Below are positions 1 to 64,000 of a stretch of 64,000 nucleotides of DNA, in pieces. Positions within the stretch are counted from its first letter, which is position 1. Each line of letters opens with the position of its first letter. Position numbers and translations under genes: made by a program. The notes under the pieces were generated by a model, which was not told the origin of the DNA, searched no databases, and saw only the letters and a program-made list of their open reading frames with translations. The stretch comes from a bacterium (GTDB lineage Bacteria; Vulcanimicrobiota; Vulcanimicrobiia; Vulcanimicrobiales; Vulcanimicrobiaceae). The stretch is taken from assembly GCA_021794175.1 (NCBI GenBank), contig JAJYRI010000005.1, positions 1 to 64,000 on the forward strand, written 5' to 3'.

Positions 1-2
1 GA

Positions 3-200
3 TCTGGGGGCAGCTTCGACGCCCTCATCGGCAGGGTTCCGCGCGCCCCGGAGCGTTGGCGGCGGCTCAACCTCGAATGGCTCTACCGCTTGCTTCGAGA
101 ACCTCACCGTTGGCGGCGCCAGCTCGCGCTGCCGCATTTCGTCGCGCTGGTGTTTTTTGAAGAGCTGCGCGCATTTCTAGGAGGACGGCAAGACCGATGA
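3..200 (+). CDS. WecG/TagA/CpsF-family glycosyltransferase, 3' end only (truncated by window start)
   Basis: Frame 3 reads SGGSFDALIGRVPRAPERWRRLNLEWLYRLLREPHRWRRQL..., resembling the conserved C-terminus of WecG/TagA transferases; stop overlaps the next start (ATGA). Confidence 0.75.
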   Translation, partial: SGGSFDALIGRVPRAPERWRRLNLEWLYRLLREPHRWRRQLALPHFVALVFFEELRAFLGGRQDR

Positions 201-1216
201 AGGCGATGATTCTCGCGGGCGGGCTCTCGACGCGCCTCTATCCGCTGACCAAACAGGTCCCTAAACCCTTGGTTCCCGTTGCCGGCGAACCGAATGCCGT
301 TCACGTGATTCGCTATCTCAAGAATTACGGCTTTACCGAAATCGCGATCAATATTTTCTATCTTCCCGATGCGATCCGCGAAGCGCTCGGCGACGGTTCG
401 CGATTCGGCGTGCGCTTGGAGTACTTACACGAACGCGAGCTCATGGGGAGCGCCGGCGCACTCAAACAAATGGAAACGTATTTCGCCGATAGCGAGGATT
501 TCGTCGTGGTCGGCTGCGACGACCTCACCGATCTCCCGCTCGATGCCTTACTTGCACAACATCGCGCCAACGATGCCGTGGCGACCATCGGCTTGGTGCC
601 GCGCGAACGCGTCGATCAGTACGGCGTCGTCGTGCTGGACGAACGCGAACGGATCGTCGGATTCCAAGAGAAACCCGCCGCCGGAACCGAGCGCAGCCGA
701 TTGGTGAATACGGGCATCTACGCTTTTTCGCGCGCGATTTTTCAGGAGATTCCCGCCGCGACGTTTTACGATTTCGGCAAGCAAGTATTTCCGGGGCTCG
801 AGCGTGCCGGGGCGCCGTTTTTCGGTTTTCGCGCGCCGGAAGCGTATTGGACCGATATCGGAACGCCGGAAGAATATCGGCGGGCGACCTACGACGTGCT
901 TGAGGGGCGTTTTGTTCCGATCGGTGCGCGACCGGTCGGCGTCTCCGACGAAGCGATCGTTGCTGCAGGTGCGCGCGTGGAGGGCAAGGTCTGGATCGGC
1001 GCGGGAGCGCGGATCGAAGGCGGCGCGCATGTCGTCGGCCCGACGGTGGTCGGTGTCGGTGCAACCGTCGGTCGCGATGCGCTCGTCGAGCGGAGCGTCC
1101 TTTGGGACCGGGCGGCAATCGGGGCGGGCTCCCGTCTGCGCGACGCGCTTGTCGGACTTGATTATTGCGTTGAGGCCGGTAGCGAACTCATCGAATGCTC
1201 GGTTGCAAATGAGTGA
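197..1216 (+). CDS. Sugar-phosphate nucleotidyltransferase (mannose-1-P guanylyltransferase-like) with C-terminal LbH-like region
   Basis: MKAMILAGGLSTRLYPLTKQVPKPLVPVAGEP signature of NTP_transferase; repetitive Gly-rich C-terminus. Confidence 0.9.
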   Translation: MKAMILAGGLSTRLYPLTKQVPKPLVPVAGEPNAVHVIRYLKNYGFTEIAINIFYLPDAIREALGDGSRFGVRLEYLHERELMGSAGALKQMETYFADSEDFVVVGCDDLTDLPLDALLAQHRANDAVATIGLVPRERVDQYGVVVLDERERIVGFQEKPAAGTERSRLVNTGIYAFSRAIFQEIPAATFYDFGKQVFPGLERAGAPFFGFRAPEAYWTDIGTPEEYRRATYDVLEGRFVPIGARPVGVSDEAIVAAGARVEGKVWIGAGARIEGGAHVVGPTVVGVGATVGRDALVERSVLWDRAAIGAGSRLRDALVGLDYCVEAGSELIECSVANE

Positions 1217-1261
1217 GACGCGCGCTCTTGTCGTCGCCGAGCCCGCGCGTGAAGGAGCTGC

Positions 1262-1876
1262 ATGCTCGACCGCGCGCTCGATCTGTTCTTTCCACCACGG
1301 TGCATCTGCTGTAATGCTTCCGGAAACGCGCTCTGCCGGCGGTGCGTACCCGAAACGGCTCCGTTGCAGCGACGGATTTTCGGGCTCGACGTTCGTGCGC
1401 TCGCTCCGTACGACGGCGTATGGAGACGGGCCGTGCTTGCCTTGAAGGACGGGCGACGCGATATCGCCGCTGCACTCGGAGAACGACTGGGAGCGGCGTT
1501 GCAGGCGGAGGATCGCCACCTCGTCGGTATCCCGACGAGTGCGGCGCGGCGCCTCCGTCGCGGTTTCGACGGCGGGGAGCTGCTGGCGTCGATCGCAGCA
1601 TCGGCTGACGGGCGAGCGACGAGCCGCCCGCTGTGCTTCGTTGCGCGCGATCGTCAGCGGGGGCGCTCGCGCGCCGAACGGCTCGTCGCTCGCGGTCGCT
1701 TTCACGTCGGTACCGAGAGCCTCGCGGGATGCTCGGTGACGCTTGTCGACGATGTCTGCACGACCGGTACGACGCTCGCCGATGCGGCTTCTGCGTTGCG
1801 CGCACGCGGTGCAATCGTCGAACGCGCGCTCGTCGTCGCGCTTACCGATCTCGGGCGAAAGCGCGGCGAACGATGA
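1262..1876 (+). CDS. comF: ComF-family phosphoribosyltransferase
   Basis: N-terminal CxxC...CRRC zinc motif and VTLVDDVCTTGTTLADAASALRARGA PRPP-binding motif. Confidence 0.85.
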   Translation: MLDRALDLFFPPRCICCNASGNALCRRCVPETAPLQRRIFGLDVRALAPYDGVWRRAVLALKDGRRDIAAALGERLGAALQAEDRHLVGIPTSAARRLRRGFDGGELLASIAASADGRATSRPLCFVARDRQRGRSRAERLVARGRFHVGTESLAGCSVTLVDDVCTTGTTLADAASALRARGAIVERALVVALTDLGRKRGER

Positions 1877-2163
1877 TCGCCACCGACGCAGTGGGCTGGA
1901 TTGCCACGGGTCTCGTTGTCCTCACAGGAATTCCTCAGTGGGCGTCGATGCTTCGCTCACAAAAAATCGATGGCGTATCGCCGCACACGTTTACAATATA
2001 TGCCGCGAGCGGAGTAGCATGGCTTGTCTACGCCATTCTCAAAAAAGACTTAGCAATTGGCGTCACCAATACGTTTGTAATTATCAACGGCGTGACGGTT
2101 CTTCTCATATATAGGGTTCGACGAAAGCATAGCAATATTGGAGACGATGAGGTGCAACATTAA
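1873..2163 (+). CDS. SemiSWEET / PQ-loop-type small transporter
   Basis: MIATDAVGWIATGLVVLTGIPQWASMLRSQKIDGVSPHTFTIYAASGVAWLVYAILKKD...: three predicted TM segments and a PQ-like motif; start overlaps the comF stop. Confidence 0.7.
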   Translation: MIATDAVGWIATGLVVLTGIPQWASMLRSQKIDGVSPHTFTIYAASGVAWLVYAILKKDLAIGVTNTFVIINGVTVLLIYRVRRKHSNIGDDEVQH

Positions 2164-3001
2164 GAGCTTGCGTGAAAGTTTCCCGGCGATCAGACAATCG
2201 ATATACGACACCATTCGTAGACGCTATTTCCGGCCGAATGAATTCGACGGGCCGGATGCGACGATAGTTAATTTTGAAAAAAGCATCGAACCGGAATCGT
2301 TTCTTTCGTCCCAAATCCTTGACGTTGGCAGCAAGAATCGTGAGCTCGACGCTTTCTTTGAGGCTTGTTCCGACTTGGCTGCAGAAGGCCTTCTGAAAAT
2401 TTTTGGTGGGCGTATGGAACTTTGCGACCGCCCGCTGCCGTCGGATCGGTCGGTTGACGCGGTCAGCGATCACGGGGCGCAATCCGTTCGAGAAATAGGC
2501 CTTGATGCCTCAATACCCGACGAATTAGATTTTCCGCGTCTGCTGCCATTGCCAAGTCTTCCTGGGGCGCTCATGTCTTTCGTGCGAAAAGAAGATTTTG
2601 GTGAGGTTGCAATAGTGTACAATCGCCTCATAGTTGTGGAAAATGAGCGTCGCGCGATCACGTTTTCCGCGATGAAGCCTTTCGTCGAAACAAGAGAGCT
2701 TACGGAAAAGCACTTTTCTGAACTTAAGAAGAGCGGTGTTTTCGCGACTCTCACAAAATACGGCTATGAACCAACGATGCGAAAAGAGCGTTTAATGGTC
2801 AGGTTTCCATACAACGATGAACGTAGTTATTTAAGCCTCCATGGAGATTTGACGAGGGTCCCGGTAATAGTTGCGTTTGGCCGTGTGTATGCTGGCGACG
2901 TGCTCGTCGAGAAATACGTAAATATCATGAGGGCCGATCGGTATGTTATCGATTCCCAAATTCCGCTGCGGCCAAGTCGAGATGGAGTGGCTCTCAAATG
3001 A
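2150..3001 (+). CDS. Hypothetical protein (soluble, unknown)
   Basis: Single long ORF overlapping its neighbours at both ends (ATGA-type coupling downstream). The track start is 2138; a likely start is the internal ATG (MRCNIKS). Confidence 0.7.
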   Translation, partial: RCNIKSLRESFPAIRQSIYDTIRRRYFRPNEFDGPDATIVNFEKSIEPESFLSSQILDVGSKNRELDAFFEACSDLAAEGLLKIFGGRMELCDRPLPSDRSVDAVSDHGAQSVREIGLDASIPDELDFPRLLPLPSLPGALMSFVRKEDFGEVAIVYNRLIVVENERRAITFSAMKPFVETRELTEKHFSELKKSGVFATLTKYGYEPTMRKERLMVRFPYNDERSYLSLHGDLTRVPVIVAFGRVYAGDVLVEKYVNIMRADRYVIDSQIPLRPSRDGVALK

Positions 3002-3795
3002 ACGTATTGGAACCAGCGGAAGCGATGCTAGTTGAGGTCGCCCAACGCTTGGCTTCTCTTTGCCGAAGGCAGGGTATGGGCGAAGTTCAGGTGTTGCTTC
3101 TGGCTGAGGCCGACTCAGCTAGAATCGCTAATGCGTTAATGCTGGCCGCTAGAACAAAGGCTCTCCTCCCAAACTCAATAGCAACGATTCCGGCGAACCT
3201 GGATAAATGTCGCTCCTTTTTGCCAGATGAGCTTGCCCAAGGTATCATGGATTTGCTCATCCTACTTGCAATTCGATCGTACGCTGAGCCCACAATGGAC
3301 TATGGCGTTATTGCGGAGGGTCTTGCGGTAACGGCATCCTCCGCATTTAAACGAAGGGGACGCTATGTCCTTAGCTCTGAAGTATTGCGGGTTGCTGGTA
3401 GGATTATGGCTAGCAGCGGACTGATTCGTCAGGCGGATCGTTTGTTTATAAAATCAGAGGATCTACTAACAGAGGCGTCTCCGTGGTCCTGGTCTAAGTT
3501 AGGGCGTATCTTGGTGTCTTGGTCAAGCGGTTACGGCTATGCGCCGCTCCGCCTTGCAAGCGCAGCAGTAATTCTTGTTATATTAGTATCTCTCAGCGCG
3601 ATGGTCGTTCTTCATTTTCCGTTTCTCAAAGCTGTATCGCTGGCGGTTGGGAACTATTTCACGCTTGGCGGGGCGGAGGAATACTTCGGCCTCCCGCGCG
3701 TTGATAGAATATTGTTTGCTGCGGAGGCCGCTGGGGCGCTTTTGATAAACGGGTTCTTCCTTACGCTCCTAACGAAGCGTCTCTTTAGGGCTTAA
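2998..3795 (+). CDS. Hypothetical protein with C-terminal two-TM, pore-loop-like region
   Basis: C-terminus LRLASAAVILVILVSLSAMVVLHF-PFLKAVSLAVGNYFTLGGAEEYFGLPRVDRILFAAEAAGALLINGFFLTLLTKRLFRA resembles a TM-P-TM ion-channel (Ion_trans_2-like) layout. Confidence 0.6.
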   Translation: MNVLEPAEAMLVEVAQRLASLCRRQGMGEVQVLLLAEADSARIANALMLAARTKALLPNSIATIPANLDKCRSFLPDELAQGIMDLLILLAIRSYAEPTMDYGVIAEGLAVTASSAFKRRGRYVLSSEVLRVAGRIMASSGLIRQADRLFIKSEDLLTEASPWSWSKLGRILVSWSSGYGYAPLRLASAAVILVILVSLSAMVVLHFPFLKAVSLAVGNYFTLGGAEEYFGLPRVDRILFAAEAAGALLINGFFLTLLTKRLFRA

Positions 3796-3798
3796 TTC

Positions 3799-4893
3799 AT
3801 GAAGTCGCCAATTCGTGAGGCTGTTCGTCTTGCTCGGAGTGCCGCAGGTAATGTGTTCCCTAATCCGCTGGTGGGGGCCATTGTGGTGCGAAACGGCATC
3901 ACAATAGGGTCCGGATGTCATTTAAAGGCCGGCGATCTTCATGCTGAGGTGGGCGCACTTAGGCAAGCACGTAATGTTGAGGGGGCGACTTTGTATGTTA
4001 CTCTCGAACCTTGCGCGCACGAGGGGCGGCAACCCCCATGTGTCAATGAAATCATTCAATCGAAAATCAAAGCCGTTGTAATTGGCGCACTCGACCCAAA
4101 TCCTATCACTTCAGGAAGAGGGTTGATGGCACTAAGAAAAGCGGGAATCGATGTAACTGTTTTAAACGACCCATCGTCGCTGGAATTGATCCGTGATTTT
4201 AAGGTGTGGATTAATTCCTCGTTCCCCTATGTCGCTTTGAAATTGGCAAGTTCGATAGACGGTTGCGTTGCTGGGGCTCCAGGTGAGCGCCTACATTTAA
4301 CGGGTCGGGAGTGGCGGGCTCGTGTTCAGATGTTACGATACACTCATCAGGCGGTCCTCGTTGGCGCAGGTACAGTGCTTATTGACGACCCACACCTAAC
4401 AGTCGAGCATCCCGCTAGAGCGGTTCCGCTTCGTCGTCTCGTTGTCGCCGGCCGACGTCCCTTGAGTCCTAAAGCAAACATTTTTTCCCCGACGGCTGAT
4501 TATCTTCGCACCGTTGTTTTGTTCCCAGAATCGGAAAGGAGCGCTGATTGGGTATCTCGTCTTGGCGCCGTCGCAGAGATGGTTCCCTGCCCGGGGCGCG
4601 ACGGCGTCGTTGACCTTTCCAAAGGGCTCCAAGATGTTCGTGAGCGCTTCGGAATCGTGTCGATAATCTCTGAAGGAGGTCCCACCTTGGCAAAGAAACT
4701 TTTCGTTGATGACTTAGTCGAAACGATTTTTTGGGCTTATGCTCCCCAGTTGCTCGCTTCGCCAACATCCGTGGCAGCAGTGAACCCTGCGCTCGGCGAT
4801 TTATCGGGATCGCGTTTTTCTCTTAAGCGTGTCAGAAAACTTGGCAATGATGTTTCCGTGGAATATTGGCGGGACAGGGTAGCTCATGTTTAG
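3799..4893 (+). CDS. ribD: Bifunctional diaminohydroxyphosphoribosylaminopyrimidine deaminase / 5-amino-6-(5-phosphoribosylamino)uracil reductase
   Basis: HAEVGAL, LEPCAHEGRQPPC deaminase motifs; KLASSIDG and SEGGPTL reductase motifs. Confidence 0.95.
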   Translation: MKSPIREAVRLARSAAGNVFPNPLVGAIVVRNGITIGSGCHLKAGDLHAEVGALRQARNVEGATLYVTLEPCAHEGRQPPCVNEIIQSKIKAVVIGALDPNPITSGRGLMALRKAGIDVTVLNDPSSLELIRDFKVWINSSFPYVALKLASSIDGCVAGAPGERLHLTGREWRARVQMLRYTHQAVLVGAGTVLIDDPHLTVEHPARAVPLRRLVVAGRRPLSPKANIFSPTADYLRTVVLFPESERSADWVSRLGAVAEMVPCPGRDGVVDLSKGLQDVRERFGIVSIISEGGPTLAKKLFVDDLVETIFWAYAPQLLASPTSVAAVNPALGDLSGSRFSLKRVRKLGNDVSVEYWRDRVAHV

Positions 4894-5485
4894 CGGTCTG
4901 ATCGCCTATAGCGCTCGCGTCGAGTCGACGGAGCGCGACGAGCGCGGCGGGATGCGTCTGATCCTCGCGTGCGAGGGGGTCGAACGCGAGCGCCCCGAGG
5001 TAAAGGATTCCATCGCCGTGAACGGCGTCTGCCTTACGGCGACCGAAATTCTCGGCAACCGGATCGCTTTCGATGTTGTTCCCGAGAGCATCGAGCGGAG
5101 CTCGTTGGGATCGCTGGTCGCCGGCGAGCGTGTTAATCTCGAGTACAGCTTACGCGTCGGCGAACGCATGGGCGGTCATTTTGTTTACGCACACGTCGAT
5201 GCGCGAGCGCGCGTCATCGCACGCACGCCCGAAGGGCAGGGAGAACGCATGCGCATCGAGCGCCCGGCACTACTCGCCGACGGTATCGTCGAGAAAGGCT
5301 ATATCGCCGTCGACGGGGTGAGTTTGACGGTCGCCGCGACCGGAGCGGATTGGTTCGAACTCGCGCTGATTCCCGAGACGCTCTCGCGCACGACGTTGGG
5401 GGCGCGAGCGGTGGGAAGTGCGGTGAATCTCGAAATCGATCCGATCGCACGCTACGTCGCGGCGGCACTCGGAGCGCGCCGATGA
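4886..5485 (+). CDS. ribE: Riboflavin synthase alpha chain
   Basis: MFSGLI start; duplicated lumazine-binding repeats (SIAVNGVCLTA and YIAVDGVSLTV); GHFVYAHVD. Confidence 0.95.
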   Translation: MFSGLIAYSARVESTERDERGGMRLILACEGVERERPEVKDSIAVNGVCLTATEILGNRIAFDVVPESIERSSLGSLVAGERVNLEYSLRVGERMGGHFVYAHVDARARVIARTPEGQGERMRIERPALLADGIVEKGYIAVDGVSLTVAATGADWFELALIPETLSRTTLGARAVGSAVNLEIDPIARYVAAALGARR

Positions 5486-5937
5486 GCCGCTTCATCGACA
5501 CGCGTCCGCCGGGAGCGCGGCTCTTCCGAACGCGGGTGCGCGTGCAGTGGGCCGATATCGACGCCGCCGGGATCATGTATTTCGCCGCCTACTGGCGCTA
5601 TATCGAACGTGCGGAGATGGAGTTTTTTCGCGATCTTGGGTTCGCATACGAACGAATCTTCGAGACGTACGACTTTTGGTTGCCGCGCGTGAAGACCGAT
5701 GCGGAGTATTTCGGCCCGGCGTTGATGGACGATTGGCTCGAGTTGCAGACCTCGATCGAATATGTCGGGACCGCAAGCCTGCGCTGGCAGACCGTGGTGA
5801 TGAACGAGCGCCTCGGCGAGGCCGGCGCGCGCTTTACCTTGACCTGTGCGTGCATGGATCGCGCGACCCGCAAAAGCAAGCCGCTTCCACGCGAGCTGCA
5901 GGAAGCGTTGCGCGGCGCACTCGCTCCGGAGCTGTAA
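5482..5937 (+). CDS. Acyl-CoA thioesterase (YbgC/hot-dog-like)
   Basis: RVQWADIDAAGIMYFAAYWRYIERAEMEFFRDLG: hot-dog thioesterase active-site region. Confidence 0.85.
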   Translation: MSRFIDTRPPGARLFRTRVRVQWADIDAAGIMYFAAYWRYIERAEMEFFRDLGFAYERIFETYDFWLPRVKTDAEYFGPALMDDWLELQTSIEYVGTASLRWQTVVMNERLGEAGARFTLTCACMDRATRKSKPLPRELQEALRGALAPEL

Positions 5938-5940
5938 CCG

Positions 5941-6960
5941 ATGCGCGTTGCGATGCTCGTCGCGCCGCGTAGCATCGAACTGCGCGAGGTTCCAATGCCG
6001 GAGCCGCCGGCGGGCGGAGCGCTCGTCGCGGTTCGCGTCGCGCTCACCGACGGTACCGATCTGAAGGCGTATCGTCGCGGGCATCCGCAGATGCCGTTCC
6101 CGACGCCGTTCGGACATGAATTCTCCGGTGAGATCCTCGCGCTTGGGTCCGGCGTGAGCGACTGGCGCGTCGGCGAGGCGATTGCCTGCGTTCACTCGGC
6201 GCCGTGCGGAGCGTGCTTCTGGTGCGCGGCCGGGGAGGAGGAGCTCTGTGAGAGCGTCATGGAGCGGAAGATCCTCGGTGCATACGCCGATGCGATCGTC
6301 GTTCCGCCGCATATTCTCCGACGCAATGCGTTCCGTAAGCCCGACGCGTTAACGTTCGCCGAAGCGGCCTTTCTCGAACCGCTCTCCTGCGTCGTCCACT
6401 CGCGCGATCTGCTCGGCCTGCGTCGTCGTAGCAGCCTCGCCGTCTTCGGCGACGGTGGTTTCGGTCTGCTCCATGCTCTGCTGCTCGCGCGTGATGGACA
6501 CGAAAGCGTGCTGGTCGGGCGGCGTGCCGAGCGTCTTCAACTCGCCGCATCGCTCGGACTGGCGACGATCGACGCGAGCACCGAGGATGTCTCTGCCGCC
6601 CTGCGCGAGCGTAGCGGCGGCCGCGGAGTCGACGCGATCGTCGAATGTACCGGCACGCCGGAGATTTGGGAGCTCGCACCATCCTTGGTCCGCCGCGGGG
6701 GCGTCGTCTCGTTTTTCGGTGGCCTTCCCGCCGACGCAAGGGTATCGTTCGCCGCGTCGCGCCTGCACTACGATGAAGTACGGCTCGTCTCGCCGTTTCA
6801 CTTTACACCGCGAGCGGTCGCGAGTGCCTTTGGCCTATTACGCGACCGCGCCTTCGATTGCGCGCGTCTCATCTCGCATCGCTATCCGCTCGATCGCATC
6901 GTCGATGCCTTCGCGCAGCTCGACGCCGGGGTCGGCTTGAAGGTCGCCATCGAAGCATGA
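5941..6960 (+). CDS. Zinc-dependent alcohol/sorbitol/threonine dehydrogenase-like MDR protein
   Basis: GHEFSGEILALG, CVHSAPCGACFWCAAGEEELC structural Zn motif. Confidence 0.85.
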   Translation: MRVAMLVAPRSIELREVPMPEPPAGGALVAVRVALTDGTDLKAYRRGHPQMPFPTPFGHEFSGEILALGSGVSDWRVGEAIACVHSAPCGACFWCAAGEEELCESVMERKILGAYADAIVVPPHILRRNAFRKPDALTFAEAAFLEPLSCVVHSRDLLGLRRRSSLAVFGDGGFGLLHALLLARDGHESVLVGRRAERLQLAASLGLATIDASTEDVSAALRERSGGRGVDAIVECTGTPEIWELAPSLVRRGGVVSFFGGLPADARVSFAASRLHYDEVRLVSPFHFTPRAVASAFGLLRDRAFDCARLISHRYPLDRIVDAFAQLDAGVGLKVAIEA

Positions 6961-6967
6961 GCGGGCC

Positions 6968-8008
6968 ATGATACCCACCGAGATGCAGGTGGCGATACTT
7001 CGCAGCGTCGATGATATCGGTATCGAGCGCATGCCGGTTCCGCAGATCGGGGCGGGCGAACTCTTGGTCCGAACGCGCGCGGCCGGAATCTGTAGCGGCG
7101 ATATTATGGCGTGGTACGTCCAGCGGAAAGCCCCGCTGGTGCTAGGGCACGAGCCCGCGGGCGAGATTGTAGCCGTCGGCCCCGGCGACGCACCGCTCGA
7201 CGAATCGGGACGGTCGTTTGCGGTCGGCGATCGCGTCTTCGTGCATCATCACGCGCCTTGCTTTGCGTGTTCGTTCTGCGCGCGCGGCGATTTCGTACAG
7301 TGTGCGACCTGGCGGGCGACGCGGATCGATCCGGGAGCGATCGCGGAGTATTTTCGCGTACCGCGCGAAAACGTTCGCGATACGCTCCGCCTTCCGGCGA
7401 CGCTCTCGTACGCCGACGGCTCGCTCGTCGAACCGCTGGCGTGCGTGGTGAAATCCTTGCGTCGCGCGGGTATCGAAGCGAGCGATCGCGTCCTCTGTAT
7501 CGGTCTCGGGGTGATGGGGCTCATGCACGTTGCGCTCGCACGGCACGTGGGCGCCGAGGTGCTCGGAAGCGATCCGATCGCGCCGCGCCGCGACATTGCG
7601 CGGCGATTGGGCGCGCGCGCCGTCGCCCCCGACGAACTGTCGAGCGCGCTCGCCGACTGGGGCGATCGAGCGGGAGCCGATCTCGTTATTTGCGGGCCGG
7701 GGAGCAGCACGGCGCTCCGCGCGGCCTTCGAGGCCTGCGCACCGGGTGGACGCGTGCTAATGTTTACGCCGCTGGAGCCGGGCGCGAGCTTCGATATCGA
7801 TCCGGCAGCATTCTATTTCGGCGACCGACGGCTTATCGCCAGCTATTCCTGCGGTCCCGACGACACACGTGCCGCTCTCGACCTCCTCGCTGCGGGGATC
7901 GTGAGCGTCGAGCGTCTCGACGCGACGCTCCGACCGTTCGACGAAGTCGCGGGCGCCTACGCCGATCTTCGCTCGGCCCGCTGCATCAAGCCGATTCTCA
8001 CGTTCTAG
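6968..8008 (+). CDS. Zinc-dependent dehydrogenase, MDR family (paralogue of the preceding gene)
   Basis: GHEPAGEIVAVG, HHHAPCFACSFCARGDFVQC; Rossmann CIGLGVMGLMHV. Confidence 0.85.
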   Translation: MIPTEMQVAILRSVDDIGIERMPVPQIGAGELLVRTRAAGICSGDIMAWYVQRKAPLVLGHEPAGEIVAVGPGDAPLDESGRSFAVGDRVFVHHHAPCFACSFCARGDFVQCATWRATRIDPGAIAEYFRVPRENVRDTLRLPATLSYADGSLVEPLACVVKSLRRAGIEASDRVLCIGLGVMGLMHVALARHVGAEVLGSDPIAPRRDIARRLGARAVAPDELSSALADWGDRAGADLVICGPGSSTALRAAFEACAPGGRVLMFTPLEPGASFDIDPAAFYFGDRRLIASYSCGPDDTRAALDLLAAGIVSVERLDATLRPFDEVAGAYADLRSARCIKPILTF

Positions 8009-8054
8009 CGCGCTGCGCTCTAGCGGGCGCTTGCTGCGGCACCCTAAAAGTCGC

Positions 8055-8083
8055 TTGACAACTGAAAAGACTGGGCGTAGCGT
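8055..8083 (+). promoter_or_regulatory. Putative sigma70-type promoter for ribBA (TTGACA-17 nt-TAGCGT)
   Basis: TTGACA at 8055-8060, TAGCGT at 8078-8083; ATG at 8090 only 6 nt after the -10, suggesting a leaderless transcript. Confidence 0.55.
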
Positions 8084-8089
8084 TCGCTC

Positions 8090-9511
8090 ATGCCGAGCTT
8101 TGCCGAACGGCTGAACGCCGCCCTCGAGAGCAGCCGCATGAGTGCCGCGGAGCTTGCAACGCGCTCCGGAGTCACCGAGTCGGCGATCTCGCTGCTGCGC
8201 GCCGGCCGGCGCCAGCCTTCCTATCAGACCTTCGAGCGCCTCGCGCGCGTCCTCGCCGATCTCGCCGCACCGAAGGTCGAGCGCGACTCGGTGACCGACC
8301 CCATCGAGGAAGCGATCGCCGATATTCGGGCCGGAAAGATGGTCGTCGTCCTCGACGATGAGGACCGCGAAAACGAGGGCGATCTCGTCATGGCCGCCGA
8401 GAAAATCACCCCCGAAGCGATAAATTTCATGCGCAAGGAGGCGGGCGGCCTCATCTGTATCGCCATGACCGGCGCACGGCTCGACGAGCTCGATATTCCC
8501 ATGATGGTCAGCGATAATACGGCCGTCCACGAGACCGCGTTTACCGTCTCGGTTGAGGCGCGCGGGCTCACGACGACGGGGATCTCGGCGCACGATCGCG
8601 CGGCGACGATTCTGAAGCTGCTCGATCCCGCCGCGACCTCGGCAGATTTTTTGCGTCCCGGCCACATGTTTCCGTTGCGCGCCCGCGAGGGCGGTGTGCT
8701 GGTGCGGGCCGGTCAGACCGAGGCCTCGGTCGATCTCGCACGGCTCGCCGGGCTCGCTCCGGCGGGCGTTATCTGCGAAATCATGGCCGAAGATGGAACG
8801 ATGGAGCGGCGAGACGGGTTACGAGCATTTGCCGATCACCACGGCATGAAGCTTGTCACCGTCAGGGAGCTCATCGCTTACCGTATGAAAACCGAACAAC
8901 TCGTCACGCGCGTCGCCGAATTTTCGCTTCCCACGACCTACGGTCTCTGGAGCGGTATCGCCTACGAGACCTCCGTCGACGAAAACACACACGTCGCGCT
9001 GGTTATGGGCGAGATCGGCGACGGCAAAGATATACTCGTGCGCGTGCACAGCGAGTGCCTTACCGGCGACGCGCTGCATTCGATTCGTTGCGACTGCGCG
9101 GCGCAACGCGACGGCGCGATGCGGATGATCGCCGATGCCGGGCGCGGCGTGCTGCTCTATCTGCGCCAAGAAGGGCGCGGCATCGGGCTCGCCAACAAAT
9201 TGCGCGCATATCAACTGCAGGATAATGGGGCCGACACGGTCGAAGCGAATTTAGCGCTCGGTTTGCCGGTCGATAAGCGCGATTACGGCATCGGGTCGCA
9301 GATTCTCGTCGACTTGGGAATAAAAGAACTGAAACTCATCACCAATAATCCGCGCAAGATCTTCGGCCTCGAAGGCTATGGCCTCAAGATCGTCGAGCGC
9401 GTCCCGATGGAAACGACGCCGACGCCGTTCAATCGTCGCTACATGGGGACGAAACGTTCGAAACTCGGACACCTCTTCGACGAGTCGGTTCAGAACGCGC
9501 CCGCATCGTGA
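8090..9511 (+). CDS. ribBA: XRE-type HTH domain fused to DHBP synthase (RibB) and GTP cyclohydrolase II (RibA)
   Basis: N-terminus FAERLNAALESSRMSAAELATRSGVTESAISLLRAGRRQPSYQTFERLARVL (HTH_XRE); then VVLDDEDRENEGDLVMAAE (RibB) and RVHSECLTGDALHSIRCDCAAQ...RQEGRGIGLANKLRAYQLQDNGADTVEAN (RibA). Confidence 0.95.
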   Translation: MPSFAERLNAALESSRMSAAELATRSGVTESAISLLRAGRRQPSYQTFERLARVLADLAAPKVERDSVTDPIEEAIADIRAGKMVVVLDDEDRENEGDLVMAAEKITPEAINFMRKEAGGLICIAMTGARLDELDIPMMVSDNTAVHETAFTVSVEARGLTTTGISAHDRAATILKLLDPAATSADFLRPGHMFPLRAREGGVLVRAGQTEASVDLARLAGLAPAGVICEIMAEDGTMERRDGLRAFADHHGMKLVTVRELIAYRMKTEQLVTRVAEFSLPTTYGLWSGIAYETSVDENTHVALVMGEIGDGKDILVRVHSECLTGDALHSIRCDCAAQRDGAMRMIADAGRGVLLYLRQEGRGIGLANKLRAYQLQDNGADTVEANLALGLPVDKRDYGIGSQILVDLGIKELKLITNNPRKIFGLEGYGLKIVERVPMETTPTPFNRRYMGTKRSKLGHLFDESVQNAPAS

Positions 9512-9978
9512 AGCCCGGCGACCGATCCACCCTCCGACGTTTGCCCGTGCCTTCGTGCGCGGGCAAACGTTTTGCCGTTATCGTCGCGCGTTTTTATTTC
9601 GATCTTACCGAGCAGATGCTCGACGGGGCGAAGCGTGCGCTTCGCGATTGCGGCGTTCGCGATAGCGATATTCGGATCGTAGAAGTTCCGGGATGCTACG
9701 AGCTTCCGCTCGCCGCGCTAAAAATGTTGCAAGATGGTGAGGCCGACGCCGTCGTCGCTCTCGGGGTCGTCATTCGCGGCGAGACGCCGCATTTCGATTT
9801 CGTTGCGGGGGAGTGCGCGCGCGGTTTGATGGAGGTGCAACTGCGCACCGGCGCGCCGGTCGGCTTCGGGGTGCTTACCACCGAGACGCTCGCGCAAGCC
9901 GAAGAGCGGGCCGATCCCGCGCGCGGCGATAAGGGATACGACGCGGGCTTCGCCGCGGCGTGCTTGCTTTCGGTATGA
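9508..9978 (+). CDS. ribH: 6,7-dimethyl-8-ribityllumazine synthase
   Basis: AVIVARFYFDLTEQMLDGA, VPGCYELPLAA, ALGVVIRGETPHFDFV, GVLTTET. Confidence 0.95.
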   Translation: MKPGDRSTLRRLPVPSCAGKRFAVIVARFYFDLTEQMLDGAKRALRDCGVRDSDIRIVEVPGCYELPLAALKMLQDGEADAVVALGVVIRGETPHFDFVAGECARGLMEVQLRTGAPVGFGVLTTETLAQAEERADPARGDKGYDAGFAAACLLSV

Positions 9979-11006
9979 GCGAGGCTCTCGAACCCGTCCG
10001 CTTCGAGAACGGCGCCCTCCACTACCTCGATCAACGGCTCTTGCCTGCGGAGATCCGTTACGAACCGGCGCAAACGTGCGAGGAAATCGTCGCGGCGATC
10101 TCCTCGCTTGCCGTTCGCGGAGCTCCGTGCATCGGCGTGTTCGCCGCCTACGGAATCGCCGTGCTCCGTTCCCGAGAGAGCGACGAGAAAGCATTCGCTA
10201 CCGCCGCAGAGCGCGTTCGCTCGGCGAGACCGACCGCGGTAAATCTTGCATGGGCCGTCGATCGCGTTCTCGCATCGGAGGATATGCTCGCCGAGGCGCT
10301 TGCGATACACGCCGAACAACGATCGATCGATGCGGCGATCGGAGAGAACGGGATTTCGTTATTCGCTAAAGGCGCGCGCGTTCTCACGCATTGCAATACC
10401 GGACCGCTGGCGACCGCCGGTTACGGAACGGCGCTCGGCGTTTTGATCGCCGCGCAGCGGGCCGGGCTCGCTCCGCACGCGATCGTCGATGAGACGCGGC
10501 CGCTGCTGCAGGGAGCGCGCTTGACCTATCTCGAGTGTCTACGGGCCGGTATCGACGCTACGTTACAGGTCGATGCGGCGGCGGCGATCGCGATGGCACG
10601 CGGGCAGATCGATGCAGTGATCGTCGGCGCGGATCGTATCGCTCGTAACGGCGACACCGCAAATAAAATCGGCACGTACAATCTCGCGATCCTCGCCGCT
10701 TACCATAATATTCCGTTCTATGTCGCCGCGCCGCGCTCGACTTTCGATTTCTCGATTGCCTCGGGTGCGGAGATTCCGATCGAAGAGCGCGCGGCCGCGG
10801 AGGTGGCGTCATTCGGCGGGCACTTCGTCGCGCCGCAGGAGGCCACGGTCTTCAATCCGGCGTTCGACGTCACACCCGGGCACCTCGTCGCTGCGTTTGT
10901 CACCGAATACGGCGTTCTCCGTCCGCCGTATGACGAAAGCATTGCCGGGCTCGCCGGCCGGCCGCATTGGTCGGCGATGCCGCCGCGCGCGAGCAGCAGC
11001 AGGTGA
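9975..11006 (+). CDS. mtnA: S-methyl-5-thioribose-1-phosphate isomerase (MtnA / eIF2B-alpha-like)
   Basis: SLAVRGAPCIGVFAAYGIA, THCNTGPLATAGYGTALG, DETRPLLQGARLT, VGADRIARNGDTANKIGTY. Confidence 0.93.
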   Translation: MSEALEPVRFENGALHYLDQRLLPAEIRYEPAQTCEEIVAAISSLAVRGAPCIGVFAAYGIAVLRSRESDEKAFATAAERVRSARPTAVNLAWAVDRVLASEDMLAEALAIHAEQRSIDAAIGENGISLFAKGARVLTHCNTGPLATAGYGTALGVLIAAQRAGLAPHAIVDETRPLLQGARLTYLECLRAGIDATLQVDAAAAIAMARGQIDAVIVGADRIARNGDTANKIGTYNLAILAAYHNIPFYVAAPRSTFDFSIASGAEIPIEERAAAEVASFGGHFVAPQEATVFNPAFDVTPGHLVAAFVTEYGVLRPPYDESIAGLAGRPHWSAMPPRASSSR

Positions 11007-11983
11007 AGGCGTACGATTTTTTAGACGGCACGCCGAAACTCGGAGCGATCGTCGTCATCGAAGGAACCGATCGCCTTCTCGCCGAGCGAGTGCGCGACGC
11101 CTTGCTCGGGCGGGAGCTCGCCGAGGACGTTCGTGCGCTCAACTGTAGCAGCGTCACGCTCGAAAGCGTCGACGATTGCGCGCAGATCGAAGAAGCGATC
11201 TCGGCGATGCCGTTTCTGGCTCTACGGCGCATCGTTATCGTCAACGAGGTGCAGGCCGCAAAAGCCGCACCGCGGCGCGCGTTGGTCGAACTCGCGCAGC
11301 GCTGCGCCGAGGGCGAGAACCTGCTCGTGATATGCGACCTGTTGTCGCCGCGCTCGGTGCGCCCGGCATCGATCGGCTCGCAGTTGGGCCGCAGTGCATC
11401 GCGGATCGATTGCACGGTCAACGAGGAGATTCGCGCGCGATTCGTCGCCGACGAGCTCGCCGCCGCCGGGGCGGAGGCCGACCGGCAGGTGCTCGCGCAT
11501 CTCTCGCGTTCGGAGAGCGATCTCGCGAGCATTCGCAACGACCTTTCGAAGCTCTCGCTCCTGGGGCGAAAGATCGCGCTCGACGATCTCGAGCAGGAGA
11601 GCCTCGCCGTCGACGACCCGAAGCCCTATCGTTTCGCCGGAGCGCTGGTCGAAGGAAGAGTCGCCGAAGCCTTCTCGATCCTCGGCGATTGCTTCGAACG
11701 CGACCCGCGCAACGCGGCGATGCCGCTGCTCTCGGCGCTCGCGAACGAATATGCGATGCTCTGGGAGATGGCCCGCCCAGGCGGCTCGTTGCCCGGTCGG
11801 ATGGCTTGGCGCGAGCGGGCGCTCCGGCCGATCGCTCGGCGGCTCGGCGAGGGTCGGGCGCGAGCCGGCTACGAGCGGGCCCTGCGCGGGATCGAAAGCA
11901 TCGTGACCGGGCGTGCCGGTGGCGACCCGGAGGATCTCCGCCTCCTCGTCGAGCGGACCAGCCTCGAACTCGCCCTGCGTTGA
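11003..11983 (+). CDS. holA: DNA polymerase III delta subunit (HolA-like)
   Basis: Clamp-loader delta-like layout (N-terminal DALL...LRRIVIVNE, C-terminal LxxLxR region); GTG at 11003 overlaps the mtnA stop. Confidence 0.7.
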   Translation: MKAYDFLDGTPKLGAIVVIEGTDRLLAERVRDALLGRELAEDVRALNCSSVTLESVDDCAQIEEAISAMPFLALRRIVIVNEVQAAKAAPRRALVELAQRCAEGENLLVICDLLSPRSVRPASIGSQLGRSASRIDCTVNEEIRARFVADELAAAGAEADRQVLAHLSRSESDLASIRNDLSKLSLLGRKIALDDLEQESLAVDDPKPYRFAGALVEGRVAEAFSILGDCFERDPRNAAMPLLSALANEYAMLWEMARPGGSLPGRMAWRERALRPIARRLGEGRARAGYERALRGIESIVTGRAGGDPEDLRLLVERTSLELALR

Positions 11984-12060
11984 GGGGCGGCGCGAGCCCT
12001 GAAAACTCCCCCCGCGAACGAGGCCGCGGCAACGCGCGGAGCGAACAGCGGCGAGCACCC

Positions 12061-13500
12061 ATGGATCACTCCAGTTATGCTTCGCCGTTCTCTTGGAGGT
12101 ACGGTCGCAAGGACGTGCGCTCGCTCTTCTCGGAGCGGACGCGGCGGCGGCTCTGGCGCGAGGTTTGGATCGCCTTAGCGCAGGCCGAAGCCAAGCACGG
12201 CCTCGTCAATGAGGCCGAACTCGCCGATTTGCGCGCGCACGCCGACGAGATCGATATCGAGGCGGCGCTGGAGATCGAGCGCTCGATTCACCACGACCTG
12301 ATGGCCGAGATTCGCGTCTATGCCTCGCAGGCGCGGATCGGCGGCGGGAAACTGCACCTCGGTGCGACCTCGATGGATATAGAAGATACCGTCGAGACCT
12401 ATCGTATCCGGCGCGCGCTCTCGACGATCGGCGAACGCCTTCGCGAAGTACTTGCCGCCTTCGCCGAGCGCATTACGTCGCAGGCGGATCGTCTCTGCAT
12501 GGCGTTCACGCATCTGCAACCGGCGGAGCCGACGACCTTAGGCTATCGCTTTGCGATCTACGCTCAAGATCTCCTCATCGACGATGCGAACCTGCGCCAT
12601 GTCTTTGCGCAGATGACGACCAAAGGGCTGCGCGGTGCGGTCGGCACCTCGGCTTCCTACGAGCAGTTGCTCGGCGGAGCGGGCGCGTCGATCGATCTCG
12701 AGCGCGAAGTGCTCGAGCACTTCGGCCTCGAGGCACGCGCTGCGAGCACGCAGACCTACACGCGAAAGCTCGACTATCTGTTACTGAGCGCGCTCGCCGG
12801 CATCGGCACCTCGCTCTCGAAGTTCGCAGCCGATATCCGCATCCTCAGTGCCCCGCCCTTCGGCGAACTCGCCGAACCCTTCGGAAGCGCCCAAGTCGGC
12901 AGTAGTGCGATGCCCTTCAAGCGCAATCCGATTCTCTGCGAACGCATCGATTCGCTGGCGCGCCTTCTGCCTGCGTATGCCGATGTCGCCTGGCAAAATG
13001 CGGCAACCAATTACCTGGAACGCACGCTCGACGACAGCGCGAACCGGCGCACGACGATTCCCGAAGCGTTGCTCTGCGTCGACGAGATTTTATCGTTAGC
13101 ATTACGCGTCGTGCGCGGCTTACGCATCGACGAGCGGCGTATCGCGCAGAACGTGCGCACCTACGGGCCGTTCGCCGGCACCGAACGAGTGATGATGGAA
13201 GCGGCGCGCGCCGGCGGCGACCGCCAGGAGTTGCACGAGACGTTGCGCGGGCGAGCGATGGAGGCGTGGGATGCGCTCGCGCGAGGAGAAGATAATCCGC
13301 TCGCGACGCTGCTTGCGGGCGACCGATCGCTCACGGAGTTGATCGACCCGGCGGAGATTCGCCGCTCGCTCGATCCGACGGGGCACGTCGGCCTGGCGGC
13401 TCGTCGCGCGCGCATGGTCGCCGAGCAGATCGAGGCCCTACCGGTGTTCCCGCAACAACGCATCGTCGCCCATAATCCGTCGGAGGAAGAACGTGGATAA
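12061..13500 (+). CDS. purB: Adenylosuccinate lyase
   Basis: HDLMAEIRVYAS, THLQPAEPTTLGYR, GSSAMPFKRNPILCERI signature. Confidence 0.95.
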   Translation: MDHSSYASPFSWRYGRKDVRSLFSERTRRRLWREVWIALAQAEAKHGLVNEAELADLRAHADEIDIEAALEIERSIHHDLMAEIRVYASQARIGGGKLHLGATSMDIEDTVETYRIRRALSTIGERLREVLAAFAERITSQADRLCMAFTHLQPAEPTTLGYRFAIYAQDLLIDDANLRHVFAQMTTKGLRGAVGTSASYEQLLGGAGASIDLEREVLEHFGLEARAASTQTYTRKLDYLLLSALAGIGTSLSKFAADIRILSAPPFGELAEPFGSAQVGSSAMPFKRNPILCERIDSLARLLPAYADVAWQNAATNYLERTLDDSANRRTTIPEALLCVDEILSLALRVVRGLRIDERRIAQNVRTYGPFAGTERVMMEAARAGGDRQELHETLRGRAMEAWDALARGEDNPLATLLAGDRSLTELIDPAEIRRSLDPTGHVGLAARRARMVAEQIEALPVFPQQRIVAHNPSEEERG

Positions 13501-14683
13501 AGGCATCGAGATCGCTCGCGGTAAGACGAAAATTCTCTACGAAGTTCCAAGCTCTCCCGATCAACTGGTCGTCGCGCAGGGCGATGCGATCACCGCCGGA
13601 GACGGCGCGCGACGCGATGAGATTCCCGGGAAAGGGCGCCTCGCCGCTCAGACGACATCGCGTGTTTTCAGGTTACTCAATCTCTGCGGTCTTCCGACGC
13701 ATTTTCTCAACGGCGGCGAGGATGACGACGACAACGAGATGTTGGTACGGCGTTGCTCGATGATTCCGCTCGAAGTCGTCGTTCGCGGGGTTGCCGCGGG
13801 TTCGTTCGCGCGTCGGCATACGGGTCTCCAACGCGGATCGGTCTTGGTGCCGCGGGTTACCGAGTTCTTTTTTAAGGACGATGCAAACCACGATCCGCTG
13901 ATCGCTCCGGAAGAGATCGCTGCCCGTGGTATCGCTTCGCCGAACGAGATCGGCGCGATGAGCGAGATCGCTCGGCTTACGTTCGAAATTCTCGCCCATG
14001 CATGGCGACATCGCGACGTCCTCCTCGTCGATCTCAAGATCGAATTCGGTCGCTTGATCGGAGGAGAGAATCAGGGGCAACTGGTTATCGCCGATGTGAT
14101 CGATAACGATTCGTGGCGCATTTGGCGGCACGGACACGAAGACCAAATGCTCGACAAGCAGATCTACCGAAATCTCGACCCGGTCGATGAAGCGGGCCTC
14201 GCCCGTGTAAAGGCGGCCTACGAACAGGTCGCGGAATTCGTCGGCAGCTTTCCGGCGATGCGGCCGGGGGTTGCGGCGATCTTCGTCGATGAAGAAGCGA
14301 TCGTCGAACGAGCGAACGAAGTCGCGGCGGCGCTGCACGGGTTCGGCATTCCGACGGCGCGCCATCTCGCAAGCGTCACCGTCACACCCGGCTACGTGTT
14401 GCAGATCGTCGCGCAGATCGAGGCGAGTTTCGCGCGGCCGATTTTCGTGGCAATCGGCGACCGCACCCTGCGAGCGACGCTCGACGGCAGTGCCAGCTCG
14501 CCGGTCATCGACGGAAACGACGAGCCGCACCGCATCGCGTTAGCGTGCGCGAAATTACTGGCGATCGACGATTCGGCGATGTTCGGGCGGGTGATGCTCG
14601 CGCAATCGAATGCGCGCTCCGAGATGCTGCGTGTCGACGCGTTGCTCCAGCAGCAACTTCCGCCGGGGGCCGTCATTGCGTGA
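13493..14683 (+). CDS. purC: SAICAR synthetase fused to a PurE-like C-terminal domain (PAICS-like architecture)
   Basis: GKTKILYEV, EFFFKDDANHDP, VDLKIEFGR, VIADVIDNDSWRIWRHGHEDQMLDKQIYRNL (PurC); residues about 255-396 contain HGFGIPTARHLASVTVTPGYVLQIVAQIEASFARPIFVAIGDRTLRATLDGSASSPVI, resembling the PurE-like half of animal PAICS. Confidence 0.9.
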   Translation: MDKGIEIARGKTKILYEVPSSPDQLVVAQGDAITAGDGARRDEIPGKGRLAAQTTSRVFRLLNLCGLPTHFLNGGEDDDDNEMLVRRCSMIPLEVVVRGVAAGSFARRHTGLQRGSVLVPRVTEFFFKDDANHDPLIAPEEIAARGIASPNEIGAMSEIARLTFEILAHAWRHRDVLLVDLKIEFGRLIGGENQGQLVIADVIDNDSWRIWRHGHEDQMLDKQIYRNLDPVDEAGLARVKAAYEQVAEFVGSFPAMRPGVAAIFVDEEAIVERANEVAAALHGFGIPTARHLASVTVTPGYVLQIVAQIEASFARPIFVAIGDRTLRATLDGSASSPVIDGNDEPHRIALACAKLLAIDDSAMFGRVMLAQSNARSEMLRVDALLQQQLPPGAVIA

Positions 14684-16982
14684 TCTAGCCGTCGCCGAGC
14701 TCGACGACGAAGCGTTGCGCGCTCGCGCCGACGCCTTGGGTTTAGCGTTACGCGTCGACGAATTGCGGAGTATCGCGCAGCGGCTCGGACGCGCGCCGAG
14801 CCTCGTCGAACTCTATGCCTTCGATGCGCAATGGAGCGAGCATTGCTCGTATAAATCGAGCCGAGCGCTCCTGGGACGCCTTCCTACCGAGGGTCGCGAC
14901 GTCGTTTTGGGCCCTGCCGAGGACGCCGGTATTCTCCATCTCGGCGAGCACGAGGGGGAACGCTACGGCATCGTCATCGCGCACGAATCGCATAACCACC
15001 CCTCGCAGGTCGTTCCGTTCGAAGGCGCCGCGACCGGGATCGGTGGAATCGTGCGCGACGTGCTCTGCATGGGTGCCGAGGTGGTCGCGGTCGCCGACCC
15101 GCTCCGTTTCGGTAGCGTCGACGCCGCGAACGCGCACCAACGCGCGGTAGCGCGCGGAGTCGTTGACGGCGTCGCGGCGTACGGAAATGCAATCGGCGTG
15201 CCGAATCTCGCCGGCGACTGCTACTTCGACGGCGAATTCGACGACAACGTTCTCGTGAATGTCGTCGCTCTCGGCTTAGTCAAAGAATCGGAGATCATTC
15301 ACTCGCGCGTTCCTCGCAACGGCGAGAATTTCGTACTCCTGCTCGTTGGGAAGGCGACCGACGCCAGTGGATTCGGCGGCGCCTCGTTTTCGTCGGTTGC
15401 GCTGGATGCGAAGGAATCGCAGAGCAACAAAGGAGCCGTTCAGGTTCCCGATCCCTTTCTCAAAAACGTCATTATGCGGGCGAGCTATCGCGTGTTTTCG
15501 TTCCTCCGCGAACGCGGCATCGAAGTCGGCTTTAAAGATCTCGGCGCCGGCGGAATCATGGGCTGCTCGGCGGAGCTCTGCAGCGCCGGCGGTTTCGGCG
15601 CCGAAGTCGATCTCGACACCGTCAACGTGGCGGTCGATCATTTGCTTCCCGAGGTCATCGCCGTCGGTGAGACGCAAGAGCGATTGCTCTGGGCGCTACC
15701 CGAGGAAATCGTCGACGAGGTCGAGCGTATCTATAACGAGGAATTCTCGCTGCCGCAGGTCGCCCAAAATGCACGTGCGGTGCGGATCGGCCGCGCTACC
15801 GCGGCACAACGCTACCAGCTCCGCCACCGCGGAGAGCTCGTCATGGACGTACCGATCGATTTTCTTACCGGATCGGTGCGCGATACATTGCCCGTCGAGG
15901 CCCCGATGCCGCCGACGATGCATCGAAAGCACGACCTTCTCTGCGAACGCTCGCTCGACGATCTCTTTCATGAGATTCTCGCCCATCGCGATGTCTGCTC
16001 GCGTGCGCCGCTCTATCGCCATTATGACGCCGTCGTACGCGGACGCACGGTTATTCCGCGCGGCGAGGCCGACGCCGGCGTACTAGCGCCGATTCGCGGC
16101 TCGCGCCTCGCGTTTGCGCTCAGCGTCGACGGAAATCCACGCATCGGCCGTCTCGACCCGCAACGAGCGGCCGAGCACGCCGTCTATGAATCGGTGCGGA
16201 ACGTCGTTACCGTCGGCGCCGAACCGATCGGCTTAACCGATTGTTTGAATTATGGGAGTCCGCGCGACGCACGGCAGTACGGCGAGCTCGTCGCCGGAGT
16301 CGACGGCCTCGCGCGTGCGGCGCGCGGTTTCGGGCTCGCCTTTGTATCGGGCAACGTGAGCCTGTATAACGCAGCCCCGAGCGGACATGCGATTCCGGCA
16401 TCGCCGATCGTTGCTTGCCTCGGACGACTCGCCGATGTTTCGCAATGCGTCACTTTGCCGTTGAAAGAAGTCGGTTCGCATCTCTATCTGGTCGGCGAGA
16501 CGCAGCGCGCGCTCGGCGGAAGCGTGATCGCTTCGATCCTCGCGCTTGAGGACGAGGCGGTTCCGGAGATCGATATCGAGCGAATCGTCGCCGAGCACCG
16601 CTTCCTCCTCGCTGCTGCAAGCGAAGGTTTGCTGCGAAGCGCGCACGACATCTCCGATGGCGGACTCTTCGTGACGCTCGCCGAGATGAGTTTCGGCTGT
16701 TTGGCGGCGCGCCGCGCGCCGATCGGCGTGGAACTGGACGGCGTCGCCGGATGGTCGGGCGTCGGCCTCTACGAATCGGTCTTCGGCGAGTGGGGCGGCA
16801 TCGTCGTCGAAGTCGCGCAACGCGATGTCGAGCGCTTCGAGGAACTCGCGGGGTCGCTCGAGAGCGTGCGCGAGCTCGGGTCGACCATTGCGCAACCGCT
16901 GCTGGCGTTCGATGATTCGGCCTGGGAGATCGCCGATCTGCACCGCAGTTGGGCGCGACCGCTCGAGGAGCTCTTTCCATGA
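14676..16982 (+). CDS. purL: Phosphoribosylformylglycinamidine synthase subunit PurL
   Basis: HCSYKSSRALLGRLP, HESHNHPSQVVPFEGAATGIGGIVRD, KDLGAGGIMGCSAE; likely TTG start at 14676 (track start 14610 lies inside purC). Confidence 0.95.
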   Translation: MRDLAVAELDDEALRARADALGLALRVDELRSIAQRLGRAPSLVELYAFDAQWSEHCSYKSSRALLGRLPTEGRDVVLGPAEDAGILHLGEHEGERYGIVIAHESHNHPSQVVPFEGAATGIGGIVRDVLCMGAEVVAVADPLRFGSVDAANAHQRAVARGVVDGVAAYGNAIGVPNLAGDCYFDGEFDDNVLVNVVALGLVKESEIIHSRVPRNGENFVLLLVGKATDASGFGGASFSSVALDAKESQSNKGAVQVPDPFLKNVIMRASYRVFSFLRERGIEVGFKDLGAGGIMGCSAELCSAGGFGAEVDLDTVNVAVDHLLPEVIAVGETQERLLWALPEEIVDEVERIYNEEFSLPQVAQNARAVRIGRATAAQRYQLRHRGELVMDVPIDFLTGSVRDTLPVEAPMPPTMHRKHDLLCERSLDDLFHEILAHRDVCSRAPLYRHYDAVVRGRTVIPRGEADAGVLAPIRGSRLAFALSVDGNPRIGRLDPQRAAEHAVYESVRNVVTVGAEPIGLTDCLNYGSPRDARQYGELVAGVDGLARAARGFGLAFVSGNVSLYNAAPSGHAIPASPIVACLGRLADVSQCVTLPLKEVGSHLYLVGETQRALGGSVIASILALEDEAVPEIDIERIVAEHRFLLAAASEGLLRSAHDISDGGLFVTLAEMSFGCLAARRAPIGVELDGVAGWSGVGLYESVFGEWGGIVVEVAQRDVERFEELAGSLESVRELGSTIAQPLLAFDDSAWEIADLHRSWARPLEELFP

Positions 16983-17746
16983 AGGCGCGGGTCGCCGTTC
17001 TCGTCTTTCCGGGAACGAACTCCGAAGAAGAGACGCGCGATCTGCTCGTCGATTGCGGAGCCGATGCGCGGATCGTGCATTGGAGCGAGGCGGCAAGCCT
17101 GGTCTACTACGACGCATTTGTGTTGCCCGGAGGCTTTGCTTACGAAGATCGCATCCGCGCGGGGGCGATCGCCGCGCACGATGCGATGCTCGACGCGGTG
17201 ATCGAGGGCGCGCAGGCCGGGAAATACGTCATGGGCATCTGTAACGGCGCGCAAATTTTATTGGAAGCCGGGCTCGCGCCGGGTACGGGGGAGATTCGTC
17301 GACCGACGGCGGCGTTCACGCGCAACGCGCAAGGTCACTTTATCTGCGAGCGCGTCCTGCTGCGCCGTACCGTCGCTGCGACGCGTTGCGCGATTGTAGC
17401 GGCACTACCGGATGACCTGCTGATTCCGGCCTGGGCGGCGCACGGCGAAGGTCGACTCGCTGCGGCTCCCTCGCATATCGAAGAACTTGAGAAGGGGGAC
17501 TTCATCGTCTTTCGCTACGCCGATGCCGACGGTAAGACCGACGCGCATCTCGCCCCGCAAGGCTCGGCGCTCGGCGCGGCGGCGATAACCAATCGCGAAG
17601 GCAACGTCCTGGCGATCATGCCGCACCCCGAACGCGATGCGTGGAACTTCAACCATCTCGATCGTAGCGAAGGCGCCGATCCGCTGGCGCCGTCGGGCGG
17701 CAGCGTGCTTTTCAAGAGTTTTGTAACCGCTTTGGAGCGCCTGTAA
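16979..17746 (+). CDS. purQ: Phosphoribosylformylglycinamidine synthase, glutaminase subunit PurQ
   Basis: VLVFPGTNSEEET, LPGGFAYEDRIRAGAIA, GICNGAQILLEAGL, MPHPER. Confidence 0.95.
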   Translation: MKARVAVLVFPGTNSEEETRDLLVDCGADARIVHWSEAASLVYYDAFVLPGGFAYEDRIRAGAIAAHDAMLDAVIEGAQAGKYVMGICNGAQILLEAGLAPGTGEIRRPTAAFTRNAQGHFICERVLLRRTVAATRCAIVAALPDDLLIPAWAAHGEGRLAAAPSHIEELEKGDFIVFRYADADGKTDAHLAPQGSALGAAAITNREGNVLAIMPHPERDAWNFNHLDRSEGADPLAPSGGSVLFKSFVTALERL

Positions 17747-17748
17747 CG

Positions 17749-18150
17749 ATGGAACGCGCGTACGCCGTCGAGCTGAAGATCCCCGATAACGAGGCTTACA
17801 CCGCGATGCGGGCGCTGCAGCGATTGGGAGTCGCGGTCGCGCGCGTGCAGCGCGCCGATATTCTCATCTTCGATCGCGATGCGAGCGACGAACGTCTCGG
17901 CGAGTCGATCGAGCGCGACGAGCGGCTTTTCAACCCGAATAAACACCGGCTCGAGCGTTTGCCCGGCATGCACCCACGCGAAGGGGAGGTGTGGATCGAG
18001 ATGCTCGACGCGCCACGTTCCGCGTCGATGCGTCGCTTGGTCGGCTGGCGTCTCTTCGATCACGCCGGAAAGCCGCTCGGCGACGACGATCTCGACGCCG
18101 CGTGCGCTCGACTGCTTTGTAACCCTGCCATCGAAAGGGCGATCCGATGA
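17749..18150 (+). CDS. PurS-like divergent protein (FGAM synthase small subunit candidate)
   Basis: N-terminal YAVELKIPDNEAYTAMRALQRLGVAVARVQRADILIFD resembles the PurS ferredoxin-like fold in order and length; position directly after purQ; about 50 extra C-terminal residues. Confidence 0.5.
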   Translation: MERAYAVELKIPDNEAYTAMRALQRLGVAVARVQRADILIFDRDASDERLGESIERDERLFNPNKHRLERLPGMHPREGEVWIEMLDAPRSASMRRLVGWRLFDHAGKPLGDDDLDAACARLLCNPAIERAIR

Positions 18151-19169
18151 ACCGGCACTATACCATCGCGACGTTGGGCTCGCATTCCGCGCTTCAGATT
18201 CTCAAAGGGGCGCGCGACGAGGGTTTCCGCACGTTGGCGATCACCAATCCGCAGACCGAACGACTCTATCGGTCCTTTCGTTTTGTCGACGAAGTCATGG
18301 TCCTACCTTCGTATTCGGCGTTTCCGACGCTCTTTGAAGAGCTTCGAGCGCGCAAAGCGATCGTCGTCCCGCATGGATCGTTCGTCGCGTATCTCTCGCC
18401 CGAAGAGCATAAGAAAATGACGATCCCGTATTTTGGGAACAAGGCCGTTCTGGATTGGGAAGCGAGCCGCGAACTGCAACGCGATTGGCTGACGCGTGCC
18501 GGCCTTCGCTTACCCCGGCAATTCAAGAGCGGCGCTGAGATCGATCGCCCTGTCATCGTCAAACTCTACGGTGCCGCAGGCGGTAAGGGCTATATGTTTA
18601 TCCGCGACGCCGCCGACTTCGAAGAGCGTGCCGGCTCCCTCAAGGCCCAATACACGATCCAGGAATACATCATCGGCGTTCCGCTCTACATACACTATTT
18701 CTATTCTCCGCTTTCGGGAGAACTCGAGATTATGTCGATGGATCGTCGTTACGAGACCAACGTCGATTCGCTCGGCCGTATTCCGGCGGCGGCGCAAGAG
18801 GGGATGGACGTCGACCCATCTTACGTCGTGGTCGGCAATTCACCGGTGAGCCTGCGCGAGTCGATGCTCGCCGAGGCGTTGGAGATGGGAGACAACGTTA
18901 TCCGCGTCAGCAAAGAAATTTGCGGTCCCAAAGGACTCTTCGGCGCTTTTTGCATCGAGACGATTATCACGCCGGATATGCATTTCTATATCATGGAGAT
19001 TTCGGCGCGCATCGTCGCCGGAAGCAACCTGTTCATCGACGGATCGCCGTATTCGTATCTCAATTACTCCGAGCCGATGTCGACCGGGCGCCGTATCGCG
19101 CGCGAGATAAAAAACGCACTTCTCGCATCGAACTTACAGGCCGTTCTCGACGATTCGAGCGTTCTTTAA
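18147..19169 (+). CDS. purP: Archaeal-type FAICAR synthetase (PurP), copy 1
   Basis: IATLGSHSALQILKGARDEGFRTLAIT, IPYFGNKAVLDWE, PVIVKLYGAAGGKGYMFI, IQEYIIGVPLYIHYFYSPLSGELEIMSMDRRYETNVD, EISARIVAGSNLFIDGSPYSYL: ATP-grasp PurP signatures. Confidence 0.9.
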   Translation: MNRHYTIATLGSHSALQILKGARDEGFRTLAITNPQTERLYRSFRFVDEVMVLPSYSAFPTLFEELRARKAIVVPHGSFVAYLSPEEHKKMTIPYFGNKAVLDWEASRELQRDWLTRAGLRLPRQFKSGAEIDRPVIVKLYGAAGGKGYMFIRDAADFEERAGSLKAQYTIQEYIIGVPLYIHYFYSPLSGELEIMSMDRRYETNVDSLGRIPAAAQEGMDVDPSYVVVGNSPVSLRESMLAEALEMGDNVIRVSKEICGPKGLFGAFCIETIITPDMHFYIMEISARIVAGSNLFIDGSPYSYLNYSEPMSTGRRIAREIKNALLASNLQAVLDDSSVL

Positions 19170-19172
19170 CCG

Positions 19173-20315
19173 ATGACCCATTTTACGTCGGTCGAAGAGA
19201 CGCTGCGAGGGTACGACCTCGATGCGTTGACGCTCTGCTCGATCGGAAGCCACTCGGCACTCGAAGTCGCCGCCGGGGCGCGGTTGCGCGGCTTGCGTAA
19301 TTTGGTAGTGACGGCGCGTGGACGCGAGCGTACCTATACCGAGCATTTCCGCCGCCGTGAAGGCGCGATTCCCCGCGGTTGCGTTGACGACGTCATCGAA
19401 CTCGAGCGGTTTGCCGACTTGCTCGACGAACGGGTGCAGCGCGAGTTGCTCGCGCGCAACGTCATTTTTTGCGCGAATCGATCGTTCGAAGTGTACTTGC
19501 ACCAACACTTTAGCTACGACGAGATCGAGCGGCGTATGCTCGTTCCGTTCTTCGGGAACCGTTTTCTCCTCCGTGCCGAGGAACGCGATGAGGCGGGAAA
19601 CCAGTACGAACTACTAGCGAAGGCCGGTATACGCCATCCGCAGCAATTTGCATCGCCCGATGAGATCGACCGGCTGGTTATGGTAAAGGCTCCGCACGCT
19701 CGCGTCCGTTTCGAACGCGCCTTCTTTCTCTGCGCGAACCCACGGCAGTACCGAGAAGTAAGCGCGCGATTGATCGCCGACGGCATCCTCGACGAGGCCG
19801 GGCTTGCCGGAGCGGTCATCGAAGAATTCGCGCTCGGGCCGTCGATTAATTTAAATTTCTTCTATTCGCCTCTGCTCGGCGAACTCGAGCTGATGGGGAC
19901 CGATACCCGCCGTCAGACCAATCTCGAAGGGTTCCGCAACGTGCCGCCATCGGTGTACGAACAACTGCGCGACGTCCCCATGCGATTAGAAGAAGCGGGG
20001 CACATCGCCGCGACGCTAACGGAGTCGACCTTGGAATCGGCTTTCGCTATGGGCGAGCGTTTTGTCGCCGCCGCGCGTGAAGCTTTACCGCCGGGAACGA
20101 TCGGACCGTTTGCGCTGCAGTGCGCGATCGTCGCCGGCCCGCCGAAGGAATTCGTTTGTTACGACGTGTCGCTACGAATACCGGGCTCTCCGGGAACGCG
20201 CTTTACCCCCTATTCATCGTACCGGTGGGGACGCGATATCTCGGTCGGCGAGCGCATTGCGATGGAGTTGGAGTTCGCTCGCAGCGCCGGACGTTTGGCG
20301 GAGGTGTTAACATAA
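19173..20315 (+). CDS. PurP-like ATP-grasp protein, divergent copy 2
   Basis: Same order of motifs: LCSIGSHSALEVAAGARLRGLRNLVVT, LVPFFGNRFLLRAEE, LVMVKAPHARVRFERAFFL, SINLNFFYSPLLGELELMGTDTRRQTNLEG, DVSLRIPGSPGTRFTPYSSY. Confidence 0.85.
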   Translation: MTHFTSVEETLRGYDLDALTLCSIGSHSALEVAAGARLRGLRNLVVTARGRERTYTEHFRRREGAIPRGCVDDVIELERFADLLDERVQRELLARNVIFCANRSFEVYLHQHFSYDEIERRMLVPFFGNRFLLRAEERDEAGNQYELLAKAGIRHPQQFASPDEIDRLVMVKAPHARVRFERAFFLCANPRQYREVSARLIADGILDEAGLAGAVIEEFALGPSINLNFFYSPLLGELELMGTDTRRQTNLEGFRNVPPSVYEQLRDVPMRLEEAGHIAATLTESTLESAFAMGERFVAAAREALPPGTIGPFALQCAIVAGPPKEFVCYDVSLRIPGSPGTRFTPYSSYRWGRDISVGERIAMELEFARSAGRLAEVLT

Positions 20316-20319
20316 CCGT

Positions 20320-21858
20320 ATGAAGACCGTCGTAATTCTCGATTTTGGAGCGCAGTACAGCCAATTGATCGCGCGGCGCGTGCGCGAGGCCGGCTATTAT
20401 TGCGAAATCATTCCGTACGATAGGCCGTGGAAGGATATCCTGGCGCTCGACCCCTCGGCACTCATACTCTCCGGCGGCCCGGAGAGTACGCTTGCGGCGG
20501 GCGCACCGACCTGCGATCCTGCAGTATTTTCCGCCGGGTTGCCGATTTTCGGGATCTGTTACGGCATGCAGTTAATCGCGCGTGAAGTCGGCGCGGAGTT
20601 GGTCTCGGGCGGCGCCCCCGAATATGGGCCGGCGACCTTGCGCGTGCTCGATCCGACGCACCCGCTGCTCGCGGGGCTTCCGGAACAATCGCGCGTGTGG
20701 ATGTCGCACGGAGATTCGGTGCAACGGTTACCGGGTGACTTTACGGCGTTGGCGGCGACTCCGCGATGCGCGATCGCCGCAATCGGCAGTAAGAAGCGGC
20801 GTATGGTCGGCGTGCAGTTCCATCCCGAGGTCGTCCACACCGAGTACGGAAAGAAACTGATCGAGAATTTTCTCCGCGAGATCGCGGGGCTCGCTCCGAA
20901 TTGGGCGATGGATTCGTTCCTGGAAAGTAGCATCGCTGCGATCCGCGAACGCGTCGGAGGACGTCGCGTCATCTGTGCGCTCTCGGGCGGTGTCGATTCG
21001 GCCGTTGCAGCGACGTTGGTGGCTCGCGCGATCGGCGAACAGCTCACCTGTATTTTCGTCGACCACGGCCTCTTACGGAAAAATGAAGCGCATGAGGTGT
21101 TGGCGGCATTTCGCGACGTTCTCCACCTCAACGTCATCCACGTCGATGCCGCCGAACGCTTTCTCTCGAAGCTCGCCGATGTCGAGGACCCCGAGCGCAA
21201 GCGGATTCTGATCGGTCACGAATTTATCGCGATATTCGAAGAAGAAGCGGCGAAACTCTCCGATGTCGGGTTTCTCGTTCAGGGAACGCTCTATCCCGAC
21301 GTCATCGAATCGAAGACGCCGCAGAGCAAAGCCGGCCATAAAATTAAATCGCACCATAACGTCGGCGGCCTCCCCGAACATATGAATTTCGCTCTCGTCG
21401 AGCCCCTGCGCTCGCTTTTCAAGGACGAGGTGCGCGCGCTCGGACGCGTGCTCGGCCTGCCCGAGCATATCGTTGCACGCCAGCCCTTTCCGGGCCCGGG
21501 CCTCGCGGTTCGCATTATCGGAGCGGTCGACGAGGAGCGCTTGAAGATCGTTCGCGAGGCCGATGCGATCGTGCGCGAGGAGATCGACCGCACGGCGCTC
21601 GATCCGCACCCCTGGCAGTACTTCGCCGTGCTGACGCCGGTGAAGTCGGTCGGCGTCATGGGCGACGGGCGCACCTACGCCAATCTCGTCGCGGTGCGGG
21701 CGATCGTCAGCGAAGACGGCATGACTGCCGACTGGGCACGCCTTCCGCACGATCTGCTCGCTCGGATCTCGACGCGGATCGTCAACGAGGTTTCCGGCGT
21801 CAATCGCATCGCCTACGATATCACCTCGAAGCCGCCGGCAACCGTGGAGTGGGAATGA
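20320..21858 (+). CDS. guaA: GMP synthase (glutamine-hydrolysing)
   Basis: ILDFGAQYSQLIARRVRE, GICYGMQLIA, ALSGGVDSAV, RQPFPGPGLAVRIIG, TSKPPATVEWE end. Confidence 0.97.
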   Translation: MKTVVILDFGAQYSQLIARRVREAGYYCEIIPYDRPWKDILALDPSALILSGGPESTLAAGAPTCDPAVFSAGLPIFGICYGMQLIAREVGAELVSGGAPEYGPATLRVLDPTHPLLAGLPEQSRVWMSHGDSVQRLPGDFTALAATPRCAIAAIGSKKRRMVGVQFHPEVVHTEYGKKLIENFLREIAGLAPNWAMDSFLESSIAAIRERVGGRRVICALSGGVDSAVAATLVARAIGEQLTCIFVDHGLLRKNEAHEVLAAFRDVLHLNVIHVDAAERFLSKLADVEDPERKRILIGHEFIAIFEEEAAKLSDVGFLVQGTLYPDVIESKTPQSKAGHKIKSHHNVGGLPEHMNFALVEPLRSLFKDEVRALGRVLGLPEHIVARQPFPGPGLAVRIIGAVDEERLKIVREADAIVREEIDRTALDPHPWQYFAVLTPVKSVGVMGDGRTYANLVAVRAIVSEDGMTADWARLPHDLLARISTRIVNEVSGVNRIAYDITSKPPATVEWE

Positions 21859-23126
21859 TGCGGATACTCGTCATCGGCAACGGAGCTCGTGAAGATGCGC
21901 TCGGACGGCGCATCGCGGAATCGCCCTCCTGCGAGGCGCTTTTCACCGCGCCGGGAAATGCCGGGACCTCGCTCTACGGGACGAATTGGAATATCGCGGT
22001 CACCGATGCAAAAGCGATCGCGCAACGCGCACTTGAAGAGCGTATCGATCTCGTCGTTATCGGGCCCGAGACGGCGATCGCCGCCGGAGTCGCCGATCGA
22101 GCGCGCGAAGTCGGCCTCTCCGTCTTCGGACCGAATCGTTCGATCGGGCGACTCGAGAGCTCGAAGAGTTTCGCAAAGCGTTTCATGGAGCGCAACGGTG
22201 TCCCGACCGCACGGTACGCAGTCGTGCATACCCTCGACACGGCGCGCAAAGTGCTCGCATCGTGGGGCGAACGCGGCGTCGTCGTCAAAGCCGATGGGTT
22301 GGCCGCCGGCAAAGGGGTTGTCGTTACCTCGGGGCCCTCGGAAGCGGAAGCATTGCTGGCGCGCTGGTACGGCGAACGAGCGATTCCCGGCGGCGGATCC
22401 GACATCGTTCTCGAAGAGCGACTGGTGGGGCGTGAACTCTCGGTCTTCGCCCTCTGCGACGGGCGCGCGATGATGCCGTTTATCGCCGCGTGCGATTATA
22501 AACGCGCCGGCGATGGCGACACCGGGCCGAATACCGGCGGGATGGGCGCGTATTCTCCGCCGCACGGTTTCCCCGACGGGTACATGGATACCGTACGCGA
22601 GCAGATCTTTGCACCGATGCTACGCGGATTGGCCGCCGAAAACGAACGCTACGTCGGCGTTCTCTATGCGGGTCTGATGTGGTGTGCGGACGGGCCGAAG
22701 GTCATCGAATTCAACGTGCGTTTCGGCGATCCCGAGACGCAGGCGATTCTCCCGCGCATCGGCGGTGATTTTGCAGCATTGCTGAAATCCTGTGCCGACG
22801 GGGCGCTCGATCTCTCCGTCGCTCGCGTCAATCCCGAAGCGTGCGTCGGGGTCGTGCTGGCGAGCTCGCGCTATCCGATCGAGAGCACGCCGGTCGCCGA
22901 CCTGCCCGCGCAGGTACCGCTACCCGACGGAGTGCAGCTCTTTTGGGGCGCGTCGCAACTCATCGACGGCGCGGTCAGCAGTTCGGGTGGACGCGTTCTC
23001 ACGGTGAGCGCCGTCGGCGCGACGCTCGAAGAAGCGCGCGGGCGTGCTTACGAGGGCGTGCGCACCCTCCGCGAACGCTTCGGCGACGCGAACCTCACGT
23101 TCCGCACCGATATCGCGCAGTTTTAA
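21855..23126 (+). CDS. purD: Phosphoribosylamine-glycine ligase
   Basis: MRILVIGNGAREDALGRRI, GLAAGKGVVV, NTGGMGAYSP, FNVRFGDPETQA. Confidence 0.96.
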   Translation: MMRILVIGNGAREDALGRRIAESPSCEALFTAPGNAGTSLYGTNWNIAVTDAKAIAQRALEERIDLVVIGPETAIAAGVADRAREVGLSVFGPNRSIGRLESSKSFAKRFMERNGVPTARYAVVHTLDTARKVLASWGERGVVVKADGLAAGKGVVVTSGPSEAEALLARWYGERAIPGGGSDIVLEERLVGRELSVFALCDGRAMMPFIAACDYKRAGDGDTGPNTGGMGAYSPPHGFPDGYMDTVREQIFAPMLRGLAAENERYVGVLYAGLMWCADGPKVIEFNVRFGDPETQAILPRIGGDFAALLKSCADGALDLSVARVNPEACVGVVLASSRYPIESTPVADLPAQVPLPDGVQLFWGASQLIDGAVSSSGGRVLTVSAVGATLEEARGRAYEGVRTLRERFGDANLTFRTDIAQF

Positions 23127-24853
23127 CCGTTTCCGGCACTGCGATAGGCAAGCAGCAGATCGCGCCGCGTGAGGATTCCGACGAGTATCCCGTTTTCGCC
23201 GAGCACGGGAAGCAACGGCGTGTCGTTCTCGGCCATCAGTTCGGCCGCGCGGTCGAGCGTGTCGGTTGGTGCGAGCGCACCGGGGTGTAGATGGAGGATC
23301 GAACGCAGCGGCTCGGCTCCTCGCCGTTCGGCCGCCGCGCGTGCGAGATCGAGCGCAGTCACGACCCCCACGAACTGCTCTCCATCGCAAACGGGGATCG
23401 CGAGTTCGTTCTCGTTGCGATCCTCATCGATCGCATCGGCGATCGTCCCGTCGGCCTGCGCGATAACCGGCGCCCTGCGCGTGTATGCGGCGACGGTAAG
23501 GCGAGAAAAGAAGCCGGGATGGCGAGCCTTCTTCCAATCGATGCCGCGGCGGAGAAGTTTCTGTTCGTAGACGGTCGCCCCGAGTAAGCGGCGACCGAGA
23601 AGCGATGCGATGACGACGGTAACCATCAACGGGAGGATGATCGTGTAGTCGCTCGACATCTCGAACACGATCATGATCGCGGTGATCGGCGCCTCCGCCG
23701 CTGCGGCGAAGAGCGCGGCCATCGCGACGAGGCCGTAGGCCGCCGCCGGCCCGGTCCAGAGCGGGAAGAGCGCGTGAACGATACGTCCGTATCCATCGCC
23801 GAGAAAGGCGCCGATAAAGAGCGATGGGGCAAAGACGCCGCCGGAGCCGCCACTTCCGAGCGTCAACGAAGTCGCCAGCGGTTTGAGTGCTGCGAGAAGA
23901 AACGCGTGCGGTGCGGCGACATGTTCGTAGAGAACTTGTTGAATCGAATCGTAGCCGACGCCGAAGACCTGTGGGAACCAGATGCCGATCGCCCCGACAC
24001 ACGCGAAACCGAGCGCCCCCTTCGCCCAAGCGGGGAGCCCCACAGCCTCGAAGCGATCCTCGACGGCGTACAGTAACTTAACAAATCCGGTCGCCCACAC
24101 TGCCGCTAGAACGCCGAGCACGCCGTAGAGCAGCAATTCCCACGGTGAGACGAGTTGGAAGCCGGCGGCATTAAACGACGGATGATTGCCCAAGAACGCG
24201 CGCCCGATCACCGCCGAGATCACCGAGGCAACGACGATCGCCGCGAACGAACGCGGGGCGAATTCGCCGAGGATCACTTCGGCAGCGAAGAACACCCCGC
24301 CGATCGGCGCATTAAAGGTCGCCGAGATACCCGCAGCCGCGCCGCAGGCGACGAGCGTCCGGACGACCGAGGCAGGGGCCTTCGTGACCTGGCCGAGCAC
24401 CGAGCCGATCGTCGAACCGATCTGCACGATCGGTCCCTCGCGTCCGCAACTACCGCCAAAGCCGATCGATGTTGCCGAGACGATCGATTTTATCGCGATG
24501 ATTCTCGGACGCATAACGCCGCCCCGAAGCGCGACCGCTTCCATGACCTCGGGCACGCCGTGCCCTTTCGCTTCGGGCGCAAAGCGCACGGTGATGTATG
24601 CGGCGATGCTGCCGCCGATCGCCAAAAGAAGAACGAGGCCGATCGGGCCGAGATGCGCTTCGAAAAATGGCAGCAGCCGACCGAACGCCAGCCAGCCCGC
24701 GCCGGCGATCATCTCACGGAAGAGAACGGCACCGAGACCCCCGCCGACCCCGACCAGAACCGCCGCGGCGATCATAAAGGCGCTCTGAGAAACCGAAAAG
24801 CGCCCGACCCGTAAGACGTAGGCGGTCCCTTTCGGTTCGAACGCAAATCGCAC
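23123..24853 (-). CDS. CLC-type chloride channel/antiporter with C-terminal CBS domains
   Basis: GGSCGREGPIVQIGSTIGS, GSGGSGGVFAPSLFIGAFLGDGYG; C-terminal CBS pair. Confidence 0.92.
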   Translation of the reverse strand: MRFAFEPKGTAYVLRVGRFSVSQSAFMIAAAVLVGVGGGLGAVLFREMIAGAGWLAFGRLLPFFEAHLGPIGLVLLLAIGGSIAAYITVRFAPEAKGHGVPEVMEAVALRGGVMRPRIIAIKSIVSATSIGFGGSCGREGPIVQIGSTIGSVLGQVTKAPASVVRTLVACGAAAGISATFNAPIGGVFFAAEVILGEFAPRSFAAIVVASVISAVIGRAFLGNHPSFNAAGFQLVSPWELLLYGVLGVLAAVWATGFVKLLYAVEDRFEAVGLPAWAKGALGFACVGAIGIWFPQVFGVGYDSIQQVLYEHVAAPHAFLLAALKPLATSLTLGSGGSGGVFAPSLFIGAFLGDGYGRIVHALFPLWTGPAAAYGLVAMAALFAAAAEAPITAIMIVFEMSSDYTIILPLMVTVVIASLLGRRLLGATVYEQKLLRRGIDWKKARHPGFFSRLTVAAYTRRAPVIAQADGTIADAIDEDRNENELAIPVCDGEQFVGVVTALDLARAAAERRGAEPLRSILHLHPGALAPTDTLDRAAELMAENDTPLLPVLGENGILVGILTRRDLLLAYRSAGNG

Positions 24854-24971
24854 GAGTATTCGTTCGCTCGCCGCCGCCGCAGTTACTGCGACGTCGCCGA
24901 TACTTGCAATCGGCAGGGGGGCTGCAAGGTGAAGGGAACCTTAACGCACCCATGAGCGATTATAGAGAGCG

Positions 24972-25634
24972 ATGAACTACCGCTTACAACCGACCGCCCC
25001 ATACGGGGCAACGACGTCGACGCCGGCGCTCCTGAGCCAAGTACTCGGGATCACGGGGCTCGGGCTCTGTATCACGGCGCTTGCAACGTATCTCTTCCGC
25101 GACATGGCGCCGAGCTTTCTCTCTTTCGGAGCGTTGATCGCCGGCTTCGTGCTGCTCTTCGCCATCGGGCGAATGAGCGCGAACGAGCCCGTCGCGCTCA
25201 TGTTGTTCTACGTGTTTACGTTTCTCGAAGGTATCGGCATAGCGCCGACGATCGCGTACTACGCGCACATCGACGGGCCGAGCGTCGTGATGAACGCGGC
25301 GCTCACCACCGGGCTTGGGATGCTCGGGCTCGGCGCGATCGTCTATGCGACGACCTTCGATTTTCGGCGACTCTACGGCGTGCTGATGATGGCGCTCATT
25401 GCGATTATCCTGATCGGAATCGTTTCGATCTTCATCCATTTCGTCTCGCCGACCGCGATATCGTGGGTGGTTCTCGTTATCTTTGCAGGGCTAACGCTCG
25501 CCGATTTCGCGCGTATTCGCGCCGGTGGGAGCGGATCGAGTGCGGTGATGCTCGCAATTAGCATCTATCTCGACGCGATCAACATCTTTCTTGCGTTGTT
25601 GCAAATCTTCGGCGGCCGCCGCTCAAACGATTAG
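24972..25634 (+). CDS. Bax inhibitor-1/YccA-family membrane protein
   Basis: Seven hydrophobic segments; FTFLEGIGIAPTIAYY and SIYLDAINIFLALLQIFGGRR signature. Confidence 0.88.
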   Translation: MNYRLQPTAPYGATTSTPALLSQVLGITGLGLCITALATYLFRDMAPSFLSFGALIAGFVLLFAIGRMSANEPVALMLFYVFTFLEGIGIAPTIAYYAHIDGPSVVMNAALTTGLGMLGLGAIVYATTFDFRRLYGVLMMALIAIILIGIVSIFIHFVSPTAISWVVLVIFAGLTLADFARIRAGGSGSSAVMLAISIYLDAINIFLALLQIFGGRRSND

Positions 25635-25643
25635 CGACCAAAC

Positions 25644-27023
25644 GTGTGCGGGATCGTCGGTCTCTTCGCCCCAGGTCGTGATGCGGCGCGGCTCGCCTAT
25701 TTCGGCCTCTACGCGCTTCAGCATCGCGGCCAAGAATCGGCCGGCATCGCCGCCGGGGATGGCGGCACGCTCCGATCGCATAAGGAGATGGGGCTGCTCG
25801 GGGCGATCTTCGACGAAGAGATCCTCGCCCAGCTCAGTGGCCACCTCGCAGTCGGTCACACGCGCTACTCCACGACCGGCTCCTCGGTGGTCGTCAACGC
25901 ACAACCCCTGCTCGAACGCACCGATATCGGCGAATTCGCATTAGCGCATAACGGCAATCTCACCAATACCGACGAATTGCGCGCGGAACTGCCGGCCGGA
26001 ACGGTGATGCAGGCATCCTCGGATACCGAGGTCCTCGCGAAGCTTATCGTCGAGAGCTCCGGAACGATGATCGAACGGATCGAGGCGGCGATGCAGAAGG
26101 CGCGCGGCGCCTATTCGATCGCGCTTTGCTCGGAGAGCGAGCTCTTTGCCTTTCGCGACCCGTGGGGCGTACGACCGCTCTGTCTGGGGACCTTCGACGA
26201 CGGCGGCTACGTCGTCGCCAGCGAATCCTGTGCGCTGGCGACGGTCGGAGCCCGTTATCTGCGCGAAGTAGAGGCGGGAGAGATCGTACACGTTACCCGC
26301 GAAGGTATTACCTCACACCACGTTCACGTGCGCGATGAGTTCCCCGCGCTGTGCATGTTTGAATATATTTATTTCGCGCGACCGGATTCGAAGCTCGACA
26401 ATCGCTCGATTTATATGGCGCGACACGAAATGGGAAAACGGCTCGCGCGCGAGCATCCCGTCGAAGCCGACTGCGTCATGGCCGTTCCCGATTCCGCGGT
26501 GCCGGGCGGCATCGGCTATGCCACCGAGAGCGGGCTGCCCTACGTTGAGGGGCTCATAAAGAATCGTTATATCGGACGGACCTTCATCAGCCCCGATCAA
26601 TCGATGCGCTCGCGCGGCGTACACTTAAAATTTAACCCGGTCGTCGAAAATCTGCGCGGGCAGCGCGTCGTCGTCGTTGACGATTCCATCGTGCGCGGGA
26701 CGACGACGCCGCGCATCGTCGCGCTGTTGCGGGAAGCGGGTGCGCGCGAGGTTCACCTGCGTATCACTTCGCCCCCAATACTCCACCCGTGCTATCTCGG
26801 CGTCGATATGGCGAGCTACGACGAACTGATCGCCGCAAACTACAGCGTCGAGGAGATTCGCGCGAAGACCGGTGCGGATTCGCTTGGTTATCTCTCGCTC
26901 GACGGGCTGATCGAATCGACCGGGCGCAAACGAGAAGAGATGTGTCTGGGCTGCCTGACCGGCGTCTATCCGACCGAGCCCGCGGAGCACGAGCGTGCTC
27001 CGCATGCGCTGACGCGCTCCTAG
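25644..27023 (+). CDS. purF: Amidophosphoribosyltransferase
   Basis: (GTG)CGIVGLF N-terminal Cys glutaminase; VVVVDDSIVRGTTTPRIV PRPP motif. Confidence 0.97.
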   Translation: MCGIVGLFAPGRDAARLAYFGLYALQHRGQESAGIAAGDGGTLRSHKEMGLLGAIFDEEILAQLSGHLAVGHTRYSTTGSSVVVNAQPLLERTDIGEFALAHNGNLTNTDELRAELPAGTVMQASSDTEVLAKLIVESSGTMIERIEAAMQKARGAYSIALCSESELFAFRDPWGVRPLCLGTFDDGGYVVASESCALATVGARYLREVEAGEIVHVTREGITSHHVHVRDEFPALCMFEYIYFARPDSKLDNRSIYMARHEMGKRLAREHPVEADCVMAVPDSAVPGGIGYATESGLPYVEGLIKNRYIGRTFISPDQSMRSRGVHLKFNPVVENLRGQRVVVVDDSIVRGTTTPRIVALLREAGAREVHLRITSPPILHPCYLGVDMASYDELIAANYSVEEIRAKTGADSLGYLSLDGLIESTGRKREEMCLGCLTGVYPTEPAEHERAPHALTRS

Positions 27024-27859
27024 GGTTCCGGCTGGAGGTTCCGGGCGAGCGAACTCGGTGCCGGGATCTTGATGCGGTCGGCGAGCCGTAAAAAGGCGAG
27101 AAACCGCACGTTAAGCCAGGTTGGGTCGAATTCAAACCAACGAAGCCCGTGTCGTGCCGAGAACGGGAACGCGTGGTGGTTGTTGTGCCATCCCTCGCCC
27201 CATGAGAGCAGGGCGACCCACCAACAGTTGGTGGAAAGATCTTTCGTGCGGTACGTGCGATAGCCTAACGAGTGCGCCGCGCTATTGACCAACCAGGTCG
27301 TGTGATAGCCGAGTACGAGCCGAACGAAGATTCCCCAGACGACCCAGGTCCAACCACCGAGCGCCAACAGCACGAGCGCGAGCGCTAACTGCATGTAGAC
27401 GTGCGTGCGTTCGAGGAAGCGGTAGAAGCGGCTCCCGCAGAGATCGGGTGCAAAGCGCGCGATCTCTGCTTCGGTCGGGATCGCATCGTTGTGCTTGTAT
27501 ATCCAGCGAATATGCGCCCAGCGAAAACCGCGATCCATTCCGTGCGGATCGTTCGCGGTGTCGGCGTTGGCATGATGTTTGCGGTGCGTCGCGACCCAAC
27601 GGATCGGGTCGCCCTGCAGAGCGAGGGCGCCGAAGATTGCGAGCACGTATTCCAGCGGTTTGCGCAAGCGCAAGCCGCGGTGGGTGAGCGTTCGGTGGTA
27701 GAAGAGGGTAACACCGAGTGCACCGGTGAGGTAAGCGATAATCGCGGCCACCACAAGGGCGCTCCATTGGAACGCGCCGGGGATGAAAACCGCGAGCGCG
27801 CCGATATGAATCGCTGCGAGTCCGAAGCGATTCATACGGCGCCGAACGAGGTCGGTCAC
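27020..27859 (-). CDS. Acyl-CoA / fatty-acid desaturase
   Basis: Three histidine boxes: YHRTLTH, HRKHH, WHNNHH. Confidence 0.93.
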   Translation of the reverse strand: MTDLVRRRMNRFGLAAIHIGALAVFIPGAFQWSALVVAAIIAYLTGALGVTLFYHRTLTHRGLRLRKPLEYVLAIFGALALQGDPIRWVATHRKHHANADTANDPHGMDRGFRWAHIRWIYKHNDAIPTEAEIARFAPDLCGSRFYRFLERTHVYMQLALALVLLALGGWTWVVWGIFVRLVLGYHTTWLVNSAAHSLGYRTYRTKDLSTNCWWVALLSWGEGWHNNHHAFPFSARHGLRWFEFDPTWLNVRFLAFLRLADRIKIPAPSSLARNLQPEP

Positions 27860-27865
27860 ATTGTC

Positions 27866-28174
27866 CTAGCGGTAGCTAGGGCGCGACGCGAAGCAGTCGC
27901 GGCAGTAGACCGGTTTATCGCCACGTGGTTGGAACGGGACTTCGGCGACGCCGCCGCACTGGCTGCAGGTCGCTTTGAACATTTCACGGCGGGCACCGCC
28001 GCCGCCGCCGCCGTTTCCGCCACGGCCGCCGCTCGCCTTACGGGCGGCGCGACAATCGGCGCAACGACTCGGCTTATTCGTGAAGCCCTTGCTCGCGTAG
28101 AACTGCTGTTCGTTTGCGGTAAAGGTAAACGTGCGTCCGCAATCGACGCAGGTGAGCATTTCATCGGTGTACAT
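27866..28174 (-). CDS. Zinc-ribbon domain protein (CxxC-type, small)
   Basis: MYTDEMLTCVDCGRTFTFTANEQQFYASKGFTNKPSRCADCRAARK...CSQCGGVAEVPFQPRGDKPVYCRDCF; AAGGAG 9 nt upstream of the internal ATG. Confidence 0.85.
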   Translation of the reverse strand: MYTDEMLTCVDCGRTFTFTANEQQFYASKGFTNKPSRCADCRAARKASGGRGGNGGGGGGARREMFKATCSQCGGVAEVPFQPRGDKPVYCRDCFASRPSYR

Positions 28175-28528
28175 TCGAGACATCTCCTTGGATGCGACGC
28201 GCGTTTGCTTCGCATGGGGGTGGGTAGATCCGCAAGAGCGAGTAGCAGCTGCTCCCGAGGCCAAAGAGCCCCCGCGCGATGCCGAAGATGTACTCTTCGG
28301 TGCCGGCGGTGACCGTAGGCGGTGCTTCCACGGGGCACTGCCAATGCCCGCTTTTTCTCGCAGCGATTTTCTCGATGCCGAGTCGAGGCAAAGAACCGGT
28401 GAAGGAGAGGTATTCGGAGCGGGCATCGGCAACGCAACGGTATGGCGCGGCCGCGGGTTGCACCATGCGACGGGGGTGGAGGAATATGGAAGTGCCTCCC
28501 GTTTTGATGTCCTAGGAGGGAGAAGCCC

Positions 28529-29137
28529 GTGACCCAGGTCGACCGAGCGATCCACACCGCCGTCGAGGTGCGCGACGAGCATACCGCAGCCCATGGCCTA
28601 CAGGTGGCCCGCCTCGCCGAAGCTTTAGGGAAGGCGATCTCCTTAAGCGATAGCGAGGTCGATGCACTTCGAGAGGCTGCCCACATTCACGATGTCGGGA
28701 AGATCGGGATTCCCGATCACGTGCTCCTCAAGCCGTTGCCGTTGACGGCCTCGGAGTGGGAGATCATGAAGAATCACAGCATCCTCGGTGCCCGTATCGT
28801 CGCCGCGCAATCCTCCCCGCACTGGCGAGAGCTCCGTGAATCGACCGGCATCGTCGAGGCGATCCGGCATCACCACGAGCGTTTCGACGGGCGCGGCTAT
28901 CCCGATGCTCTTGCCGGGGAATCGATCCCGCTCTGGTCGCGAATCATTCTCATCGCCGATTGCTACGACGCTCTCACCGAGACGCGCGCGTATCGCCCCT
29001 CGCTAACGCACGAGGCGGCGATGACGGTGATGGCCGAGGAGCGCGGCCGCGTCAGCGACCCGGAGCTCTTCGACGTCTTTGTGCAGACGATCGAAAAGAG
29101 CCGATGGAAGGCGATAGCGCCGGATAACGGCGCGTAG
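28529..29137 (+). CDS. HD-GYP-type phosphohydrolase domain protein
   Basis: AAHIHDVGKIGIPDHVLLKPLPLTASEWEIMKNHS, HHERFDGRGYPD; AGGAGG upstream of GTG. Confidence 0.9.
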   Translation: MTQVDRAIHTAVEVRDEHTAAHGLQVARLAEALGKAISLSDSEVDALREAAHIHDVGKIGIPDHVLLKPLPLTASEWEIMKNHSILGARIVAAQSSPHWRELRESTGIVEAIRHHHERFDGRGYPDALAGESIPLWSRIILIADCYDALTETRAYRPSLTHEAAMTVMAEERGRVSDPELFDVFVQTIEKSRWKAIAPDNGA

Positions 29138-29149
29138 GACGAGCGGCGC

Positions 29150-30013
29150 TTAGCGCTCCGGAAAGCGGTGCTCGCGCACTTCGCGGGCGTACTCGGCAAG
29201 CGCGTGGGTCGCCGCCGCTCCGAGCTCGGCAAAACGCTTTGCAAACGGCGGCGACTGCGAATAGATTCCCAGTGCGTCGTGCAGCACGAGCACCTGCGCA
29301 TCGCAGTGCGGCCCGGCACCGATGCCGACCGTCGGAATGGCTATCGATGCGGTAATTTCCGCGGCGATCTCGCTATCGACCACCTCGAGCACGATCGCAT
29401 AGGCTCCCGCAGCTTCGACTTTTTTTGCCTGTTCCAGCAGGCGCTCGCGGTTCGCCCGTTTTTTGTAACCGGGGCCAAGGCCGGCGGTCTGCGGCATCAC
29501 GCCGATATGCCCCATCACCGGGATTCCCGTCGCCGCGATCGCGGCGATGCGGTCGGCTTCCATCCCGCCGCCTTCGAGTTTTACGCTGCAGGCGCCGCCC
29601 TCTTTCACCAAACGAATGGCGTTGCGGACCGCATCCTCATCGCTGACGTGATACGAACCGAACGGCATATCGACGACGATATGTGCGCGGCTCGTGCCGC
29701 GCACGACGGCTTGTGCGTGATGGATCATTACTTCAACGGTGATCGGCGTGGTTTCGTCGTAACCGAGCACGACGTTTGCGAGGCTATCGCCGACGAGGAT
29801 GATATCGATACCCGCAGCTTCGGCGAAACCCGCGAAAGGTGCGTCGTAGGCGGTTACGATCGGGAACGGCGTGCCTTTGCGGCGTCGAACGGCGCCGGCG
29901 GTGATGCGGCGCACCGCGCGTCCGTGCGCCGGTTCGTACGGACGCGCCTGATCGCTCGCACCATGCGCGGACACGTTATCCAGCCATCTTCTCGGCGAGA
30001 TGTACGAATGCAC
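29150..30013 (-). CDS. panB: 3-methyl-2-oxobutanoate hydroxymethyltransferase
   Basis: TAYDAPFAGFAEAAGIDIILVGDSLANVVLGYDETTPITVEVMIHH, VKLEGG, GHIGVMPQ, GIGAGPHCDAQVLVLHDALGI. N-terminal start uncertain. Confidence 0.95.
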   Translation of the reverse strand: MHSYISPRRWLDNVSAHGASDQARPYEPAHGRAVRRITAGAVRRRKGTPFPIVTAYDAPFAGFAEAAGIDIILVGDSLANVVLGYDETTPITVEVMIHHAQAVVRGTSRAHIVVDMPFGSYHVSDEDAVRNAIRLVKEGGACSVKLEGGGMEADRIAAIAATGIPVMGHIGVMPQTAGLGPGYKKRANRERLLEQAKKVEAAGAYAIVLEVVDSEIAAEITASIAIPTVGIGAGPHCDAQVLVLHDALGIYSQSPPFAKRFAELGAAATHALAEYAREVREHRFPER

Positions 30014-31457
30014 GCACGGGCGTGCCGGTCGGACCCTTTGCCGACCACGCCGTTTCGCCGTCGACGTAGGCGGTGCCGGCGACGTCGAGATGAACCCACG
30101 GCGTTTTATCGACGAAGGCCTTCAAGAACGCCGCAGCGGTCAGCGTGCCGGCCGGGCGTCCGCCGGTATTCTTCAAATCGGCGATATCGCTCTTCATCGC
30201 GTTGCTGTAGTCGTCGTAGAGCGGCATGCGCCAGTAACGCTCGCCGCAATCTTTCACCGCATCGAGAAAGAGCGATGCGAACGCATCGTCGTTGCTCACC
30301 GCCGCGCTGGCGGCATGGCCGAGCGCGATGACGCAGGCGCCGGTAAGGGTTGCGGCGTCGACGATCTGCGTTGCGTTGAGAGAGCGCGCGTAGACCAGCG
30401 CGTCGGCAAGAACGAGCCGACCTTCGGCGTCGGTATTGATCACTTCGATGGTAGTGCCGTTGCTCGCGCGAACGATATCGCCGGGCTTCGTGGCTTTCCC
30501 GCCGGGCATATTTTCGGTTGCGGGAACGATCCCGACCACGTTGATCTTCGGTTGAAGCGCGGCGATTGCACCCATCGCTGCGATCACACCGGCGCCGCCG
30601 GACATATCGTATTTCATCTCCTCCATTTTCTCCGGCGGCTTCAACGAGATGCCGCCGGTATCGAAGGTGATGCCTTTCCCGACGAGCGCGAGCAGTCGGT
30701 CGCTCTGCGGCGCACCGCGATAGTGCATGACGATGAACGCGGGCGGCTGCGCGCTGCCCTGCGCGACGGAGAGGAACGACCCCATCTTTTTCTCGGCCGC
30801 CCAAGCTGCGTCGTGAACTTCGATCTCCAAACCGTGCGCTTTCGCGACGGCGGTCGCCTCGGCAGCGAGATGCGTCGGCGTCATATCGTTCGCCGGCGTC
30901 AATGCCAGCCGCCGCGCGAGGTTGACCGCTTCTCCGATCGCGACGCCGCGTTTGAGCCCGCGGCCGATCGCCTCGGCGTTGAATCCCTGTGCGAGCAAGA
31001 GGAGCTCGGCGACCGCGATCGGGCGTTCGGGTGCGCTCTGATAGGTGCCGGTCTCAAAACTGCCGGCAATTGCGCCTTCGGCGGCAAAGGACGCGCAGCG
31101 TTCTTCGTCGCCGAAGGCTTGCTGCGGAAACGCCAACGCGAGTTTCGTCGCGCCGCGTTTGCCGAGCACGCGAACCGCCGTGCCTGCGACCTTTGCCATC
31201 ACCGAGGGTGTAAATGCGGCGGGATCGCCGAGCCCGACCAGCAAGACGCGCTTGAAGGGGTGTCCGGCGGCGTGAAGCAGGGTGCTCTCGCCAAGCTTCC
31301 CTTTAAACTCGCCGGAGGCGAGAATCTCGGCGATCGCTCCGCCGAGGAGGGCGTCGAGCTCTTTCGCGACGCCGGCGAGCGGGCTCTCCGAGGGAATCGG
31401 CACGGCAATCGCGCATGGCAGCGAACCGAGAGCATCAGATGATTGAAGAACGTGCAT
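29976..31457 (-). CDS. pepA: Leucyl aminopeptidase (M17)
   Basis: GKGITFDTGGISLKP, YDMSGGAGVIA, NTDAEGRLVLADAL motifs; likely ATG at 31457. Confidence 0.95.
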   Translation of the reverse strand: MHVLQSSDALGSLPCAIAVPIPSESPLAGVAKELDALLGGAIAEILASGEFKGKLGESTLLHAAGHPFKRVLLVGLGDPAAFTPSVMAKVAGTAVRVLGKRGATKLALAFPQQAFGDEERCASFAAEGAIAGSFETGTYQSAPERPIAVAELLLLAQGFNAEAIGRGLKRGVAIGEAVNLARRLALTPANDMTPTHLAAEATAVAKAHGLEIEVHDAAWAAEKKMGSFLSVAQGSAQPPAFIVMHYRGAPQSDRLLALVGKGITFDTGGISLKPPEKMEEMKYDMSGGAGVIAAMGAIAALQPKINVVGIVPATENMPGGKATKPGDIVRASNGTTIEVINTDAEGRLVLADALVYARSLNATQIVDAATLTGACVIALGHAASAAVSNDDAFASLFLDAVKDCGERYWRMPLYDDYSNAMKSDIADLKNTGGRPAGTLTAAAFLKAFVDKTPWVHLDVAGTAYVDGETAWSAKGPTGTPVRAFVHLAEKMAG

Positions 31458-31557
31458 GGTCAACCTTTCCCGTGGGTGAAGAAGGCGAGGTGAAAACGCC
31501 TTCCGTTGAACCCAACTTTCCGTCGCCGGGCTGCGATGCCCTTGCGGGGCTCCGCCG

Positions 31558-32589
31558 ATGAGCGAGGGCAAAGATGCCTACGCGCTCGCCGGCGTCGATA
31601 TCGCGGCGGGCAACGCCGCGGTCGCGCAGTACCGCGAAGTCCTCGGGCGCTGGCAGCACCCCGATCAGCTCGATGCAATCGGCGGTTTCGGCGGGCTCTT
31701 CGCGATGCCCGGCGATGCGGCGCGTGCGTTAGTCGCATCGACCGACGGCGTCGGGACGAAGATTCTCATCGCCGCGGAGTTGCAGCGCTACGACGGCGTG
31801 GGGCGCGATCTCGTCAATCACTGCGTCAACGATATTCTCGTCGTGAACGCGTCGCCGCTCTTCTTTCTCGATTATTATGCGGTCGGAAAACTCGATCCCG
31901 AGATCGCCGCGGCGGTGGTGAGCGGTTGCGCGAATGCCTGTCGGGCGCATGGCTGTGCGTTACTCGGAGGTGAGACCGCCGAAATGCCGGGGCTCTATGC
32001 ACCGGGGCATTTCGATCTCGCGGGAACGATCGTCGGCATCGTCGATCGTGCTGCGGTTCCGAACCCGCAAGATGTCGAGCCGGGAGATGCCGTGATCGGG
32101 CTCCCCGCAGTCGGACTGCATACCAACGGCTATTCTCTCGCCCGCGCGCTCATTCCGCAGAACGAATGGTTGCGAGCGTTCGGTGCAACGACCTATGCCG
32201 ATGCGTTGCTCGCCGAGCACCCGTCGTATTTCAATGCGGTGCGCGCGATTCAAAAAGTCGCGACGGTGAAAGTGATGGCGCATATTACCGGCGGCGGATT
32301 GCTTGAAAACCTTCCACGCACGCTGCGTCCCGGCGTCAAGGCGGTTCTCGAACAATCGCGTTGGCAGGTTCCCCCCATTCAACAGGTCTTAATCGATCGC
32401 GGCGGGCTCACGCACGAGGAGCGCTATCGTACGCTCAATATGGGGATCGGCTATACGCTCGTCGTGCCGGTTGACGACGCGGCACGCGCGGTTGCAGCGG
32501 TGCCCGGCGCAAAAACGATCGGTTGGATCGAGGCGCGCGCGGGAGAGGAAGCTCAGGTAACGATCCATCCGGCGCGTAGCACCGATTGA
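31558..32589 (+). CDS. purM: Phosphoribosylformylglycinamidine cyclo-ligase
   Basis: YALAGVDIAAGNAAV, STDGVGTKILIA, LLGGETAEMPGLY, HITGGGLLENLPR. Confidence 0.97.
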   Translation: MSEGKDAYALAGVDIAAGNAAVAQYREVLGRWQHPDQLDAIGGFGGLFAMPGDAARALVASTDGVGTKILIAAELQRYDGVGRDLVNHCVNDILVVNASPLFFLDYYAVGKLDPEIAAAVVSGCANACRAHGCALLGGETAEMPGLYAPGHFDLAGTIVGIVDRAAVPNPQDVEPGDAVIGLPAVGLHTNGYSLARALIPQNEWLRAFGATTYADALLAEHPSYFNAVRAIQKVATVKVMAHITGGGLLENLPRTLRPGVKAVLEQSRWQVPPIQQVLIDRGGLTHEERYRTLNMGIGYTLVVPVDDAARAVAAVPGAKTIGWIEARAGEEAQVTIHPARSTD

Positions 32590-33734
32590 GGGCACTCGCC
32601 AACCTTATCGTCGATCTTCGTAGCGATACCTTCGATGAAGCGGCCGCAGTCGCAGCGCGCGGGAGACTCGCGTCCCGAGGTTTTCTCATCGAGGAATGCG
32701 AGCGCGACGATGCGCTCTGTGCGTGGATCGATATCGCGTTCGGCGGCGGCTGGAGCGGTGAGGCGTTTCGTGCCAAGAATCTCGTCGTATCGCACGACGG
32801 GCAGCGGCGGGCGTTCGTCTCGCTTGCCGCGCAGGGTCTTCGCTTTGCGTGGTTACGAAACGAAGGGTCGCGACCAGGTACCGGCATCTTCGGGCCGATC
32901 GGCGTCAGCGCCGAGGCGCGCGGAAGCGGCATTGGATCGGATCTTGCCTTGTTGGGGTGTTTGCGCTTGCGCGAACTCGGATACGAACGGGCGTTCATTC
33001 CGGCGGTCGGTGAAGTGCAGCTCGAACGGTTTTACGAACGTGCGCTCGGCGCGCGGGTTGTGGAGCGCATCGATCCGATGCGCTGGTGGGAGCCGCGTGC
33101 GCGCGTGGTGGCGATGGCTTCAGGGAACGGCAGCAATTTGCAGGCGCTGCTCGATGCGATCGCGCGCAGCGAGCTCCCCATCGATCTCGCCGCGGTGGTG
33201 GTGAATCGGAACGGCGCGTACGCCGCCGAGCGTGCGAGCTCTGCGGGCGTGCGCCATATCGAGCGCGTGCTCTGGAATCGCGCCGAGGAAACGCGAGCGA
33301 GCTACGATGTGCGCCTGAGGCAGATCGTCGAGCGCTACGAACCCGAGGGCGTTTTTCTGTTGGGGTGGATGCATCTGCTCGACGAGGATTTCATCCGCCG
33401 CTTCCCCGAGCTGCTGAACTTGCACCCCGCGTATCTTCCGCACGATCCGCACGCCGATGACGTCACGCTCCCCGACGGAAGCACGATCCCGGCGTTTCGC
33501 GGAGCGCACGCGATTCGCGATGCGGTCGCTGCCGGAAGCCCGTGGATCGGCGCGAGCGTTCATCGCGTGAGTGCCGAAGCCGACCGCGGAGAGGTCCTCG
33601 TGCGTCGCCCGCTTCTCTGCGAGAGGCGGAACGAGAACGAACTCGCAACCGCCTTGCGCCCGATCGAACATCGCGTCACGGTCGAAGCGATTCGCTTGTG
33701 GTGTTTCATGCGCGACCGCATTTGCGTGGTGTAG
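32586..33734 (+). CDS. purN: GNAT-like N-acetyltransferase domain fused to GAR transformylase (PurN)
   Basis: N-terminus contains IGVSAEARGSGIGSDLALLGCLRLRELGYERAFIPAVGEVQLERFYERALGARVVE (GNAT motif A/B); C-terminus VVAMASGNGSNLQALLDAI...LLNLHPAYLPHDPHADDV...AFRGAHAIRDAVAAGSPWIGASVHRV (PurN). TTG start overlaps the purM stop. Confidence 0.85.
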   Translation: MRALANLIVDLRSDTFDEAAAVAARGRLASRGFLIEECERDDALCAWIDIAFGGGWSGEAFRAKNLVVSHDGQRRAFVSLAAQGLRFAWLRNEGSRPGTGIFGPIGVSAEARGSGIGSDLALLGCLRLRELGYERAFIPAVGEVQLERFYERALGARVVERIDPMRWWEPRARVVAMASGNGSNLQALLDAIARSELPIDLAAVVVNRNGAYAAERASSAGVRHIERVLWNRAEETRASYDVRLRQIVERYEPEGVFLLGWMHLLDEDFIRRFPELLNLHPAYLPHDPHADDVTLPDGSTIPAFRGAHAIRDAVAAGSPWIGASVHRVSAEADRGEVLVRRPLLCERRNENELATALRPIEHRVTVEAIRLWCFMRDRICVV

Positions 33735-33862
33735 CAAGCCGCGAAGCTGCTGCGCGAGAAATATGTTCTTAATGTAAAGGTGCCCCCCCCCCCCGAGAAG
33801 AGGCCGACGCCGCGGGTTACTGCGGTCAATTTCATTCCAACGCTTTTTCAACGGGAGAATTC

Positions 33863-34681
33863 GTGAAATTTCCAAAATTACGAGCGACGTTTATGGCCTT
33901 GCTCGCTACCACTGCCCTCGCCGCATGCGCCGGCGGGATAAGCGGTATTCCTCGGGTGGCATCCCCCACCGCCGGAGCAGGCTCGGTGCACGCGAGCGGC
34001 ACGTTATCGCCCGCCGGAGCGCAAGCGATGGCGCCGATGTCGAACCCGTGTAAGGATGTTCCGAATTCGGTGGGCGCAGGGGGCGTGACCACGATGTCTT
34101 CCTGCCAAGATTGCCAATCCTCGGGAACCTGCCAGACCTGTCCAAACGGGAGTCAAGGCGATGGCTGCGCCGTCGGAGCCCCGGGCCCGCCGCCGGGGTG
34201 GAACAACTGCGTTATCGGCTGTAACCCCGGGAACCCCGGCGATCCGATCAATGTCGGGCCGCCTTGTCAGCCGATCTCTTCGTGCATCGCGATGCGGCAA
34301 CCAATTTTAGGGGCCCCATGCTACGGCTCCCCTGTGGAGCTTGGGGACCAGTATCCGGGCACAACAAATGACTACGCGCACGAAATCGTGAACATTTTTC
34401 CGGTATTTGCAAATAATCAGACTGGGAACGAGGATGTTGTTGCGTGGGAATATACAATGGGAGCCGGCAATATGTATATTCAGGGGAATCAGTCGTGCCA
34501 AGGTTTTTGGCAAGACCTCACCGCAGGTGCCTTCGGGCCGGCTGCAGCCTTTGAGAGCGGCGGTATCTCTGGGATGAATAGCAATCAAGCCAGCCAAGTT
34601 GAAAAGTACGCTGCATCCCACCACGGCTACGTTGGGACGACGGCATGTTTCTCTCATAATCTTCCGCCCACCCAGACGTAG
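33863..34681 (+). CDS. Putative Cys-rich secreted lipoprotein, unknown function
   Basis: Signal peptide with LAAC lipobox-like MKFPKLRATFMALLATTALAACAGG; CQDCQSSGTCQTC cluster. Confidence 0.6.
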   Translation: MKFPKLRATFMALLATTALAACAGGISGIPRVASPTAGAGSVHASGTLSPAGAQAMAPMSNPCKDVPNSVGAGGVTTMSSCQDCQSSGTCQTCPNGSQGDGCAVGAPGPPPGWNNCVIGCNPGNPGDPINVGPPCQPISSCIAMRQPILGAPCYGSPVELGDQYPGTTNDYAHEIVNIFPVFANNQTGNEDVVAWEYTMGAGNMYIQGNQSCQGFWQDLTAGAFGPAAAFESGGISGMNSNQASQVEKYAASHHGYVGTTACFSHNLPPTQT

Positions 34682-34693
34682 TGTTCTAAGGAA

Positions 34694-35139
34694 TTGTGTG
34701 ATCGAATGATAATCACTCAATCACAACCGTCCTCTACCGCCGGCGCGGCGGTGAGGCCGACACAAATCGTCCATCAACGTATTTGCCGTCAAATCACCGT
34801 CCAGAAACACGATCAATTGCCTGGTAATGCAGTTTCGCACTCGGCAGAGGTAGCGCATGCTGTTGTCGTCAGTCTTCACTCCGTCGTTCTCGGATTCATT
34901 TACGTTCGGAACGATGGTGTGTCGTTTTATGAGGACGGATCGATTCGCTACTTGTTTGTTCCGACGCAAATGCGATCCATGGTCCTAAGATCTTTGCATA
35001 TTCAATCGAAAACCCCGCGAGCGAGCGGGACAATAACGAGACTCCAACGCTCCCCATTTACGACATTGATCCGGAATGGGTTTGGCCTTACGAGCTGTTA
35101 TTGAAGAAGCTCAATCGAGCGATCGTGACGACGGTTTAG
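34694..35139 (+). pseudogene. Possible frameshifted small coding region of unknown function
   Basis: Frame 1 ends ...VRNDGVSFYEDGSIRYLFVPT and the neighbouring frame continues NAIHGPKIFAYSIENPASERDNNETPTLPIYDIDPEWVWPYELLLKKLNRAIVTTV*, suggesting a frameshift near 34965. Confidence 0.35.
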
Positions 35140-35152
35140 GTCGTCACGATCG
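35120..35152. terminator. 13-bp perfect inverted repeat with 7-nt loop, possible bidirectional terminator
   Basis: CGATCGTGACGAC-ggtttag-GTCGTCACGATCG; no clear T-tract. Confidence 0.4.
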
Positions 35153-35312
35153 GCTTGGTACGGAACATCGGCTTCATTTCGACCGCCGTTTCGTAGCTGC
35201 GGGTGCCTGTCGCGAGCTAGCCGATGATTTCAGGCGAAAATCAAATCCCAGCAAAACCAGGCCTTGATTTCATTCCGAAGGAAGGAGCGAGCGAAGATAG
35301 CACCGCTTGTCG

Positions 35313-36257
35313 CTACATCACGACGCCCGCCAATATATTTTGCGCGAGGAGTTCGGCGAGTGCCGCATCCTCGGCAAGAAAAGCATCGTGGCCATGTTCG
35401 CTGCGCATCTCGATGTAGCGAGCGTCGATGCCACGGCATGCAATCCGTTCCGCAGCGTCGCGAATCTCGCGCGCCGGAAAGAGCGTGTCGGAGGAGATGC
35501 CGACGAACGTGAGCGGCGGTGTGTTCTCCGGCCAGTCGCTCTCGCGGAGATCGAAGGAATCCATCGCATGCGTGAGCGTGCGATAGGTCGCGGCGTCGAT
35601 GCGCTCGAGAATGCGCGCTGCCTGGAGATCGAGGAACCCCTCGATGTCGAACCGTCCTCCGCCGTTGCGGTCGGGGCGGCGGCCGTGGCGTCGCGAGAGC
35701 AGCGCATCGCTCTTGTAGGTGAGCATCGCGATCTTGCGCGCTAAGCCGAGTCCGGCAACCGGGTCGAGGGCGAGCGCATCGCGTTGGATCGCGTTGTACG
35801 CAATCGCGAGTGTGCCGGTTCGATCCGGGGCGCCGATCGCCACCGCACCACCGATGCGATCGGGAGCATCATGCGCCCATTGGAGTGCCTGCATGCCGCC
35901 CATCGAACCGCCGATGGCGAGATCGATGCGATCGATCTCGAGGATATCGAGCGCGCGTCGCTGCGCGCGCACGATATCGGCGATCGTGATTCGTTCGCGA
36001 ACCGGCGTCGAACCATAACACGAGCCGAGCATATTGATGCCGACGATGCAGCAGTCGCGCGGATCGAAGAGCGCGGCTTCGCCGACGAGGCCGGGCCACC
36101 ACGTAGCAGCGCGATGGTCGCCGGTGAGCGCGTGCAGCACCAGCACGACGCGGCCACAGGTCGGGGCGCCATAGATTGCGACGCGCTGCTCGACGGCGGG
36201 CAGGATCTGCCCACCGTCGAGCTCGAGCGCGCCGATCGCTATCGTCCGTTCGGTCAC
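35313..36257 (-). CDS. metX: Homoserine O-acetyltransferase
   Basis: LVLHALTGDHRA, CCIVGINMLGSCYGSTPV, AIGGSMGGMQALQWA, EHGHDAFL. Confidence 0.95.
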   Translation of the reverse strand: MTERTIAIGALELDGGQILPAVEQRVAIYGAPTCGRVVLVLHALTGDHRAATWWPGLVGEAALFDPRDCCIVGINMLGSCYGSTPVRERITIADIVRAQRRALDILEIDRIDLAIGGSMGGMQALQWAHDAPDRIGGAVAIGAPDRTGTLAIAYNAIQRDALALDPVAGLGLARKIAMLTYKSDALLSRRHGRRPDRNGGGRFDIEGFLDLQAARILERIDAATYRTLTHAMDSFDLRESDWPENTPPLTFVGISSDTLFPAREIRDAAERIACRGIDARYIEMRSEHGHDAFLAEDAALAELLAQNILAGVVM

Positions 36258-37549
36258 GATCCGAGCGCCTCCGCGAGATCGGCGATGAGATCGTCGCTAT
36301 CCTCGATGCCGACTGAGAGGCGGATCGTGCTCTCATCGACGCCGCTTGCGAGTCGTTCACGCGCAGTGAGCTGTCGGTGCGTGGTCGACGCGGGATGAAT
36401 CGCGAGCGATTTCGCATCGCCGACGTTCGCCAGCAGCGAAAACAGGCGTAGTCGGTCGATCGTCGCGCGCGCTTCGCCTTCGTCGCCGCGAACGTCAAAC
36501 GTGACGATTGCCCCTGCTCCTTTCGGGAGATAGCGTAACGCAAGATGATGCTCGGGGTCGCTTGCAAGTCCCGGGTAGCGCACCGATGCGACGCGCGGAT
36601 GCGCGGCGAGGTACTCGGCGACCTTCGTCGCGTTGGCGACGTGCCGCTCGATCCGTACCCCCAACGTCTCAAGCCCCTGCAGAAGCAGCCACGCGTTAAA
36701 CGGCGAGAGGGCGGCGCCGATATCGCGCAGCAGTTGCACGCGCGCCTTCACGATATAGGCTGCCGCACCGAATGCCGCGGCGTATTCGATATTATTATAG
36801 GTCGGGTCGGGAGCCGTGAAGTCAGCGTGGCGCGAACTCGCCGCCCAATCGAAGCGACCGCCGTCGACGATAAGCCCGCCGATCGCGACGCCATGTCCGC
36901 CGATAAATTTCGTCGCCGAATGGATGACGATATCGGCGCCGTATTCGATCGGACGAAGAAGATAGGGCGTTGCCAGCGTGTTATCGACGATCGAGGGTAG
37001 CGAATGACGATGCGCGAGCGCGGAGATCGCTTCGACGTCGAGCACGTCGAGGCGGGGGTTGCCGATGCTCTCTGCATAGAGTGCTTTCGTTCTCGGCTGG
37101 ATCGCTGCTTCGACGGCCGTGAGATCGGAGAAATCGACGAGCGAGACCTCGATGCCGAATCGACGCAGCGTATGGGAGAAGGCGTTATAGGTGCCGCCGT
37201 AGAGCGATGCCGAGCTGACGATATGGTCGCCGGCTCCGGCGAGGTTGAGAATGGCATAGATCGCGGCGGCCTGACCGCTGGCGACGGCGAGTGCGCCGAC
37301 GCCGCCTTCGAGATCGGCGATCCGTTTTTCGAGAACGTCGGTGGTGGGATTGTTTATCCGGGTATAGATATTGCCGAACTCTTCGAGCCCGAAGAGGCGC
37401 CCGGCATGCGCGGTGTCGTCGAAGCGATACGAGGTGGTCTGATAGATCGGCAACGCGCGCGATTTGGTCGTCGGGTCGCCGTCGAAGGCGGCGTGCAGCG
37501 CGCGGGTATTAAGGCCTTGAGATCGGGTCTGCGCAGTGATAGCGGACAT
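36254..37549 (-). CDS. metY: O-acetylhomoserine aminocarboxypropyltransferase (sulfhydrylase)
   Basis: YTRINNPTTDVLEKRIADLEGGVGALAVASGQAA, HSATKFIGGHGVAIGG PLP-lysine motif. Confidence 0.95.
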   Translation of the reverse strand: MSAITAQTRSQGLNTRALHAAFDGDPTTKSRALPIYQTTSYRFDDTAHAGRLFGLEEFGNIYTRINNPTTDVLEKRIADLEGGVGALAVASGQAAAIYAILNLAGAGDHIVSSASLYGGTYNAFSHTLRRFGIEVSLVDFSDLTAVEAAIQPRTKALYAESIGNPRLDVLDVEAISALAHRHSLPSIVDNTLATPYLLRPIEYGADIVIHSATKFIGGHGVAIGGLIVDGGRFDWAASSRHADFTAPDPTYNNIEYAAAFGAAAYIVKARVQLLRDIGAALSPFNAWLLLQGLETLGVRIERHVANATKVAEYLAAHPRVASVRYPGLASDPEHHLALRYLPKGAGAIVTFDVRGDEGEARATIDRLRLFSLLANVGDAKSLAIHPASTTHRQLTARERLASGVDESTIRLSVGIEDSDDLIADLAEALGS

Positions 37550-37564
37550 GAGAGGGTCCTTTCT

Positions 37565-38674
37565 TTAACGTGCCGACGATGAGTGCGCAGCATCGAGCTG
37601 CGTCGCCGGAGATGTGAGGAAACCATCGTTCCAGATGGCGAGCGTATCGGGAAAAATCGAACGAATATCGAGGATCGGTGTGAAGCCGTCGTGGAGATCG
37701 TTGCGCTGTGTACGGGCGACGATGCTTCGTAGCACGTCGGCAATATCGCCGAGAATCGCACTCGATGTTGCCGGTCGGCCGGCGCCGACACCGCGCAAGT
37801 AGAGCTCGCCGGCATCGCGTGCATGAATGAGGATGCCGTTCTGCGCGCCCTCGAGCGCGCCGAGCGGATGATCGCGAGGAACGAGCGCCGGGGCGACCTC
37901 CGCGGCGATGCCCTCTTCGTCTCGCCGTGCGACGGCGAGAAGCTTCATGCGATATCCGCGCTTGCTATAGCGACGTAACGCCTCGCCGTCGATGCCGCGA
38001 ATGCCGCGATAGCGGAGGCGCGGCGTAATTGCCGCGGCTCGGAACGCGCGCTGAACGAGTATCGCGAGCTTATGCGCGCTGTCGAGCCCGTCGATATCTT
38101 CGCTCGGGTCTGCCTCGGCGAAGCCTGCACGTTGGGCGTCGGCGAGCGCTTCATCGAAACTTCCGCCCTGCTCCATCGCGCCCAGAATTGCGTTACACGT
38201 GCCGTTGAGGACGCCGACGAAACTCGCGATCGGATCGCCTGCGAGCGCCTCATCGATCGTTCGCAAAATCGGGAGAGCGCCGCCGACGGCGGCCTCATAT
38301 CGCAAGCTCACGCCGCGCCGCGCTGCAAGTGCGTGAAGTCGCGGTCCTTGCGAACCGATGAGGGCCTTGTTGGCGGTGACGACATGAGCGCCGCGCTCGA
38401 GGGCGCGTTCGACAAATTCTGCGGCGAGCGTCGTGCCGCCCATCGTTTCGACGACGAGATCGATCCGGTGATCGGCGAGGAGAGCGTTCGCCGAATCGAT
38501 CAGCAACGAGCGCGGGATGCCCTCGCCCCGCCCGCTTGCAAGCGAGCGCACGGCGATGGCGTGGACGGTATGGGCGATGCCGTGAACGCGCGGTTCACCG
38601 GCGAGCAAGCGTTGAGCGACGCCGCCGCCGACGACGCCGCAGCCGAGTATGCCGATTCCGATTGATGCCTGCAT
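37565..38674 (-). CDS. hom: Homoserine dehydrogenase
   Basis: IGILGCGVVGGGVAQ, VVTANKALIG, YEAAVGGALPIL, GVLNGTCNAIL, EADPSEDIDGLDSAHKLAIL. Confidence 0.96.
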   Translation of the reverse strand: MQASIGIGILGCGVVGGGVAQRLLAGEPRVHGIAHTVHAIAVRSLASGRGEGIPRSLLIDSANALLADHRIDLVVETMGGTTLAAEFVERALERGAHVVTANKALIGSQGPRLHALAARRGVSLRYEAAVGGALPILRTIDEALAGDPIASFVGVLNGTCNAILGAMEQGGSFDEALADAQRAGFAEADPSEDIDGLDSAHKLAILVQRAFRAAAITPRLRYRGIRGIDGEALRRYSKRGYRMKLLAVARRDEEGIAAEVAPALVPRDHPLGALEGAQNGILIHARDAGELYLRGVGAGRPATSSAILGDIADVLRSIVARTQRNDLHDGFTPILDIRSIFPDTLAIWNDGFLTSPATQLDAAHSSSAR

Positions 38675-38717
38675 GGGTCTGCCTCCTGGTGAGATGAGGA
38701 AAGCGACTGAGGATATG

Positions 38718-38749
38718 AAAACGCCCCCGTCGCTGTTGCGACGGGGGCG
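38718..38749 (-). terminator. Hairpin plus T-tract in the hom leader (candidate attenuator)
   Basis: Perfect 12-bp stem CGCCCCCGTCGC/GCGACGGGGGCG with tetraloop; on the minus strand followed by TTTTC, about 45 nt before the hom start. Confidence 0.65.
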
Positions 38750-38777
38750 CCTTCTTCGATGGTGAGCGTCGAGCGCT

Positions 38778-38858
38778 CTACGTCATCGCAAATGGCAACC
38801 TTGCCGTCGCGCGCTTGGCGGAACAGCAAGTGGACATTCGCGATGCGAACGAGATCAT
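38778..38858 (-). CDS. Putative 26-aa leader peptide (MISFASRMSTCCSAKRATARLPFAMT)
   Basis: Short ORF starting 7 nt after a near-consensus -10, stop about 28 nt before the attenuator-like hairpin. Confidence 0.45.
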   Translation of the reverse strand: MISFASRMSTCCSAKRATARLPFAMT

Positions 38859-38865
38859 GGCGTGC

Positions 38866-38894
38866 ATACTACCCCATGCCCTCGCATCCGTCAA
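38866..38894 (-). promoter_or_regulatory. Putative sigma70 promoter of hom-metY-metX (TTGACG-17 nt-TAGTAT)
   Basis: Minus strand ...gcTTGACGgatgcgagggcatggggTAGTATgcacgccATG. Confidence 0.7.
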
Positions 38895-39028
38895 GCGAGG
38901 CGACGGAATTAACGAAATCATGACCCGCACCCAGCGCTCGCTTCGCAGGCGATCGCACCAGGATCGGCAACCTCCCGAGAACGCTGTGCCGTTGGGTGCG
39001 GCTATTCCGGAAAGGTACGTGGACAAGG

Positions 39029-39181
39029 ATGAGTATTTCCTCGATTGCCTCCGCCTCGGCTGGGGTTCAGAGCGCCGTGAAGTCGCTCGTCACGACACAA
39101 CACGAAGCGCAGCTGGAAGCAGCTGTCGGCATTCAAGACGGCGACGAGAACGTCGGCACCAACGTCAACCAAACCGCATAG
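39029..39181 (+). CDS. Small 50-aa hypothetical protein (weakly YjfB-like N-terminus)
   Basis: MSISSIASASAGVQSAVKSLVTTQHEAQLEAAVGIQDGDENVGTNVNQTA, followed by a rho-independent terminator. Confidence 0.45.
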   Translation: MSISSIASASAGVQSAVKSLVTTQHEAQLEAAVGIQDGDENVGTNVNQTA

Positions 39182-39203
39182 CGCACGTTCAACGGTTGAG
39201 AGA

Positions 39204-39238
39204 GGACGCATGCGCGTTGGCGCACGCGTCCTTTTTTT
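39204..39238 (+). terminator. Rho-independent terminator
   Basis: GGACGCATGCGC-gttg-GCGCACGCGTCC-TTTTTTT (one mismatch in the stem). Confidence 0.85.
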
Positions 39239-40142
39239 AGGTCAAGCGGGGGTGCGTGCAATCGCGAACGGCGAGTCCGCGCGCACTCGGCCGTAGGCGC
39301 AGCGTCACGGCGGCAATACCGGTGTCGGTAAAGAACGATCGCAGATCTTCGCCGATACGACGCACGTCTGCCTGACGCTCCAAGAGCGCGATTGCAGTCG
39401 GTCCGGCGCCGGAGAGCGCGATGCCGCGAACCCCGGGGGCATCGTAAGCGAGCAAAGCGCGCAGACCGGGGATTTTGCGCGCGCGGTACGGTTGATGGAT
39501 ACGGTCGCGCATCGCCTCGCGCAGCGAATCGAGCTTGCCGGCGGCGAGTGCGGCGGCAAGCAGTGCCGCACGCTGGATCGAGAAGACGGCGTCCGCGCGC
39601 GCATATCGAGCCGGAAGCAACGAACGAGCGGCTGCAGTGGAAAGATCGATCTGCGGGATCGTCAAGAGCGCGACCGTATCGCGCAGTGCCGGTAAGCGAA
39701 GAAAATTGCGCGCATCGCAGGCGATGGTCGTGCCGCCGTAGAGCGCGGCGAGTGCGTTATCGGGGTGTCCTTCGATCTCGCAGGCGAGCGCGGCGATCTG
39801 CGCGCGGTCGAGTCGATTCCCGGCGGCACGCTGAGCGATCCCGAGCGCGAGTACCGTTGCCGCCGCGCTCGACCCGAGCCCGGCACCGAGCGGGATATCG
39901 TTGCCGATCTCGATGCGAACGCCGGGCAGCGCGCCGAGCCGTCGCATCGAGCGTTCGATCGCGTCGCGCAGCCCGCCGTGCGTCGGCGCGTGCGCGCCGG
40001 CCGTGAAATGCAATGCAAAACGCCGAGCGGGCGTGACCTGTGCATGCATCCGCGCCGAGAGCGCGATGGCGACGGCATCGAACCCGGGGCCGAGATTCGC
40101 GCTGCTCGCCGGTGCGCTCGCGTGAAAGTTACGCGCCGACAT
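39237..40142 (-). CDS. thrB: Homoserine kinase (GHMP family)
   Basis: ASAPASSANLGPGFDAVAIAL, IPLGAGLGSSAAATVLAL, GIALSGAGPTAIAL. Confidence 0.93.
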   Translation of the reverse strand: MSARNFHASAPASSANLGPGFDAVAIALSARMHAQVTPARRFALHFTAGAHAPTHGGLRDAIERSMRRLGALPGVRIEIGNDIPLGAGLGSSAAATVLALGIAQRAAGNRLDRAQIAALACEIEGHPDNALAALYGGTTIACDARNFLRLPALRDTVALLTIPQIDLSTAAARSLLPARYARADAVFSIQRAALLAAALAAGKLDSLREAMRDRIHQPYRARKIPGLRALLAYDAPGVRGIALSGAGPTAIALLERQADVRRIGEDLRSFFTDTGIAAVTLRLRPSARGLAVRDCTHPRLT

Positions 40143-41337
40143 CGCGGCGGTCCGCAACGCGCACGCTCGCATCGCTATCTTTGAGCACGTGCCCGGTTAA
40201 CACCGCGACGATATCGTCGCTTGCGGAGAGTATCCCGTCGGCGCGCAAGCGCACGATGCCCGCGAGCGTCGCTGCCGACGCAGGTTCGCAGCCGATCCCC
40301 GCAGCGCCGATCCGCCCTTTCGCTGCGTCGATCTCCTCGTCGCTTACCGCGACGGCGACCCCGTTCGAGGCGTCGAGTTCGGCCCGTGCTTTTCGCCACG
40401 ATTTCGGGGCGCCGACGGCGATGGCGCTGGCGATGGTGCGCGGAACGACCGGAATGAGGTCGGTGCCCGAACGATAGAGCGTAACGAACGGAGCGGCGCC
40501 TTCGGCTTGCACCACCGCGATCCGGGGCAAGCGGTCGATCAGGCCGAGCGCTCGCGCTTCGCGGAATCCTTTGCCGATTGCGCTGGAGTTCCCGAGATTT
40601 CCGCCGGGAACGACGACCCAATCGGGCACTTTCCACGAGCGCGCTTCAAGCATCGCGAACGCAGTACACTTTTGCCCCTCGAGGCGATAGGGGTTAATCG
40701 AGTTGACAACCGCGGCGCCGTCATGGGCGCCGTCGGTTAAGGCGGCGAGCGCATCGTCGAACGATCCTTCGACTTCGACCACGCGGACGCCGTAGTCGCG
40801 CATCTGCGCGAGCTTCGCACCGGAAATTTTGCCACGCGGAACCAGCGCATAGGCTTCCATGCCCGCGCGGGCGGCGTACGCCGCCATCGACGATGCGGTA
40901 TTTCCGGTGCTCGCGCAGATTGCGCGCCCGGCTCCGGCGGCGCGTGCCGCCGAAATGGCCACCGTCATGCCGAGATCTTTGAACGACCCGGTCGGATTCA
41001 TTCCGAGATGGAGAAACGCAAGTGCGGCAACGCCTTCGCGAGCCGCGATCTCCGGCGCGTCGTACAGTGGGACGTTTCCCTCGGCGAGCGTTACGATCGC
41101 ATCGTGCGGAACCGGCGGAAGCAGCTCGCGCCAGCGCCAGATACCGCTGCGATCGAGCGGATCGTTGCCCGCGCGGCGACCGGCTACCATCGCGACATAC
41201 GCGCGCGCCGCGCTCGCGTCGACCGGAGCGGCCTGCAAGGCAAATTCGAGCAGCTCGCCACAGGCTGCACAGGGAGCATCGTGGCGTAACGCGGGTTTCG
41301 CGCAGCGGCTACACCGAAGTTCGTAGCGTGCGATCAT
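40129..41337 (-). CDS. thrC: Threonine synthase
   Basis: CSRCAKPALRHDAPCAACGELLEF Zn-ribbon; LHLGMNPTGSFKDLGMTVAIS PLP lysine; STGNTASSMAAYAARAG. Confidence 0.93.
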   Translation of the reverse strand: MIARYELRCSRCAKPALRHDAPCAACGELLEFALQAAPVDASAARAYVAMVAGRRAGNDPLDRSGIWRWRELLPPVPHDAIVTLAEGNVPLYDAPEIAAREGVAALAFLHLGMNPTGSFKDLGMTVAISAARAAGAGRAICASTGNTASSMAAYAARAGMEAYALVPRGKISGAKLAQMRDYGVRVVEVEGSFDDALAALTDGAHDGAAVVNSINPYRLEGQKCTAFAMLEARSWKVPDWVVVPGGNLGNSSAIGKGFREARALGLIDRLPRIAVVQAEGAAPFVTLYRSGTDLIPVVPRTIASAIAVGAPKSWRKARAELDASNGVAVAVSDEEIDAAKGRIGAAGIGCEPASAATLAGIVRLRADGILSASDDIVAVLTGHVLKDSDASVRVADRRDVGA

Positions 41338-42353
41338 GCTGCGTTGCCGATGCGTTCGAAGGGAAGGTTCGGATCGGCGGCGACCGAGAGCGGATCGACG
41401 CGGACCGCTTCGCCCTGCGCGTCGGCGGCGGCGGCGATCATCGCGGCATTGTCGGTACAATACGCTCGCGCGGGAATGAAGATCTCGACGCCGCGCTGCT
41501 CCGCCCACGCGCGCAAGCGTTGCTGCAACAGCGAATTTGCAGCAACCCCGCCGGAGAGGGCGACGGCGCGAAACGAGCCGCGCGAAAAGGCAGCGTCGAC
41601 GCGAGCCGTCAGCACGTCCACGACCGCCGCCTGAAAGCTCGCCGCGACATCCTCGCGGCGAACGCTTGCATTCTCTGGGCGTTCGAGGAAATAGCGAACC
41701 GAGGTCTTTAAACCCGAGAACGAAAAGTCGAGGGCATCGCCTTCGGGACGGTAGCGCGGGAAAGCGACGGCTCGTGCATCGCCGTCGCGTGCGAGCGCGT
41801 CGAGCGCAGGGCCTCCGGGAAAACCGAGCCCAAGCAGACGAGCAGTCTTATCGAACGCCTCCCCTGCAGCATCGTCGCGTGTTTTTCCGAGCACGCGTAA
41901 CTGCATCGGCGCGTCGACCGCAACGAGTTGCGTGTGCCCCCCGGAGACCAAGAGCGCAAGAAACGGATAGGGCGGCGCTTCGGTGCGTGCGAGGAAGGGT
42001 GCAAAGAGATGTCCGTGGAGATGGTTGACGGCGTAGAGCGGACGACGCGCAGCGAATGCAAGCGCCTTTGCGGTTGCGACCCCGACCAGGAGACTGCCGA
42101 TCAACCCCGGTCCGTAGGTCACCGCTATTCCATCGCAATCCGCGAGCGTCATTTGCGCGCGCTCGAGGGTGTGTTCGATCGCCGCCGAGAGGAGCGCGAG
42201 GTGCGCGCGACTTGCAATTTCGGGAACGATACCGCCGTACGCGCGATGGAATTCATCTTGGTTCGTCGAGACGTTCGCGAGTACGTCGCGCCCGTTGCGA
42301 ACGATCGCAACGGCTGTGTCGTCGCAGGAGGTCTCGATTCCCAGTAGCAGCAT
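41334..42353 (-). CDS. tsaD: tRNA N6-threonylcarbamoyladenosine transferase
   Basis: LLLGIETSCDDTAVAIV, GPGLIGSLLVGV, NHLHGHLFAPFL, SGGHTQLVAV, SGGVAANSLLQ. Confidence 0.96.
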   Translation of the reverse strand: MLLLGIETSCDDTAVAIVRNGRDVLANVSTNQDEFHRAYGGIVPEIASRAHLALLSAAIEHTLERAQMTLADCDGIAVTYGPGLIGSLLVGVATAKALAFAARRPLYAVNHLHGHLFAPFLARTEAPPYPFLALLVSGGHTQLVAVDAPMQLRVLGKTRDDAAGEAFDKTARLLGLGFPGGPALDALARDGDARAVAFPRYRPEGDALDFSFSGLKTSVRYFLERPENASVRREDVAASFQAAVVDVLTARVDAAFSRGSFRAVALSGGVAANSLLQQRLRAWAEQRGVEIFIPARAYCTDNAAMIAAAADAQGEAVRVDPLSVAADPNLPFERIGNAA

Positions 42354-42425
42354 CGTCGTCAGGGGTTTCTCCGAGGTAGGCGCATTCCCGTCTGCCGGCG
42401 GCCATTTCTCCGCATACGTCGTCGT

Positions 42426-43259
42426 TCATCGGTCGCCGAGCGTCGGTTCCGTCGAAGCGACGATCGTCGCATCGTTGCAATCGCGCGCGGCACGGAGCGC
42501 ACCCGGACGAGCGAGGCAGATGTAGGCGGCCTCGGCACCGCCCTCGCAAGCGTCGATCGCCGCGCGAATTTTCGGGCGCATCCCGTCGCGGCATTCCTCG
42601 CTGTCGAGGAACGCGCGTGCGGCCGATACGGTGAAGCGATCGATGCCGCTGCGCGGATCGCTTGCAATCGCGCGGACGCGCTCGATATCGGTGACGAAGA
42701 AGAGCGCACCGGAAGGGAAAGCCGCTGCGACCGCGGCGGCAGCTTCGTCGGCGTTGATATTGAGCGCACGCGTGTCGGCCATATCGAGTGCAAGTGGCGC
42801 GAGCACCGGGATCGCCGGCATTTCCAACAGTGCTGCGAGCAGCCGCGGATCGCAGAGAACCTGCTCGCCGACGGAACCGAGTCGCCCGTCAAAGCGGCTG
42901 CTGCGTCGCGCGCGGAGCGTTCCTCCGTCCTGTCCGGAGATACCGACCGCCCTCGCACCTCGCTCTTGAAGTGCGCGGACGATGCGTTTATTGATCGTCG
43001 CGCAGAGCACCATCTCTATGACGGCCAGGCTACGTTCGTCGGTCGCACGGAGACCATCGAAACGCTCTCCTTCGATCCCTCGCTCGCGAAGCGCCGCATC
43101 GATCTCGGGGCCACCCCCGTGGACGAGGATGATGCGCTCTCCGGCGGCATGCAACGCGGCGACTTCGTCGAGGAGCGGATCCTCGGGGGCGGCTCCGGGG
43201 CGGGCGCTGCCGCCATATTTTACAATCCAGGGCTTTGGGGGTATTGCATAAATATGCAT
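42426..43259 (-). CDS. argB: Acetylglutamate kinase
   Basis: PWIVKYGGSA, ILVHGGGPEIDAAL, GISGQDGGTL, NINADEAAAAVA. Start uncertain; upstream ATGs overlap the operator-like repeats. Confidence 0.93.
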   Translation of the reverse strand: MHIYAIPPKPWIVKYGGSARPGAAPEDPLLDEVAALHAAGERIILVHGGGPEIDAALRERGIEGERFDGLRATDERSLAVIEMVLCATINKRIVRALQERGARAVGISGQDGGTLRARRSSRFDGRLGSVGEQVLCDPRLLAALLEMPAIPVLAPLALDMADTRALNINADEAAAAVAAAFPSGALFFVTDIERVRAIASDPRSGIDRFTVSAARAFLDSEECRDGMRPKIRAAIDACEGGAEAAYICLARPGALRAARDCNDATIVASTEPTLGDR

Positions 43260-43281
43260 ATCGTGCATAATAATACACATA
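43242..43281. promoter_or_regulatory. Two adjacent ARG-box-like operators in the argB/argF divergent region
   Basis: tatTGCATAAATATGCAtatcgTGCATAATAATACACAta; first is an exact TGCATAWWWATGCA-type palindrome; argR is encoded nearby. Confidence 0.7.
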
Positions 43282-44259
43282 ATGACCGCCACGCCGCTAG
43301 CCCCCCACGAAAATTTGCAGGGGCGTCACTTCCTCGACCTCGGCGAGTTCCAACAGGCCGAGCTGCGCGCCCTCGTGCGTTTGGCGCGAGAGTTGAAAAG
43401 CGAGGGCGCGGCCTCGGCGAGCGCGCTCCTGCGAGGGCGGACGTTGGCGTTGCTCTTCGAGAAGCCGAGCCTGCGGACGCGCGTATCGTTCGAGGTGGCG
43501 GTCTCTTCGCTCGGCGGGCAAGCACTCTTTGCGACCGGCAGCGAGATGCTCGTCGGTACGCGCGAGACACCCGAGGACGCGGCACGCGTGCTCTCGCGGT
43601 ACGTCGATGCGGTCGTCGTGCGCACGCACGAGCACGAGCCGCTGGAACGCTTTGCAGCAGCGGCCGGCGTTCCCGTCATTAACGGGCTCTCCGCACTCTA
43701 TCATCCTTGCCAAGCGTTCGCCGACGTGCTGACGATGGAGGAGCGGTTCGGATCGCTCGAAGGGTTGCGGGTCGTCTATCTCGGCGATGCTCGCAATAAC
43801 GTCGCTACCTCGTTGGCGCAGGCCGTCGTCATGCTTGGCGGGTCGATGCGTTTCGCTTCGCCGTTAAGCCATCGCCCGAGCGAAGCGACGCTGGAACGGC
43901 TCGCAAAGCTCGGCGCGAGTAGCGGCGGTCGCGTGCGCGCCTTTACCGACCCGGTGCGTGCTCTGCGCGGCGCCGATGTGGTGTATACCGACGTGTGGAC
44001 CTCGATGGGCGAGGAACACCTGCACGAACGTAACGCCGCAATGTTGTTGCCGTACGCCGTCACGGAGCGCTCTTTTACCTATACCGCTCCGCACGCGGTC
44101 TTCATGCACTGTTTGCCGGCACATCGCGGGCAAGAAGTCGCAGCTGCCGTGATCGACGGCACGCGCAGCCTCGTTTTCGACCAGGCCGAAAATCGACTCC
44201 ACGCGCAGCGGGCACTACTCGTCGCGCTCATCACCGACGGAAAGGGAACCTCACTATGA
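43282..44259 (+). CDS. argF: Ornithine carbamoyltransferase
   Basis: FEKPSLRTRVSFEVA, HPCQAFADVLTM, FMHCLPAHRGQEV. Confidence 0.96.
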   Translation: MTATPLAPHENLQGRHFLDLGEFQQAELRALVRLARELKSEGAASASALLRGRTLALLFEKPSLRTRVSFEVAVSSLGGQALFATGSEMLVGTRETPEDAARVLSRYVDAVVVRTHEHEPLERFAAAAGVPVINGLSALYHPCQAFADVLTMEERFGSLEGLRVVYLGDARNNVATSLAQAVVMLGGSMRFASPLSHRPSEATLERLAKLGASSGGRVRAFTDPVRALRGADVVYTDVWTSMGEEHLHERNAAMLLPYAVTERSFTYTAPHAVFMHCLPAHRGQEVAAAVIDGTRSLVFDQAENRLHAQRALLVALITDGKGTSL

Positions 44260-44729
44260 AGGAGCGTCGTCAACGCGCGATTCTCACGCTGGTTGCAACG
44301 CGACCGATACACTCGCAAGAGGAGCTCGTCGCACTCCTGGCAGAGCAGGGCTTCGATGCCGTCCAAGCAACGGTCTCGCGCGATATTAAAGAGCTCGGGC
44401 TCGTGAAGGTGCCGGTGAAGAGCGAACGCGGAGATGAGGCGCTCTTTAAATACGTGCTGCCGAATGCGACCGTCCAGTACGCCAGTCGCCTCCATCGCGT
44501 GGTTGCCGAACTCGTGCTCTCCGTTGAGGGGAGCGCAAATCTCATCGTGCTCAAGACGCCGCCGGGGAGCGGCATGATGGTTGCGTCGGCGATCGACGAT
44601 GCCGGCTGGCCCGAAATTATGGGTACGATCGGCGGGGACGATACGATTCTCGTGATCGTGCGCGACGCGAAAAAGATGCCGATGGTCGTGCAGCGCTTTC
44701 GCGATCTCGGCGTGGGAGGAGACGCGTGA
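44256..44729 (+). CDS. argR: Arginine repressor
   Basis: KERRQRAILTLVATRPIHSQEELVALLAEQGFDAVQATVSRDIKELGLVKVP; C-terminal GTIGGDDTILVIVRD. Confidence 0.95.
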   Translation: MKERRQRAILTLVATRPIHSQEELVALLAEQGFDAVQATVSRDIKELGLVKVPVKSERGDEALFKYVLPNATVQYASRLHRVVAELVLSVEGSANLIVLKTPPGSGMMVASAIDDAGWPEIMGTIGGDDTILVIVRDAKKMPMVVQRFRDLGVGGDA

Positions 44730-45940
44730 GTACGATCGTTCTCGCCTACTCGGGCGGGCTGGACACCTCGGTGTTGCTCAAGCGCCTGCTGCTCGAAGGC
44801 CACGATGTGATCGCGCTGACCGCCGATCTCGGCGAGAGCGACGGCGCGACCGGCGCAGCCGCCGTTGACGCTATAGCCGCGATCTCCGCGAAAGCGCGTG
44901 CACTCGGTGCCCGCGAGGCCGTTGCACTCGACGTTCGGCAGCGCTTTTACGACGAGTACGTGATGCCGGCGTTCGCGGCGAACGTTCGCTATGAGGGTTG
45001 CTATCCGTTGAGCGCCGCACTCTCTCGCCCGCTCATCGCGGCGCTGTTGGTCGAGACCGCGCGCACCTTTGGCGCCGACACCGTCGCGCATGGATGTACG
45101 GGCAAGGGGAACGATCAGGTCCGCATCGAGTTCGGCGTTCGTTCCCTCGATTCGCAACTTCGCGTGCGCGCGCCGTTGCGGGAGCGTCCGCTCTCCCGTC
45201 CCGATGCGATCGCCTTTGCCGCCGAGCATCATATTCCCATCGCTCAGAGTGCGGCCAAGCCGTATTCGATCGATGCGAATCTTTGGGGGCGCTCGATCGA
45301 AGCCGGAGTGCTCGAAAACCCTTGGACGGCACCGCCCGAGGATGCTTTCGGCTGGACCGCCTCACCGCAAGATCGCCCCGCCACGGCGCAGGAGATCGTC
45401 GTCGATTTTCATGCCGGAATTCCGAGCGTCGCCGGGGTCTCGGGGCCCGCGCTCCTGGCGCAACTCAACATCCTCGGCGGTGCGCACGGCATCGGACGGA
45501 TCGATCTCATCGAAGATCGCGTGATCGGGCTGAAATCGCGCGAGCTCTACGAAGCGCCGGCGGCGACGATTTTGCTGGCGGCGCGCGAAGCGCTCGAACG
45601 TCTGGTGCTCACGCGCGACGAGCTCCGGTTCAAAGCCGGCGTGGACCGCAAATATGCAGAGCTGGTATACGACGGGTTTTGGTATTCGCCGTTGCGCAGC
45701 GCATTCGATGCATTTAACGCGGTATCGAATAGCCGGTTATCGGGCGAAGTCCGCCTGCGCCTCCTGCAAGGTTGCGCAACGGTTGTCGGCGTGCGTTCGC
45801 CTTTCGCACTCTACGACGAGGGCTTGGCAACCTACGGCGCCGGCGACAGCTTCGACCATCGAGCTGCCGACGGGTTCATTCACCTCACGGGACTTCCACT
45901 CGATCGTTTGGCGCATGTTGCTGCGGTTGCCGTCTCGTGA
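44726..45940 (+). CDS. argG: Argininosuccinate synthase
   Basis: IVLAYSGGLDTSVLLKRL, ALSRPLIA, AHGCTGKGNDQVRIEFG. Confidence 0.97.
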   Translation: MSTIVLAYSGGLDTSVLLKRLLLEGHDVIALTADLGESDGATGAAAVDAIAAISAKARALGAREAVALDVRQRFYDEYVMPAFAANVRYEGCYPLSAALSRPLIAALLVETARTFGADTVAHGCTGKGNDQVRIEFGVRSLDSQLRVRAPLRERPLSRPDAIAFAAEHHIPIAQSAAKPYSIDANLWGRSIEAGVLENPWTAPPEDAFGWTASPQDRPATAQEIVVDFHAGIPSVAGVSGPALLAQLNILGGAHGIGRIDLIEDRVIGLKSRELYEAPAATILLAAREALERLVLTRDELRFKAGVDRKYAELVYDGFWYSPLRSAFDAFNAVSNSRLSGEVRLRLLQGCATVVGVRSPFALYDEGLATYGAGDSFDHRAADGFIHLTGLPLDRLAHVAAVAVS

Positions 45941-47349
45941 GCGTCGGTTCGTTACAATGGGGCGGACGGTTTCGCCGCGCCCCCGATCCCGCGTTGCTCG
46001 CGTTCGGCTCCTCGCTGGAAGACGACCTCTTGCTCGCACCCTTCGATCTGGAAACCTCGCGCGCGCACGTTCGTGCGTTAGCGGGCGGCGGCGCGATCGC
46101 GCCGGAGATCGCCGCCGCACTCGAGAGCGCACTCGATCGGGTCGCTGCCGAAATCGAGGCCGAGAGTTTCGCTGCGTGGGCGAGCGAGAAGGGCTTCGAA
46201 GATATTCACGGAGCGATCGACGCGCGCGTTCGCGAGATCGATGCGGTGGCGGGCAGCTGGTTGCACGCAGGTCGAAGCCGTAACGATCAAGTCGCGACGA
46301 CGCTCGCGCTCTATGCGGCGGCGCGTGCGCGGGACGGGCTCGCACGCGTGACGGCAATCGCCGCGGCGCTCGCCGCACGCGCACGCAATGCGCTCGCGCC
46401 GGAGAGCGTGCTGGCGGGGACCACGCACGGCCAGCCGGCGCAGCCGATATTGCTCGCCTTCTGGCTGCAAGCCGCCGCCGAGCCGTTCGTGCGTTGCGCG
46501 CAACGCTTTGCAGCGGTCGCCCGGGAAGCAATGGCGATGATGCCGTTAGGTTCCGGGGCGCTCGCGGGGAGCTGCTTGCCGCTCGATCGTGCGGCGGCGG
46601 CGCGCTATCTCGGCTTTGCGACGCCCTCTCGCAACGCGCTCGATTCCGTCGGGACGCGCGATGCGTTATTTGCTTGTGCCGATGCGTGGGCGAGAGCCTG
46701 CGTTCCGGCAGCGCGCATCGCTGCCGAAGTCGTTTCGTGGGCCTCGCCGCTGGTCGGATACGTGCGTATCGGCGATGCATCGGCGAGTGGTTCGAGTTTG
46801 ATGCCGCAGAAGCGGAATCCGGATATCTTCGAACTCGTGCGCGCCGGCACGCAGCGCGTGTTAAGCGACGCCGGAACGGCATGGAGCATGAGTGCGGCCG
46901 TCGGGCTCTCGTACCATCGCGACTTGCAGGAGTGTAAGCAGAGTGCGGTCGACGCGATCGAACGTGCCGATGCCCTACTCTCTGCGTTCGAGCGAGCATT
47001 CGCCGATCTCGAATTCGACCTCGCAACGATGGAGCGCCAGGCGACGCACGGGTATACGCTTGCGACCGACCACGCCGATGCGCTCATCCTGCACGGCCTC
47101 GATGCACGGCGCGCCCATCGTTTGGTCGGGGAGCGCGTTGCGCTCGCCGAAGAACAGGGGCGCTCGTTCGACGCGAGCGATCTGCTCGCGCTCGGCGAAG
47201 CGGTCGGTGGCACGGCGCTCGCAGCTCCGCTCGATGCGCGCAGCAGCGTTCGTGCGAAGGCAACCGAAGGCTCCAGCTCTCCCGAAGCCGTTCGACGCTC
47301 ACTCGACGCTCTCGAGCGCGAGCTTGCCGCCATTGCGAGCGAACGATGA
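45937..47349 (+). CDS. argH: Argininosuccinate lyase
   Basis: LQWGGRF, AGRSRNDQVATTLALY, GTTHGQPAQPIL, GSSLMPQKRNPDIFEL; GTG start. Confidence 0.96.
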   Translation: MSVGSLQWGGRFRRAPDPALLAFGSSLEDDLLLAPFDLETSRAHVRALAGGGAIAPEIAAALESALDRVAAEIEAESFAAWASEKGFEDIHGAIDARVREIDAVAGSWLHAGRSRNDQVATTLALYAAARARDGLARVTAIAAALAARARNALAPESVLAGTTHGQPAQPILLAFWLQAAAEPFVRCAQRFAAVAREAMAMMPLGSGALAGSCLPLDRAAAARYLGFATPSRNALDSVGTRDALFACADAWARACVPAARIAAEVVSWASPLVGYVRIGDASASGSSLMPQKRNPDIFELVRAGTQRVLSDAGTAWSMSAAVGLSYHRDLQECKQSAVDAIERADALLSAFERAFADLEFDLATMERQATHGYTLATDHADALILHGLDARRAHRLVGERVALAEEQGRSFDASDLLALGEAVGGTALAAPLDARSSVRAKATEGSSSPEAVRRSLDALERELAAIASER

Positions 47350-48314
47350 CATCGGTTCACGTTTGGGGCGCCGCCGGCTATGCCGCCGCGCAAGCGATTG
47401 AATGGATCGAACGGCACCCGCGTCTGCGCGTCGGAATCCTCGAGAGCAAGAGCCATGCCGGGACGATGCTCGCGGAGAGCTTTCCCGCATTCCGCCGGAG
47501 TAACTTGCATTTCTCCGAGAGCGGAAGCATCATCGCGGCGCTCTCATCGGGCGATATCGTGATTTCCGCGGGCGCGCACGGTTTTGGGCGCGAGGCGGTG
47601 GAGAGTTTTCTGGCTCGCGGCGCGCGCGTCGTCGATCTCTCGGCGGATTTTCGGTTCGAGGAACGCGCGGCGTACGGTCTTGCAGAATGGAACCGCACGG
47701 CGATCGCCGAGGCGGAACTCGTCGCGAACCCGGGATGCTATCCGACGGCATCGTTGCTACCGCTGCTTCCCCTCATCGCGCTCGCGCCTCCGAACGCCCT
47801 CGTCATCGATGCGAAGAGCGGGATAACGGGGGCGGGGCGGACGCCGGCGGTCGCGTCGATGTTCGCCGAGGTCGATGGGGATATTCGCGCGTACGGTTTG
47901 AGCGGGCATCGGCATCAACCCGAGATCGAGCGCGTGCTCGCATCGCACGGTTGCACGACGCCGCTGACGTTTACGCCGCACGTGGTACCGCTTTCACGCG
48001 GCATGCTCGCGGACGTCTATCTGCTTTTCGATCGCGCACCCGAGCGGCAAAGGGTCGTTGCCGCGCTCCACGATGCGTATGCCGGATCGCCGTTCGTACG
48101 CATTCTTGAAGGCGGATCCGCCCCGAGCGTCGCGGCGGTCGTCGGCACGAACGATGCAGAAATCTCCGTCGATATCTGCGGTAACACGATCAGAGCGATC
48201 TGCGCGATCGATAATCTCGGTAAAGGCGCGGCCGGACAGGCGCTGCAAAATATCAACATCATGCTGGGGTATCCCGAAGAGGAGGGCTTTCGTGATCGCA
48301 CCGTCGCAGCCTGA
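47346..48314 (+). CDS. argC: N-acetyl-gamma-glutamyl-phosphate reductase
   Basis: VHVWGAAGYAAAQAIEW, DLSADFRF, VANPGCYPTASLL, SGHRHQPEIE. Confidence 0.94.
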   Translation: MTSVHVWGAAGYAAAQAIEWIERHPRLRVGILESKSHAGTMLAESFPAFRRSNLHFSESGSIIAALSSGDIVISAGAHGFGREAVESFLARGARVVDLSADFRFEERAAYGLAEWNRTAIAEAELVANPGCYPTASLLPLLPLIALAPPNALVIDAKSGITGAGRTPAVASMFAEVDGDIRAYGLSGHRHQPEIERVLASHGCTTPLTFTPHVVPLSRGMLADVYLLFDRAPERQRVVAALHDAYAGSPFVRILEGGSAPSVAAVVGTNDAEISVDICGNTIRAICAIDNLGKGAAGQALQNINIMLGYPEEEGFRDRTVAA

Positions 48315-49512
48315 GCTGCAAGAACGTATCGTCGCCCTGCGCGGAGGGATCGGAAGCGTCTCGGGCGTGCGCTTGAGCGGGGTTCACGCCGGAATTAAGC
48401 GGCGCAAGCGCGACCTGGCGTTGATTGCTTTCGAGCGCGAACAGGCCTGCGCCGCGGTGGTGACCACCAACGACGTTCAGGCTGCGCCGATCGTTATCAG
48501 CAACGAACATCTCGCGTCGGGTTTAGGCGTGCGGGCGCTGGTTTGCAATTCAGGCTGTGCGAACGCCTGCACGGGCGAACGTGGGGAGCGCGATGCGCGG
48601 GCAACTGCGGCGCAGGCCGCCGCCTTGCTGGAAGTCTCGCCGCAGCAAGTCGTCGTCGCCTCGACCGGTGTGATCGGGGTGCCGCTTCCGCTCGACCGCG
48701 TGCAGCGCGGCCTGGAACGCTGCGTCGAACAACTCGACGAAGGCTTGAAGGCGGCACACGATGCGGCCGAAGCGATCATGACGACCGATCGCGTTCCGAA
48801 GCTCTCGGCGTATGCGTTCTATCATGATTCGAAACGCTATACGATCGGCGGTATCGCCAAAGGCTCCGGAATGATCGCCCCCAATATGGCGACGATGCTT
48901 GCCTTTCTCGCAACCGACTTCCCGGTAGCGCAGGAGGATCTGCAAAGCTCGCTCGTAGCCGCGACCGCCGACACGTTCAATATGATCTCGGTGGACGGCG
49001 ACATGTCGACCAACGACGCCGTCTATCTTTTCGCTCCGCCCGGCTCGCTCGCGCCGCCGCCGCTCTTCGAACAAGTGTTGGGAAAAGTGACACTCGACCT
49101 CGCTCTGGCGATGGTCGATGACGCGGAAGGGGCGACGAAGCGATTAGAGGTGCGAATCGTCGGAGCGCGCGATTCCGTGCAGGCGCGGACGATCGCACGG
49201 GCGATCGTCAATTCGAGTTTGGTCAAAACCGCGCTCTACGGCGAGGATCCCAATTGGGGGAGAATCGTCGCTGCAGCGGGCGCCGCGCGCGTCGGGTTCG
49301 ATTCGCAGAAGTGGTCCCTGACGCTCGACGATCGCACGTGGGTCGAGCGCGGTGGCGTGGAAGCGCTCTCCGAGGCCGAGGCACATCGTCTTTTGGAAGA
49401 GCGCGAGATCGTCGTGACGCTCGATCTCGGGCTCGGCAATGCGACGGCGACGGCGTGGGGGTGCGACCTCTCGCGCGATTACGTACGCATCAACGCGAGT
49501 TACCGGACGTGA
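48292..49512 (+). CDS. argJ: Glutamate N-acetyltransferase / amino-acid acetyltransferase
   Basis: VRLSGVHAGIKRRKRDLALIAFE, NSGCANACTGERGERDA, IAKGSGMIAPNMATMLAFLATD, GEDPNWGRIVAAAG. Confidence 0.96.
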   Translation: MIAPSQPELQERIVALRGGIGSVSGVRLSGVHAGIKRRKRDLALIAFEREQACAAVVTTNDVQAAPIVISNEHLASGLGVRALVCNSGCANACTGERGERDARATAAQAAALLEVSPQQVVVASTGVIGVPLPLDRVQRGLERCVEQLDEGLKAAHDAAEAIMTTDRVPKLSAYAFYHDSKRYTIGGIAKGSGMIAPNMATMLAFLATDFPVAQEDLQSSLVAATADTFNMISVDGDMSTNDAVYLFAPPGSLAPPPLFEQVLGKVTLDLALAMVDDAEGATKRLEVRIVGARDSVQARTIARAIVNSSLVKTALYGEDPNWGRIVAAAGAARVGFDSQKWSLTLDDRTWVERGGVEALSEAEAHRLLEEREIVVTLDLGLGNATATAWGCDLSRDYVRINASYRT

Positions 49513-50702
49513 ACGAATCCGCGCTTTTAGCAAATTATTCGCGCGCGCCGGTTCGTTTCGTCGCGGGCGATGGGTGTTATCTCATCGACGAAAACGGTCG
49601 GCGCTATCTCGATGCCATTGCGGGCATTGCCGTCTGCGCGCTCGGACATGCCCACCCGGGGATCGCCGAGGCCGTGGCGCGGCAAGCACGACAATTAGTG
49701 CATGCAAGCAATCTCTACTATCACGAGCCTTCAGGCGAACTTGCGCGGGAACTCACCCGGCGCTCCGGCTTCGCACGCGCGTTTTTCTGTAACTCCGGCA
49801 CCGAAGCAAACGAAGCGGCGATCAAACTCGCCCGCAAAGCGGCATACCGGCGCGGCGAGCGCGAGCGCAATCGCATTCTCGCCTTCAGCGGCGGGTTTCA
49901 CGGACGGACGCTCGGTGCGCTTGCGGCGACGGCAAATCCGGAGTATAAGGTCGGATTTGCACCGCTCCCCGAGGGCTTCGGGTGGGCTCCATTTAACGAT
50001 CTCGCTGCGCTCGATGCCGCAATCGACGAACGCACCGCCGCCTGCATCATCGAACCGGTGCAGGGAGAGAGCGGCGTTCATCCGGCGCGCGAGGAGGTGC
50101 TGCACGAACTTCGTCGTCTCTGCAGCGAACGCGGCGCGCTCCTAATTTTCGATGAAGTGCAGTGCGGCATGGGACGTTTGGGCGACCTCTTCGCTTTTCA
50201 GAGCGTCGGCGTCCGCCCCGATCTGCTCACGATGGCAAAGGCGCTCGGTAACGGTTTACCGATCGGCGCCATGCTCGTCGACGGCTCGCTTGCCGATGCG
50301 TTGCAACCGGGCGATCACGGTTCGACCTTCGGCGGCTCTCCGGTAAGCGCCGCGGCCGCACTGGCGCACCTGTGTATTCGCGACGAACTCGATCTCGATA
50401 CGCACGTCCGCGAAGTCGGTGCCCATGCCATGACGAAGTTGGCAGCGCTGGCGCGCGCACTCCCCTCTTTCGTAGAGCCTCCACGTGGGCGAGGGCTCCT
50501 GCTGGGGCTGCCGCTGCGCGAGCCGGTACGCGCGGCGGCGGTCGCCGATGCGTTACGGGAGCAGGGAATCCTCGTTGGAACCGCCGGCGGAAATACGCTG
50601 CGCGTCGCGCCGCCGCTGATCGTCTCGACCGAAGAGATCGATCGCCTCGTCGATGCAATCGGCTCGGTGGTTGCGGGGATGGGCGCCCATGCTACGAAGT
50701 AG
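49509..50702 (+). CDS. argD: Acetylornithine aminotransferase
   Basis: YLDAIAGIAVCALGHAHP, FFCNSGTEANEAAIKLARK, LLIFDEVQCGMGRLG, GNGLPIGAML, GDHGSTFGGSPV. Confidence 0.95.
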   Translation: MNESALLANYSRAPVRFVAGDGCYLIDENGRRYLDAIAGIAVCALGHAHPGIAEAVARQARQLVHASNLYYHEPSGELARELTRRSGFARAFFCNSGTEANEAAIKLARKAAYRRGERERNRILAFSGGFHGRTLGALAATANPEYKVGFAPLPEGFGWAPFNDLAALDAAIDERTAACIIEPVQGESGVHPAREEVLHELRRLCSERGALLIFDEVQCGMGRLGDLFAFQSVGVRPDLLTMAKALGNGLPIGAMLVDGSLADALQPGDHGSTFGGSPVSAAAALAHLCIRDELDLDTHVREVGAHAMTKLAALARALPSFVEPPRGRGLLLGLPLREPVRAAAVADALREQGILVGTAGGNTLRVAPPLIVSTEEIDRLVDAIGSVVAGMGAHATK

Positions 50703-50708
50703 CCGTTC

Positions 50709-51359
50709 ATGAAGAACATTGAGGAAGTACGACGCCTCCCGTCGCCCGCGCCGCGACCGCAGGCACTGGCATTCGATGGGACGTACCTCTGGATGGGTTC
50801 GGTAACCACGGGGCGACTCTACGCAATCGATCCGGTGCATTGGACCGTGTCGGAAGAGGCGCAGGCGCCGGGCATGCCGTGGGGCATGACGGTGGTCGGC
50901 GAAGAACTCCGCGTCGTTTGCGGTTTCGGCGAGAACGACGACCGCTATATCTGCCGCTTTATTCCGGGGCACGGCTTCAAAGAGAACGAGAGAATCGCGT
51001 GCCCGGAGTTTACCGGCTCGCAACTCGGCTATGACGGCGAGATGCTCTTCCTCTCGCAATTTTACAACCGCCGGGTTCTCGAACTCGATGCACACGGTGG
51101 CATCGTTCGTACCATTCCCGCGCCGCGCCAGATCTGCGGACAGACGATTCTCGACGGAACGATCTACCTGCTGACGACCGAAGATGAATCGAAGCCCGAG
51201 TATTTCATCACGCAAATCGATGCTCGCGGAACGGTTCCGCGAACTCACGACCTTGCGATCGTTCCCTTTCACGCCCGGTCGCTTGCCTTTGACGGTTCGC
51301 GCTTCTGGACGAGCCATCGCGAAGCGCACGAGATCGTCGCCTTTGTCGATCCGCGATAG
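50709..51359 (+). CDS. Hypothetical beta-propeller-like protein (paralogue of 61223..61891)
   Basis: Repeated LAFDG.YLWM / LAFDGSRFWTSH strands; shares RRF/CRFIPGHGFKENERIACPEFTGSQL with the second copy. Confidence 0.65.
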   Translation: MKNIEEVRRLPSPAPRPQALAFDGTYLWMGSVTTGRLYAIDPVHWTVSEEAQAPGMPWGMTVVGEELRVVCGFGENDDRYICRFIPGHGFKENERIACPEFTGSQLGYDGEMLFLSQFYNRRVLELDAHGGIVRTIPAPRQICGQTILDGTIYLLTTEDESKPEYFITQIDARGTVPRTHDLAIVPFHARSLAFDGSRFWTSHREAHEIVAFVDPR

Positions 51360-51384
51360 CCTGCAATTCCGTGCGCGAACGCCG

Positions 51385-52638
51385 TTACTCGAGAAGCTCG
51401 TCGCGGCGTTCGGGCGTTACGATGAAACCGATCGCCGCGAGTAGCGCGACTGCGGCAAGGACGACGACGGCGATCGCGGCGAGCGCGCGCGCGTAGTCTG
51501 CTCCGCCGCCGGGTAGGGCGAATGACGTTGCGGCGATCGTCGCTTCGATTTGCGCCGCACCGGCGGAGAGCAAGTTGCCGATTTGATAGACCGTTCCCGG
51601 GAAAAAGCCGCGCAGGAGCGGCGGCGAGATTTCGTTGAGGTGCGCCGGCACGATTCCCCACGCCCCTTGAACTGCAAATTGCATCGCGAATGCGCCGGCT
51701 GCAAGTGCGGGTATGCCGCCGGAGAACGCCCAGAGCGGAATCACGGCGATTCCCAAGACTGCGGCAACGATGATGCCGACGCGCCGTCCGAGCCGCTGCG
51801 AGAGTGCGCCGAACGCGATGCCGCCGACGATCGCTCCGAGCGCAGCGACGATCGCTAAGAACGATACGACTCCTGGTGAAAAACCATGCTGTTTCTGCAA
51901 AAACGTTGCATAGAGATCCTGCGTGCCGTGCGACATGAAGTTGAATGCCGTCATAAAGAGTGTGGCGTAGAGCATGAGCGGCAGAGAGTTGACGGTTGCG
52001 ATGCCGCGGTTGTTGACGATATCGGGGCGTTTACTAGCGGCAGCCCACGTCGGAGATTCCTCGACGTGACGGCGGATGAAGAAGAGAAGAACCGCAGGCA
52101 GCACGCCGATGATGAAAAGGGCGCGCCAGCCCCATGGGGTCCAGGTGAAGACGATGAAGTTGGCGACCGCGGCGAGCAAATACCCGACCATATAGCCTTC
52201 TTGCAGAAGGCCACTGAGGATGCCGCGCGTTTTTGGCGGGAGGCTCTCCATCGCTAACGCCGCACCGAGCCCCCATTCGCCGCCCATCGCAATGCCGAAG
52301 AGGACGCGAAGAAGCAAGAAGATGGTGTAGTTCGGTGAGAAAGCGGTCGCAAATTCGATCGCCGAGAACAGCGCGATGTCGATCATCAACGGCAGTCGTC
52401 GCCCCAATGCATCGCCGATGGCGCCGAAGAGCATCGCCCCGAACGGGCGGGCCGCCAACGTGAGGGTGATGGCGAGAACGATATCGGGAATCGAACGATG
52501 AAAATCGGTTGCAATTTTCGTGACGACGAAGGTCACGATAAAGAAATCGAACGCATCGAGCGTCCAGCCGAGAAACGCGGCGACGAAGCTCGTCTTTGCT
52601 CGTCGGTCGAGCGAGCGGATCGCCGCGAGCGTACTCAC
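51385..52638 (-). CDS. Major facilitator superfamily transporter (sugar acid/sialate-type)
   Basis: GWTLDAFDFFIVTFV, ARPFGAMLFGAIGDALGRRLPLM, MGGEWGLGAALAMESLP; GTG start proposed. Confidence 0.9.
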   Translation of the reverse strand: MSTLAAIRSLDRRAKTSFVAAFLGWTLDAFDFFIVTFVVTKIATDFHRSIPDIVLAITLTLAARPFGAMLFGAIGDALGRRLPLMIDIALFSAIEFATAFSPNYTIFLLLRVLFGIAMGGEWGLGAALAMESLPPKTRGILSGLLQEGYMVGYLLAAVANFIVFTWTPWGWRALFIIGVLPAVLLFFIRRHVEESPTWAAASKRPDIVNNRGIATVNSLPLMLYATLFMTAFNFMSHGTQDLYATFLQKQHGFSPGVVSFLAIVAALGAIVGGIAFGALSQRLGRRVGIIVAAVLGIAVIPLWAFSGGIPALAAGAFAMQFAVQGAWGIVPAHLNEISPPLLRGFFPGTVYQIGNLLSAGAAQIEATIAATSFALPGGGADYARALAAIAVVVLAAVALLAAIGFIVTPERRDELLE

Positions 52639-52645
52639 GATTGCG

Positions 52646-53611
52646 TTATGGCGAAGCCGAGGCCGCCGCTGAGGCCGTGGGAGACGGCGCCGCCGAGCCG
52701 GCCGGGCTCGCCACCGCACTCGAGGCGGGGCTTGGGTTGGAGCTTGCGCCGGGGCTCGGGGATGCTCCCGTTGGGCGTTCGTCGCCGTAGAGGACCAGCA
52801 GCCACGTTTCGCCCTTTTTCACCAGCAATTTCGGCGTTACGAACGAAAAGGTCAACGTCGTGCCATCGATCGTCGAACGATCGTAGGTACCGATAAAGGT
52901 GTCGATCGATTTCTTTTTCTGCTGCGTCTCCTGGAAGAGTTGTACGGCGAAGCCGCGTCCGGCGATCTGTGCCTTCGGAAGCGTGTACGCGATGCGCGCG
53001 CCGCCGGCGAGCGTCGTGTCGGCACTCGTTCGCAATCGCAATGCGACGAGTGCGACGGTACCCGCGCTCTTCGTATCCGGGTGTACCATCGGCGGCGCAT
53101 CGTTGGTAAGCGCTGCGATCTGCAACGTGATCTGTGGCCCCGACGGAGGAGCGCTCGCATGTGGGCTCGCGCTCCCCGATGCGCTCGGCGAGGCCGAGGG
53201 GCTCGGGCTCGCCGTTGGGGTTGGACTCGGCGAGGGAGTGGGGCTCGGCGTCGGCGAGGCGGACTTTGCCGAGGCTTTCGATGAGGGCGAACCGCTTGGG
53301 CTCGGGCTCGGGGTCGGCAAATTGAAGGCGACCACGCAACTGAAGCCCTTACTCTGCGGACAGCGTAGCCCCGAGGAGGCCTGCGAGACGGGGTAGCTCA
53401 CCGTGTCGCCCGGCGGTGGGGTCGGCGTCGGCACCGGCAGGTGCTTGCCCGCCGGGGTCGCCGCGCCGGCAGCCGGAGTCGGTGCCGTCTGTCCCGGAGG
53501 AAGCATGCCGTTGGGAGCGGCGGTGCCTCCGCTTGCGAAATTCCCCGAACACGCACCGAGCAGCAGCGTGAGCGAAGCGGCAGCCGCCGCCGAGATCGTC
53601 CTAGCGTTCAC
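52646..53611 (-). CDS. Secreted lipoprotein with Pro/Ser/Thr-rich linker
   Basis: MNARTISAAAAASLTLLLGACSGN lipobox; [35 protein letters not shown] linker; C-terminal globular part. Confidence 0.75.
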   Translation of the reverse strand: MNARTISAAAAASLTLLLGACSGNFASGGTAAPNGMLPPGQTAPTPAAGAATPAGKHLPVPTPTPPPGDTVSYPVSQASSGLRCPQSKGFSCVVAFNLPTPSPSPSGSPSSKASAKSASPTPSPTPSPSPTPTASPSPSASPSASGSASPHASAPPSGPQITLQIAALTNDAPPMVHPDTKSAGTVALVALRLRTSADTTLAGGARIAYTLPKAQIAGRGFAVQLFQETQQKKKSIDTFIGTYDRSTIDGTTLTFSFVTPKLLVKKGETWLLVLYGDERPTGASPSPGASSNPSPASSAVASPAGSAAPSPTASAAASASP

Positions 53612-55344
53612 GTGCGACGTGCCTCGATCTCCAACCGCAGTTCCTCGGCGAAGGCTTGCGGCGTAATGGTGCGTTTGCTTTCGACTCCACGTTGGTTGAC
53701 GTTAACGGTTCCGTCGGCAAACTCTTGTTTCCCGACGACGAGAATATAGGGAACGCGTTGCGTTCTCCAGTGGCGAATTTTATAGCCGATCTTCTCGTTA
53801 CTCTCGTCGACCTGCACGCGATACCCTCGCTCGTGAAGCGAGCGGGCGACCGAACGCGCGTATTCGAGCTGATGCTCGGAGATCGGCGCGACGACCGCTT
53901 GGATCGGTGCGAGCCACGTTGGGAACGCGCCGCCGTAATGTTCGATGAGAATGCCGAAAAAACGCTCCATCGAGCCCGCGAGCGCGCGATGGATCATTAC
54001 CGGGACGTGCTCGTTGCCGTCGCTGCCGCGATAGTGAAGATCGAACCTCTGCGGTAAGATGAAATCGACCTGCACCGTCCCGAGCTGCCATTTCCGGCCG
54101 ATTGCGTCGCGTACGTTGATATCGAGTTTCGGACCGTAGAACGCGCCTCCGCCGTCGTCGATCTCGTATGCGACGCCCTTGCTCGCCAGGGCGGCGCGGA
54201 TGGCGTTCTCGGCGATCTCGTCGGTCTCGACTCGATCTTTTGCTTCGCGCCGTGAGAGAACGTATTGAAATTCGTTGAAGCCGAAGGCATCCATGAGGCG
54301 CAGCGCTTCGTCGAGCGTCTGTTCGAATTCCGATTGCAACTGCTCGGGCATGCAGAAGAGATGGGCGTCATCTTGCGTAAAGCCGCGAACGCGCGTGAGG
54401 CCGTGCAGTACGCCGCTGCGTTCGTAGCGATAGACGGTTCCGAATTCGGAGTAGCGAATCGGCAGTTCACGGTAGGAGCGCGGTTTATCGCGATAGATAA
54501 GAATATGCCCGGGGCAGTTCATCGGCTTCAGGCGAAAGCGTTGCTCTTCCACCTCGAGCGGACCGAACATATTTTCCGCGTAATTGTCGAGGTGCCCGGA
54601 GATCGCATAGAGCCGTTCGCTCATAACGTGCGGGGTGACGACCGGCTGATAGCCGCGTTCGCGCAATCCCTCGCGAATGAATTGCTCTACGATGCCGCGC
54701 ACCGTCGCACCCTTCGGGTGCCAGAAGATCAAGCCGCCGCCGGCGTCCTCCTCGATAGAAAAGAGATCGAGCTCGACGCCGAGCTTGCGGTGATCGCGCT
54801 TCTGCGCCTCTTCGATCTGCGTGAGGTAGGCATCGAGCTGCTCCTGCGTCGGCCACGCGGTTCCGTAGATGCGCTGCAACATGGCGTTCTTCTCGTCGCC
54901 GCGCCAGTAGGCGCCGGCGACCGAGGTCAGTTTCAGCGCGCGGAGCTCGCCGGTGCGCTCGGCATGGCCGCCGCGGCAAAGATCGGTAAATTCGCCGATC
55001 GTATAGAGCGTGATCGGCTCGCCCGCCGGAATCGCCTCGGCAAGCTCCACCTTATAGGGGTTGTTTTTAAATCGAGCGATCGCTTGCTCGCGCGTGACGC
55101 GTTCGCCGGTCATCGGGTAGTCGGAAGCGACGATCTCGCGCATGCGCGTTTCGAGCCGCTCGAGATCCTCGGGCGTAAACGGCGTCGCTCGATCGAAATC
55201 GTAGTAGAAGCCGTTCTCGATCGCCGGGCCGATCGTCGGCTTTGCGTCGGGGAAGCAATCTTGTACCGCGTACGCGAGAACGTGCGCGGCCGTATGGCGG
55301 AGGGCGGCGAGCGCCGCTTCGTGCGCTTGGTCGTTTTCGGGCAT
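53608..55344 (-). CDS. thrS: Threonyl-tRNA synthetase (no N-terminal TGS domain visible)
   Basis: ALRHTAAHVLAYAVQDCFPDAK, RPMNCPGH-type LKPMNCPGHILIY, FTQDDAHLFC, LAPIQAVVAPIS. Confidence 0.96.
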   Translation of the reverse strand: MPENDQAHEAALAALRHTAAHVLAYAVQDCFPDAKPTIGPAIENGFYYDFDRATPFTPEDLERLETRMREIVASDYPMTGERVTREQAIARFKNNPYKVELAEAIPAGEPITLYTIGEFTDLCRGGHAERTGELRALKLTSVAGAYWRGDEKNAMLQRIYGTAWPTQEQLDAYLTQIEEAQKRDHRKLGVELDLFSIEEDAGGGLIFWHPKGATVRGIVEQFIREGLRERGYQPVVTPHVMSERLYAISGHLDNYAENMFGPLEVEEQRFRLKPMNCPGHILIYRDKPRSYRELPIRYSEFGTVYRYERSGVLHGLTRVRGFTQDDAHLFCMPEQLQSEFEQTLDEALRLMDAFGFNEFQYVLSRREAKDRVETDEIAENAIRAALASKGVAYEIDDGGGAFYGPKLDINVRDAIGRKWQLGTVQVDFILPQRFDLHYRGSDGNEHVPVMIHRALAGSMERFFGILIEHYGGAFPTWLAPIQAVVAPISEHQLEYARSVARSLHERGYRVQVDESNEKIGYKIRHWRTQRVPYILVVGKQEFADGTVNVNQRGVESKRTITPQAFAEELRLEIEARRT

Positions 55345-55514
55345 CCCTGCGGGTTCGGCGCCGGTGGGGGGGCTGGCCTTGCGCCGTCGCCTTAATCCCT
55401 CTTAAGAGTTCCATAAGCCGGAGTTTACCCGCGGGTTGTACCATCGCGATGAGGGTGCGCGAAGGCGGACCCGAGCGTTGTACCGCACTTGTCATCGTTA
55501 ATGAAGGGAACTAC

Positions 55515-56567
55515 ATGCGTAAGTTAACCGCCGTCGCTCTTGCAGCCGTGTTCGCACTCGGCTCGCTCGCAGCGGCGCGGGCTGCGACGCCGATCCTCGA
55601 GACCGGGTCGTCGCTGCTCTATCCGTTGATGAATATCTGGGTTGCTTCGTATCAGTCGAAGAACCACGGCGTCCAAATCACGACGCAGAGCACCGGCAGC
55701 GGCACGGGCATCTCGCAGGCGATCGCCGGCGTCGCTCAGATCGGCGCGTCGGATGCCTACATGGGAGATCCGCAGATGCGCGGTCATCGCATGCTCAACA
55801 TTCCGCTCGCGATCAGCGCCCAGCAGATTAATTACAATCTTCCGGGACTCAACAACGTCCACTTGCATCTCTCGGGTCCGGTTCTCGCCGGCATCTACAT
55901 GGGGCGTATCAAATACTGGAACGATCCGCAAATCAAGGCGCTGAACCGTCCCTACGCCGGACGCCTGCCGCACCGGACGATCATTCCCATTCACCGCACC
56001 GACGGTTCGGGCGACACCTTCATTTTCTCGCAGTATCTCTCGTTCACGACCCCGATGTGGAGCCATGGCCCCGGCTACGGCACCTCGATCAGCTGGCCGT
56101 CGGTCTCGACCGCGGTCGGCGCGAACGGCAACCCCGGCATGGTGCAGGCCTGCAAGGCGACGCCGTACTCCATCGCTTATATCGGCGTGAGCTTCATTAA
56201 CGAAACGAATAAGGCCGGGCTCGGCTACGCGCTGCTCAAGAATCGCGCCGGGCGCTACCTTGCCCCGACCGCTTCGACGATCGGTTCGGCCGCGGCGGCG
56301 ATGTATTCGAAGACGCCGCGCGACGAGCGCATCTCCCTCGTCTTTGCTCCGGGGGCGAATTCGTACCCGATCATCAATTACGAATACGCCATCGTCAACC
56401 CGCATCAAAAGAACGCGGAGACGCGCGAAGCGTTGGTCAAGTTCCTCTCGTGGGTGCTCGATCATAACGGCGGCCAGCAGATGCACTTCCTCAATGCTGT
56501 GCACTTCCTCCCGCTGCCGGCTTCGATTGCAAAATTGAGCCGCATGCAGATCGCGCAGATCCACTAG
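55515..56567 (+). CDS. pstS: Phosphate ABC transporter substrate-binding protein
   Basis: Signal peptide; ETGSSLLYPLMNIW, QSTGSGTGISQAIAGVAQIGASDA, HRTDGSGDTFIFSQYL. Confidence 0.92.
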   Translation: MRKLTAVALAAVFALGSLAAARAATPILETGSSLLYPLMNIWVASYQSKNHGVQITTQSTGSGTGISQAIAGVAQIGASDAYMGDPQMRGHRMLNIPLAISAQQINYNLPGLNNVHLHLSGPVLAGIYMGRIKYWNDPQIKALNRPYAGRLPHRTIIPIHRTDGSGDTFIFSQYLSFTTPMWSHGPGYGTSISWPSVSTAVGANGNPGMVQACKATPYSIAYIGVSFINETNKAGLGYALLKNRAGRYLAPTASTIGSAAAAMYSKTPRDERISLVFAPGANSYPIINYEYAIVNPHQKNAETREALVKFLSWVLDHNGGQQMHFLNAVHFLPLPASIAKLSRMQIAQIH

Positions 56568-56726
56568 TGTTTCGAGTCGGACATAACGTGACACAAAGCG
56601 ACAGGGGCATTTTGTTGTCGCGAGGAGCGAAGAGGGATGAACGCCTTCGCGTTGTGACCGATGAGCGACGAAGCGGTGGCGAGATGCCCCGGAGCGACTG
56701 GCGCGTCATGTCCGACTCGGGACACT
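56566..56726. repeat. 161-bp long-hairpin (MITE/REP-like) element between pstS and pstC
   Basis: Terminal inverted repeats AGTGTttCGAGTCGGACAT (56566-56584) and ATGTCCGACTCGggACACT (56708-56726); internal GGGGCAT/ATGCCCC and central AACGC-cttc-GCGTT. Confidence 0.8.
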
Positions 56727-56729
56727 AAG

Positions 56730-57764
56730 TTGGCGAGCCTTACCCCGACAGTAGGGGGGAGCCGCACGCGTCGCGCCGCGGTTCCCTTCTCGCAGTCGCC
56801 GGCCAGCGGAATGCTGGCCGGCGCTCTCACGTCGATCGCTGCAGGGCTCTGCCTGCTGCTGGTCGTTCTGATGTTGGTCTTCTTACTCTGGTACACGTGG
56901 CCGGCGATCCGGTATAACGGATTGAGCATTCTCAACGACATCACTTGGAACATCGGTAACCAGTACGGTACCGGAAGCTCGGTTCACAACGGCGTCTCCG
57001 CGGAGCCCGGCGCAGAGTTCGGCGGCCTGGTCTTCTTGGTGGGCACGATGCTCTCGGCGTTGCTGGCGATGGTCTTTGCCGTGCCGCTCGCGCTCGGCGT
57101 CGCCTTGACGATCGTCTATCGACTTCCGGAGCGACTGCGCTTACCGATCAACGCATTGATCGAACTCATGGCCGGCATTCCCTCGGTCGTGTACGGATTG
57201 TGGGGCACGATCGTGCTCGTGCCGTGGGTCGGCAATCAGGTTGCGCCGTTCGTCACGCACCATTTCGGTTTTATTCCCTTTCTCGGCGGCGACGCCGGAA
57301 GCGGAAACGGTCTCTTTGCAGCGGCGATCGTGCTGGCGATCATGGTGATGCCGATCATGGTCGCGACGGTACGGGACGTGCTGCTGGCGCAGCCGAAAAG
57401 CATCTACGAAGCGAGCATGGCGCTGGGAAGTACGTCGTGGCAGGCCGTTACGCATGCGGTCTTGCCGAGCGTACGAACCGGTATCGTCGGCGCGATTCTC
57501 GTCGCCTTCGGGCGCGCGCTCGGCGAAACGATGGCCGTGCTGATGGTCGCCGGGAACGCCATCAACATACTCCCGCACAATATTTTTTCGCCGATCAATA
57601 CGATCGCTGCCGTGGTCGTCTCGCAATTGGAGTCGGCGGTGAGCGATGCCAGCGGCGTAGCACAACGATCGCTCGCCGAACTCGCGCTCGTGTTGTTCGT
57701 CATTTCGTTAGCGGTGAATACGATCGCTCGCGTTGCGATTCGCGGACAGGATCGGTCGCACTAA
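56730..57764 (+). CDS. pstC: Phosphate ABC transporter permease PstC
   Basis: ELMAGIPSVVYGLWG, ALGSTSWQAVTHAVLPSVRTGIVGAILVAFGRALGETMAV. The track start 56661 lies inside the hairpin element; TTG at 56730 or a later start is more plausible. Confidence 0.9.
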   Translation: MASLTPTVGGSRTRRAAVPFSQSPASGMLAGALTSIAAGLCLLLVVLMLVFLLWYTWPAIRYNGLSILNDITWNIGNQYGTGSSVHNGVSAEPGAEFGGLVFLVGTMLSALLAMVFAVPLALGVALTIVYRLPERLRLPINALIELMAGIPSVVYGLWGTIVLVPWVGNQVAPFVTHHFGFIPFLGGDAGSGNGLFAAAIVLAIMVMPIMVATVRDVLLAQPKSIYEASMALGSTSWQAVTHAVLPSVRTGIVGAILVAFGRALGETMAVLMVAGNAINILPHNIFSPINTIAAVVVSQLESAVSDASGVAQRSLAELALVLFVISLAVNTIARVAIRGQDRSH

Positions 57765-58621
57765 TGGTCTCACGCGTAGCGCGCAACGTCGCAATTTCGC
57801 GGTTCTGGTGGGTGCTTTGCATCGCTTCGTTGGTCGGAGCGCTCCTGGTGCTGCTCTCGCTCTTCGGCTTCGTTTTCGTTCGCGGCGTCGCCGCGATCCG
57901 CCCGGATATTTTCTTCACCGTCACGCAAGGTATCGCCGGGGGGCTTGCCAACGCCATCGCCGGAACGCTTCTCCTGGTAACGCTGGCGGTCGCCTTGGTG
58001 GTTCCGGTCGGCCTGGGCGCAGCGATCTGGGTCACACAATTTGCACCGGATCGACTGCGCATCGTCGTGCGTCTCTCGATCGACGTGCTCTTCGGCGTTC
58101 CGTCGATCGTCGTCGGATACTTTCTCTATGTCGCGTTGGTGGAGACGGCGGGATGGGGGTTTTCGCTCGTTGCCGGCTCGCTCGCGCTCGCAATCATTAT
58201 GCTCCCGTACGTCTATCGCGCCGCGGACCTCGCTTTCTCCGCAGTCCCGCGCGATCTCGTCGAAGCCTCGGTCGCTCTAGGGGCGCGTCCGCTGACCACG
58301 TTTTTACGCGTCGCCTTTCCCTGGGCGCTCCCGGGAACGCTCACCGGGTTGTTGATCGGGGTCGGTATCGCGTTAGGTGAGACCGCGCCGCTGATCTATA
58401 CCGCCGGCTGGTCGAATTACATGCCGACGCTCGCGCCGACGCACTCGCCGGTCGGATATCTCACCTACGTTGTGTGGACCTTCATCAACGAGCCGTTCAA
58501 AGAATCGCATCAACTCGCGTATGCGGCGGCTTTTCTTCTGATGATCGGCATCTTCGTTACCAACTTCGTCGCTCGCGCGGCGGTGGAGTACTGGGCCTCC
58601 CGCACCCGCACCCACGCTTGA
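57764..58621 (+). CDS. pstA: Phosphate ABC transporter permease PstA
   Basis: VLFGVPSIVVGYFLY, ALGARPLTTFLRVAFPWALPGTLTGLLIGVGIALGETAPLIYTAG. Confidence 0.92.
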   Translation: MVSRVARNVAISRFWWVLCIASLVGALLVLLSLFGFVFVRGVAAIRPDIFFTVTQGIAGGLANAIAGTLLLVTLAVALVVPVGLGAAIWVTQFAPDRLRIVVRLSIDVLFGVPSIVVGYFLYVALVETAGWGFSLVAGSLALAIIMLPYVYRAADLAFSAVPRDLVEASVALGARPLTTFLRVAFPWALPGTLTGLLIGVGIALGETAPLIYTAGWSNYMPTLAPTHSPVGYLTYVVWTFINEPFKESHQLAYAAAFLLMIGIFVTNFVARAAVEYWASRTRTHA

Positions 58622-58725
58622 TTCCGGGCTGAATTCGCCGATATCTTCGTTGCCGAAACGCTCGCGTACCTCACGTACGCGTCGCGTTTCGGCGCCTCGA
58701 TCTCGACGAATTCAGCTCCGGAATC
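58620..58725. repeat. 106-bp near-palindromic hairpin element directly after pstA
   Basis: Arms GATTCCGG-GCTGAATTCGCCGATATC...GCCGAAACGC and GCGTTTCGGC...GATCTCGACGAATTCAGCTCCGGAATC; loop GCGTAC-ctcac-GTACGC. Confidence 0.8.
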
Positions 58726-58742
58726 ACTTTTGTGTGGGCGGA

Positions 58743-58934
58743 GACGACGGGGGACAATAAAAAGACGACGGGGGAGAAAAATAAGGACGACGGGGGACAA
58801 TAAAAAGATGACGGGGGAGAAAAGTAAGGATGACGGGAGATAAAAAGACGACGAGGGGAGAAAAATAAGGACGACGGGGACAATAAAAGGACGACGGGGG
58901 AGAAAAATAAGGACGACGGGGGAGAGAGATAGAG
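58743..58934 (+). repeat. Purine-rich minisatellite, 9 degenerate units of 18-23 bp
   Basis: Alternating GACGACGGGGGACAATAAAAA and GACGACGGGGGAGAAAAATAAG units. Confidence 0.95.
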
Positions 58935-59030
58935 ACGCAGGGTGTCGGGCCGGTGGCGCGCATGGGCGAGGTGGCGGAGGAGCGGGCGTTAAAAAAAAGG
59001 CATCGAGTGTTTGGGAAAGGAGCCCCTAGG

Positions 59031-59321
59031 ATGCTTGAGGAGCGGGAGATTTTATCGGGAGTGCTCCACGAAGTACCGGCCGATATGGCGGAAGCAATCG
59101 CAGCGGAGAGCGACGTCCTCCCGCTCTGGAACGGGCTTACGCCGATTCAACGAAACGAATGGATCTGTTGGACGACGAGCGTGAAAAAGCCGGAAACACG
59201 CGCCGCACATATCGACCGTGCGATCGCCGATTTGCGCGCGGGCAAACGACAGCCGTGCTGTTGGCCGGGGTGTCCTCACCGCCGGCCCAAGGCACAGAAA
59301 TGGTTTCGCGGGGCGTCGTAA
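59031..59321 (+). CDS. YdeI/OmpD-associated-like protein
   Basis: LWNGLTPIQRNEWICWTTSVKKPETRAAHIDRAIADLRAGKRQPCCWPGC resembles the YdeI/OmdA family; start uncertain (track start 58953). Confidence 0.65.
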   Translation: MLEEREILSGVLHEVPADMAEAIAAESDVLPLWNGLTPIQRNEWICWTTSVKKPETRAAHIDRAIADLRAGKRQPCCWPGCPHRRPKAQKWFRGAS

Positions 59322-59336
59322 CGCGGGGCGATTCCG

Positions 59337-61043
59337 CTAGTGCGTTATCAGTAACGGAGCGAAGCCTTTCGGCGGATGGTTCTCACCGGGAATACGAACG
59401 GGCGTAACGCCGATCGTCCGGCAGCTCCACGGTGACGGTATCGTATCGACGACACGTGTTGGGATCTCCGCGAGGCGCGCCGGCAGCGGTGCTTTCTTCC
59501 CTGCGAGGCGGAGCGGATCGAAGGCGCCGACGAGGTTGCTCAGTGCCGGATTGCCGTCGCGGGGGCCGAGCGGTAGATAGGGCTTCTCGTCGGGGAGCGA
59601 TGCGAGCGTCGGTAAGTCGAACAGCGTTCCGAGGAACTTCACGAAGGAAGCATGGTCGGAGAGCTCGTGGACGACCGCGTGGTTGCGCGCATACGGCGAG
59701 ATGAGTATGGCCGGAACGCGCGGGCCGTCGCCGCACGCATGTCCGTCGAAGCATCGCTCGAATTGCGGCGGTGGGACGTGATCGTAGAAACCCTCGGAAT
59801 CATCCCAAAAGATAAATATTGCCGAGCTCTTCCAATAACGGCTGCGCGCGATCGTATCGACGACCTTGGCAACCATCGCCTCGGATATCTGCGAATCGGA
59901 GTAGCCGGGGTGATCGTCATCGCCGCGAAAACGCGATTGCACGCGGGGATCTTTATTTGCCGGTTTGAGACCGAACGGATTCTTCTTTCCGCCTTTAATA
60001 ATAATGACGCTGCGATGGCCGAGCCGTCCCTGGGAAATGGCGGGAAAGAGCGCGGTGAGATCGTGGACTCCGCCCCAAAAATACGGATTCTTGCGGAGAT
60101 ATCCGAAGTATTGCAAAGCGTTGTGATGCGGAATGTAGCCGTGGACGAGATTCGTTGCATTCGGATGCTCGGCGGCGGCATAACCTTCCTGATACCAGCC
60201 CCACGGAATCGCGGCGCGTCCGCTGCGAGCGATCGTCGCAATATCCTTGCGAATGCCGTGATTGTCGCGCTTCGCTTCGATCGCGCGGCGTTGCGCCATC
60301 GTCAGAAAAATGGTTGCATAGTGCTGATCGTACTGTGCTTTGAGCGGGTCGGGCGGGCTTCCGGGATAGGGGCCGAACGGGGGCTCCGCATCGTCGACGA
60401 TCGGTTCCCCGGGGCCCTTGGAATTCGGCGCAACTTGTTCGGCTGCGTCGCGTGCCCACTGCGTCTCGCCGGTCTGTGCGGCGATGAGATCGATGTTTCC
60501 CGGCGTTGACGGTCCCCACATGCCTTGGAAGAAATGGTCGTAGAGGGCGAAGTTGTGCGCGTAATACCAGAGGTACGGGATCGTATCGCAGTCTTCGTGC
60601 GCCATCGTGAGCAGGCCGAGGCGCTCCGCGTCGCTACGGTCGTAGCCGCGAGCGAGAAGACCGAACTCTTCCGTTTCGACATAGAGATCCATTCGGCCGC
60701 CGTCGGCTTTGGTAATAAGCGCCGGGCGGGCGTGGTCGGCATCGGCGGTATCGGGAGCCGTTATGCGAAACGGCGTTACCCATTGCTTGCCGATCGGGTC
60801 GTATTGACGAAAACCGTGCTTTTGAGCTGAAGGCGAGGCGAGATTATCTGCACCGGGAAAGGTCCCGAAATACGAATCGAAGGAACGGTTTTCTTGGTAG
60901 ATCACAAAAACGTGTTTGATGCGAGAACGGAGCAGTGCATCGAGCGTTTTGCTCTGTAGCGCCGAACCGTTCGTCGATGCGCCGACCGGCGCGATCGAAC
61001 AGAAAATGGAACAGCCGATGATAAACGCGACGAGACGGCGCAA
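59337..61043 (-). CDS. Phosphoesterase-family (phospholipase C / acid phosphatase-like) secreted protein
   Basis: IKHVFVIYQENRSFDSYFGTFPGADN, MWGPSTPGNIDLIAAQTG, IFIFWDDSEGFYDHVPPP, DGPRVPAILISPYAR. Confidence 0.9.
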   Translation of the reverse strand: MRRLVAFIIGCSIFCSIAPVGASTNGSALQSKTLDALLRSRIKHVFVIYQENRSFDSYFGTFPGADNLASPSAQKHGFRQYDPIGKQWVTPFRITAPDTADADHARPALITKADGGRMDLYVETEEFGLLARGYDRSDAERLGLLTMAHEDCDTIPYLWYYAHNFALYDHFFQGMWGPSTPGNIDLIAAQTGETQWARDAAEQVAPNSKGPGEPIVDDAEPPFGPYPGSPPDPLKAQYDQHYATIFLTMAQRRAIEAKRDNHGIRKDIATIARSGRAAIPWGWYQEGYAAAEHPNATNLVHGYIPHHNALQYFGYLRKNPYFWGGVHDLTALFPAISQGRLGHRSVIIIKGGKKNPFGLKPANKDPRVQSRFRGDDDHPGYSDSQISEAMVAKVVDTIARSRYWKSSAIFIFWDDSEGFYDHVPPPQFERCFDGHACGDGPRVPAILISPYARNHAVVHELSDHASFVKFLGTLFDLPTLASLPDEKPYLPLGPRDGNPALSNLVGAFDPLRLAGKKAPLPARLAEIPTRVVDTIPSPWSCRTIGVTPVRIPGENHPPKGFAPLLITH

Positions 61044-61222
61044 CGGGGTACCTCCGCAAGCGAAAACGGCAGATGCTCTGCTGCATATTCTGCGGCTTTC
61101 GCATGCATGAGTCCTGGCATGTTTTGCGGAAAAAACGCGCGTCCGTGCGGGATTTATTTGTTCGATGGTTAACGAAGATTATGAACCTCAAAATTGCTTA
61201 AGAGAGTGAAGGAGAACTGCCG

Positions 61223-61891
61223 ATGATCGAGATGGAAATGATTCGTGAGATCGTGCGTTTGCCTGCTCCGGCGCCCGAGCCGCAAGCGCTTGCGGCCGAC
61301 GGCGAGCGCCTGTGGGTAAGCTCGATGCAGACGAGCCGCCTTTACGCCGTTTCACCGACCGACGATCGCATACTCGAGGAATCGCAGGCGCCCGGGAAGC
61401 CGATCGGCGCTATAGCGCTTGGCGACGAGCTGCGATTCGTCTCCAGCGAAGGCGCCGACGACGACCGCTACTTACGCCGCTTCGTACCCGGACACGGCGT
61501 AAAAGAGCACGATCGTCTTGCGTGTCCCGATTTTACCGGTTCGCAGCTCGCTTTCGACGGTCGGCACCTGTGGCTCAGCCAAGCGGTTCGCAAGCGCCTT
61601 CTTGCACTCGATGCCGCCGGTTCGATTCTCACGACGATGGATTTCTCCGAAGCCCTCTCCGGTTTTGCGCGCGGAACGGTCGGCTGCTGCTTCGTCGAGG
61701 GGACGCTCTATCTGCTCGCTCGGAATACCGATGATGCGACGAACACCTTCGTGCGCGTCACCTCGCTCGAAGAACGTACCGTCGAAGCGCTCGCTCATCT
61801 GTCGTTTCGCAGCGTCTCGCTCGCCCACGACGGTACGCGATTCTGGACTGCCGATAAACCGGCAAATTCGCTGGTTGCGTTTACCGCCTAG
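61223..61891 (+). CDS. Hypothetical beta-propeller-like protein (paralogue of 50709..51359)
   Basis: LPAPAPEPQALAADGERLWVSSMQTSRLYAVSPTD...RRFVPGHGVKEHDRLACPDFTGSQLAFDG; colinear with the first copy. Confidence 0.65.
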   Translation: MIEMEMIREIVRLPAPAPEPQALAADGERLWVSSMQTSRLYAVSPTDDRILEESQAPGKPIGAIALGDELRFVSSEGADDDRYLRRFVPGHGVKEHDRLACPDFTGSQLAFDGRHLWLSQAVRKRLLALDAAGSILTTMDFSEALSGFARGTVGCCFVEGTLYLLARNTDDATNTFVRVTSLEERTVEALAHLSFRSVSLAHDGTRFWTADKPANSLVAFTA

Positions 61892-61904
61892 CACCGAGGA
61901 TGCG

Positions 61905-62237
61905 TTAGCGCCCGCCATCCTCATCGCGCTCACCGCGACCGCGCCGGATAAGGTCGATGCGGTCGGCGATAAACGCGCCGTCTTCGCCGCGGTGCCCCCA
62001 TATGCGGAGCAACATGCCCCAGCGAGGGGTCATCCCGGTTGGATTGATGATCGTTCCGCGGTGCAGTTCGAGGATGCGGCCGTCCGCTAAGCGGAGATGG
62101 TAGGGCCAGAAGGCGTCGGCGCGGGCGACGATCGTGCGCTCACGCCCTCCGCCGCGATCCCAATCCGCCTGTACGGCGAGTGGGGCGAGGAGCGTCAGGG
62201 CGGTCACGAGAGCGAAAGCAAGGGATTTGCGTTTCAT
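61905..62237 (-). CDS. Small secreted hypothetical protein
   Basis: Signal peptide MKRKSLAFALVTALTLLAPLAVQA; remainder unknown. Confidence 0.55.
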   Translation of the reverse strand: MKRKSLAFALVTALTLLAPLAVQADWDRGGGRERTIVARADAFWPYHLRLADGRILELHRGTIINPTGMTPRWGMLLRIWGHRGEDGAFIADRIDLIRRGRGERDEDGGR

Positions 62238-62528
62238 GAATTCCTCCGGTGAATCGGTGTTGGTGCGCTCGATATCCTCAGAAACGCTGCTCTCCCATCC
62301 ACGGTCGCGCCGTGCGCTGCTTTCTCACCCGCCATTCATCGATGAGACTCTCGATGAGGCGGCGGAGTGACGAAATGCACCTAGGGGCTCCGGCCCCCCA
62401 TCTGTCGGGGCTCCTTATATCTTAACTCGTACTTAACGTAGAATGGCCGGGTGCCCGGAGCTCGCTCGCGTGGGCTCGAGGTACCTGTTGCAACTACTTC
62501 GTACGATCTCGTACGACCAAGGAGAAGA

Positions 62529-64000
62529 ATGCAAACATCCCTCCGACTCGTAGCATCATGTCTGATTGCAGGCATGGTGCTTTCGGCGTGCGGCGGCGGC
62601 AATTCCGGTGGAGGAATTTTACCGGCCGGCTCGCCCACGCAAAGCACCGGATCGTCGCCCGCCCAAGGCCCGATCAGCAGCGTTCCGAAGACCGCCGGCA
62701 CCCTTGCCTATACCGACATGGGTGCCGCGCCGCAGACGACGCCCGTCAACGTCACGTTGACGCTCAACTACAACCATCAGGCGCAACTCGATCAGCTCGT
62801 CGCTCAGCAAGCCGATCCCACCTCGCCGATGTACCACCACTATCTCACCACCGACGAGTTCAATTCGTATTATGCGCCGACCGCCCAGCAGGAGCAGAGT
62901 GTCGTTTTTGCCTTGCAGCGCGCGGGCTTTACGATTACCAAAGAGTATTCCAACCGCACCATCATCGAAGCCAGCGCCCCCGCGGCGAAGGTCGAAAGCT
63001 ATTTCAATACCCAGATCCACATGGTGAACCAGGGTAAATTCGGTGCGCGTTACGTCAACGTGAAACCCGCAGTCGTCCCGGCGGCGATCTCGTCGCTGGT
63101 GCACGCGGTGACGACGAGCAACGTTATCGTCGCTCGTACCGGCGCGCACGTTCGCAGCTCGGAGTCGCTCTCGTCGTTGATCGCCTCGACGACGCTTCCA
63201 GGCGTGCCGCACGTTCCCGCGCAGCGCGCTACTCGCAAGATAACGCTCTCGCCGCAGATGAAAGCGCGCGGAGCGATGCTCGCGAAATATGCGACGCCGT
63301 TCACGACATCGAACGTGATCGGCAATCCGGGCTTCGAGACCGGAGCCTTTTCGCCGTGGTTCCCCTGCGGCAACGGCTATGCGACGATCGATTCGTCGAA
63401 TCCGCATAGCGGTCAGTACGATGCTTTCACCGGAAATCTCGCCAGCAACCTCGGCGAAGAGTACGGCCTCGACGGCGTCTGCCAGCAGGTAACCGTTCCC
63501 ACCAACGGACAGCTCAGCTTCTACGTCGATGAAGGCACGAGCGAGACCAGCACGTACAATGCCGACCAAGAAGCCGATCTCTTCGATGCCAACGGCAACT
63601 ACCTGACCAACCTCTATACCGAGAACGGCAACACCAACGGCTACGTGCAACGTAGCTATAACATCGGTGCCTATGCCGGACAACAGGTCATTATCTTTGT
63701 CGGTATCTACGGCAGCGGATCGTTCAGCGATTACAACTACGTCTATCTTGACGATGCCTCGTTGACCAACGGCAGCTCGCCGACCCCGTCGCCGTCGCCG
63801 GTTCCGACCGCGTCGCCGACGCCGGTTCCGACCGCATCGCCGACGCCGGTTCCGACTGCATCGCCGACGCCGAAGCCGACGAACTCGCCGACTCCGACGC
63901 CGACGAACTCGCCGACCCCGACGCCGACGAACTCGCCGACCCCGGCCCCGACGAATTCACCGACCCCCGTCCCGACACCGACCCCGGTCTCTGGCGGCAC
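62529..64000 (+). CDS. Secreted lipoprotein with pro-kumamolisin (S53 propeptide) domain, jelly-roll-like region and PT-rich linker; truncated by window end
   Basis: Read from sequence: [24 protein letters not shown]...[70 protein letters not shown] 4-5 nt upstream. Absent from the ORF track because no stop occurs before the window end. Confidence 0.85.
63766..63990 (+). repeat. In-frame tandem repeat encoding (S/T)PTP-type linker
   Basis: [52 protein letters not shown]. Confidence 0.9.

Follow-up and report, generated by a model that had tools for sequence, protein, structure and literature searches.

The window, a stretch of 64,000 nucleotides from the genome of a soil bacterium of Candidatus Eremiobacterota (NCBI Vulcanimicrobiota, formerly WPS-2), carries part of a purine operon at positions 12061-16982, where three genes follow one another on the forward strand. 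purB (adenylosuccinate lyase; 12061-13500, +) overlaps by 8 nucleotides the open reading frame that concerns us here (13493-14683, +), which begins with GTG and encodes a protein of 396 amino acids composed of PurC and what we will call a pseudo-PurE domain. The stop codon of this frame is in turn overlapped by purL (FGAM synthetase large subunit; 14676-16982, +), which likely starts with the TTG at 14676. The frame and every motif quoted from it in a preliminary description of this DNA are present at 13493-14683. Across its whole length, the protein is 93-98% identical to those of the nearest named contigs, among them Candidatus Eremiobacterota MAGs. We compared it with 117 genomes of the class (MAG data), of which 99 belong to the family of the window (f1), 4 to a second family (f2) and 14 to a third (f3). 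The fusion is in frame across 72 f1 sequences, and we therefore rejected a chimeric or frameshift artefact as its source.

Other genes in the window have features of their own. A PurS-like protein encoded after purQ (17749-18150, +) matches PF02700 weakly (E 9e-5) and, with 133 amino acids, exceeds the 77 positions of that model. Two PurP-like genes of the archaeal FAICAR synthetase family (DUF1246/DUF1297) lie side by side at 18147-19169 and 19173-20315 (both +), here within a bacterial pur operon; paired purP genes are known from archaea (PMC3261824). In addition to these two genes, the window genome encodes PurH on contig C4, and we found no PurO in it. A RibBA riboflavin enzyme (8090-9511, +) carries a fused N-terminal HTH domain (HTH_3, E 8e-7).

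Fusions of the PAICS type, class II PurE and the PurK-PurE route are all known. The N-terminal half of the window protein (residues 1-228; 13493-14176, +) is a SAICAR synthetase domain (PF01259, E 3.3e-60), as complete as the preliminary description had it: the ATP- and substrate-binding residues of the active site are conserved, and GKTK, KDD and D-DND-WR are invariant in an alignment of 67 relatives. Its score against TIGR00081 (144.5) is below the cut-off of 189.9, and the best PDB sequence matches of the protein are PAICS. Because nearly all genomes of the class, with few exceptions, have one PurC, the window protein is the cell's PurC, and a second PurC doing SAICAR synthesis was rejected on the same count. 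From its intact binding residues, the PurC domain of the fusion is predicted to be active. The fusion also occurs in duplicate on separate contigs of a single genome (L162 and L165, isolate bin6A; G106). In G114, the main PurC has no PurE-like domain and contig C9 carries another PurC, interrupted by an in-frame stop (L218), probably either a pseudogene or part of a foreign contig. In the window protein, the PurC domain is followed by a linker helix and the start of an f1-specific FPxMRPGM segment, both delimited by alignment (residues 229-254; 14177-14254, +); F253, P254 and R257 are invariant in f1.

Against single models, the C-terminal part of the protein gives marginal matches (PF00731, E 0.084, below the cut-off; TIGR01162, E 1e-4). 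A family-only profile built from 62 f1 sequences matched Bombyx PAICS (4ja0) with an E-value of 2.6e-13, reaching its C-terminal helix, human PAICS with 5.8e-9 and class I PurE with 1.7e-8. An AlphaFold model of the C-terminal half, made from the family-only alignment (pLDDT 86, pTM 0.72), had Treponema denticola class II PurE and PAICS as top matches in Foldseek, and the full-length model (pLDDT 92, pTM 0.89) fits human octameric PAICS with TM-scores of 0.89/0.84. One chain thus joins an N-terminal PurC to a C-terminal PurE fold, which is the architecture of a PAICS-type fusion. The likeness to PAICS that the preliminary description had drawn by eye, proposing a structural comparison of residues 255-396, therefore holds up, and profile and predicted fold together identify these residues as a real homologue of the PAICS PurE half. 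A Rossmann-like core (residues 255-345; 14255-14527, +), delimited by the profile, Foldseek and the active-site columns, has lost its catalytic residues; it is followed by conserved helices (residues 346-384; 14528-14644, +) equivalent to the PAICS oligomerization helix.

We mapped the active-site residues and mutational data of the human enzyme (PMC9376930) onto the fused domain column by column, via intact relatives. The former MGSTSD phosphate/ribose loop (human 272-277) is lost and reads FVDEEAI (residues 264-270; 14282-14302, +), so that DEEAI takes the place of GSxSD. In the former SAHK motif (human 301-304), now ASVTV (residues 293-297; 14369-14383, +), the serine is kept, the catalytic His303 is replaced by threonine and Lys304 by valine. 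The former AGRSNGL loop (human 329-335) is likewise lost, reading AIGDRTL (residues 320-326; 14450-14470, +), with GDRTL in place of RSNGL. VIDGNDEPH (residues 338-346; 14504-14530, +) marks the site of a deletion of about 25 residues that removed the SCPP...SSLxLPSG active-site loop and appears as a gap in the f1 profile alignment. Between human positions 350 and 378, f2 and f3 have 29 residues as against 3-4 in most f1; every f1 sequence has a shortened loop (nearly all have lost about 25 residues, the mildest case 15), and the loop is present in all f2 and f3. The fused domain also lacks the SAHR and GGAAHLPG motifs of class I PurE, both of which the separate PurE of its relatives has. With the histidine absent, it scores 20.6 bits against TIGR01162 (cut-off 149.6), a score that is not decisive on its own because the intact f3 domain also falls under the cut-off (121.9 bits).

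The three families differ sharply in these columns. The catalytic His303 is kept in 13/13 f3, 0/4 f2 and 8/72 f1 sequences. All 13 f3 sequences retain Gly273-Ser274, Asp277, SAHK and RSN; in f2, the histidine column holds glutamine in three sequences and leucine in one, and E. coli PurE is inactivated by a change of this histidine to glutamine (PMC9376930); f1 has lost the GSxSD loop. No part of the domain is better conserved in f3 than the active-site columns (0.96; permutation p 0.004), and none is less conserved in f1 (0.47; permutation p 0.009). Since the f2 and f3 intermediates bridge the columns, we rejected a catalytic site concealed through misalignment. The non-conserved GSxSD and SAH(R/K) residues pointed out in the preliminary description are thus real, and proper alignment brings no catalytically complete site to light. 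This comparison makes the predicted loss of AIR carboxylase activity well supported, and the fused domain is almost certainly dead as a catalyst. Ser301 is retained in 68 of the 72 f1 sequences and Gly330 in 57, so the f1 domain may still bind some ligand.

The state of the fused domain follows the distribution of the purE-purK pair. purK is present in 88/99 f1, 4/4 f2 and 0/14 f3 genomes, and a stand-alone class I PurE with GSxSD, SAHR and GGAAHLPG, whose gene adjoins purK, in 90/99 f1 and 4/4 f2. Genomes of f3 have an intact PurC-PurE fusion without purK, those of f2 have purE-purK and a fused PurE with its catalytic histidine replaced, and those of f1 have purE-purK and a dismantled fused domain. 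Second PF00731 matches in f3 (G053) and in G077, a genome from another family of the phylum, were rejected as second PurE proteins and assigned to LarB. The fusion of PurC with class II PurE is found intact both in f3 and in families farther away in the phylum, and its distribution marks it as the ancestral state of the class. The fusion itself is therefore not the oddity, contrary to the preliminary description, which had treated its occurrence in a bacterium as an anomaly.

Other combinations also occur. Genome G072, a distant family member, has an apparently intact PAICS-type fusion and a purE-purK pair (L077 and L224), a case of redundancy without decay, from which it follows that a gain of purEK need not at once cause decay. 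In G077, the PurE half of a PurC fusion (L079, 1829-2980, -) also looks degenerate; in this 100%-complete genome we found LarB but neither another PurE nor PurK. In its family mate G129, a frame of 425 aa matches AIRC with 121 bits.

In a tree of PurC, each of the three families is monophyletic (support 89 for f1, 100 for f2 and 63 for f3), and f1 groups with f2 (support 75). The gain of purEK and the decay of the fused domain amount to about one phylogenetic event, so that a causal link between them rests on one clade. Four sampled sequences that have no PurE-like domain form a single clade (support 98) at the base of f1. They belong to genus g19, where PurC stops near residue 255, directly followed by purL, in the six genomes in which the end of PurC is visible (G027, G111, G113, G114, G116 and G117). 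Judging from these gene ends, this one genus cut out the domain precisely while keeping PurC, and the domain is thus not indispensable to PurC.

Purifying selection acts strongly on the domain where it is kept. In comparisons within the genus of the window, the pseudo-PurE domain as a whole has a dN/dS of about 0.04, with 0.047 for residues 255-345 and 0.016 for the C-terminal helices; PurC has 0.023. Relative to PurC (protein level, fixed tree), the domain evolves at a rate of 1.2 in f3, 2.7 in f1 and 5.0 on the f1 stem; constraint on the f1 domain is relaxed yet far from neutral. The conservation of the C-terminal helix is 0.78 in f3 versus 0.75 in f1, and K354, D360, G365, R366, Q371, R375 and D382 are conserved residues of the helices. 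In human PAICS, this helix lies in the oligomer interface, and the R403Ter variant, which removes it, reduces octamer formation and leaves 21% activity (PMC12229671). By alignment, the segment lost in R403Ter corresponds to f1 residues 368-390, which overlap the stretch of highest conservation in the f1 domain.

These observations can be read as the aftermath of an enzyme replacement. Ancestors of the class would have made CAIR from AIR and CO2 with the fused class II PurE. The lineage of f1 and f2 would then have gained the route that depends on ATP and bicarbonate, in the form of a stand-alone class I PurE and PurK. This gain would have freed the fused PurE from catalysis and allowed it to lose first the catalytic histidine and then, in f1, the substrate loops; this order of gain and decay is our reconstruction from the present-day gene sets. 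The reason for most f1 genomes to keep the domain would be that its fold, and the C-terminal helix in particular, stabilizes PurC and still keeps the PurC domains together in an oligomer like that of PAICS. We consider it likely that the window protein is such a PAICS-derived PurC, its pseudo-PurE domain retained for assembly after the enzyme was replaced. The role in oligomerization or stability, taken by itself and by analogy with PAICS, is somewhat more probable than its absence. It is favoured because loss of the helix in human R403Ter reduces octamer formation and the f1 equivalent overlaps the best conserved stretch of the domain; for octameric assembly via the PurE domain and helix, helix conservation gives indirect support, the models being monomer predictions.

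Could the domain instead still form CAIR with an unusual site? Stand-alone purE and purK were not found in the window genome assembly, as such an enzyme would lead one to expect. However, purE is present in 9/9 genus mates, and contig C66 (5,563 bp), which matches a genus mate over its whole length, stops about 0.5 kb short of the purK end there, so that purEK lies within a gap of the assembly. The search for a second purE that the preliminary description proposed thus leads to a purE-purK pair in the family, missing here through the contig gap, and we rejected the fused PurE as the organism's sole PurE. As the universal histidine and all substrate loops are gone as well, a still active enzyme is extremely improbable. 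Of the two options in the preliminary description, a non-catalytic, structural domain is accordingly the one we favour, and a domain that works differently is disfavoured. The higher rate relative to PurC in f1 and on its stem, along with the clean deletion in g19, would suit a functionless remnant that decays toward the same end. Against this stand the low dN/dS of the domain within the window's genus, in the helix as low as that of PurC, and the fact that all 72 analysed domain-bearing f1 sequences are in frame with invariant residues; we regard a mere remnant as unlikely.

A more interesting alternative, and the most interesting one to our minds, is that the domain docks the replacement enzymes. 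Binding the stand-alone PurE octamer and/or PurK, it would pass the unstable N5-CAIR and CAIR to PurC and so rebuild, by protein-protein contact instead of a covalent link, the channelling of the old fusion. PAICS has been proposed to channel CAIR inside its octamer (PMC9376930), PurK, PurE and PurC were reported to hold a central place among the interactions of an E. coli two-hybrid screen (reviewed in PMC10912719), and f1 has invariant residues of its own, in the FPxMR linker and at R290. Another E. coli screen, by contrast, groups PurK with PurD, PurM, PurT and PurN rather than with PurE or PurC (PMC12583656), g19 has purEK and a PurC without the domain, and the part best retained across f3 and f1 is a helix that already served homo-oligomer contacts. 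Docking is therefore conceivable, if doubtful. The same invariant linker residues, together with a core fold that persists along with a small number of residues of the pocket (the equivalents of S301, G330 and L335), would also fit a role in allostery or regulation, in which the domain acts as a sensor of a nucleotide or an intermediate of the pathway and, on binding it, adjusts PurC. Yet the residues that contact phosphate, ribose and carboxylate are lost, the active-site columns are those least conserved in f1, and a new conserved pocket is not evident in the f1 domain, all of which make a sensor quite improbable.

With retention for assembly as the preferred reading, the families form a readable series, from an intact fusion, through a fusion with a replacement enzyme and a lost histidine, to a dismantled but conserved domain and finally a clean deletion. 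The series would illustrate how an essential metabolic domain turns into a pseudoenzyme after its reaction has passed to another gene, and it offers a natural set of proteins for the non-catalytic roles of the PAICS PurE core in assembly, stability and channelling. PurC-PurE fusions in these genomes should not be annotated as AIR carboxylases without a check of the site. In open-access literature that lacks most subscription journals, so that absence from it is weak evidence of novelty, neither a PurC-pseudo-PurE protein nor such a replacement series was found described, and we found nothing on Eremiobacterota purine synthesis or bacterial PurC-PurE fusions.

Among known systems, animal PAICS (human 6YB8/2H31, Bombyx 4JA0) is like the window protein in having PurC followed by class II PurE, in its modelled fold and in the kept C-terminal helix. 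The window protein differs in having lost all AIR carboxylase catalytic motifs and the 25-residue loop, and in the window's family a separate purE-purK pair performs the carboxylation. The f3 fusion of Eremiobacterota (for example, L065) shares the operon gene, the architecture and about 50% identity with it, but keeps GSxxD, SAHK, RSN and the CP..LPSG loop, and occurs without purK or a stand-alone PurE. T. denticola class II PurE (3RG8, 5C5D) is the best single-domain fold match (E 2e-7); unlike the fused domain, it is stand-alone and catalytic, and identity is 17-20%. A further parallel is the PurE-PurE' double protein of Methanobacteria. Its second PurE-like domain, according to a published suggestion, plays a structural part and is needed for assembly (PMC3261824); in contrast to the window protein, it is fused to another PurE, not to PurC.
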